IMG/VR virus record: IMGVR_UViG_3300042691_006323
Coordinates: 1-37,143 of that record
Source of the DNA: a virus
Strand: one strand, 5' to 3'
DNA length: 37,143 nt
Below the pieces are notes generated by a model that did no database searches, was not told the origin of the DNA, and saw only the letters and a list, made by a program, of their open reading frames with translations. Position 1 is the first letter of the stretch. Each line of letters starts with the position of its first letter. This document shows positions 1 to 37,143 of the stretch, piece by piece. Position numbers and translations under genes: made by a program.

Positions 1-94
1 ATTGATCATCGTCTACGTTAATCTCTACAACTGGTGCGCCCAATTCTCTTAGGCAGTATTCTTTTAGACCCTGTCTTGATGTTACTGCTGCCAT
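1..94 (-). CDS. Probable neck protein gp13-like, N-terminal fragment
   Basis: Only the first 31 codons lie in the window; the gene runs off the left edge. The reading starts at ATG 94-92, one base after the stop of the preceding fibre gene, with a perfect Shine-Dalgarno (AGGAGG, about 102-107) inside the end of that gene. The visible peptide has a short helix (residues 7-19, RQGLKEYCLRELG) followed by APVVEINVDDDQ. That LGAPV-x-x-x-NV-x-x-x-Q pattern is what I recall from the N-terminus of T4-type gp13 neck proteins and their marine relatives. Its position fits: in T4, gene 13 follows the fibre/whisker genes. gp13 would form part of the neck joining head and tail. With 31 residues the call rests on one motif and synteny; another conserved marine virion protein is possible. 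Confidence 0.55.
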   Translation of the reverse strand, partial: MAAVTSRQGLKEYCLRELGAPVVEINVDDDQ

Positions 95-95
95 G

Positions 96-1763
96 TTAGA
101 TTCCTCCTAGAGCAATAACATATGGTAAACTTGCGCCACCAGCGATAGCGACAACAGCAGTAGTTGTTGCCATTTTTTGATTAGAGCCAGCAGGATAACC
201 ACCAGCAGCGTTAGCATTTGACATCATTTCGCCAGTAGTTCCGTCAACCATAATTTTTGTAGTTCCTAAGTACATAGAAGATCCGCTCAAATATAAATCA
301 CGGAATCTGTTTGTTGCGCTACCTAAGTCGTATGTAATGTTCGCAGTCGGCAACAAGTGCCCTGTAATATTTGTGTTGCCACTAAATGTAGGAGTAGAAA
401 GTGTTGGGCTTGTTGCAAACACCAAAGAACCAGTACCTGTTTCATCAGAAATAACACCAAGCAATTGTGCAGAAGTAGTAGCAGCGAACTGAGACAAATC
501 GCCACCAGTAGTCGCCAATCCTGAAATTGATCCACCCAAAGATACCGAAGTTCCATTAATACTAATAGAACTATTTGTTAGCGAAGAGTTTCCAATATTT
601 GTTAGAGTATTGCTTGCGCCAGATATAGTTTTATTTGTTAATGTTTGTGATACTGAATTCTGACCATCTACATAAGTCTTAACTGCTTTTTCTGTAGGAA
701 TTGCAGTGTCAGAATTACCTGCTAATGTTCCATCAATGCTAAACTCATTAACACCTGTTGCTCCAGTACTGAATGCGAAACTGGTAATACCAGCAAGAGT
801 ACCACTGGTGAAATTAGCGCCACCTTTAAACGATGTTGCTTCAATACCAATGTTTGATGTCCAAAGTCCTGTTGCGTTTACATAAGTAAAGGTCTTATCT
901 GTTGCGCCTTTTAATGTAATACCACCACCGTCTGCAGTTGTGTCTGTTGGACTAGCAACAGATCCAAGTTCAATATTTTTATCGTCAACGGATAGTGTTG
1001 TTGAGTTTACTGTAGTAGTTGTTCCATTTACAGTTAAATTTCCTGTAATGGTTACGTCTTTACCCATTGTTACATCACCACCAATGGTAACTGTACCAGC
1101 CTGAGATGCTGTAGGACCAATAAGAATATTAGTAGTAGAACCTGCCAAACCACCAGTACCCAACTCAACGAGTTTTGTATTACCAATACCTACAGCTGAA
1201 TTTGCTAGTTTAGTAGTTGAACCTGCGCCACCTGCTATTTGATTTTGTAAATTGAATACAGTAGCGACACCAGCCAAACCGATTGTTGTAGCTGTAGCAT
1301 CAAATAGTGACAATGACGCAGAGCCTGTCGTCATTGATGTAGTAATTACTGGGGAAGTTAGAGTCTTGTTTGTTAGTGTTTCTGAACCAGCTAGTGAAGC
1401 AAGATCAGCATCAGTGACAGCAGTATTAAATTGAGCAAGAGTTCCGCTTACGGTATTGTTACCGAGAGCAATTGTTTTATTGGTTAGTGTTTCTGCGCCT
1501 GATGTTGAAACAATATCAGCATCTGAAATAGCAGAATTTAATTGCGCAAGAGTTGCGGAAAGATTATTGCTAGTAAGATTGATAGTTTTATTTGTAAGTG
1601 TTTGAGAAGCAGCCTTTTGGACTAACTCAAAACCACCTGCAGTAGAGCCATCGTGAACACGAAGTGTGTCTAACGTAGTATCTACTGTTAGTTCGCCTTC
1701 CGCTCCAGTAAAGGCATTATTTTGTGTAGTAGTACCACGTCTAAATTGCACAACTGTTGGCAT
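96..1763 (-). CDS. Tail fibre protein with Mtd-like N-terminal module
   Basis: 555-residue repeat-rich fibre, presumably a trimeric adsorption protein. Residues 1-50 (VVQFRRGTT, FTGAEGELTVDT, VHDGSTAGGF) closely resemble the N-terminal domain of the Bordetella phage major tropism determinant, a virion-attachment module. TLTNKT occurs at residues 55, 92, 129 and 374; the first three are exactly 37 residues apart. Residues about 240-310 (NLTVNGTTTTVNSTTLSVDD, then TFTYVNATGLW) and 478-498 (DLGSATNRFRDLYLSG) are motifs common in marine myovirus fibres. The C-terminal tail is short, small-residue rich and hydrophobic (VVAIAGGASLPYVIALGGI); there is no S74 chaperone or C-type lectin domain. The ATG is preceded by GGAGAT. 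Last gene of the distal fibre unit. Receptor unknown. Confidence 0.8.
   Translation of the reverse strand: MPTVVQFRRGTTTQNNAFTGAEGELTVDTTLDTLRVHDGSTAGGFELVQKAASQTLTNKTINLTSNNLSATLAQLNSAISDADIVSTSGAETLTNKTIALGNNTVSGTLAQFNTAVTDADLASLAGSETLTNKTLTSPVITTSMTTGSASLSLFDATATTIGLAGVATVFNLQNQIAGGAGSTTKLANSAVGIGNTKLVELGTGGLAGSTTNILIGPTASQAGTVTIGGDVTMGKDVTITGNLTVNGTTTTVNSTTLSVDDKNIELGSVASPTDTTADGGGITLKGATDKTFTYVNATGLWTSNIGIEATSFKGGANFTSGTLAGITSFAFSTGATGVNEFSIDGTLAGNSDTAIPTEKAVKTYVDGQNSVSQTLTNKTISGASNTLTNIGNSSLTNSSISINGTSVSLGGSISGLATTGGDLSQFAATTSAQLLGVISDETGTGSLVFATSPTLSTPTFSGNTNITGHLLPTANITYDLGSATNRFRDLYLSGSSMYLGTTKIMVDGTTGEMMSNANAAGGYPAGSNQKMATTTAVVAIAGGASLPYVIALGGI
1386..1607 (-). repeat. Two tandem 37-residue (111-bp) repeats in the fibre gene
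   Basis: Residues 53-89 and 90-126 of the 555-residue fibre align without gaps, each beginning with (S/E)-(Q/T)-TLTNKT-type sequence and continuing with a (S/G)-x-TLAQ-(L/F)-N-(S/T)-A-(I/V)-(S/T)-DAD segment. A third TLTNKT follows at 129 without the rest of the unit. This looks like an in-frame duplication that lengthened the fibre shaft. Confidence 0.8.
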
Positions 1764-1777
1764 TTATATCTCCACTC

Positions 1778-2533
1778 TTATAATGTTCCAAAGTTTACTG
1801 TTCTTAGATACCCTGTGTATCCTTGCAAGTCATAATCTCTGGCTGATGTTATGGCAATACCGAATGCATCTAATGTTGGCGAGAATGCCGTAAAGTCACC
1901 GTAATCTCCTGTAGGAAATACTTCGGTGTTAACTACGTCTTCTACGTATGCTTCAGAAGCAAATGATCCAGATGCCAATCCAGTATTTGTAATTGTAATC
2001 TTATTTAGGATGGAATCCAGTGTAACAGAAATACCTGAACCACCCTCAATCGCTAAAGCTGATGATGTAATTGCTGATAATGAAGTTTGGCTCGGCGATG
2101 TTACTGAAGCAAAACCAGATCCATTTGGAATCCACGTTACGTTACCGCTACCATCAGTTGATAGAACATAATTTGGTGAACCATCAACGGTAGGTAAAGT
2201 ATATACATCATTTACACCAATAGAACCTGCATTTAATTTTCCTGCTACACCAACGCCACCTGTTATTTTTAACGCACCAGTTGTTTTGCTTGTTGAAGCA
2301 GTAGCATTTGTTAAAGTAAGTGCGTCCGCAGAAGTTGCGCCACGAGCAGTAATATCACTTAGTGTATCAGCAGGAGTATGTACTGATGCAATAGTTGTTA
2401 CAACACCAATACTATTTTTAGTAAATATCTTTTTATCAGCAGCATTAAATGCGATCTCTCCTACTGCAAGATCACTTGCAGAGGGGATTGCTCCCGCAAT
2501 CTCAGATCGCTTTAATTTAATTACATTCGACAT
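1778..2533 (-). CDS. Tail fibre-family structural protein, 251 aa
   Basis: The N-terminal 50 residues (MSNVIKLKRSEIAGAIPSAS, then DLAVGEIAFNAADKKIFTK) are the same type of module that opens the upstream 938-residue fibre (IIRIKRSTTAG). Residues about 96-120 contain TASTSKTTGALKITGGVGVA, nearly repeating a segment of that same neighbour (about 225-245). The C-terminal part (about 200-251: VFPTGDYGDFTAF, then TSARDYDLQGYTGYLRTV) is distinct and resembles the ends of small structural proteins of marine T4-like phages. Its ATG overlaps the stop of the preceding gene as TAATG, so the two are probably translationally coupled. Likely a shorter fibre or an adaptor in the distal fibre complex; the role is inferred only from the modules and position. 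Confidence 0.7.
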   Translation of the reverse strand: MSNVIKLKRSEIAGAIPSASDLAVGEIAFNAADKKIFTKNSIGVVTTIASVHTPADTLSDITARGATSADALTLTNATASTSKTTGALKITGGVGVAGKLNAGSIGVNDVYTLPTVDGSPNYVLSTDGSGNVTWIPNGSGFASVTSPSQTSLSAITSSALAIEGGSGISVTLDSILNKITITNTGLASGSFASEAYVEDVVNTEVFPTGDYGDFTAFSPTLDAFGIAITSARDYDLQGYTGYLRTVNFGTL

Positions 2534-5349
2534 TAAGCGTATGTTCCACCGTCAATATCACCGTATACTAGCGTAGTTCCGTTAGATTGTAAAACTTGAC
2601 CACTAGTACCCACTGTTAATTTAGAAAGAGCAGTTGAACCACTAGCAACTAGCAAATCACCAACTGCGTATGACGATTGACCTGTACCACCGTAAGCAGC
2701 AGCAACAGTAGTTCCTTGCCATACACCAGTAGTAATAGTACCTAATGTAGTGATACTGTTTTGACCGATATATGTAGAAGCAATATCGATACTGTCAGCA
2801 TTAACAGTAATTCTGTTAGATGTTCCACCGATATCTAATACACCAGCTGTTAGCGTTAAACCGTTACCTGCAACAGTTGATTTTAGTTGCAACGCATCTG
2901 TTGCAATTTCAAGACCACCTGTCGATGCTACGTTTACATCTAGAACACCAGAAGCAAGCGAAAGACCAGAACCTGCTAGGCTGCTTGAAAGAGAAACTAC
3001 ACCATTGCTGAAACTTAAACCAGAACCAGCAACAGAAGATTTCAATCCTAATTCATCAGATACAATTTCAAGACCACCATTTGTTTGTAAAACGATGTCA
3101 ATTGTGTTGCCAGTAAACGCTAGACCAGAGCCAGCGATATATGTTCCAGCTCCAGAGAACTGTTCAAATACAATGTTGTCTGTGCCAATCGCTGTAGACT
3201 TAACAGTTTGTACCCAACCTGTTTTGCCGTTTACTGTACCACTTGAAACGAATAAGAAGTCACCAGAAGCAACTTCAGCTGTTGTATTAAAGTCAGCAGC
3301 ACGTGTAAATACTGTTGAAGAAGTGCGAACGTAAATACCATTATGCGCAGCGTTTGCTTGATTCTTAATTAAAACACGATCACCATTTATAAGTGAATAA
3401 CCATCTAAGGTATTCAATGGTGTATCTGTAGTTAACGTAGCGCCAACACCAGCAGTTCCATTATCATAAGTTACAGAACCAGGAATCGCTGCTGTTGTAG
3501 CAGCCATTACTGAAGCATGAATGTGTAGACCTTCAGCTACCGCATCAACGTATGCTTTATTTGCAGCGTCTCCAGGTAATATTGGAGTAGCAACATCTCT
3601 AACTAATGCATTACTTGCTGAGATGTGTCCTGTTCCATTTGGAGCAAGAGTAACACCACCATTAGTATTAGTAGCACTAATTGTATTACTATCGATGCGA
3701 ATATTATCAACATCAAGTTGAGTAATTCCAGCTAAAGTGGTAGAAGTTGAACCAAGAGAAACTGAAGTAGAACCGATAGTTACTGCAGAATTTTCTAGTT
3801 GTGCGTTGCCAACACCACCTGCTTTAATAGTAACTACACCAGAAGATACATTAAAATCTGCTGCATCGAAAGATGCCACACCAGCATTAGAGCCAGTAGC
3901 CAACTCACCAGCAATAGTAATTGTCGTTCCGTTGTGGGTAACATCAATACCTTCCCCACCAAGCACAGAGATGGCATTACCTGCCATGTTGATTGCGCCA
4001 GAGTCAGTTGTAATTCCTTGAACAACAGTGTCGCTTAGAGAAACTGCACCAGCAGTTACGTTAAATCCTGTTGATGAGAAAGATGCAATACCTTTGTTAG
4101 TTGACGAAGCATCTTCGCCAGCAATAGTAATGGTGTTATTTGTAACAGCTACGTCAACACCTTCGCCACCAGAAACAGTTAATGTATCTGTTAATAGCGC
4201 AACACCATCAGTACCAGTATCGCCAGCGATATTAAGAGTAGTTCCTACTTGTGCAGTTCCTGCAGCAGTCAAACGACCTTTTGAATCAACAGTGAAAGTT
4301 GGGATAGCAGTAGATGAACCATAAGATCCAGCTGTTACTGCAGTTGTCTTAAGGTCTAATGTAGTAGTACCAGTTGTGTCGTTGTATGTAGCATCAATTT
4401 CTGTGCTGTCAGCAATCTGACCACCAGTAATATCTTGAATGTATTCTTGTAGTGTATCGGCACCAATCATTACTGAACCATTGAAGGTAGCAGTAGATGA
4501 TGCTGATAGAGTTGTAAATGCACCAGTGCTTGGTGTCGTGTTACCGATTGGTGTATTATTAATGTTGCTGAATGTAGCAGACTGAGCATTAATTAAACCA
4601 CCAACTTGCAATGCGCCAGCAACACCAACACCACCATCAACAACCAAAGCACCAGTTGTTGTGCTTGTTGAAGCAGTAGTTGCATTGATATTAACCGTTG
4701 CAATCTTAGTTGAAATATCTAAACTATCGGTGTCTACTGAGAATGCTTCGGTACCATTCGTGACAAATGAAAGTGTATCGTCTGAAGCGCCAGGAGAAGA
4801 TTCTGCGGTAATGTATGTTAGACCATCAACAGATTTAACGCCACCTAGAGAACCCCATGTAGTTCCTGAGTAACCTTCGAAAGAAGAAGTATCAGTGTTG
4901 TAACGAACTGTACCTTGTACAGCTGGTCCACGTTGAGCAGTAGTACCGACTGGGATAACAGCACCATTAGTTCCTACAATAGAAACATAACCAGTACCGT
5001 TTGGATCTAATATGATATTACCGTTAGTATCGGTAGAGGAAATTGTATTTCCATTTAAGTCAAGGTTGTCAACTTTAAGTTGATCAATCTTACTATTAGA
5101 ATCAGTAATTATTGCGGAGTTAGCAGTTAGAACACCCTTTGCGTGATCCAACATGTCGGTGAAGAATTTACCACCAACGACAATATGCGATGCAGCGTTG
5201 CCTGAGGTCTCAGAACCTATACCAATGTATAGTCGGTCGCCACCAGTTACGAGAGCCGAGTCTGCTGCTGAGTATGCTAGTTCGCCACTTCCAAGTGTTG
5301 ATGGATCGCCAGCAGTAGTCGATCTTTTAATACGAATAATAGATGCCAT
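2533..5349 (-). CDS. Large repeat-mosaic tail fibre protein, 938 aa
   Basis: Fibre-type protein built of beta-rich low-complexity segments (G, S, T, A, V, D, N). The N-terminal module IIRIKRSTTAGDPST...GELAYSAAD (1-30) matches that of the next gene. Residues 91-124 and 545-578 share (L)-x-VDN-x-x-x-(N/D)-x-NTIS-(S/A)-T-(D/N)-TNG and PNGTG. Residues 391-440 and 461-510 are a duplication with a 70-residue period; 739-791 and 792-844 one with a 53-residue period (AGSGL, GGLEI). Residues about 593-730 (GDAANKAYVDAVAEGLHIH, GDRVLIKNQANAAHNGIYV) and 866-930 (GVWQGT, YGGTGQSS, GTSGQVLQSNGTTLVYGD) are modules found in many phage fibres. GGAGA precedes the ATG. Probably a trimeric shaft or receptor-contact fibre; no enzymatic motif is seen. 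Confidence 0.8.
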   Translation of the reverse strand: MASIIRIKRSTTAGDPSTLGSGELAYSAADSALVTGGDRLYIGIGSETSGNAASHIVVGGKFFTDMLDHAKGVLTANSAIITDSNSKIDQLKVDNLDLNGNTISSTDTNGNIILDPNGTGYVSIVGTNGAVIPVGTTAQRGPAVQGTVRYNTDTSSFEGYSGTTWGSLGGVKSVDGLTYITAESSPGASDDTLSFVTNGTEAFSVDTDSLDISTKIATVNINATTASTSTTTGALVVDGGVGVAGALQVGGLINAQSATFSNINNTPIGNTTPSTGAFTTLSASSTATFNGSVMIGADTLQEYIQDITGGQIADSTEIDATYNDTTGTTTLDLKTTAVTAGSYGSSTAIPTFTVDSKGRLTAAGTAQVGTTLNIAGDTGTDGVALLTDTLTVSGGEGVDVAVTNNTITIAGEDASSTNKGIASFSSTGFNVTAGAVSLSDTVVQGITTDSGAINMAGNAISVLGGEGIDVTHNGTTITIAGELATGSNAGVASFDAADFNVSSGVVTIKAGGVGNAQLENSAVTIGSTSVSLGSTSTTLAGITQLDVDNIRIDSNTISATNTNGGVTLAPNGTGHISASNALVRDVATPILPGDAANKAYVDAVAEGLHIHASVMAATTAAIPGSVTYDNGTAGVGATLTTDTPLNTLDGYSLINGDRVLIKNQANAAHNGIYVRTSSTVFTRAADFNTTAEVASGDFLFVSSGTVNGKTGWVQTVKSTAIGTDNIVFEQFSGAGTYIAGSGLAFTGNTIDIVLQTNGGLEIVSDELGLKSSVAGSGLSFSNGVVSLSSSLAGSGLSLASGVLDVNVASTGGLEIATDALQLKSTVAGNGLTLTAGVLDIGGTSNRITVNADSIDIASTYIGQNSITTLGTITTGVWQGTTVAAAYGGTGQSSYAVGDLLVASGSTALSKLTVGTSGQVLQSNGTTLVYGDIDGGTYA
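2818..3135 (-). repeat. 53-residue (159-bp) duplication in the 938-aa fibre
   Basis: Residues 739-791 and 792-844 are in register: AGSGL/AGSGL at 739/792, GGLEI/GGLEI at 758/811 and AGSGL/AGNGL at 774/827 are all exactly 53 apart. Each unit also contains an inner AGSGL half-repeat. Confidence 0.8.
3823..4170 (-). repeat. 70-residue (210-bp) period duplication in the 938-aa fibre
   Basis: Residues 394-440 and 464-510 repeat in register: GGEGVDV/GGEGIDV, TITIAGE/TITIAGE and SFSSTGFNV/SFDAADFNV are each offset by exactly 70 residues. Likely duplication of a shaft segment. Confidence 0.75.
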
Positions 5350-5365
5350 CTAAATTCTCCAGTTT

Positions 5366-5623
5366 TTAATAGAAACCGCCCTCCATATTTTGGGCGTCTA
5401 ATGTTTTTGTTGCCGTCCACTTTGAAGTGGTGGATTTATATACTAGTACAGAACCATCAACCTTACCGTTAGTTGTTATGTCAACTTCCATGTTAGAACT
5501 TAACGGAACATCAGCAGAAGATGGACCTTGAATACCAATTGATTGGACTTGCGTAGCGCTACCTGTAGAATCTACCACAGCAGTTATATTTGTATCACCT
5601 ACTGGTATTGTTAAATCGCTCAT
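5366..5623 (-). CDS. Small fibre-associated protein, 85 aa
   Basis: 85-residue acidic protein: MSDLTIPVGDTNITAVVDST opens it and a conserved-looking end follows (residues 56-85: VDGSVLVYKSTTSKWTATKT, then LDAQNMEGGFY). The GSVLVY-x-x-x-x-x-KW-x-A pattern is one I associate with small virion proteins of marine T4-like phages and with the C-terminal modules of some of their fibres. It lies 4 bp downstream of the preceding gene and 16 bp upstream of the 938-residue fibre, so it is made from the same transcript. It may be an accessory or connector of the distal fibre. No catalytic motif, signal peptide or membrane segment is seen. Function not established. Confidence 0.6.
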   Translation of the reverse strand: MSDLTIPVGDTNITAVVDSTGSATQVQSIGIQGPSSADVPLSSNMEVDITTNGKVDGSVLVYKSTTSKWTATKTLDAQNMEGGFY

Positions 5624-5627
5624 TTTG

Positions 5628-5957
5628 TTACCTCGTTATTTCAGGAGATATAACAACTATACCTTCTAATACTCTTTTTCTTTCTCCAGATCCTATGATC
5701 TCTATATCATACAAATATCTACCAGCTGCTATTGCAGATGATGCGGTAGCAGCAAGTTGTAGTCTTATTTGACCTGCGGTAGCATTATATACAGTTGCAA
5801 CAAATGATGTTGATGCTGAAGATTGATAGGATTTTCTAAACTGAGATTGTACCGTGTAACCAGTCAAATTCATGACTGTACCGTTCTGATTAGTCAACGT
5901 GATGATTGAACTATAATCAGACCCTTGGTCAATATAAAGATTTGAAACTGTTGCCAC
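5628..5957 (-). CDS. Small beta-sandwich-like virion protein, 109 aa, GTG start
   Basis: First gene of the distal fibre unit. The reading starts at GTG 5957-5955 (MATVSNLYIDQGSDYSSIIT), with a GAGGGG Shine-Dalgarno just upstream, and lies about 18 bases after the predicted start of a TATAAATA late transcript. The pattern of an N-terminal (Y/L)-x-IDQG-x-D, then LTGYTVQSQFRKSY near residues 31-44 and a C-terminal YLYDIEI...RVLEGIVVISPEITR resembles the small BppU-N-like/DUF2479-type immunoglobulin-like domains used as fibre or baseplate adaptors in tailed phages. That assignment is by eye. No enzyme motif. Likely attaches or decorates the fibres encoded downstream. Confidence 0.6.
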   Translation of the reverse strand: MATVSNLYIDQGSDYSSIITLTNQNGTVMNLTGYTVQSQFRKSYQSSASTSFVATVYNATAGQIRLQLAATASSAIAAGRYLYDIEIIGSGERKRVLEGIVVISPEITR

Positions 5958-5981
5958 TTTTACCCCTCTAGTCTACTAGTA

Positions 5982-5989
5982 TATTTATA
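5982..5989 (-). promoter_or_regulatory. T4-type late promoter TATAAATA for the distal fibre unit
   Basis: On the minus strand the octamer is TATAAATA, identical to the T4 late-promoter -10 consensus read by the gp55 sigma factor. It sits about 15 bp after a strong terminator hairpin and would start RNA near 5975, giving a leader of about 18 bases that contains the GAGGGG ribosome site of the GTG-started gene at 5957. Placement between terminator and gene, in non-coding DNA, makes chance unlikely. Confidence 0.8.
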
Positions 5990-6004
5990 AATTATGCAAG
6001 GTAG

Positions 6005-6030
6005 AAAACAAAAAGACCCTTTCGGGTCTT
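6005..6030 (-). terminator. Rho-independent terminator ending the baseplate/fibre unit
   Basis: On the minus strand AAGACCC (6030-6024), loop GAAA (6023-6020), GGGTCTT (6019-6013) form a perfect 7-bp stem with a stable GNRA tetraloop, followed by TTTTGTTTT-type sequence. It begins 5 bp after the stop codon of the 176-residue gene (6036). The plus-strand reading lacks a good T-run, so it should work mainly leftwards. Confidence 0.85.
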
Positions 6031-6035
6031 AATAT

Positions 6036-6566
6036 TTATGGAACAATAAACCAGCTAACTCCATCTGAGGCGATAGTAACAGCAGTACCTGCAGTAACAG
6101 TTGCAATGTTTGCTCCAGCATTAACGATTACAGATACAGTCGAACTTCTATTTCTAACTATAATCTGATAACCTGCTACTTCAGATGCAGTGGGAATAAA
6201 AACAGTTCTGTTTGTTGTGATTGGGTTGAGCGATAATATGTCAGCTAGATCTTCAGCCAGTATCGTTAAATTGTCATTTAAATCTCTAACAATAAAAGAT
6301 CTACCATATTTTGGAACCAATAATTGTTTGCCAAGATATATTAGATAGACGTTACCTGCAGGGGCTGAGGTAAATTGGATTGTTCTTCCACCATTAGTAA
6401 TAGTGTAGCCGACTCCTGGCTCAACAATTGCGCCATCGTCTAAAACTAAAAGTGACGTTGCAGATCCAACAAGGTAGTCCAGAGTGAAGGAGGTAAGGAC
6501 TCCGTTTGGAGCCAATACCTGCTTCTCGAACACCCCATATAAAGGATCTCTTCCGATGTATGCCAT
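6036..6566 (-). CDS. Fibre-family structural protein, MAYIG-type N-terminus, 176 aa
   Basis: Residues 1-85 (MAYIGRDPLYGVFEKQVLAP, NGVLTSFTLDY, LLVLDDGAIVEPGVGYTITN, VYLIYLGKQLLVP) form a beta-rich module that often opens fibre proteins of marine T4-like phages; the 477-residue fibre at 13034-14467 opens with a divergent copy. Residues about 90-176 carry a different domain (DLNDNLTILAEDLADIL, then TVFIPTASEVAGYQIIVRNR and a terminal GVSWFIVP) in which beta-strands dominate. AAGGAG lies upstream of the ATG. It is the last gene before the terminator. Probably a short fibre, cap or adaptor; no receptor-binding or enzymatic residues can be named. Confidence 0.65.
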   Translation of the reverse strand: MAYIGRDPLYGVFEKQVLAPNGVLTSFTLDYLVGSATSLLVLDDGAIVEPGVGYTITNGGRTIQFTSAPAGNVYLIYLGKQLLVPKYGRSFIVRDLNDNLTILAEDLADILSLNPITTNRTVFIPTASEVAGYQIIVRNRSSTVSVIVNAGANIATVTAGTAVTIASDGVSWFIVP

Positions 6567-6578
6567 CTTCGAAGCTCC

Positions 6579-9500
6579 TTACGCTTGTGACTCAGACCAA
6601 GAAAGTTTTCCTGATACAATAAATGGTGAAGCTGCAGTAATACCGCTGGTTGACGTAGGTTGAACTAATAGAGTCAATAAGTCAGGTCCAGATGGGAAAA
6701 TACCGTCTCCACCTAGAATTGAGTTACCCAAGTCAATCAATCCAGCCAAGTCAAACGAAGCTGTTGTACCACCAGTAAGTTTACCCACATAAAGTGTTAC
6801 ACCTCCAGCGACAACGTCGCCTGTATCGTGGTCAATGTATTGTGACAACGATGGAGTTCCAACGCTAGTAAACGTCAATTTAGAAGGCGCACCATTCAAG
6901 ATTAGGAACAAGTCAACCTCTTTAGAAGAAGTAACTGATACTGAGTCAAGAATAACCTGCATTCTGTTAATAATTTCACGTTCGCCAAGGAAACCAGTTA
7001 GAGAAGAGTCAACAGATGGCGCCAAACGAATTGACATCAGTGGTTGCGGTCTAGTCAAGTCAGTAGCAGAAAGTTCTCCGTATGTTAATACTGCTGAAGT
7101 ATTAATATCAAGGTATGTTCCTGAATCTGGAATAACTGCAGTGGCTGGGTAACTTGCATAGACCTTAGAACCTGTTGCAAGAACTTTAACCTGCGAGATA
7201 TAAGTGCTTGTAGGTAGAATACTGCCAGCATCTCTAATCAACTGTCCTTGAACAACTTTCGCAGCATCGGCTTGCGAAACAGGGATAGCATATACCCAAA
7301 CACGTTTACCTCTTAGTGTAACCTGTTCAAAACCAGATTGAGCTGTTGCAGTTACTGTTCCAGTTGTTCCGTTTGCGTAAACATATGGTTTAGAGATAGC
7401 GGAGAATTTGTAAGCACCGTCATCGCTGAACAAACCGTCCATAATAACAGAAGTACCGAAGTGGAACAGTGTTGGCGCAGATGTTGGGTCATCACCGTTT
7501 TCAATCTCATAACGTCCAGGTAAGTTACCTGAGCGGAAATATGATTCGTTCAATTTGTTGTTGTGGATAAATTCATGGAAGTAGAACACGTGTCCTTTTG
7601 TATCTTTGAAGCCAAAGCGGATCTTACCTGCACCGTACCATGAGTAGTCAGCGTATGCCATCTGAATCTTATGCGGATTAAAGACATATCCTGATGGACC
7701 TTCACCATCGGCACGGTCAATATTCCATTCTGTTCTCTTAGCACGAACGTCAACAGTCTTAGTTATCTTAACCTGTACCGCATTAACACCACGATATGGA
7801 GGTTGAACAACTAAACGTGTATCAGATTGAATAGAAACAACTTTATATGACTGACCACGAATAGAAATCTTGTCGCCAACAACTAACTGTCCAGTAAAGC
7901 TGGTGTTAGTTCCCTCAACAACTTGTGAACCTTTGGTTGTTTGAACAACACCAGATAGTTGTAGAGTTGAAGAACGACGTACGCAGTAGATATCTTGTCC
8001 ATCATATTCAAAGAAGAATCCGTTTTGATCATCGAACATACCTGCACGGATATATGAATCACGCCATTCTTCTCTAAAGTATTCAGGGAAGCCAGCAGCA
8101 ATAGACTGCAACATTGCGCCACCTGAGGTTACTTGGAATGTAAACGGATCAATAATAGCTGAAACAATGTAAGAACTATTGTAGAAGTTTGTTCCTGATG
8201 TTACTTCAGCGTTTTGAATTGTAATCTTATCGTTTACGTTAAGGTTATGTACCTCTTGTGTAGTTGCAGTGATAAGGTTAGTCGTTGCGTTGTATGTCAA
8301 CTTCGCTAATGTTTTAGCAGGAGAGAAGTTAATAGCGAAGGAGTTTTGAATACCCTTACCTGATTGATAACGGAAGTACTTACGGGATTGACGAACAATC
8401 TTACTGTTAGGAGAAGTACCTGCAGTAATATCAACACCACCGTCAAATGACTTGTGTAGGTTGTATCCGTCAGGACGTAAGTTAACAGTAGTCTTCAAGA
8501 AGTATTTTTGAGCAACTACGTTGGCTACAACAGTTTCAAGAACAGTAAGTTCAGTATCTGTCAATACTAGATCAACCGTAAACTTGCGCATACGTCCACC
8601 AACAAAGGTGTAAAGATCATCACCTTTCTTAAAGTCTGTTAAGAACTTAGTAGATGTTCCTGCAAAGTGTTTTGTATTAACTGTTGCATCAACTGTACCA
8701 ACAGCAGGCAAACCTTTAATGATGTTTGATGTTAGGATTTTATGAGTTCCTACTGGCGAACCCAACTGAACATAGTTACCATCAAACGCATCCTGTACTG
8801 AGTTTGCTATACGGAATGTTGTAGATGTAATAGGAATTATGTAACGAGCATCTGCTCCAATAATATCAGCTTGTCCACCATTGTTGTATTCAATTTGCTC
8901 ACCCAACAACAAGTTGTGATCAGCTAGTGGAGATACGGTAATAATATCGTTAGCAGTATCAACCTGCGATGCTACTACGTTGTATTCACGTTTAGGAATT
9001 TCAAATGGAGCAGCTACAGTAAAGGTTCTACCGCTACCAGTAGCAGGGACGTCAACAATTGGATATGCACCATCATAAGCACCTTGTTGGCTTAACAATC
9101 TAAGGTTTTGAGTTCCAGAACCTTGTGATGTTAAAACAATGTCTTCAGATGAAGCATTAACAGTAAATCTAATTTCCCACCAGTTAGTCATACCTGATGG
9201 AGCAGCATTAACACCAGATGTTGGGTCAACCTGAACACGGATACCCTTAGTGCCGTCTGTTCTTAGAAGAGCAGAAACGTCTTTCGGTGTCCAGTTAGCA
9301 GCAGTCAACCAAGAAGCAGTAAATGCCTTCGGTGCCACGTTACCGATGTTAAATGAACTATTGACTGTTGTACCATCAGAGTTGTAGAATCTTAGAACAA
9401 CGAATTCAGTAGACTGTCTAAAGTCACCACGATATTCAATCTTAGTAATTGTAGCTGAAGAAGGATTAATACCTAGTGGTGTTTGGAAACTTACGTTAAA

Positions 9501-12107
9501 GTCAGCAGCAGCGTTGCTTGTATTACCGATAGGAGCAGTAACTGCAGTTGCGCCAGCGCCTGAAGCATTCTTAAAGAATACACGGTTATCGTTTAGACGT
9601 GCAACACGGTAAGTAGTATTGTTTACTAGTGGCGCTGGAGCAGTTCCAGCTGTTGTAAAGGTACCATCTGTTGTAGTTGTAATCTTGTGGTTAGCAATAT
9701 ACATTGAGTTGTATGTTGGATTAATCTTCTGAACAAGAATAGTAAAGTTCGTTGGATAATCCGTCATATCGTCAGTGTTTGGAGCCACTGTTGGTTGAAT
9801 TCTGAATAAATCTTCAGTAATAACCGTAATTCTACATGTAAACGTAGAAGAAGCAATAGGAACTGCAGCACCAGTATTATCAACGAATGAGAATCTGTTT
9901 GATGTAGAGTAGCTGTTTACCGTCACTTCAGCAAGGTCATTGGTTGCATAACCGTGAGCTGCCTTGAAGATAGAGTTACGGAAGTTAGCAGGAATATCGT
10001 CAGCCATCAAGTAATATACATGAGTGTTATTTCCTGAGAATACTTGCGTACCTGCATCAACATAGTTGGTAATAAGTGCACCAAATGCATTTGTTCCAGT
10101 TGCGTTGTTTGTGTACTTATGCGAACCAGTACCGAAACGACCATTCAATCTTTGGTTAGGTAAGTTAGAATAGGCATCTAATGTTGTTGTGTATGCGCTA
10201 TCTGGTGTTCTGCTTTGGAAAGCGATTAGACGTTGTGGAGCACGACCAGAAAGACCATATGACTTAGTAGCAAAGTCACTACCTGAGTGATTCAAGTTTA
10301 GTGAAGCTGGACGGTACTGACCTGACCAGTAAAGTGTAATACCCCAGTTAGATGTTGGGTTACCGAACTTGTCTGTTGATACTAGACCAGCATCTGGAAG
10401 TAAACTGAAGCCAGAGTAATAACGACCAGCGCTTGTAGCGACACCGTTATAGGTTGTGCCGTTACCTTGGAAAATAGATGTAGAAATATCTAGATTAGGG
10501 AACTGTGTTCCTGAACCTGCGCCAGCAGCACCAACACGATATTGTTGAACACGACCAGGAGGAGTACCATCACCATAATATGACCATAAACCGTTACCAG
10601 CAAACAAACCAGTGTTAGAAGTATAGTCGATACGTGAGACGCTTAATTGCCATGGCACCTGTCCTGTACCGTAGGTAGAGGTCAAGTCGTTCAAGAAGTT
10701 CTGTTGTGAACCCCTATATGTTTGACCTCCAAAGCTACGAGTAACACCGTTAGTGTTAACAGTATTGTTTCTGTTGAAGAATGCAGTATAACGTGTTGAG
10801 TCTTGCTTTTGTTCAACTTTATAGCAAAGACCAAGTCTTGGGTGACCCTTTGTAGTATCCAATGCTGCAAGAGTTACTACGTTCGCTAATGTACCGTAGT
10901 CAGTACATAATTGAATTACGTTTGCGTTAACTACCTTAACATAGTAAACTGTACCGTCAGTTAAACCAGCAGTAGTTTGTCCACGAACTTGTGTTTGGAA
11001 AACCAAGCAGTAATTATCAAGCAATCCGTGCGCAGTCCACGCAACGGTATTAGCTACAGTATCAATATCACTTGTCGCTAGATAAGTATTCCATGTTGAC
11101 TGCCAGTCCCATGTAACTACTGGGAACTCTAAGTAGCTACCACGTGTTGTAATTAGAGTAGCATCGATTGTCTGCGATTGAGTTAATGCTGCAGAAATAT
11201 CAACATATGGGCGACCGTCTGGTGCTGTTGCGCTAGAAGATGTTACTGTAAGAAGTTTTGGTCCAATAGTGTTGCGGATATAGATCTTTGTTCTTGGATT
11301 TAAACCATGAACCTCTGGTGTTGAAACTGTTAAAGTAGAAGCTCCAGCAACACCGTCAGTAGTAATACCCAAACCATCTGATTCGTCTATTAAAAGTGAA
11401 GAACCCTCAAAGAATTTTGCCTGAGTAACTGTTGTATAAGAACCAGAAATTGTTTCTGATCTTGGTGAAACTTGATCAATTTCATAGTAGAATTCAGTAG
11501 AAGATGCAACACCAGTAATAAGGAATGCGCCTTCAGCAAGGGAAAGTGTAACACCTTGGACAACAACAGGGTCGCCAAGTTTAATATCAGCACCTTGGTT
11601 CAAGAGAACACGAACAACTTTAGAACCAGCTGTGGTTGTAATAGATCTCAAACCTTCTAATGGAACGTCACCACCTGAGGAATAAATTGTAGGGATATTT
11701 TGAACAGTTTGTAGAGTTTCCCACTTAGTACCTTGTAGACCATATTCAAAGTCGGTATCGATCAAGTTTCCTGGAGTAGAGACACGAAGTTTGTTAACTG
11801 GGTCAATCATTGTCTCCGAGAATTCGATCTTTGCGTGATCCTCTTCAATAAAGATTTGAAGAACGTCATCATCAGTACAACCAAGAGCGCTTAAATCTGC
11901 TGTTAAATTATATACAGTTTGATCCTGTGATTCAGAAAAACTGTAGTTTGTGTATCCCAATGTAGGATCAGCAAAGTTATAAATGATAACATTGTTTGTT
12001 ACATCGGTTACCAATAACAGTCTGTTTGGTCTGATGTTTCCAGGTATTGTAAGCGTATCTGTTAGTACGTTTAGTTCATATCCTGTAAAGACTAATTTTT
12101 TTGACAT
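6579..12107 (-). CDS. Giant virion structural protein, 1842 aa
   Basis: Very large, beta-rich protein opening MSKKLVFTGYELNVLTDTLT. It resembles the giant structural proteins of marine T4-like phages and lies where T4 has its peripheral baseplate and short-fibre genes. It contains recurring small modules: an H-x-L-x-x-x-D-x-(I/V) type near residues 267, 358, 718, 1064 and 1285 (VHGLNPRTKIYIRN, VHNLNVNDKITIQN), and a G-T-x-x-F...GD-x-(I/L) type near 1150 and 1395 (GTNTSF...VVGDKISIRG). A strongly patterned block near 1450-1540 (KIQMAYADYSWYGAGKIRFG, YFHEFIHNN, YFRSGNLPGRYEI) is the part I best recognise from other marine phages. No catalytic motif stands out. Likely a peripheral baseplate or fibre-anchor component; the exact role is unknown. 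Confidence 0.7.
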   Translation of the reverse strand: MSKKLVFTGYELNVLTDTLTIPGNIRPNRLLLVTDVTNNVIIYNFADPTLGYTNYSFSESQDQTVYNLTADLSALGCTDDDVLQIFIEEDHAKIEFSETMIDPVNKLRVSTPGNLIDTDFEYGLQGTKWETLQTVQNIPTIYSSGGDVPLEGLRSITTTAGSKVVRVLLNQGADIKLGDPVVVQGVTLSLAEGAFLITGVASSTEFYYEIDQVSPRSETISGSYTTVTQAKFFEGSSLLIDESDGLGITTDGVAGASTLTVSTPEVHGLNPRTKIYIRNTIGPKLLTVTSSSATAPDGRPYVDISAALTQSQTIDATLITTRGSYLEFPVVTWDWQSTWNTYLATSDIDTVANTVAWTAHGLLDNYCLVFQTQVRGQTTAGLTDGTVYYVKVVNANVIQLCTDYGTLANVVTLAALDTTKGHPRLGLCYKVEQKQDSTRYTAFFNRNNTVNTNGVTRSFGGQTYRGSQQNFLNDLTSTYGTGQVPWQLSVSRIDYTSNTGLFAGNGLWSYYGDGTPPGRVQQYRVGAAGAGSGTQFPNLDISTSIFQGNGTTYNGVATSAGRYYSGFSLLPDAGLVSTDKFGNPTSNWGITLYWSGQYRPASLNLNHSGSDFATKSYGLSGRAPQRLIAFQSRTPDSAYTTTLDAYSNLPNQRLNGRFGTGSHKYTNNATGTNAFGALITNYVDAGTQVFSGNNTHVYYLMADDIPANFRNSIFKAAHGYATNDLAEVTVNSYSTSNRFSFVDNTGAAVPIASSTFTCRITVITEDLFRIQPTVAPNTDDMTDYPTNFTILVQKINPTYNSMYIANHKITTTTDGTFTTAGTAPAPLVNNTTYRVARLNDNRVFFKNASGAGATAVTAPIGNTSNAAADFNVSFQTPLGINPSSATITKIEYRGDFRQSTEFVVLRFYNSDGTTVNSSFNIGNVAPKAFTASWLTAANWTPKDVSALLRTDGTKGIRVQVDPTSGVNAAPSGMTNWWEIRFTVNASSEDIVLTSQGSGTQNLRLLSQQGAYDGAYPIVDVPATGSGRTFTVAAPFEIPKREYNVVASQVDTANDIITVSPLADHNLLLGEQIEYNNGGQADIIGADARYIIPITSTTFRIANSVQDAFDGNYVQLGSPVGTHKILTSNIIKGLPAVGTVDATVNTKHFAGTSTKFLTDFKKGDDLYTFVGGRMRKFTVDLVLTDTELTVLETVVANVVAQKYFLKTTVNLRPDGYNLHKSFDGGVDITAGTSPNSKIVRQSRKYFRYQSGKGIQNSFAINFSPAKTLAKLTYNATTNLITATTQEVHNLNVNDKITIQNAEVTSGTNFYNSSYIVSAIIDPFTFQVTSGGAMLQSIAAGFPEYFREEWRDSYIRAGMFDDQNGFFFEYDGQDIYCVRRSSTLQLSGVVQTTKGSQVVEGTNTSFTGQLVVGDKISIRGQSYKVVSIQSDTRLVVQPPYRGVNAVQVKITKTVDVRAKRTEWNIDRADGEGPSGYVFNPHKIQMAYADYSWYGAGKIRFGFKDTKGHVFYFHEFIHNNKLNESYFRSGNLPGRYEIENGDDPTSAPTLFHFGTSVIMDGLFSDDGAYKFSAISKPYVYANGTTGTVTATAQSGFEQVTLRGKRVWVYAIPVSQADAAKVVQGQLIRDAGSILPTSTYISQVKVLATGSKVYASYPATAVIPDSGTYLDINTSAVLTYGELSATDLTRPQPLMSIRLAPSVDSSLTGFLGEREIINRMQVILDSVSVTSSKEVDLFLILNGAPSKLTFTSVGTPSLSQYIDHDTGDVVAGGVTLYVGKLTGGTTASFDLAGLIDLGNSILGGDGIFPSGPDLLTLLVQPTSTSGITAASPFIVSGKLSWSESQA

Positions 12108-12122
12108 TCTATCATTCCCTTA

Positions 12123-12767
12123 TTAATGACTCTGCGTTATATGCTTAATGAACCCGACATGTTTAAAAACTATAAACTGGGATCCTTCAATACCTGAAAC
12201 TCTAAAAGGTTGGTCATACACTGTTGTGTAGATAACTTTATGAATTTTAATCTCTTCATTATTTAGTGTTATTCCATCGTCAATTGGTATCAATCTTTTC
12301 AGTTGCTCAGGCTTTATTTCATAATATGGAGTTTCTTTTGTTATGGTGTATATATCACCATCCCAGACCCTCTCACCAGTGGGGTCGCTAATACAATAAA
12401 AGTCAGTCTTAGAAAGACTAACCAGTTTAATCTGTCTTTGAGCAGCTGCCTGCTCAACTTCTTCTTTAGAAGGAATATATCCGTCAACAGCTTCTACTTT
12501 TGCGGCATTCCTATTTTCTACTTCTTTTTTGTTCTCAAGGTCTACCAATGAATAATGGAATCTTCCAGGACTCAATTTTCCAAGAATTTTTCCTGTTTCA
12601 TTGACGACATGAACTTCGCCCTCTTTAATGAAGGTAACAGTACAAAGTTCTTTCCATGGAATAGTAATCATTCCATAGTCGTCTTTCTCTCCCGTTAGTC
12701 TCTGAACGACATAACCTTCATGTTGTTTCACGGCAACCACTTTATCATTCCAAACTGCCATAACCAT
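12123..12767 (-). CDS. Unrecognised 214-aa protein in the fibre block
   Basis: I do not recognise this family. Unlike its low-complexity neighbours it has a normal, charged composition. The N-terminal third (MVMAVWNDKVVAVKQHEGYV ... IPWKELCTVTFIKEGEVHVV) looks beta-rich. A charged, probably helical segment follows around residues 75-110 (DLENKKEVENRNAAKVEA, SKEEVEQAAAQRQ), and the C-terminal half is mixed, ending in VFKHVGFIKHITQSH. ATG 12767 is supported by AAAGGA about 7 bases upstream, overlapping the stop of the previous gene; an internal ATG two codons later is less well placed. No signal peptide or membrane helix. It could be an assembly factor or chaperone for the adjacent fibres, but that is inferred from position and composition only. 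Confidence 0.6.
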   Translation of the reverse strand: MVMAVWNDKVVAVKQHEGYVVQRLTGEKDDYGMITIPWKELCTVTFIKEGEVHVVNETGKILGKLSPGRFHYSLVDLENKKEVENRNAAKVEAVDGYIPSKEEVEQAAAQRQIKLVSLSKTDFYCISDPTGERVWDGDIYTITKETPYYEIKPEQLKRLIPIDDGITLNNEEIKIHKVIYTTVYDQPFRVSGIEGSQFIVFKHVGFIKHITQSH

Positions 12768-12775
12768 TTATTCCT

Positions 12776-13012
12776 TTAACTCAGAGCAATACCCAATGCG
12801 ATTGAAGTTGATTGGGTGTTGATTACATCCCATTTTTTGCCGTCGTGTAGCTCAAGTTTCGCAGCATCATCGTTGAATCTTTCTTGACCTTTTAGATAGG
12901 TAAGAGTTCCTGTTGGGCGCAGCGACTGAGCACCTCCAGGCATCTTAACTGTTTGCCCCTGAAGTTCGATGTCGTCTTGTAGAGAGTTTGATTTTATTTT
13001 ACTGATTGCCAT
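12776..13012 (-). CDS. Small fibre-associated protein, 78 aa
   Basis: 78-residue protein opening MAISKIKSNSLQDDIELQGQ, a pattern like the first residues of marine phage fibre proteins (short strand, then an acidic residue-rich turn). Residues about 33-65 (PTGTLTYLKGQERFNDDAAK, LELHDGKKWDVI) resemble the Y-N-x-x-x-x-x-LE-x-(Y/H)-D-G-x-x-W module seen at fibre ends. AAGGAAA lies upstream of the ATG, preceded by a CTAAATA late-promoter-like heptamer at 13031-13037. Likely a small virion component linked to the fibres; no enzymatic motif. Confidence 0.55.
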   Translation of the reverse strand: MAISKIKSNSLQDDIELQGQTVKMPGGAQSLRPTGTLTYLKGQERFNDDAAKLELHDGKKWDVINTQSTSIALGIALS

Positions 13013-13030
13013 ATAGTTTCCTTATACAAC

Positions 13031-13037
13031 TATTTAG
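13031..13037 (-). promoter_or_regulatory. Possible late promoter (CTAAATA variant)
   Basis: On the minus strand CTAAATA, one step from the T4 late consensus, overlaps the stop codon of the 477-residue fibre gene and lies about 19 bases before the ATG at 13012. The predicted RNA start near 13025 leaves a short leader with AAGGAAA. Spacing is plausible, but the match is not exact and AT-rich DNA yields such heptamers by chance. Confidence 0.35.
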
Positions 13038-14467
13038 TCGTTAGACTGATACGTAAAGTTAAAGAAAAACTCACTGTTATTATTGATATTCGTGTTCGTG
13101 ACGTTGGATAATGTTCCAGTACTAGCATTCACCAATGTAATAGTACCGCTGTTTTGCGAAATTCTTCCAACAATATTTGAGATGCCTGTATTATTGCTAA
13201 TCATAAAAGCGATATGCTCATTAAATGGCGCAAATGGCAAACCAGTCACTGTTACATTTCCTGTAGTTGAACCCTTGCTAGTCAACACAACTCTTCCTGT
13301 ACAATGCACTCTGTTTCCAATTTTCGTGTATGAACCGTAAGTAGTAGAAGCACTTTGTACAATACCTGTTGGGCTGTTATTGATTTCAGTAATAGGAAAC
13401 CAGTCGCCTTCTTGGTAGTCGTCTAGCGTATATAAGTCGGTTGAAGGTGAGGAGTTTGTTGGGAAGGTAATTTTACCATTTCCTGCTCCAGTACTTAGAA
13501 CGATACTAGGAACAGTCAATGCTCCTGTCATTGTATCGCCAGTTTTATTTACTGGTGTATATCCTAAGTTTCCAACAGCAGCGCCTGATGCCATCTTTGC
13601 GCTAGTTACTGCGCCATTAGCAAGTTTTCCTGTAGTAACACCTAGATCAGCTAGAGCACGTGTTGAAACTGAACCATCGGTAAATGCGTTTCTTGAAACA
13701 GTGCCGAAGCCCAAGTGAAACACGGTAACCTTCTGACCAGCAGCCAAACCAACTGCAAGTGTTAGAGTCGTTTCGTTTAAGCTGTAATCTACACTGTCAG
13801 TATAGACTGAACCATTTACCGTAACAATAATTGCCTGAATCGATGCTGGCGCTTGCGACAAGTTAAATATTGTCTGTCCAGAAGTAGAGGTAAATTTGTC
13901 TACAGTAAATGCTTTTAGATTGGTTGCCAAAGAATCAACGGTAACAGAACCAGCAGCAGGAATTAGCTGATAGGTCATTCCACCTTGATGCACGGCATAA
14001 ATGTTTTGACCACTTTCTGGAACACCAGTAAAGTGCAACCCTGTATCTTTTTGTAATTCAACAGCGCTGATCGTGCAAGTTGCAGTACTTGTGCCACCTT
14101 GTGTGAGGGAAACAATTGCTGAACCTGTACTAAACAATCCACCAGGAGTTGTTACATAAACTTTTAGGTATGTAGAAGTTGCTTCAACGATAAGACCATT
14201 GATAGAGCCAACACGAATATATTGACCTTCAGTGATAGCAGTTGATTCTACTACATTTGTTATGGTTAGATTGACTAAATCTGAAATTAAATATGCTTCT
14301 ACTGGTTCTTGAATCACGTTATCAACGACCACTAGAACATTAGATTCAAAACCACCAGGAACTGGTTGATCTAAAGGAAAGATGTACTGAGACCCATTAC
14401 CAAGGAACTCGTCTCTTGGTCTTGCTCCAGTTGTTTGGTCTGCTGGTGCTGAACCGATGTAAGCCAT
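13034..14467 (-). CDS. Tail fibre protein with distinct C-terminal tip domain, 477 aa
   Basis: Modular fibre. Residues 1-60 (MAYIGSAPADQTTGARPRDE, IFPLDQPVPGG, NVLVVVDNVIQEPVEAYLI) are an attachment-type N-terminal module; residues 190-252 (FTSTSGQTIFNLS, VTVNGSVYTDSVDYSLN, KVTVFHLGFGT) repeat the same fold pattern. Residues 262-300 contain the DGSVSTRALADLGVTTGKLA type of shaft repeat, and 301-316 the phage tail fibre repeat GYTPVNKTGDTMTGAL. The C-terminal 130 residues (DYQEGDWFPIT, then YGSYTKIGNRVHCTGRVVLT and a beta-rich end) match a domain common at receptor-facing tips of tail fibres. This is the best candidate in the window for a host-recognition tip. Its ATG overlaps the previous stop as TAATG. 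Confidence 0.8.
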   Translation of the reverse strand: MAYIGSAPADQTTGARPRDEFLGNGSQYIFPLDQPVPGGFESNVLVVVDNVIQEPVEAYLISDLVNLTITNVVESTAITEGQYIRVGSINGLIVEATSTYLKVYVTTPGGLFSTGSAIVSLTQGGTSTATCTISAVELQKDTGLHFTGVPESGQNIYAVHQGGMTYQLIPAAGSVTVDSLATNLKAFTVDKFTSTSGQTIFNLSQAPASIQAIIVTVNGSVYTDSVDYSLNETTLTLAVGLAAGQKVTVFHLGFGTVSRNAFTDGSVSTRALADLGVTTGKLANGAVTSAKMASGAAVGNLGYTPVNKTGDTMTGALTVPSIVLSTGAGNGKITFPTNSSPSTDLYTLDDYQEGDWFPITEINNSPTGIVQSASTTYGSYTKIGNRVHCTGRVVLTSKGSTTGNVTVTGLPFAPFNEHIAFMISNNTGISNIVGRISQNSGTITLVNASTGTLSNVTNTNINNNSEFFFNFTYQSND

Positions 14468-14790
14468 TATACGTCCTCTAAAATAGAACCAATAACATCT
14501 ATTGACGCTGCAGCACTCGATACTACACTAATAGAATCTAGATTAGTTAATACAATCTTTTGACCAGCAACAACCTGTAAAGAACCTCCAACGGGAACTG
14601 GAGCATTTTTTACAACATAGTAAGTTTGACCACCAGAGGTGATATAGACGCTTGTAGTTACAGATCCTAATGTCGTGTTGCAAACATCAAGTTCAATAAC
14701 AATCGCCTTTTTACTAGATGGTGCTTGATAAAGTTGTACTGCTGTAGTACCTACGTTTCTTGCCAGCGCATTCTTAAAATTATTTGCCAT
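14467..14790 (-). CDS. Small conserved virion-associated protein, 107 aa
   Basis: Opens MANNFKNALARNVGTTAVQL, followed by YQAPSSKKAIVIELDVCNTT (residues 21-40) and, later, VKNAPVPVGGSLQVVAGQKI (about 60-79). The order APSSKK...(V/I)-x-x-x-(D)-V-x-NTT...KNAPVPVG-x-x-L-x-V-x-x-GQKIVL is, from memory, frequent among small proteins next to the giant structural genes of marine T4-like phages. The predicted fold is a small all-beta sandwich. It sits between a fibre gene and two other small proteins in one tight cluster with TAATG or 3-bp junctions. Likely a virion decoration or baseplate accessory protein. Function unknown. Confidence 0.65.
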   Translation of the reverse strand: MANNFKNALARNVGTTAVQLYQAPSSKKAIVIELDVCNTTLGSVTTSVYITSGGQTYYVVKNAPVPVGGSLQVVAGQKIVLTNLDSISVVSSAAASIDVIGSILEDV

Positions 14791-14793
14791 TTG

Positions 14794-15003
14794 TTATCCT
14801 AACGCAATTGTTATAGCAATTGAAAAATCAGTGCCATCGTTAATGGCTTGAACCAAATTAGACTGTCCCCCACCCAAAGCAGCGATGTCGCCAACGTCTT
14901 GTACAGTCTGATTAGACTGAGTAATAACTGAGTTGGTCTTTACACGCCACTGATCAAAGGTGTCAGTTTGCGGTACAGTAGTAACAGGTGTCTGGAGTGC
15001 CAT
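14794..15003 (-). CDS. Small conserved protein with TDTFDQWRVKTN motif, 69 aa
   Basis: 69 residues: a proline/threonine-rich start (MALQTPVTTVPQT), then DTFDQWRVKTNSVITQSNQT (residues 14-33) and a D-x-GDIAALGGGQS turn. The DTF-x-x-WR-x-x-x-N core occurs, from memory, at the N-terminus of fibre or baseplate proteins and in stand-alone small proteins of marine myoviruses, where it may be an attachment helix. Start ATG 15003-15001 overlaps the previous stop as TAATG. No enzymatic motif. Confidence 0.65.
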   Translation of the reverse strand: MALQTPVTTVPQTDTFDQWRVKTNSVITQSNQTVQDVGDIAALGGGQSNLVQAINDGTDFSIAITIALG

Positions 15004-15227
15004 TATCGTTTATCCAATAAAAGTTTTAACATAGTTTTCATCTCAGCAATATCATCCTTCATATTATTTATCTCTTCTTTCATAAGGTCTTTTTCAGACA
15101 GTTCCTTGAGCATCTTTGATCTTTGCTCTTTATAGAAACTGTATGATTCTTTATTAGAGTTAATCACTCCACCATTGACCATATCTTTTCTTAGATCTGG
15201 GAAATTACTAACTCTAACTTTTTCCAT
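15003..15227 (-). CDS. Small coiled-coil protein, 74 aa
   Basis: N-terminal MEKVRVSNFPDLRKDMVNGG (1-20) is followed by a strongly charged heptad-patterned stretch (residues 24-74: YSFYKEQRSKMLKEL, then LMKEEINNMKDDIAEMKTML and KLLLDKR), which reads as a coiled coil. The V-x-NFPDLRKD start is, from memory, conserved in small proteins adjoining the DUF4815-type giant gene of marine T4-like phages. TAATG overlaps on both sides couple it to its neighbours. Probably a trimeric connector or bracing protein for the giant structural protein or fibres; that role is inferred. Confidence 0.65.
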   Translation of the reverse strand: MEKVRVSNFPDLRKDMVNGGVINSNKESYSFYKEQRSKMLKELSEKDLMKEEINNMKDDIAEMKTMLKLLLDKR

Positions 15228-18200
15228 TATGAGTATGCTACCAATCTTAGGTTTTTAAGTTTTGGAACATATACAGGATGGCTAGATTTCATTACAATTT
15301 TAATTGCTAAGTTTGTAAATGGTTTAATGTCTTCAACCGTAATATTTCTTTCGCTAAACACATTTTGTGCGTCAGAGGTAGACTTAGTAAATCCAGTGTC
15401 TACATAATTCAATGTATTTAGATCAGCTGTATTTTCCCATGCACGATAATACACTTGTAAATCTGTTCCTTCTGCTAGGTTGGCGTCAAACAAAATCTTA
15501 ATAGAATCTGCTGGTGAATCTAGTAGTAGAGTTCTTGTAATATAGTTTGCTTTGTTAGATGCGCCTACTGGAGCAAAGTCAGCAACATATTTATCAAGCA
15601 CAGAAATAGCGAATGTAGAACCTTGTGTATTAGTCGTTACTGTTCCTGTTGCGGTAAAGTTACCTTCAAGAGTCAATGTTACTTTGTCTCCCTCAGCGTC
15701 TCCAGAGTCTACAGTATCAGTAGAAACTACAACGGATTTGACCAAGAATTTACCGTTGATATTAGTTGCGCAGTTTTCAATCTTGATATATTTACCTGCC
15801 GTTACGGTAGCCAATAGGTTATCAGCAGCATCATCGTCAGTTACTATTGTACAAGTTCCAGTTCCATTAGCGCAAACCAATGATGAGGTAACTGTATTGT
15901 CTAGTAGTTTTCTCTTGTCAATCGCTTCTACGTTTAAGTCAAATTCTTGAACATCGTTAATTAGATTTTTAACAACATAGGCAGATATTTTCTGCATATC
16001 AATCATTGGCGATACATTAGGATTAGAAGAAGAAATTCTTGCTTGTAATCTTAGTGAAGGACGAATAACAGATGTTACTGGATTGACATATTGATTTTCT
16101 AAACTCTTAACAGTTTTTCTTGTATCGAAAATGTAATCAGCATTAGCCACGATAGGAGCATATGGAATCATAGTTCCAGCAGCATTTTCTGCGCTGACTT
16201 TGTATGTCAGAGTAGTATCTTGGAAAGTTAGATCGGCTGTCTTCAAGTATAGTTGATCTGCTTGATATTGTCTAGTAATAGTTACGCCAGTTCCACCGTA
16301 GTTACCTTTAACAAAATCGGCAGTAGTTGTTTGAGTACTTGTAGATGTTTTATAAGCAAGTAGATTTTGTGGAGGTATAGAAGAATCTTGTGTTGTAATT
16401 TCAAACACGAAAGAATCATCTTCTAAGCCATCAGCAATAACAGTTTGTGGTCCATTCAATAAGCTGGCTGGGATACCTAGCAATGGATCGTTGCTTCCGT
16501 AGTTACCTTCAGCAACACCACTAATAATTACTTTGTCGTTAGCATTAAATCCATGGTTCTTAGCAAGAACACGAATCTTAGTTGTTCCTGTAGAAACTTC
16601 AAATGGGTTTGTTTGTAACTCATAAGAGTGAGGTGGAACAGCTTTGAATGCTGCAACAACTGTAGCTGAAGTATCAAAGGTTGCCTTGTACAAACCGAAC
16701 TTCAAGTCTAGCAACGGATTAATCTGGAACTCTTGTGTATTTTGCGACAAGAATAATGAACCAGTTAATGGTTGTGAAGTTACAATGTTATTTGTGATGA
16801 TGTCGTTTTGTCCTAATTCAGAAACAAACACTTGACATCCTGGCTCGTCTGTCTTAACAACGATAGCATAAGTTTCGGCATCTTGTAAATAAACTGGAGC
16901 AGCAAAATTAAATCTTGTTGCAACAGAACCATCATCAGAAACTTTTAGTTGCTGTGGTGATAGAGTTACTTCAGTTAAAGGAACAATCTTAGAAGAAGGA
17001 ACACCATTGTTTGTTGTTCTGATTTCAACTGTTACGGGACGATTACCTGCTTCAGAGAAATACATATCTACGCCAGTAACGAAAGCGCCACCTAGTGAAC
17101 TTACGGTAAAGGTTTGAGCAACTGGATCGTGTCCTGTCCAGTATGAATATAGAACACGTGTTGAAGTAGATGTTCTACGTACAGGAATTTCTTCATAAAG
17201 TCTGTCTTGAACGAAACGAACATCACGAGAGTTAACGATTGTTCTTTCTTTAGAAAGCGTAGTTCCTGAAGAAATATACATCGCAGATCCCTTAGAGTCA
17301 AACGCTGCATCGTTGTTTGAAATATTATCAATCAACTTGAATGCACGCTCTCCTGATTTAAAGGTATTTGCTGGGAGGTAGAACGTACCAACAGCAGAAC
17401 CCCAAACATCAGTTCTAATTGAATCGCCACGTTGTTTCATTGTTGGCAACAAGCCAACACCTGTGCCATTAACTAATTCAAGATCAACACGATTCTTCAA
17501 TCCTGTTGAAATGTCTGCTTGACCTGTCAACACATCTCCAGGAGCAAAGCCACCCTTAATGTTTACAACATGAATTTCCATGTCAGAAGGGTATGTGTTA
17601 ACAACACCACTCTCTGTCAGGTTAGTGTAAGTTGTTACTGCGCCAGCAAATGCAACAACACCAGAAGCTGTTAGACGTTTTAGTTTACCACCGTCTCCAG
17701 AATTATATGCTGCGGTATTGTATGCGCTGAATGCAGATATAGTAGCGCCATTTGGATCAGCTAGAGTTACTGTAGTGCCAGATACGTTTGTTACTTTGAA
17801 TATTCTGTAATTTAATTCTTCAGATGTATTCAATGAATAGTTGATAATTGTAGAAGTAGTTCTAGCCAAATCAGGGAACAAACTATTCGGTGAAGTGATA
17901 GATCTTGCTGCTGCCAAATTATATAACTGAACAAAGTGTCCTGGTCTAATTCCAGTAGCAGATGCTACTGACAAGGTAAACGATGTTTCGCCGAGAACAT
18001 TAGTAATATGTGTAATAGCTGTAATATTTGTTGCAGTATGTTCTTCGTTCTGAACAACATCACCAACACTATATGCTGCTTCTACTACACCATTTTCTGT
18101 TCTGAAAAAGCTGTCTGTTAAAATCTGTTCAGTTAACTCAGCTGGATCAAACACCATCTTAGTTGCACCAGTTGCAAGATTAACTTTAAAGACATCGGCA

Positions 18201-21200
18201 GGTTTAATAAATTCGCTGATAGATCTACCATCAAAGAAGCCATAGAATTTAGTGCTTGCTTTTAAGTTCTTTGCGGTATAAACGATAGGACGTGCACGCA
18301 TGTAAGGTGCATATGAAATATCAACAACTCTATCGCCATAGTCTACAGCATTAACTGTAGAAGACAATGTTGTTTGGATACCTTCTCTAGACTGAATACC
18401 TGTTTCAGTTGTAATCGTTTGTTCAAAGCCAGTAACAGTTTGGCGACGACGATTAGGATCACCTGTCTGCCATGTAGAGGTTGAAGTTGAAATACCTGTC
18501 CAGTTAGTTTGCCATTCACCCCACTGAGTACCAGTAACACCAAGTTGCTCAGCCATAAAGCGAATAGCATCATATCCGTTATCGTCAACAACTGTTAAGT
18601 CTGGGCGACGCTCTGTATCTTTCCATACATCGCTCTCTGGGCTTAATACAATTTCACCTTTGAACGCACCAATCTTATATGGGTTTACGTCAATAGTTCT
18701 TGTGCCGTTAGGGTTGAAAATGAAAATTTCTTCAGCGTATGGTAGAGAAATAAAATCGCCAGTTTTCTTGTAACCATTAGAAGCACGTTGAGCAGCAGAT
18801 TCTAGATCTTCAACAATATCCACAGCTTGCGTAAAGTGCATAGGACGTAGTTCTCTGTTTACAGTATCAACAGAAACTTTGTAATCTGAGTTCTTAACAT
18901 CGCCGATACCGTGACCTGTAAACTGGTCAACAATGAAACCATTTTTAAATCTATCAATACCTGTCAAGGCATCTTTAATTTGTAGTTGCGCAGTATCTGT
19001 CTCTAGTAAGTTTAGAGAAACATAGTATTCTAGATTTGAAATTCTTCTTTCGAGGTCACCAATATCACGCATTGTATAGCGACGATTATCTCTTTGATAG
19101 AATTTAATGTCTCCAACACTTTTAGTGTACGCTGGAACCATAACAGAAGCCAACACCATTCCGTCTTTTGGATCTAGTGGCTCTTGTGGGCTTACCGCTG
19201 GAACACCAACAATAATGTTGAAGCGACCAACAGAGTCAAGAACAATCTTATCAAAACGTGGAAGGTAGTATGCAATATCAGACAACATCTCGTTGCCGAT
19301 AACAGGAATCTCGTTTAGGCTGGTGTTACTTCCACCAATTACTGGACGATAGTCAATAACATCGTGCAAATAAACTGTTTCACGTTTTCCGTCTTTGCTT
19401 CTTACTGAATATGAAGGAATGTCTTCATAGTTGAAGTCTGTGTTTTGAGTAATAGAGTTTGTGTATGAATCAACAGAGAAGTAATCGCCTGTTGTTCCAT
19501 AATTAAAGAATTGGTATTCAACTCTTAGAGCACCAGAAGGAACTGATTGTCCTGGCTTTAGAACCAACGAAGCATTAGTATAATGTGTATCACGTTGTCC
19601 GTCATCTAGAACGAAACGATCAGTAACATCAATACCTGTTGTAAAAGTATTGTTTGTAAAGTTACCTGGATTCATTAACACTGATTTTATACGCAACACG
19701 TCTGCTTTAGCAAGAGCAACAGATTTAGTAGTTACAGTTTTTTGCCCTGTAATATATTCTGTGTTTGATGTAAGAATCTTTTCTTTTGCTCCACCTTCAC
19801 TGTTCGCCTGATTAACAGTAGCGATCATTAGGTAGTTAGTACCGTTAGCAATTTTTGATACGCTTTGAATTTCTACTTTTGTGTTGTTAGAAGAAAGCGT
19901 CACATCAGCAGAATCAATAGGAACGATAGCGTTCGTTGTTGTGTTGATTAGAATAAAGTTAGAAATATCTTGGTCTGATGCAAAAGATTCTAAGTCGGTG
20001 TTTAGCGTATGCTCAATTTTATTATCGCCAGCTGTCTTAACACCAAATACACGTCTAACTTTTGTAGAAGTTTCACGTGCAGAATAAGAAGAACCATCCC
20101 AACCTAATAAGGTCTTGATGGATTCATATCCTACTTTGTATAGAAGAGAATTAAATTCAGGCTCAAATAGTTTTGCTCTGAATATTGATATAACACCACC
20201 AGTTTTAGCTGCAGCTCCATTAGCCGCTAGTGTTAGAGTAGTGTTTACTGATGGATCTGATGCAACAGTACCGACTAATGTGCCGTCAATGTATACAACA
20301 TCAAATGCATTAATATCATCGGTAAACTTAGTTCCTACGCCAGTAACAGCTGTAGCGCCTGTCGTTGAAGTGGCAGAACCAGATAATTGTTTAAATGTTG
20401 GAACGATATTACATGTAAAGTTTGTAGAACCTGATAAACCATTTACAATAGACTTGACATCAGTTTCAAATGAACTTCCTTCGTTCATTACAATTTCAAA
20501 TAAACTTAATTTAAAGATAGGAGCAGTATAATCACCATTGTGAAGTTGGAAAGATCTAACTTTTGCCGTACCAACAATATCTGCTGTTGATGGTGAAGCA
20601 CCACCTACCGTATTTAATGTTCTTACAAGGTATACTGTTTGGAATGTAGCAATATCTGGATACTTGTATACGCTATTTACAAGACAGTAGTTTCCTACTG
20701 GTGTAGCAATAGGTTGGTTGTTTAGTCTAGCAACGTGTCCGTCAGCTTCGCTTCTTGCTTTGTTTAATGTTAGATACTGTGTAGAAACAGATTCAACTTC
20801 ATAACCTTGAACGTATGCCTTACCTGGATCAATACCGATAACAAATTTATCTTCGCTACCACCTTGCGCAGCAGTATAAACACCCAATGGTTTTTCTGCA
20901 TCTAATAAGTGTTCAAATGTTGAAAGTTTAAATTTGTTTACTTCATAGCTACCCGACTCGTCAAAGGTTCTTCTAGCAAAAGTTTTTTCTAATTCAGCAT
21001 AAGAAGACTTGTCAATCTTTTGTTGAACACGACCAGCTTTAACACGAAGTAATTCGATGAAACGATCTTCGTCTGCTGTTTGTAGTTCTTTCTTAATTAA
21101 CTCTAATTCAATTTTATAGCGATGAGCACCTGGAGCTGCAAAGTTATTTGAACCTTGTGCATTGTCATTTAAGTTTTCATCATCTTCTGGTGTAACAATA

Positions 21201-21937
21201 GTTTCGTTAACACGGAAACCAACACGATTTGTTGGGTCTACGCTAAATCTTCCAATGTAAAGGTGTAGTTCGTCATTCTTAACAAAGAAGCCATCTACAT
21301 AATAGATACCTGCTTCAACTTCAACTACGTAACCGAAACCGAGAACGTCTTTGATAGGATCGTTTGTGTAAGATGTACCTACTAGACCAGTATCACCGAA
21401 ACTTCTTACGTTAACAACAAGGCTACCTGTTTGGTTAACTGTTAAGCGATAGTTTGTAGCAATTTGGTTATCCGCTTCTTCTGCAACTAACTGCTCACCT
21501 GGAATGAAACGCTTTGTTTCATCATCATCACCAGTACCTTCAATCTTGTAGTAAAGTGTAGCAATTTCTTTTTCATCTGCAAGAACGCATGCGCACTCAG
21601 ACGTATCAATAACAACTGCCTTCAAGCCAGATGTCTGACCAGTAATAACTTTGTCTCTGAATTGTGTCAAATATGATTTGACGGAAACACCTTGATTCAG
21701 ATCTTCTAGTTTAGCGAAGTGAACTTTATTATCTACGTTAATGTTTCCAGGGATAACCATGGATCCATTCTTAAAGATATGATCACCCAAACGACTTACT
21801 TGTTTCTGTAAAATCGTTTGTGCTTGTGTCAGTTCTCTGGCTTGTACTGCGTATCCAGGACGAAACAACACACGAAGAAATTTATCGTCTTCTGTGTAGT
21901 CGTCGTAGTATGGATTTACGTTGAAGTTTATAGTCAT
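15227..21937 (-). CDS. Giant DUF4815-type virion structural protein, 2236 aa
   Basis: Largest gene in the window. The N-terminus (MTINFNVNPYYDDYTEDDKF, then LRVLFRPGYAVQARELTQAQ and TILQKQVSRLGDHIF) is the signature of DUF4815-containing structural proteins of marine T4-like phages. Mid-protein motifs also fit: VIDYRPVIGG (about 860), a charged coiled-coil segment RRYTMRDIGDLERRISNLEY (about 950-975), and FKNGFIVDQFTGHGIGDV (about 1000). From about 1590 a beta-sandwich begins with SYWTGHDPVAQTFTVSSLGG. One G-T-x-F-x-x-D...D-x-(V/I) module (about 530) and one H-x-(L/F)-x-x-x-DKV module (NHGFNANDKVIISG) are shared with the 1842-residue protein. It follows gp8, so it sits where T4 has gp9/gp10. 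Likely a peripheral baseplate component; start supported by TTAGGTAA. Confidence 0.8.
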   Translation of the reverse strand: MTINFNVNPYYDDYTEDDKFLRVLFRPGYAVQARELTQAQTILQKQVSRLGDHIFKNGSMVIPGNINVDNKVHFAKLEDLNQGVSVKSYLTQFRDKVITGQTSGLKAVVIDTSECACVLADEKEIATLYYKIEGTGDDDETKRFIPGEQLVAEEADNQIATNYRLTVNQTGSLVVNVRSFGDTGLVGTSYTNDPIKDVLGFGYVVEVEAGIYYVDGFFVKNDELHLYIGRFSVDPTNRVGFRVNETIVTPEDDENLNDNAQGSNNFAAPGAHRYKIELELIKKELQTADEDRFIELLRVKAGRVQQKIDKSSYAELEKTFARRTFDESGSYEVNKFKLSTFEHLLDAEKPLGVYTAAQGGSEDKFVIGIDPGKAYVQGYEVESVSTQYLTLNKARSEADGHVARLNNQPIATPVGNYCLVNSVYKYPDIATFQTVYLVRTLNTVGGASPSTADIVGTAKVRSFQLHNGDYTAPIFKLSLFEIVMNEGSSFETDVKSIVNGLSGSTNFTCNIVPTFKQLSGSATSTTGATAVTGVGTKFTDDINAFDVVYIDGTLVGTVASDPSVNTTLTLAANGAAAKTGGVISIFRAKLFEPEFNSLLYKVGYESIKTLLGWDGSSYSARETSTKVRRVFGVKTAGDNKIEHTLNTDLESFASDQDISNFILINTTTNAIVPIDSADVTLSSNNTKVEIQSVSKIANGTNYLMIATVNQANSEGGAKEKILTSNTEYITGQKTVTTKSVALAKADVLRIKSVLMNPGNFTNNTFTTGIDVTDRFVLDDGQRDTHYTNASLVLKPGQSVPSGALRVEYQFFNYGTTGDYFSVDSYTNSITQNTDFNYEDIPSYSVRSKDGKRETVYLHDVIDYRPVIGGSNTSLNEIPVIGNEMLSDIAYYLPRFDKIVLDSVGRFNIIVGVPAVSPQEPLDPKDGMVLASVMVPAYTKSVGDIKFYQRDNRRYTMRDIGDLERRISNLEYYVSLNLLETDTAQLQIKDALTGIDRFKNGFIVDQFTGHGIGDVKNSDYKVSVDTVNRELRPMHFTQAVDIVEDLESAAQRASNGYKKTGDFISLPYAEEIFIFNPNGTRTIDVNPYKIGAFKGEIVLSPESDVWKDTERRPDLTVVDDNGYDAIRFMAEQLGVTGTQWGEWQTNWTGISTSTSTWQTGDPNRRRQTVTGFEQTITTETGIQSREGIQTTLSSTVNAVDYGDRVVDISYAPYMRARPIVYTAKNLKASTKFYGFFDGRSISEFIKPADVFKVNLATGATKMVFDPAELTEQILTDSFFRTENGVVEAAYSVGDVVQNEEHTATNITAITHITNVLGETSFTLSVASATGIRPGHFVQLYNLAAARSITSPNSLFPDLARTTSTIINYSLNTSEELNYRIFKVTNVSGTTVTLADPNGATISAFSAYNTAAYNSGDGGKLKRLTASGVVAFAGAVTTYTNLTESGVVNTYPSDMEIHVVNIKGGFAPGDVLTGQADISTGLKNRVDLELVNGTGVGLLPTMKQRGDSIRTDVWGSAVGTFYLPANTFKSGERAFKLIDNISNNDAAFDSKGSAMYISSGTTLSKERTIVNSRDVRFVQDRLYEEIPVRRTSTSTRVLYSYWTGHDPVAQTFTVSSLGGAFVTGVDMYFSEAGNRPVTVEIRTTNNGVPSSKIVPLTEVTLSPQQLKVSDDGSVATRFNFAAPVYLQDAETYAIVVKTDEPGCQVFVSELGQNDIITNNIVTSQPLTGSLFLSQNTQEFQINPLLDLKFGLYKATFDTSATVVAAFKAVPPHSYELQTNPFEVSTGTTKIRVLAKNHGFNANDKVIISGVAEGNYGSNDPLLGIPASLLNGPQTVIADGLEDDSFVFEITTQDSSIPPQNLLAYKTSTSTQTTTADFVKGNYGGTGVTITRQYQADQLYLKTADLTFQDTTLTYKVSAENAAGTMIPYAPIVANADYIFDTRKTVKSLENQYVNPVTSVIRPSLRLQARISSSNPNVSPMIDMQKISAYVVKNLINDVQEFDLNVEAIDKRKLLDNTVTSSLVCANGTGTCTIVTDDDAADNLLATVTAGKYIKIENCATNINGKFLVKSVVVSTDTVDSGDAEGDKVTLTLEGNFTATGTVTTNTQGSTFAISVLDKYVADFAPVGASNKANYITRTLLLDSPADSIKILFDANLAEGTDLQVYYRAWENTADLNTLNYVDTGFTKSTSDAQNVFSERNITVEDIKPFTNLAIKIVMKSSHPVYVPKLKNLRLVAYS

Positions 21938-21969
21938 GCGTCTTTACCTAACAGATTGTAATTAAACAT

Positions 21970-21977
21970 TATTTATG
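21970..21977 (-). promoter_or_regulatory. Possible late promoter (CATAAATA variant)
   Basis: Minus-strand CATAAATA lies in the 41-bp gap between gp8 and the giant gene, the longest gap between wedge genes. Predicted RNA start near 21963 gives a leader of about 25 bases with TTAGGTAA before the ATG at 21937. One mismatch from the T4 late consensus. The same octamer also occurs uselessly at 6033-6040, so chance is possible. Confidence 0.45.
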
Positions 21978-21978
21978 A

Positions 21979-23388
21979 TTACATCTCAACGATAATTTTG
22001 ATATCTTCGATTTGATCTAACGCACGATTAATCGCACGACGGTTCTCTACATAAAGCACATCACCACTATCTGCTTGAACTTCTGGGTTCGCAATGGCTG
22101 AAATGGTTGCAGTTGCAGTAGATGTTGCGCCTACAATACCTTCGCCAGTTTGGAATAATCTTCCTGCAGTATTTTCAACTCTAGTTTGAACATAGCTGAT
22201 ATAATTAGTTCCACTTTCTGACCAAATTCTAACAATACGTCCTTTGGCTGTAGAAGTTGCGCCAGTAATTTGTTCGTCAGGTTGGAATGTTCCTGTAACA
22301 CCAGTAACAGTAAACACACGCATAGCACGCATTGTAGTTGTTGATGAAACAACGCTAGTGTTAAAGTTAAATGGATCACGAACCAACATGATGCGACGAT
22401 AGTCGTTGTCAACTGGGAAGTCGCCAGCACCGTCATCATATTCTAGACGGACGTTCATCATAACATAAAAACCACCGAGTTCTTCTACTGGATCTTTACC
22501 GTGTCCACCTTTTGGACCAATAATTGCTGCTGCTGCAGCGTTAACACCAGTAGTACCACCTGTTAGTGTTACAGTAGCGTAGGTATAGCCAGTTCCTTTT
22601 GCTGTCATAGTGATACCGATAACAGTACCAGTACCAGCATCGATAACCGCATTAGCTGTTGCGCCAGTACCATCACCAACAATTTGCACAGTTGGAGCCA
22701 CAGTATAAAGTGTTCCTGCAGTTGTAACTGTAATGTGGTCGATAGCACCATCAATAGCAGCGTCTTGTGACAACCACTGTGTATAGTATGCGTCAGTACT
22801 TCCTGGGTTAGTTGTTAATGTCTTAACTGGAACAAAGTCTGTAGACACAAATTTTAATACGTCAGCTGGAGAAACAGTGAACATATATTTCCAAACATAA
22901 CCATCAGCCAATGGACCGATCAATGCGTTTGGTGTTGTGCCTGTTGGCTTGCTAGTTGATTGAACAACTACACCATTTTTTCTGTTATTGATACACTTGT
23001 ATACGTTATATTCATCAGTAATAACATAGTAGTTTGCGTCAGCTAATGTAGCTGGTGCTGTTGCGCCACCATCATTAATGTTTACACCAGCAGTAGTGCC
23101 GTTGTAGTCATGACGATAGATGTCATAGTATTTTGCCGATGTCCAGTTGCGACGAACAATAGCAAGAGCAACGTCAGATGATTGAACACGCTTTAGAGCG
23201 ATCATATCATCCCAGTAGTAAAACTCATCGCTTACTGTGTCTTTTGGTGTATCAGGTGTATTGTCGTTAGCCCACGATTGCGGTCTACCAATGCCAAGAT
23301 AGACATTAGAAGCGACTGCCTCGTCAAACCCCTCTTTGAAAGATTGCGCATTGTGAATGCGGAATTTTGTTGTAATAATTGCAGCCAT
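21979..23388 (-). CDS. 8: Baseplate wedge protein gp8
   Basis: T4 gp8 homologue, a dimeric part of the baseplate wedge. Matches recalled from T4 gp8: an ITTKFR start (5-10), a GRPQSW turn (34-39), RRNW (79-82), ADGYVWKYMFTVSP (161-174), RDPF (337-340) and a diagnostic end GDVLYVENRRAINRALDQIE (442-461), parallel to T4 GEMIYMENR...MAMDQTEEI. At 469 residues it is about 135 longer than T4 gp8; the extra length is mostly a glycine-rich beta insertion (about 215-295: VTTAGTLYTV, VGDGTGATANAVID, AKGTGYTYATVTLTGG) and two GATSTA repeats (about 366-435). AGGAGA precedes the ATG. It follows gp6 and the gp7-position gene as in T4. Confidence 0.9.
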   Translation of the reverse strand: MAAIITTKFRIHNAQSFKEGFDEAVASNVYLGIGRPQSWANDNTPDTPKDTVSDEFYYWDDMIALKRVQSSDVALAIVRRNWTSAKYYDIYRHDYNGTTAGVNINDGGATAPATLADANYYVITDEYNVYKCINNRKNGVVVQSTSKPTGTTPNALIGPLADGYVWKYMFTVSPADVLKFVSTDFVPVKTLTTNPGSTDAYYTQWLSQDAAIDGAIDHITVTTAGTLYTVAPTVQIVGDGTGATANAVIDAGTGTVIGITMTAKGTGYTYATVTLTGGTTGVNAAAAAIIGPKGGHGKDPVEELGGFYVMMNVRLEYDDGAGDFPVDNDYRRIMLVRDPFNFNTSVVSSTTTMRAMRVFTVTGVTGTFQPDEQITGATSTAKGRIVRIWSESGTNYISYVQTRVENTAGRLFQTGEGIVGATSTATATISAIANPEVQADSGDVLYVENRRAINRALDQIEDIKIIVEM

Positions 23389-23405
23389 TCTTGCTGTCTC
23401 CTAAT

Positions 23406-25940
23406 TTATGTTAGATTGTCAAACTTAATTCGGTTGTTGTCCATTGAGTATTCGGTTGTATCCAACTCAATTGAATCAGCATCCATTCTATAAGCCAAGT
23501 TGTTATCGAAAGTATGACCCCCACGAATGCGGTCAAAGGTTATAGCACCTCTTGGTAGAGCGACTACATCAATGAAGGATTCAAAAGCGAAATTTACTTT
23601 CCTATTAGGACTATTTATAACCTCAGCGATAGTAATAGTCCCAAAATCTTTTATTTGTGTGCTACCAATAGACCAATATCCATTGTTTAGACCTGGATAG
23701 GTTTGTGTCCATTCTGGTGTAGTCACACCGATTGTATTCTTTGTTCCTGCTGCATATGGAGCAAAAGTGAATTTCCACTTTTCTAGCCAATTTAAACGAT
23801 TTCCAAATTTAATCGTTGCATCAGTTCTATCTGGATTTACCTCGAGTTCTTTCTCATAGTAACTCGTTCTATTAGTGGCTTTTCTAAGAACTCTGTTTGC
23901 CCAGATAATGGTTTCTGTTTGTTCTTTTGTTAATGCTCTTAGATCTAACAAGTGAACTTCAGATGGTGTTAAGTTCGGGAATGTTATTGTAGGCAAGAAT
24001 TCAGTTTGTGATACACGGATAGTTAAAATAGAAGCAACGAAGTCTTCCAGTTTCAAAGTAATTTCTTGCTTTTCTATTTCAGGGAAATTCTCTTTAGATG
24101 GATTTCTGTAGTTACCAATAGCAACCATCTTAGCATCAATAAATGAACTCAAAACTTGTGCTAGTAATTGTATTCTTGCTCCACCAACTATTTGTGATGC
24201 AGCATCAGCGACCGATTGAATCTGAACTTCACCGAACAAAGCCAAACCGATAGGGTGCAATAATTTTCTAACAATGCTTCTGTACTTATCAATAGACTGA
24301 CCAACTTTAATCACATATGAAAAGTCTTGATAAAAGTAACTGTCTTGGATTCTCTTAGATGATTCTGATATTTTTCCGTCAGCATTAAGGAATGTTCCTA
24401 ATGTCTTACCAACAGTTCCAACTTCGCCTTTTAATTCTGCTTGATTTAATGAAGCAATTTTACCCTTAGAACCAGTCTTCGCTAGACCTGTTGTTCCCCA
24501 ACCTTCAACAGTCATGCTCTTTGTAAACTCGGCAGATTCTTCTGTGATGAATGGATTAAGTTCTTCAGAAAGCAATGTTCCACCACTTTCTAGACCAATA
24601 CCGAATCTATCTGTTACAGGGAACAACTTGTAAAGGTTTCTATCTGTATCTGCTTCTATTAATACACCTTCGGGACTTTGTTGTCCTTCTAGTAACAACT
24701 TGTCGCCATTCTCCTGAACTAAATCATCTTCTGTTTCTGTTGAAAGTGTTTGTGGAGCTGCTCTTAATATTTCACCAATAGAAAATTCTGGACTAACATT
24801 CTTCATCACCATGTATGCTGGCGCAATACCGTTTGGTGGATTCTCATAATCTAAACCAAATGTTGGTATATTTAATTTTGTAATCTTACCGATGTTGTCT
24901 GATACAGCTAACAACACTGCGCCACCAGTAGTTGCTGGTGGTGGTACTGCAGGTAATACTGGTGGGAGAACTATCGGTAACTTCGTATAAAAATTACCAC
25001 CAGAAAGAAGTTTGACTCCAGTAATACCACCTGTACCGTTTACTGATGAAATGATAGCACGTGCTGAAACTAATGCGTTACTTGAAGCGCCACCAGCGCC
25101 AGTGTTGTTAAAAATAAGTTCCTGTCCTACAGAATAATTTTTTCCAGGTGTGTCAATAACAATTTCGGTAACAGTACCGTTGTTAAAAATTTCAGATACT
25201 TCTGCCGTTGCTCCTGTTCCTATACCAGCAACAACTGAAACAACGTCTCCTAGTTGATAGTAAGAACCACCATATAGTGAATTAAATGCAATAACACCTT
25301 GCCTTGGTAGACAGATAATTTTTGGAGTACCAGTAGTTTCAACTGTAGTTGTAGTTAAGAAAGTTCCAACAATTGAATCTACGTTTAGCGTTAGCGAATA
25401 AACAAGTGTAGCGCCAGTCTGTTCTGCGATTACGTTTTCAATTCGAGCGCTTGCGGTAACTGCTCCAAACTCATTATATTGAACGATGGTTTGTGCAAGT
25501 AGATCTAATGGATCGCCAGCAACTTGACTTACACGAAGGATAGACTTCTGACTATACTTACCGTCTGACACACGAAGCATGTCTGTTTTAGGAAAGTATA
25601 AGTTTGGTGTTTCGTTAAATACGGCACGGAATAAAAACTCATATGACTTTACAGTACCCTTTGAACGATATACGTCTTGGATAACTTTTGCCAGATAACG
25701 CTTGTCATTAATAACGAAGTCTGGTATCTGAGTTAGTAGTTCGTTTTTAAACTGCTCAATAAATTGATCAAGAGTTGCGTCAACATCTCGAATGTTTTCT
25801 AACTCTCGGTTCTTATAGTTTGTCTCTAAGAACTCATAGTATGCTTGTAAGAACGCAATAAAAGTTTGATGATCTTCTCTAACAAACTGTGGTGTTTGCT
25901 TCGGTACAACCGTAGATACTTTAGTTTTTACCAGTGCCAT
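23406..25940 (-). CDS. Baseplate wedge-region protein at the gp7 position, 844 aa
   Basis: Large structural protein between gp6 and gp8, where T4 encodes wedge protein gp7 (1032 aa). The N-terminal 130 residues are helical and well patterned (FVREDHQTFIAFLQAYYEFL, then VYRSKGTVKSYEFLFRAVFN). Residues about 230-330 are a glycine-rich beta repeat stretch (GIGTGATAEVSEIF, IDTPGKNYSVGQELIFNNTG, LLSGGNFYTKLP) like the insertion in the adjacent gp8. A conserved-looking block at about 530-575 (DSYFYQDFSYVIKVGQSIDK, then VRKLLHPIGLALFGE) is one I know from marine myovirus virion proteins. A short C-terminal part describes beta-strands. Identity as a gp7 equivalent rests on position and size, not on recognisable gp7 motifs. 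Confidence 0.65.
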   Translation of the reverse strand: MALVKTKVSTVVPKQTPQFVREDHQTFIAFLQAYYEFLETNYKNRELENIRDVDATLDQFIEQFKNELLTQIPDFVINDKRYLAKVIQDVYRSKGTVKSYEFLFRAVFNETPNLYFPKTDMLRVSDGKYSQKSILRVSQVAGDPLDLLAQTIVQYNEFGAVTASARIENVIAEQTGATLVYSLTLNVDSIVGTFLTTTTVETTGTPKIICLPRQGVIAFNSLYGGSYYQLGDVVSVVAGIGTGATAEVSEIFNNGTVTEIVIDTPGKNYSVGQELIFNNTGAGGASSNALVSARAIISSVNGTGGITGVKLLSGGNFYTKLPIVLPPVLPAVPPPATTGGAVLLAVSDNIGKITKLNIPTFGLDYENPPNGIAPAYMVMKNVSPEFSIGEILRAAPQTLSTETEDDLVQENGDKLLLEGQQSPEGVLIEADTDRNLYKLFPVTDRFGIGLESGGTLLSEELNPFITEESAEFTKSMTVEGWGTTGLAKTGSKGKIASLNQAELKGEVGTVGKTLGTFLNADGKISESSKRIQDSYFYQDFSYVIKVGQSIDKYRSIVRKLLHPIGLALFGEVQIQSVADAASQIVGGARIQLLAQVLSSFIDAKMVAIGNYRNPSKENFPEIEKQEITLKLEDFVASILTIRVSQTEFLPTITFPNLTPSEVHLLDLRALTKEQTETIIWANRVLRKATNRTSYYEKELEVNPDRTDATIKFGNRLNWLEKWKFTFAPYAAGTKNTIGVTTPEWTQTYPGLNNGYWSIGSTQIKDFGTITIAEVINSPNRKVNFAFESFIDVVALPRGAITFDRIRGGHTFDNNLAYRMDADSIELDTTEYSMDNNRIKFDNLT

Positions 25941-25945
25941 TTATT

Positions 25946-27775
25946 TTATAGTCTGTTAGATGTAAACACATAGTTTCCAGCAGTAGTTTCGCCAGAAGCA
26001 ACTTTATCTTCAATCGCTCTTAAAACAATAGATTGTTCTTGGATAGTAGCCAACTGATTTCTAACAGAAACCACATCATTAGAAGCAGGTCTAATTGTGA
26101 AATCAATTACGTTATCTGTAGCAGCATCAATGTTTATACTTTGCAGTAGAATTTTTCCTTGATTATAGTCAACAGTTCCTACTGTCCCTGGAGAAATAAT
26201 TTTCTGTCCAGTTGATGTAACGGAGAATCTTCTTAAAAATCCTAATCCATTATCTTCTACAAAAAATGTTGTTGTAGATCCTGGGATACTAAATCCTGTG
26301 CTTACTACGTTACCTGTAATTCCAGATTCGTTATAAATTGGATTGCCGATATTGACAGCATAAGACTGAACACGATTGAACACAGGATTGATTCTTCTTA
26401 CCAATCTAATAATAGTATTGCTATTAACGATACCATCGGCTGCAGAATCAATAACCTTTGAAAGTCTACTGTAACGCATAACGCTGTCAAATCTATTCAA
26501 TTCTTTTTGGTTGAAATTTACAATTGCTTGACGAACCAATGTTTCAATACTAGAGCCAGATAAGTTTGTAACAATAGGATTAAAATATATTGTTGAAGTC
26601 ACTAAAATTCTTAAGTATTCTGGATCAACAAGTTCAGGAATAATAGAAACTACGTTTTTGCTCTTTAATACTTCGTTCTTAATTTTTTCTTTTGTCTCTG
26701 GTGTCAAAGTCTCGCCAGTGGTTGGTTTAACGCAGATAAAAACTTTACCGTATGTTGGTGGATCATTTTCTTCACCACCCCAAACTGAAATAGTATCTAT
26801 GTTTGAATATAGTTGTGGAAGAATAACTTTATAATCTTCTGCTGTTACTGCTCGGTTTTGAGCAGAGTAATTGATTGGCGCATTTTGTTTAATGCTTGCA
26901 ATAGATTCAGGTTCAGCGCCACCAGCAGCTGAAGCTGTAGTTGTAATAGATACCGATCCAATACCAGCCACACTTCCCTGTAGATTAAACGTAGAAGCGC
27001 CATTAGCAATAGTTTTGGATGATTTGAAATAATTTATTTGAACAATGTTACCTGATGATGGCTTGTATCCAATAATACCGTCGCCAAAATAGATTTCGTA
27101 TTTACCATCTTCTACTTCCTTTAGGAAGTATGCTCTTGTCGTTTGATCAACAGAAGTAATCTTATTGGAAAAATTATATGTTGTAAATGCGCCAGTAGAA
27201 CTTTCTTGGACACGAACAACTAAGGTATCAGTATCCACATCTGGGTTAGGAATTACGAAACGCAACCCATCTTCATAAACAAAACGATACTGTAATGGTT
27301 TACCTTCAGTAAGAACCACTCCATTAAAGGTGTATGCACCACCAATTAAAGCAGAACTATAAGATTCTCTTGTGTAAAATAGATACGTGGCTTGATTTAT
27401 CGATGTAGAAAAAGATGTTTCCGCAGGTATAGTTAAAAACGGTGTTGGGTTTGAGCCACTAGCAACAATTCTAATATTTACTGTAGCCTTTGCGCACTTT
27501 GCTGAACGTGGCAAATAGCCTAACATTTTTGCGATAGAAACTACACTATCACGCTTACTAGCAGAATCTAAAAACATTTCATTTACTGCTAGGTTAGTAT
27601 ATACTGCGTTATAGTGAGTATTATACGCAAGAACATCCAGGAGAACAGAAAGTCCTGATCCCTCAAAATTATAGTCTTTAAATTGGTCTTGAGTTTTTAG
27701 GTATTCTTTCAGGTTGTCCTTAATACCATCAAAGTCAAGTTCACCAATTCTGATTCTTTTATTATTTGTAGCCAT
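25946..27775 (-). CDS. 6: Baseplate wedge protein gp6
   Basis: Clear T4 gp6-type protein (609 residues against 660 in T4). The hallmark is residues 45-72, LLDVLAYNTHYNAVYTNLAV followed by NEMFLDSA, then S-x-x-x-x-A-x-x-LGYLPRSA at 80-92, matching the N-terminal gp6 signature. The middle (about 290-470) is a baseplate J-like region (NRAVTAEDYKVILPQLY, TISVWGGEENDPPTYGKVFI, CVKP). gp6 dimers form the inner ring of the wedge and trigger sheath contraction. The ATG directly abuts the gp25 stop (TAAATG), so the two wedge proteins are coupled. The C-terminal about 100 residues (VDYNQGKILLQSINIDAATD) are beta-rich. Confidence 0.92.
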   Translation of the reverse strand: MATNNKRIRIGELDFDGIKDNLKEYLKTQDQFKDYNFEGSGLSVLLDVLAYNTHYNAVYTNLAVNEMFLDSASKRDSVVSIAKMLGYLPRSAKCAKATVNIRIVASGSNPTPFLTIPAETSFSTSINQATYLFYTRESYSSALIGGAYTFNGVVLTEGKPLQYRFVYEDGLRFVIPNPDVDTDTLVVRVQESSTGAFTTYNFSNKITSVDQTTRAYFLKEVEDGKYEIYFGDGIIGYKPSSGNIVQINYFKSSKTIANGASTFNLQGSVAGIGSVSITTTASAAGGAEPESIASIKQNAPINYSAQNRAVTAEDYKVILPQLYSNIDTISVWGGEENDPPTYGKVFICVKPTTGETLTPETKEKIKNEVLKSKNVVSIIPELVDPEYLRILVTSTIYFNPIVTNLSGSSIETLVRQAIVNFNQKELNRFDSVMRYSRLSKVIDSAADGIVNSNTIIRLVRRINPVFNRVQSYAVNIGNPIYNESGITGNVVSTGFSIPGSTTTFFVEDNGLGFLRRFSVTSTGQKIISPGTVGTVDYNQGKILLQSINIDAATDNVIDFTIRPASNDVVSVRNQLATIQEQSIVLRAIEDKVASGETTAGNYVFTSNRL

Positions 27776-28168
27776 TTATCGGGTTCTCTCTAGAACTAAA
27801 TCCAATGTTATTGGAGTAAATGTGTTTAAAATTTTAAAGTCTATTCTAACATTAACAGAGTTATTACCTTCATCATACAAAACTTGTGCGTCAATTAACT
27901 CAACACGTGGTTCGAAGGTGTTAATTACATCAATAATGTTTTGACGAATAACTGTTTCTGTAAATGGGTCGGCAAGTTCAAACATTAATGCAGTTACTTG
28001 AGAGCCGATCTCACTGTGAAATGGTCGTTCAAAGTTTTTCGTTAGAATTAAGTTTCTTACCGAACGCTTGATCGCATTCTCATCTAGTCTGACAGAAATA
28101 TCGCCTGTGACTGGATGCTTTGTGAAGTTTAGATCTAAATCTACGAAGTTTCTTGTATTATTGGCCAT
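27776..28168 (-). CDS. 25: Baseplate wedge protein gp25 (lysozyme-like fold family)
   Basis: 130-residue gp25 family protein, close to the T4 length (132). Residues 1-30 (MANNTRNFVDLDLNF, then DISVRLDENAIKRSVRNLIL) and the family signature ERPFHSEIGSQVTALMFEL (about 47-65) are visible, followed by the usual C-terminal strand pair (VELIDAQVLYDEGNNSVNVR). gp25 clamps gp6 and gp7 in the wedge core and is shared with type VI secretion (TssE). The ATG at 28168 is preferred: the open frame extends 21 codons further into the PAAR gene, but that stretch (RCNSAGISKHLYWWI) is out-of-frame PAAR sequence. A 5-prime AATAAATA at 28174-28181 is too close to act as a usual late promoter. Confidence 0.92.
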   Translation of the reverse strand: MANNTRNFVDLDLNFTKHPVTGDISVRLDENAIKRSVRNLILTKNFERPFHSEIGSQVTALMFELADPFTETVIRQNIIDVINTFEPRVELIDAQVLYDEGNNSVNVRIDFKILNTFTPITLDLVLERTR

Positions 28169-28179
28169 ATCTTTATTTA

Positions 28180-28488
28180 TTATCCACCAATAAAGGTGTT
28201 TGGAGATCCCTGCGCTATTGCATCTCCACAAGAAATATTATCTCCAATTCTTGCAGCAGGGAAACCCTCTATGAAAGTATTTCCTGAACCCGCAACATGA
28301 GATCTAGCTGATGGTTGTGGATGAACTGTTATACCACAAGAATGGGTAGCGTGGAAAGATTGTCCACTTACTACTCCTGGTTTTATGCCATTGATAAATG
28401 TTTTAGATACAGGTGATCCAACCATTGGAGTTGGAGGAAAGCACCCATGACCAGTGCTTTTATCGCCTATTCTAACTACTGCTGGCAT
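28180..28488 (-). CDS. 5.4: PAAR-domain baseplate spike tip (gp5.4-like)
   Basis: 102-residue PAAR-repeat protein that caps the membrane-piercing needle. It begins MPAVVRIGDKSTGHGCFPPT, contains the literal PAAR at residues 77-80 within GFPAARIGDN, and has paired (N)-x-F-I-x-G turns (TFINGIKP at 30-37, NTFIEG at 70-75, NTFIGG at the end). Candidate metal ligands are C16, H46, H49, C51, H56, H64 and C87. In T4 the equivalent gp5.4 binds the tip of the gp5 beta-helix. It lies two genes after the spike gene, separated by one unknown protein, and its ATG overlaps the previous stop as TAATG. Confidence 0.92.
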   Translation of the reverse strand: MPAVVRIGDKSTGHGCFPPTPMVGSPVSKTFINGIKPGVVSGQSFHATHSCGITVHPQPSARSHVAGSGNTFIEGFPAARIGDNISCGDAIAQGSPNTFIGG

Positions 28489-28952
28489 TATCTTGTGTAT
28501 CCTACATAAGTTTGTAGACTGTTTTTACCACTGGTCCAGTCATTTTGTACCGTAATAGTATAGTTATTTATAGCCACAACAGTAGAACCATTCATTGCAG
28601 ACACAGTATATGTGTAGTTTATAGTTCTTGTTGTGTCCGCATCATAAGAAGTCATTTCAGACAATTCACTTCTACTAATCTGCTCAAATTTATCTACCGT
28701 CACAAAGGTATCTTGAGGTGTTCTATACGTAATACTGTTGTCAAAAGAATCATAAAAATAACCAGATATAGATCCTGGATCACCATTTGTCCTTACAACT
28801 GTAGTAGGATTTGTCTGATTTGGTGTAATGACAACAGGATATCTGGTTGTATTTCCTGGAATTAACAAGTCTTCTTCCTCATAATATATCGAAAATGAGA
28901 AATTTTGATACTCTAAAACTGTTCCAAGTATAGGATCTTCAGGGTAAAACAT
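28488..28952 (-). CDS. Unknown 154-aa beta-rich protein between spike and PAAR tip
   Basis: I do not recognise this family. The likely start is ATG 28952-28950; an in-frame TTG immediately before (28955) could also initiate, but the AGAAGGGAT ribosome site fits the ATG. The protein is rich in T, N, S and Y. The N-terminal third is acidic and aromatic (MFYPEDPILGTVLEYQNFSF, SIYYEEEDLL) and the C-terminal half alternates like an immunoglobulin-type sandwich (TRTINYTYTVSAMNGSTVVA, then INNYTITVQN). No cysteine or enzyme motif. Sandwiched between the spike hydrolase and PAAR tip, it may be a spike-tip accessory, a hub component or a chaperone for tip assembly; this is inference from position. Confidence 0.6.
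   Translation of the reverse strand: MFYPEDPILGTVLEYQNFSFSIYYEEEDLLIPGNTTRYPVVITPNQTNPTTVVRTNGDPGSISGYFYDSFDNSITYRTPQDTFVTVDKFEQISRSELSEMTSYDADTTRTINYTYTVSAMNGSTVVAINNYTITVQNDWTSGKNSLQTYVGYTR
28565..28572 (-). promoter_or_regulatory. Exact TATAAATA inside a coding region, possible late promoter
   Basis: Perfect T4 late octamer on the minus strand, lying within the 154-residue gene (encoding part of AINNY). It would start RNA near 28558, about 70 bases upstream of the PAAR ATG, and so could boost PAAR, gp25, gp6 and the rest of the wedge genes. Coding constraint or chance could equally explain it. Confidence 0.35.
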
Positions 28953-28955
28953 CAA

Positions 28956-31900
28956 TTATCCCTTCTTGGGAAATACGCCATTTTCTGGCTCTAGTAAAAC
29001 AAACCCTTTAGGGAAACCCTTAGCATCTCTTTGATACGTAGCGTGTCTAGACATAGTAAACGCCATTCTTCTATTGCCACCCTTATAGTTGTAACCGATA
29101 TGAATCCAAACAGAAGAAGGATTATCGTATTCAAGAATAATTTGATCGTAAGGAATAACACGTTCAATTTGTTGGACCAACTCAAATGTTCTCTTATAGC
29201 GATCACCACCACGCAAGCCAATATCAAGAGCCTGTCCTTTACAGTGCGGAGAGGTTTTAGATTCTACCGCAAGAACACCCTTCAAACGATATCCTGAGTT
29301 AATACCCCACAGTCCTTTCTTATAACCAACCATACCTTGTGGCACAATTTCAGCAGCCACCAATGGTTCTAAACATGCTTCAACGTGGTTAGCCAAGTTA
29401 CACACAATTTCTTGTGGTGTATAAATGCGTGTTCGAACTGCGTCTTTAAATTGTAAGAAGTCTGTAAGTTCTTGGTTTTGTAATCTGTGGCGTCCATTTA
29501 TACCACCATCGCAACACATACCCAGTGTAAAGTTCTTCGTTAGTTTATAGCTGTCAGTAAATCTCTCGCTCGAGAAGATAACTGCACAATCAACTTTAGA
29601 TTTTGGATCTGGTACACCACCAGATGGTGCTGGCGCTGCTTCAGCTGGTGCGTTGTTATTTTCTCTACCTGCAACTTCAGCATTTTTATCGTTCTGAAGT
29701 TTTCTTCCTTCTGGTGTGTTTAGATCTTCTTCTGTTTCACCAGCTTTCTCTTTATCTGCTGTACGTTCTCTTCCTTCAAGTGGAGCAACGCTGTTACCTT
29801 GTGGGTTACCTTGTGGTGGGAACACTAGAGCAGTTGCATCTGCTGGTGCTTTTGGTGTAGCCTCATTAGCGCCATTACCAAAATCACCTCTTGAGTAATC
29901 AAGACGCATAGCAGCACCTGATTTTATTTCCATAGCAGAATCAGTACTAAATCTTACACTTCCTGTGGATTTAATGTCCGTTAGTTCGGTAACTGCTATA
30001 CCAAGATTACCTTTAACTGCAGCAGATGCACTTCCACCAACATCAATATCTAAATTACCTCCAACTTTAAGAGAGAAGTCAGAACCAACTGCCATGTTCA
30101 AGTTTTGAGCAACACCAAGATCTAGGTTAGCGCCAAATATTGCTTCGGCATTACCTTCTACTTTAATATTTGCATCTGATTGACATAGAATGTTTACTTG
30201 TCCACCAACTGTTAAATTGCAAGCACCCCAAACATAGAGGAAACCGTTTTTCGACATAACTGTATAGTTATCGCCAACAATATAATCAACACGTGTGCCA
30301 TCGGCATCAATGTCTGAGAAAGTTCCTGCTCTGTGAAACTGTGTGATACGCTCATTTCCTGGAGTATCATCCCACTCCATAACATGACCAGATTCAGTTT
30401 CCATAACTTTATTGTAAGGATACTGTCCACCAAATGGTGCTTCTGGTTGGCTCCATGATGCACCATTAGCTGTAGGAATTTGTAATACTCTTAAACCATC
30501 TTTTACTTCAACGATAGTGCCTTTAAAAACACCCCTTGCTAGTCTATTAGTATCTGGCTCATTTAATAAATTGCCCAAAGGATATTTTCCATTAGGATCT
30601 CTAAAACCAAATTTACTTTCGCTTGCGGAGGGTGATGGAATTACAGTACCATTTGAATCAGTACCAGCTGATGCTTCTGCTGCAGCAGGTCCATTAGAAA
30701 TTGGGTCTACTGTAGGCAACGCTTGTTTGTCTGCCACACTTTGTGATTTTTCGCCATAAAAGTATTCAAAGAATTCTTTCTTTCTTGCGCCAATGTCTGG
30801 AGAGTTTATACCTACAGCTCGCTTGGCTACTTCAAAATATCTTGCATCGGTTGGCGTATTCTTTGGAACACGATCAACTAGATACAACGCAGCAACAAGA
30901 GCGCATACGTTGAGATCTGAATTAAGTGAATCTGGATTGTTTACGATATCAATATTCAGACCCATCTTTTTAGCAAGGTTGTTGTATCTGATATAGTTTG
31001 ACTTACCTGTTAGCTGAATGTATCCACGTCCGTAGTACTTACCACCTTCAGCATCGGTAGTATGGTTGAAAAATCCCTTACCTCGTGTCGTTGGTCCATA
31101 AATGTAACTAAAGAAACCTTCTCTACCCTTTGAAGCTGGCCAATTACAGTATGATTTCCATTCTTCTTCTGGACGTTTGTTTGCGATTCCTGGAAAAATT
31201 TGCTTAAATCTTGATTCGCTATATGAGGTATTTTCAAATAATGGTTGCCATGTTGATTCGCCACCAGCGATACCAAGTAGAGCACACTTCTGCGCCTTTG
31301 CGGTTAACCCAACTTTATCGCAAGCAGCAATCATCGCTTTAATAGAAGCTGTTTGTACTGCCAAATTTTTCTGATATTTTTTAGGTGGTACTAGAGGAAT
31401 AGAATCATTAACAGGAGAAGAAGCTGGCGCTTCTGCTGGTGTTGTAGAAGGAACCGTGTTAGCAGTAGAAGTATTAGCTGGGTTTGTTGTTTGAGATTTT
31501 TGTGGTTGCTGAGCACTGTTTACTGTAATATTAGTTGTCGTGCCACTAGTGTTTAATGTATCTTCTTGTCCTGATCTACTTTCTTTTACTGCATCTAAAT
31601 TTGTTGGAGGTACTTTAAATGTGATAATGTTTTCTCCATTACCACCATACGCTTTAGTAATTCTAATTGTATCTTTTGAGACTACTTGCTCAATTACTGT
31701 TTCTTCTTGAACCCCAGCACCAAACAATCTCATCTTTTCTGTGAGTTTTGCGGTTAGGTCTGTAACTTGTCCATCAGGATCATAGAAAGTTAACTCTGTT
31801 GTTCCACCAATAGTTCTTGGAACTGTTCTTAATTCAGTAACTACTGACTCATCTTTTGGTTGTAGATTTATATTACCTTCATCAATGTCAATTTGTCCAT

Positions 31901-32198
31901 ATAGACTTTCTTGTGGTACACCACCAATAGTTCCCATCATTACAGGGAACTGTTTTGCTTCGTCTTGGAAAAATATAACAACCCATGTTCCTGGGACTGG
32001 ACCAACTGGAGAAAAACCAATACCATTCATCGCTGCTGAATTGATTGGTTGCATAGGAAATGCCCAAGGCAAGTCGTCTGTTGGTAGAAGTGTTAGATCT
32101 TCTGTGTGAACACCAACTACTCTTACTTTACAACGTCCAAGTTTTAGTGGATCATCACGACTTTCAACAACACCTGTGTGAAACATTAAATTTTTCAT
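28956..32198 (-). CDS. 5: Baseplate spike/hub gp5-like protein with GH19-like and M15-like domains
   Basis: 1080 residues against 575 in T4 gp5. Residues 1-100 are the OB-fold collar (TGVVESRDDPLKLGRCKVRV, FFQDEAKQFPVMMGTIGG). A low-complexity linker (205-270) leads to a GH19-like domain (about 275-485): GGESTW with probable catalytic E314, ENTSYSESRFKQIFP (322-336) and YGRGYIQLTGKSNY (389-402). After a second linker (483-528) comes a gp5/VgrG-type segment (GHVMEWDDTPGNERI, 604-618) and a beta-helix needle with V-x-G repeats (about 655-770). A third linker (771-868) precedes an M15-type peptidase domain: H985 and D992 in SPHCKGQALDIG, E1023 in YDQIILEY, H1033 in VWIHIGY. Together they should cut glycan and peptide bonds of peptidoglycan during entry. 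TAATG overlap with the hub gene upstream. Confidence 0.92.
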   Translation of the reverse strand: MKNLMFHTGVVESRDDPLKLGRCKVRVVGVHTEDLTLLPTDDLPWAFPMQPINSAAMNGIGFSPVGPVPGTWVVIFFQDEAKQFPVMMGTIGGVPQESLYGQIDIDEGNINLQPKDESVVTELRTVPRTIGGTTELTFYDPDGQVTDLTAKLTEKMRLFGAGVQEETVIEQVVSKDTIRITKAYGGNGENIITFKVPPTNLDAVKESRSGQEDTLNTSGTTTNITVNSAQQPQKSQTTNPANTSTANTVPSTTPAEAPASSPVNDSIPLVPPKKYQKNLAVQTASIKAMIAACDKVGLTAKAQKCALLGIAGGESTWQPLFENTSYSESRFKQIFPGIANKRPEEEWKSYCNWPASKGREGFFSYIYGPTTRGKGFFNHTTDAEGGKYYGRGYIQLTGKSNYIRYNNLAKKMGLNIDIVNNPDSLNSDLNVCALVAALYLVDRVPKNTPTDARYFEVAKRAVGINSPDIGARKKEFFEYFYGEKSQSVADKQALPTVDPISNGPAAAEASAGTDSNGTVIPSPSASESKFGFRDPNGKYPLGNLLNEPDTNRLARGVFKGTIVEVKDGLRVLQIPTANGASWSQPEAPFGGQYPYNKVMETESGHVMEWDDTPGNERITQFHRAGTFSDIDADGTRVDYIVGDNYTVMSKNGFLYVWGACNLTVGGQVNILCQSDANIKVEGNAEAIFGANLDLGVAQNLNMAVGSDFSLKVGGNLDIDVGGSASAAVKGNLGIAVTELTDIKSTGSVRFSTDSAMEIKSGAAMRLDYSRGDFGNGANEATPKAPADATALVFPPQGNPQGNSVAPLEGRERTADKEKAGETEEDLNTPEGRKLQNDKNAEVAGRENNNAPAEAAPAPSGGVPDPKSKVDCAVIFSSERFTDSYKLTKNFTLGMCCDGGINGRHRLQNQELTDFLQFKDAVRTRIYTPQEIVCNLANHVEACLEPLVAAEIVPQGMVGYKKGLWGINSGYRLKGVLAVESKTSPHCKGQALDIGLRGGDRYKRTFELVQQIERVIPYDQIILEYDNPSSVWIHIGYNYKGGNRRMAFTMSRHATYQRDAKGFPKGFVLLEPENGVFPKKG

Positions 32199-33490
32199 TA
32201 TACCCCACCTCTATCTAAATCAATAATCATAGAATCTTTAATCAACTCCATATGACAAGTATGCATCGACTCTGTATCTATAACATGGTTAATAGCAGCA
32301 ATTAAATAGTCGCCTGAGTGAACTTTGTCAATCAAATTTTCTGTTGGCTCTTGCTCATTCGCCGATTGTGTTTTGTATGTTACTAAATTTACTTTCATAC
32401 CAACTGTATAATCTGTTCTTCCTGGGACTACAATCTGAACTTTAAAAGATTCAGCTTGACCCATTAGTGATATTCTTTGTTGAGCAAACTTTGTATTAGT
32501 AATATCTGAGTAATCAGTATATACACCAAAGTGTTTTTGTTCATGCATCTGTAAAGCATTAGGCGCAACAGGAACACGACTAGAAGCAATAGGAAACTTA
32601 TTTAAATGATTATGATTCGGGTAGTCTTTTAGAAGGTTGTAATTTCTTACCGAGTATTTCTTACTAACGAAGTCATGAGTAATCATCTTAGATGCGTAGA
32701 TACCTGCTCGTGTTCTTTGCATATAGTCAAAAGATTTCTCTACTCTAAATTCTGATACACGCTTATACGCTTCATCTGGGTTTGGTGTATTTGTACCTTG
32801 CTTAGTAAAATCTCTAGTCTTATTATCAAAGACGAAATCTTGAAACTTTTCTCCAGCATATAACTCACTAATTGTCAAGAAATTAAACCCAAAACGATTT
32901 TCAAAGAATAAGTATGTGCTATTTGACTTATCGCTTACAGCCACTTTCGCCAGATAATTTAAGCACGCAGCAGGTGACCAAAAATTAGAAACGAATCTAA
33001 TTTTGTTGCTGGCTTGTTCATATCTAAGAAGTTTATCTGAGTTTAATCCTTCTGGCGTATTAACAATTCTTCTGGCAATATCGCTACATACTCCCTCAAA
33101 CGATTTACTAATCTTAAAGTTTAAGTCGGCGATTGCTTCTTTTGAAATGAAGTGGATAGCATATACTTGGTTCTTGTCGTTCATAAGTATTCTCTGATCC
33201 ATCTTAAACAAATAGAACTCACCTTGGATTATTCTAGCAGCATCAGTAAATGATGGTGTAGCAATTTTTAACAGTAAATATTCTTCTCCAATAAATGGGA
33301 AAAAGTTTACAAGATCCAAAGCATCAGCAAGAACAATAGTTCCACTTATGAATGGCGAAAACATATCTTCAAATACTTCTATTTGAACAATCTGCCCTTT
33401 TACATCTTGTGTAAAACCATTTGCTGATCTTACGATAGCAGTTTCAATATTTACCGAGCCAGCTGCTCGTAAACCAGTTAATCCCGACAT
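32198..33490 (-). CDS. Baseplate hub protein, gp27-like
   Basis: 430 residues, next to the spike gene and coupled to it by TAATG. Residues about 18-60 (TAIVRSANGFTQDVKGQIVQ, then FEDMFSPFISGTIVLADALD) show the strand-turn-strand start of hub proteins whose trimer forms the pseudo-sixfold ring between tail tube and spike. Residues about 100-215 (FKMDQRILMNDKNQVYAIHF, FWSPAACLNYLAKVAVS, FFENRFGFNFLTISEL) fit the second tube-like domain that presents a helix and beta-barrel. The size is close to T4 gp27 (391). In T4 gene 27 lies elsewhere, so the identity rests on the N-terminal pattern, size and operon partner. No enzyme motif. Confidence 0.75.
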   Translation of the reverse strand: MSGLTGLRAAGSVNIETAIVRSANGFTQDVKGQIVQIEVFEDMFSPFISGTIVLADALDLVNFFPFIGEEYLLLKIATPSFTDAARIIQGEFYLFKMDQRILMNDKNQVYAIHFISKEAIADLNFKISKSFEGVCSDIARRIVNTPEGLNSDKLLRYEQASNKIRFVSNFWSPAACLNYLAKVAVSDKSNSTYLFFENRFGFNFLTISELYAGEKFQDFVFDNKTRDFTKQGTNTPNPDEAYKRVSEFRVEKSFDYMQRTRAGIYASKMITHDFVSKKYSVRNYNLLKDYPNHNHLNKFPIASSRVPVAPNALQMHEQKHFGVYTDYSDITNTKFAQQRISLMGQAESFKVQIVVPGRTDYTVGMKVNLVTYKTQSANEQEPTENLIDKVHSGDYLIAAINHVIDTESMHTCHMELIKDSMIIDLDRGGV

Positions 33491-33981
33491 TACACCTTCC
33501 TATACGTTTCAAGTACGGTAAACAACAGCGCTGGCGAAAGAATTTTAATTTTTCTTTTTTGTTCGTTCAATCTATCTTCAAAAACCGTGTTTGTTATTGG
33601 TGTTGTTCCTACACCAGAGTTAACAATATCTCCATTCGCATCTTCATAATGATGGATTGCGTTAATATTTGATGAACCATATTTTTTAATTACATGATCA
33701 TCTAGTTGTGGTTGTGACATTGGCAAATCGTTGACGTAATCATACCTCTCGTTTAGAATCATAAGTACCCAATGATACAAAGAAGATTTGTATAACTTCT
33801 CAGAAACCATCTCATAGGTTTCGCCATCTTTTAGATAGTAATATTCCCACTGAGTTATGTTTTCAACTAACTCTTTTCTAAAACGAACATTCTTCGTTAT
33901 ATCTTTAACGACCATGAGGTCGGTGGTTTCTTTTCCAATGTCAAAATCATAATATATGTCTCTAAATTTATCGAAGTACAT
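33490..33981 (-). CDS. 53: Baseplate wedge protein gp53
   Basis: 163 residues, close in size to T4 gp53 (196). Residues 45-85 (QWEYYYLKDGETYEMVSEKL, then YKSSLYHWVLMILNERYDYV) carry a LysM-like pattern, followed by NDLPMSQPQLDDHVIKKYG, the conserved gp53 end of the domain. The rest is short helices plus ERLNEQKRKIKILSP-type C-terminal sequence (VFEDRLNEQKRKIKIL). gp53 completes the wedge and allows six wedges to assemble around the hub. TAATG overlaps at both sides with the gp48-like and hub genes; in T4 it also lies beside genes 4 and 5. Confidence 0.85.
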   Translation of the reverse strand: MYFDKFRDIYYDFDIGKETTDLMVVKDITKNVRFRKELVENITQWEYYYLKDGETYEMVSEKLYKSSLYHWVLMILNERYDYVNDLPMSQPQLDDHVIKKYGSSNINAIHHYEDANGDIVNSGVGTTPITNTVFEDRLNEQKRKIKILSPALLFTVLETYRKV

Positions 33982-35090
33982 TATAGACCCATTTCAATTT
34001 TATCTTTTGTAAGAATACCCAACTCTTTAAACGTAAACTGCACATTAATTTGAGTTGGAGTTCCATCAGGGAAAGTTGTATACTGTCCGTTTGGTGTATA
34101 GTTAACTGTCATATCGCTCAACACACACGAAGTATGTTTATGAATCGCTTTGTTTAATCCACTACCTTTGTAATAGAAAATATCAAATTCAGATGGATAT
34201 AAAAACAAGAAGGCATCGTCTTTATACTCTGGGTGCATATGATACTTAAACTGATAGATAATCGCTAAGACGTTATTGGCTTCCTCTTGGCTACGAGGAT
34301 AAAACTCATAGTTGATGTTGAATGTTCTAAAATCAACACCTTTAAATATTTGTTCTTTCTTTGGGTTAGCAGCAACACCAGAACCAGCTGAAAGTGCATC
34401 TCCTCCAGGAAGATTTGCTAAAGCAACAGCACTTGTCATTCCTGGTTTACCCACTACGTTTGCTGCAGCATAACCAACTGCTGCGCCTTTCGCTGGACTG
34501 TTTCCTACCAGTTTCGCACCCAAAGCTCCAGCGCCAGCAGCTACGACTGAACCTGGACTAAGAGATTCGAGAAAGGCAGTTTCTGCCAACAGATCTTTAT
34601 CTTGCCAATTCATACCATAACGAACCTGTAACTGATTTGGCATATGCAATGCGATAGCAGTTTTTAGTCTTTTTACTGGTCTTGTAAATTTACCACTTTT
34701 TGGTTGCACATATTCAGCGACTCTCGCACCAGCAGCTGCTGCTAGTATACCACCAATTAATGGATCACTGCTCGTTGCAGCAGCAGTTCCACCACCCCCA
34801 GTAACACCTGTAGCGAGAGCAAACCCAGCTGTGGCTCGATCGGTAGAATAATCCATCGCGATCAACTCACTACGAATACTTGGCGCTGCATCTTTAACAT
34901 AATTATCGCCGATAGACTTACCTAGTTTTGATTCCTCTAAAACATTGATGTTAAAGAGAATCATACTTTCACCATATTCTTTGTAGTTACCTATTAAATC
35001 TCTTGGGTAAGTATGTTGCCCGATCGTATATTTACTACCATCGGCAGCGGTAAAGTCTGGTTTGTCGTTAGGATTTTTTTGGTCAGCCAT
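33981..35090 (-). CDS. 48: Baseplate tail-tube cap protein, gp48-like
   Basis: 369 residues, near T4 gp48 (364). First gene of the minus-strand block. The C-terminal third is the informative part: DFRTFNINYEFYPRSQEEAN (about 251-270), NVLAIIYQFKYHMHPEY, FLYPSEFDIFYYKG and VNVQFTFKELGILTKD-type sequence (QINVQFTFKELGILTKD), as in tube-like proteins that start or cap the tail tube. The middle (about 85-120 and 180-240) is alanine/glycine rich (GGGGTAAATSSDPLIGGILA) and may be flexible or membrane-like; it separates the two halves of the tube fold. Acts on the baseplate dome, where tube polymerisation begins. gp54 is the main alternative, since both share this fold. Confidence 0.8.
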   Translation of the reverse strand: MADQKNPNDKPDFTAADGSKYTIGQHTYPRDLIGNYKEYGESMILFNINVLEESKLGKSIGDNYVKDAAPSIRSELIAMDYSTDRATAGFALATGVTGGGGTAAATSSDPLIGGILAAAAGARVAEYVQPKSGKFTRPVKRLKTAIALHMPNQLQVRYGMNWQDKDLLAETAFLESLSPGSVVAAGAGALGAKLVGNSPAKGAAVGYAAANVVGKPGMTSAVALANLPGGDALSAGSGVAANPKKEQIFKGVDFRTFNINYEFYPRSQEEANNVLAIIYQFKYHMHPEYKDDAFLFLYPSEFDIFYYKGSGLNKAIHKHTSCVLSDMTVNYTPNGQYTTFPDGTPTQINVQFTFKELGILTKDKIEMGL

Positions 35091-35100
35091 CTTTGAAGTC

Positions 35101-35142
35101 TCTAAATATCTATTGTTGGATTACAACTCCTCTATTATTTAG
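35101..35142. promoter_or_regulatory. Divergent control region with overlapping late-like promoters
   Basis: The 54-bp gap between the outward-facing gp48-like and gp4 genes holds two late-like heptamers. On the plus strand TCTAAATA lies at 35101-35108, giving RNA from about 35114 into gp4 (ATG 35145). On the minus strand CTAAATA lies at 35136-35142, giving RNA from about 35129 into gp48 (ATG 35090). Both are one step off the T4 consensus. Their starts would overlap by about 15 bases, making complementary 5-prime ends. No clear Shine-Dalgarno precedes gp4. Confidence 0.45.
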
Positions 35143-35144
35143 TT

Positions 35145-35591
35145 ATGTTTCACAAGAGAAAATTTAAACCTTTACATCCAGAGAAATATGATGGCGACCC
35201 AACTAACATTATAATGAGGTCAAGTTGGGAGACAAGATTCGCTTCTTGGTGCGACCGAAATGGTGCAGTTTTGCGATGGTCTTCTGAAGAGACAGTCATA
35301 CCATATAAGTCGCCTATTGACGAAAGAATTCATCGTTATTTTGTAGATTTCAGGATACAAGCCAGAGATAAAACTGGGAAACTTGTAACATATTTGGTTG
35401 AAGTAAAACCATATAAACAAACACAACCACCCCAATATCCAGGCAGAAGAACCCAGAGGTATCTTACTGAATCAACCACTTTTGTTGTAAATCAAGCAAA
35501 GTGGAAGGCAGCAGATAACTATGCTAAGGATCGTGGCTGGGAATTCAGAATAATTACCGAATATGAACTTGGTCTTGCACAGAAGCAATAA
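35145..35591 (+). CDS. 4: Head completion protein gp4 (nuclease-like fold)
   Basis: 148 residues against 150 in T4. The sequence HPEKYDGDPTNIIMRSSWET (11-30), RFASWCDRNGAVLRWSSEET (31-50), VIPYKSP, HRYFVDFRI and LVEVKPYKQT is typical of gp4. Residues E29, D68, E86 and K88 line up as an E...D...E-x-K nuclease core of the PD-(D/E)XK/TnsA type. gp4 (with gp50) is needed to complete filled heads so that tails can join; a nuclease trimming role is inferred from the fold. First gene of the plus-strand block, with the gp48-like gene divergent from it. In T4, gene 4 sits directly beside 53 on the same strand; here the two have been split by strand. Confidence 0.92.
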   Translation: MFHKRKFKPLHPEKYDGDPTNIIMRSSWETRFASWCDRNGAVLRWSSEETVIPYKSPIDERIHRYFVDFRIQARDKTGKLVTYLVEVKPYKQTQPPQYPGRRTQRYLTESTTFVVNQAKWKAADNYAKDRGWEFRIITEYELGLAQKQ

Positions 35592-35599
35592 ATAAGAAT

Positions 35600-36199
35600 A
35601 TGGCTAAAAAAGAATCTTTTCAAGACCTGTTTGATAGATTTAGGATGGATCCTGATATCTCTCGTAAATCTAAAACATGGTTCGAGCAACAGGCTCTGTT
35701 GTTAAATAAACAGCAGAGATATCTCACACCTAACAAGGTCATGAATAATAACCCAGACGTACTTAGATCAAAAGTACTTCCTGGCAAACTTTACATGTTC
35801 TTCTATGATCCAAAAACGAAGGACACGTTACCATACTATGACATGTTTCCTCTAGTATTTCCCTACGCCAGAGTTCCTGGTGGTTTTATGGGGTTAAATA
35901 TGCACTACCTACCATACCAACTACGCATTAGATTGCTGGATAGACTTATGGTGTTTGCATCAAATAAGAAGATGGACGAAACTACAAAAATTAGATACTC
36001 ATGGGAAACGATAGCAGGGCTGTCTAAATTTAGTCTAGCAAATGCCTGCGTGAAACACTACCTTGATAATCATGTAAGATCGCAATTTAAACTTGTTCCT
36101 GCTGGTGATTGGTCTACTGCTATGATGCTGCCTGTAGAAAGATTTGTTGGCGCAAATAAGACAGTTGTATGGGCAGACTCAATAAGGAAATCTAGATGA
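35600..36199 (+). CDS. Conserved T4-superfamily protein next to gp4, 199 aa
   Basis: The N-terminal 60 residues are charged and helical (MAKKESFQDLFDRFRMDPDI, LNKQQRYLTP). The core (61-115) has a striking pattern: PGKLYMFFYDPKTKDTLPYY, then DMFPLVFPYARVPGGFMGLN and MHYLPYQLRIRLLDRLM. I know G-x-LY-x-F-x-Y-x-PK...LPYYD-x-FPLV...GF-x-GLN-x-HYLP from many marine T4-like phages, where it is annotated inconsistently. The C-terminal part (131-199) carries RYSWETIAGLSKFSLANACV. Position beside gp4 matches T4 gene 2 (DNA end protector), but I see no T4 gp2 motif and cannot claim it. It is likely a head-completion or DNA-end protein. Overlaps the next gene by 4 bp (ATGA). Confidence 0.7.
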   Translation: MAKKESFQDLFDRFRMDPDISRKSKTWFEQQALLLNKQQRYLTPNKVMNNNPDVLRSKVLPGKLYMFFYDPKTKDTLPYYDMFPLVFPYARVPGGFMGLNMHYLPYQLRIRLLDRLMVFASNKKMDETTKIRYSWETIAGLSKFSLANACVKHYLDNHVRSQFKLVPAGDWSTAMMLPVERFVGANKTVVWADSIRKSR

Positions 36200-36870
36200 G
36201 CACGTTAAATCAGTTTATAACCCAAATTAAAATGGGTGGCTTACAAAAACCTTCTAAGTATGAGGTTACTATTGGTCGCCCAAAAATAATCACAAACGCA
36301 AAATATCAAAACACCAATGAGTGGAGAAAGATGATGTTGTTTTGTGAGCAAGCAACACTTCCTGGTATCACATATACAACAACCCAGTCAAGAACTTTTG
36401 GTGAGTTTAGAGAAATGCCATATGAAAGAATTTTTGACCCACTACAATTAAGTTTCTATTGTGATAGTAAAATGTGGATTAAAGGGTTCTTCGATGAGTG
36501 GATTAATTCGATTCAGGATGGCAAATCACGTATATTTAATTATTATGAGAAGTATACAACTCAAATAACAGTTAACACGCTAGACAATGAAGATAATTAC
36601 ACATATGGAATAGAACTGTACGAATGTTATCCAAAGTCTATATCCGCAATTCAGTTAGACTATGGCGCAAAGGATGTTATGAAGTTGCAAGTTACTATGC
36701 AGTATCGCTACTGGAGAAATAAAGAATACGCTAGATCTCCGCAAGCGCAAAATACGACGCAAATATCTAACCCACCTAGACAAACTCGTGCTGCTAATGT
36801 TATCGTTCCACAAGATAGACCAGTAAGAGCAATACCACCAGTTAACATATCAGATTTTCCTGCTGCATAA
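36196..36870 (+). CDS. Tail-tube-fold protein, gp19/gp54-like
   Basis: 224 residues. The order MLFCEQATLPGITYTTTQSR, then FREMPYERIFDPLQLSFYCD (71-90), SKMWIKGFFDEWINSI, NYYEKYTTQITVNTLD and YGIELYECYPKSISAIQLDY (137-156), ending in MKLQVTMQYRYW, is the tail-tube (gp19) fold shared with tube initiator gp54 and cap gp48. The last 50 residues are a flexible, proline/glutamine/arginine-rich extension (NPPRQTRAANVIVPQDRPVR), which a plain tube subunit would not usually need; gp54-like initiator or a tube-end protein is therefore preferred over the major tube. It starts inside the previous gene (ATGA) and lies 11 bp before the small terminase gene. Confidence 0.7.
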   Translation: MSTLNQFITQIKMGGLQKPSKYEVTIGRPKIITNAKYQNTNEWRKMMLFCEQATLPGITYTTTQSRTFGEFREMPYERIFDPLQLSFYCDSKMWIKGFFDEWINSIQDGKSRIFNYYEKYTTQITVNTLDNEDNYTYGIELYECYPKSISAIQLDYGAKDVMKLQVTMQYRYWRNKEYARSPQAQNTTQISNPPRQTRAANVIVPQDRPVRAIPPVNISDFPAA

Positions 36871-36881
36871 TGAGGACATAA

Positions 36882-37143
36882 ATGAAAAGCGATGAACAAT
36901 TGAATAGTATTTTTGGTATTGATAATGTCATGACGCAACCCAAGACAGAAATTATATCAAGAGAAGGCGAAGTAATAAAACCATTAGATTCTAAAGTCGA
37001 AGATGACTATGAGTTGACAAGAGGTAACATACAAGCACTTCTTAAGCAAGGGCATGAGGCACTAGCCAATGCGTTAGAGATAGCCAAACAATCTGAACAC
37101 CCAAGAGCATTTGAAGTTGTTGGGAATTTAATGAAGCAGTTGG
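36882..37143 (+). CDS. 16: Terminase small subunit gp16-like, N-terminal fragment
   Basis: ATG 36882-36884 with GAGGA six bases upstream; the gene runs off the right edge after 87 codons. The start is acidic (MKSDEQLNSIFGIDNVMTQP); the diagnostic part is DDYELTRGNIQALLKQGHEA, then LANALEIAKQSEHPRAFEVV and GNLMKQL, matching the DDY-x-x-(V/T)-R-x-N...A...A-x-x-(A/S)-x-x-PR-x-x-EV-x-x-x-LM pattern of T4 gp16. gp16 forms a ring that regulates the gp17 packaging motor and recognises concatemeric DNA. The large subunit gp17 would be expected just beyond the window. Confidence 0.85.
   Translation, partial: MKSDEQLNSIFGIDNVMTQPKTEIISREGEVIKPLDSKVEDDYELTRGNIQALLKQGHEALANALEIAKQSEHPRAFEVVGNLMKQL

Follow-up and report, generated by a model that had tools for sequence, protein, structure and literature searches.

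In the window, by which is meant the whole stretch of 37,143 nucleotides of viral DNA analysed here, one polypeptide carries in order an OB domain, a GH19 domain, a beta-helix needle, a tether and an M15-like peptidase domain, and a gene for a PAAR protein lies close by. The trimeric gp5 spike of this uncultured T4-like myovirus is probably a two-enzyme entry drill, one enzyme directed at glycan strands and the other at peptide cross-links, and entry is the most likely role of such a spike. As the layout is common to many related environmental viruses, it looks like a conserved form of a known cell-entry machine.

The gp5-type central spike protein (1080 aa) is encoded at 28956..32198 on the minus strand in a single ATG frame of 1080 codons. 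The preliminary description had placed both sets of catalytic motifs in one frame of that length, which was borne out; the coordinates it gave (28956-31376) belong to the same frame and cover only residues 275-1080. The protein matched the family phrog_430 ('baseplate hub subunit and tail lysozyme') at 2e-90, and the PDB structures of T4 gp5 matched it at 8e-40, with the OB domain and the needle as separate matches. NCBIfam gave no useful match for it. The surrounding genes follow the order of a T4-like baseplate cluster, namely gp48/54-like, gp53, the gp27-position protein, gp5, a 155-aa protein, PAAR, gp25 and gp6. Directly upstream of gp5, the gp27-position hub protein (32198..33490, minus strand; phrog_350, tail protein, 2.6e-80) has its own gene and is not in one chain with gp5. 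Downstream are the 155-aa protein (28488..28955, minus strand), which matched a family with no assigned function (phrog_1168, 1.2e-5), the separate PAAR tip protein of 102 aa (28180..28488, minus strand; PF05488 at 32.8 bits, over the cut-off, and phrog_281 at 3e-23) and the gp25 baseplate wedge subunit (27776..28231, minus strand; PF04965, 2e-10). Where the contigs of relatives extend far enough, gp5 is nearly always followed by a PAAR gene; the gap between the two genes is of similar size in some relatives, and in others PAAR directly abuts gp5. Elsewhere in the window an open reading frame of 2236 aa occupies 15227-21937 on the minus strand.

Both structural hallmarks of the T4 gp5 family were found. 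The N-terminal OB domain (residues 1-110; 31869..32198, minus strand) matched PF06714 Gp5_OB at 1.6e-25, and the triple-stranded beta-helix needle (residues about 560-781; 29856..30521, minus strand) was recognized by sequence alignment with the T4 gp5 needle and by a custom profile; PF22178 Gp5_trimer_C also matched the needle, with an E-value of 0.0032 that is under that family's cut-off. The hub and PAAR genes expected alongside are present, phrog_350 upstream and PAAR downstream. A T4-type middle lysozyme was not found in the protein, and since a GH19 domain stands in that place, the protein is best regarded as a homologue of gp5 in which the enzyme has been exchanged.

The GH19 domain (residues 275-485; 30744..31376, minus strand) scored 24.6 bits with PF00182 when the whole protein was searched, just below the cut-off of 25.5, and 27.3 bits, above it, as an isolated domain; the GH19 profile matched all 26 of the 26 aligned domains. 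Its AF2 model (pLDDT 93.1, pTM 0.88) was matched by Foldseek at a probability of 1.00 to TseP (8xcl), the closest fold match, to the Pseudomonas aeruginosa GH19 endolysin (9eoi) and to the SPN1S endolysin (4ok7). The isolated-domain score, the fold and two invariant glutamates agree with the GH19 domain ahead of the needle that had been proposed earlier. The candidate catalytic glutamates are E314 (31257-31259) and E322 (31233-31235) in the motif GGESTW..LFENTSYS; E314 had rightly been named before, and E322 had been overlooked. By analogy with its endolysin and TseP relatives, the domain would be expected to cleave peptidoglycan and not chitin.

Beyond the needle lies a tether rich in P, A, E, G and N (residues about 782-867; 29598..29855, minus strand) with a conserved central segment, GETEEDLNTPEGR. 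The tether keeps a length of 85-92 aa across the main clade, where its central segment is conserved among relatives in the form ETPEDYDTPEGR. An earlier figure of about 98 residues for this linker falls at the upper end of a range of about 86-98, the value varying with the residue taken as the end of the needle. Compared with the domains, the tether is less conserved and has a higher dN/dS, and its short conserved segments are a possible docking or cleavage site. The tethers of Cr30, pf16 and others, compared by eye (window 29598-29855 with L004, L107, L120, L121 and L122), have a different short helix-like stretch in common.

The C-terminal M15-like zinc-peptidase domain (residues about 868-1075; 28974..29597, minus strand) is supported by alignment, AF2 and Foldseek. 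Its AF2 model (pLDDT 87.8, pTM 0.86) found the Zn DD-peptidase 1lbu as the top PDB match in Foldseek (probability 1.00, E 9e-3, TM 0.38), followed by hedgehog N-domains, which have the same fold, and then, lower, by the endopeptidase ChiX and the endolysin LysECD7. Neither phmmer with the domain nor a profile of the domain gave a match among PDB sequences, so that only fold comparison, not sequence search, linked it to PDB entries. Among family profiles, phrog_894 ('endolysin') matched the domain at 1e-11, and Peptidase_M15_3 matched 17 of the 27 aligned domains at E <= 0.05 (best 2.8e-7), with a PAAR-fused homologue (L003) reaching 24.6 bits, above the cut-off of that family. The M15 identity given in the preliminary description draws support from these matches and from the top rank of 1lbu, though with a TM of only 0.38 and an E above 0.001; the sequence signal of the domain in the window protein is weak, PF08291 scoring 14.7 bits against a cut-off of 23.2. 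The assignment of the fold is based on the Foldseek ranking together with the motifs. The predicted zinc ligands H985 (29244-29246), D992 and H1033 (29100-29102) fall in the M15 ligand pattern SxHx(6)D plus WxH. In M15 enzymes of the VanX and T5-endolysin types an acidic residue (Asp or Glu) usually stands three positions before the third zinc ligand. This acid is absent throughout the M15-domain alignment; E1023 is therefore put forward only as a candidate general base, and the domain is classed no more narrowly than as M15-like, with M15_3 as the closest family, and not under the VanX/T5-endolysin type.

The conservation of these features was assessed among IMG/VR relatives. The whole protein retrieved 19 relatives. 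When the peptidase alignment served as the query, 377 stretches matched, the best 80 of which were taken, so the set is biased to near relatives; some contigs came in twice, from both searches. Domain profiles found the OB-GH19-needle-M15 order in 69 full-length ORFs among the fetched loci, some of them from duplicate contigs, and removal of redundancy at 97% left 36 distinct full-length proteins including that of the window. E314, E322, S983, H985, D992, E1023, W1031 and H1033 are 100% conserved in these 36, and H985, D992, H1033 and E1023, which the preliminary description had correctly named, hold down to 34% domain identity. The same order in so many proteins, with invariant residues, excludes chance. 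In comparisons with L008, L010 and L012, which are near relatives, dN/dS was 0.03-0.07 for GH19 and 0.06-0.10 for M15; among the linkers it was 0.17-0.34 in the first and third and 0.06-0.12 in the second. Saturation affects the values obtained with distant relatives. Both enzyme domains are under strong purifying selection.

The same parts occur in other combinations. A peptidase beyond the gp5 needle without GH19 was found in Caulobacter phage Cr30, Pseudomonas phage pf16 and several contigs. The middle enzyme of Cr30 is a PF18013 phage tail lysozyme in the place of GH19, which indicates that a glycan cutter and a peptide cutter were assembled there from different parts. The peptidase was also found fused to PAAR in Pseudomonas phages Astolliot, Milchi and PA5oct, P. 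putida phage Peetri, Vibrio phage 1.244.A and the IMG/VR contigs L114-L118, and the full predicted catalytic residue set is present in 13 of 13 PAAR-fused copies. PAAR with a C-terminal M15-like peptidase and the full residue set was recorded at L003, L105, L106, L108, L109 and L114-L118. That the peptidase is found now on the C-terminus of gp5, now on PAAR, is the strongest argument for its action at the spike tip, and gives independent backing to the earlier placement of the peptidase past the needle with PAAR encoded next door. The PA5oct PAAR-peptidase record bears an ESI-MS/MS note; because metabolic enzymes of PA5oct do too, the note is no proof of virion location.

In several viruses the parts are split over genes (Melnitz, L005; phiW-14, L006; L022; L024). 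Methylophilales phage Melnitz-3 (L005, 3944-7008) has gp5 as two genes, the first with OB and a VanY match short of the threshold (22.4 of 25 bits) and the second with needle and M15-like domain; going by these matches, its spike possibly has two peptidases. At L022/L023 (1371-7214) a 1948-aa protein contains, after about 1260 unassigned residues, the needle and an M15-like domain, with OB and GH19 in the preceding gene. A separate 413-aa M15-like protein adjoins gp5 at L024-L026 (7078-8316 / 2268-3506), and in this protein Asn replaces the candidate general base Glu.

Three other explanations of the fusion were weighed against the two-enzyme reading. The C-terminal domain could be a structural or binding module with the M15/hedgehog fold that is non-catalytic and grips peptidoglycan or helps the needle to fold or to be capped. 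The rank of the hedgehog domains right after 1lbu, the lack of the acid ahead of the third ligand and the Pfam score under the cut-off are all in keeping with such a module; however, the predicted ligands and E1023 are invariant in the 36 proteins over a wide range of identity and kept in every PAAR-fused copy, and most of the aligned domains match Peptidase_M15_3, so that this explanation appears improbable.

Somewhat less probable again is that the peptidase is cut off within the conserved tether during assembly or entry and is free in the periplasm, or serves like an endolysin in lysis from within. T4 gp5 is itself cleaved in maturation, a conserved stretch in the middle of the tether might be a target, GH19 and M15 domains are frequent among endolysins, and the PHROGs matched bear the label endolysin. 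Nevertheless, covalent fusion of the peptidase to the needle in 97 ORFs, or alternatively to PAAR, argues for delivery with the tip, and the length of the main-clade tether is closely held. An artefact of assembly, frameshift or annotation, to which the separate frames in L005, L019, L022 and L092 might seem to point, is refuted by these data, as the order recurs in the 69 full-length ORFs and 36 distinct proteins and also in the isolate BUCT-ZZ01.

T4 gp5 has an OB domain, a middle hydrolase, a trimeric beta-helix needle and a PAAR partner (gp5.4, which binds the needle tip; PMC4576200) in common with the window protein, which differs in having GH19 for the T4 lysozyme, about 300 residues with a peptidase past the needle, and longer linkers. 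Evolved VgrGs offer a second comparison. VgrG2b of the P. aeruginosa type VI secretion system (T6SS) carries a C-terminal metallopeptidase past a gp5-like needle, and its relatives carry the same domain on PAAR (PMC6899460), so that in both cases a metallopeptidase is grafted C-terminal to a gp5-like needle or, in other species, onto PAAR. In contrast to the window protein, VgrG fuses gp27 and gp5, and VgrG2b has a HEXXH gluzincin as its peptidase, a TTR linker and an immunity protein, with no second hydrolase ahead of the needle. Given that the gp27-position protein is a separate gene, the window spike works like an evolved VgrG but is not one.

Closer in layout is gp5 of Synechococcus phage BUCT-ZZ01 (ON615601), in which OB, GH19, needle, tether and M15-like domain share a single gene of 939 aa, although it is about 30% identical and annotated only as a baseplate hub subunit. 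The gp5 proteins of Cr30 and pf16 likewise have the needle followed by a tether and an M15-like peptidase; Cr30 differs in its PF18013 tail lysozyme, and no GH19 was found in pf16 gp5. Glycan-cutting and peptide-cutting domains are also joined in the tail-tip protein gp13 of phage phi29. The hub-hydrolase of diffocin similarly combines a transglycosylase and an endopeptidase in one protein at a contractile tail tip (PMC10996793). Unlike those of the window protein, the domains of diffocin and phi29 gp13 are of unrelated enzyme families and are placed on a hub or tail knob, not flanking a needle. TseP and the WHIX T6SS effectors also have two peptidoglycan enzymes on one carrier (PMC12135965; PDB 8xcl), but are secreted toxins and not structural spike proteins.

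Based on these comparisons, entry may proceed as follows. Upon tail contraction, the PAAR-capped needle would cross the outer membrane, and three GH19 domains beside the needle base, positioned like the lysozyme in T4, would cut glycan strands. Three peptidases on tethers of about 90 residues would leave the distal end of the needle around the PAAR cap and cut stem peptides or cross-links, and the two enzymes together would breach the sacculus so that the tube can pass. The number of peptidase copies per spike would be three if carried on gp5 and one if carried on PAAR. The earlier claims that a single spike combines hydrolases of two different folds, where T4 has one lysozyme, and that it attacks both glycan and peptide bonds fit these results, the former through the profiles and AF2/Foldseek, by which each enzyme domain is predicted to take the fold of its own family, and the latter as a likely consequence of the two predicted folds. 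The arrangement poses a clear structural question, namely how a PAAR cap and three tethered enzymes are accommodated together. A tentative and rather doubtful answer is that the three peptidases are held by the conserved tether segment docked on the needle tip or on PAAR, with the module swapped during phage evolution between gp5, which would carry three copies, and PAAR, which would carry one, as in T6SS VgrG/PAAR effectors.

A survey of marine myoviruses for the layout had been suggested, but a marine label is unproven: when profiles were applied to gp5 of the cultured marine cyanophages S-CAM1 and ACG-2014b and of the Pelagibacter phages HTVC008M and Mosig, neither enzyme was found; the stretch of S-PM2 examined contained no gp5. 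The gp5 of Mosig (L007) and of HTVC008M (L111) consists of OB and needle, and that of HTVC008M is annotated as a tail lysozyme.

No paper on this gp5 layout was found in the open-access literature searched, which is not proof of absence. Each principle of the layout has precedent, and its strangeness had been overstated: VgrG2b is an experimental precedent for a metallopeptidase grafted past such a needle or onto PAAR (PMC6899460), and diffocin is one for the pairing of a glycan cutter with a peptide cutter (PMC10996793). What is notable is the exchange between gp5 and PAAR and the frequency of the layout in uncultured T4-like viruses, as seen in a best-match list and not a census; in a large group of these viruses, the standard spike appears to combine two enzymes in one tool, the peptidase lying at the tip or past it. 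The switching of the peptidase between the gp5 C-terminus and PAAR follows the grafting logic of T6SS VgrG and PAAR proteins, here in phage entry machines. According to a 2021 review, most PAAR proteins of jumbo myophages stand alone, without fusion to an effector domain (PMC7824862), and PAAR-peptidase fusions of the PA5oct type are exceptions to that statement.
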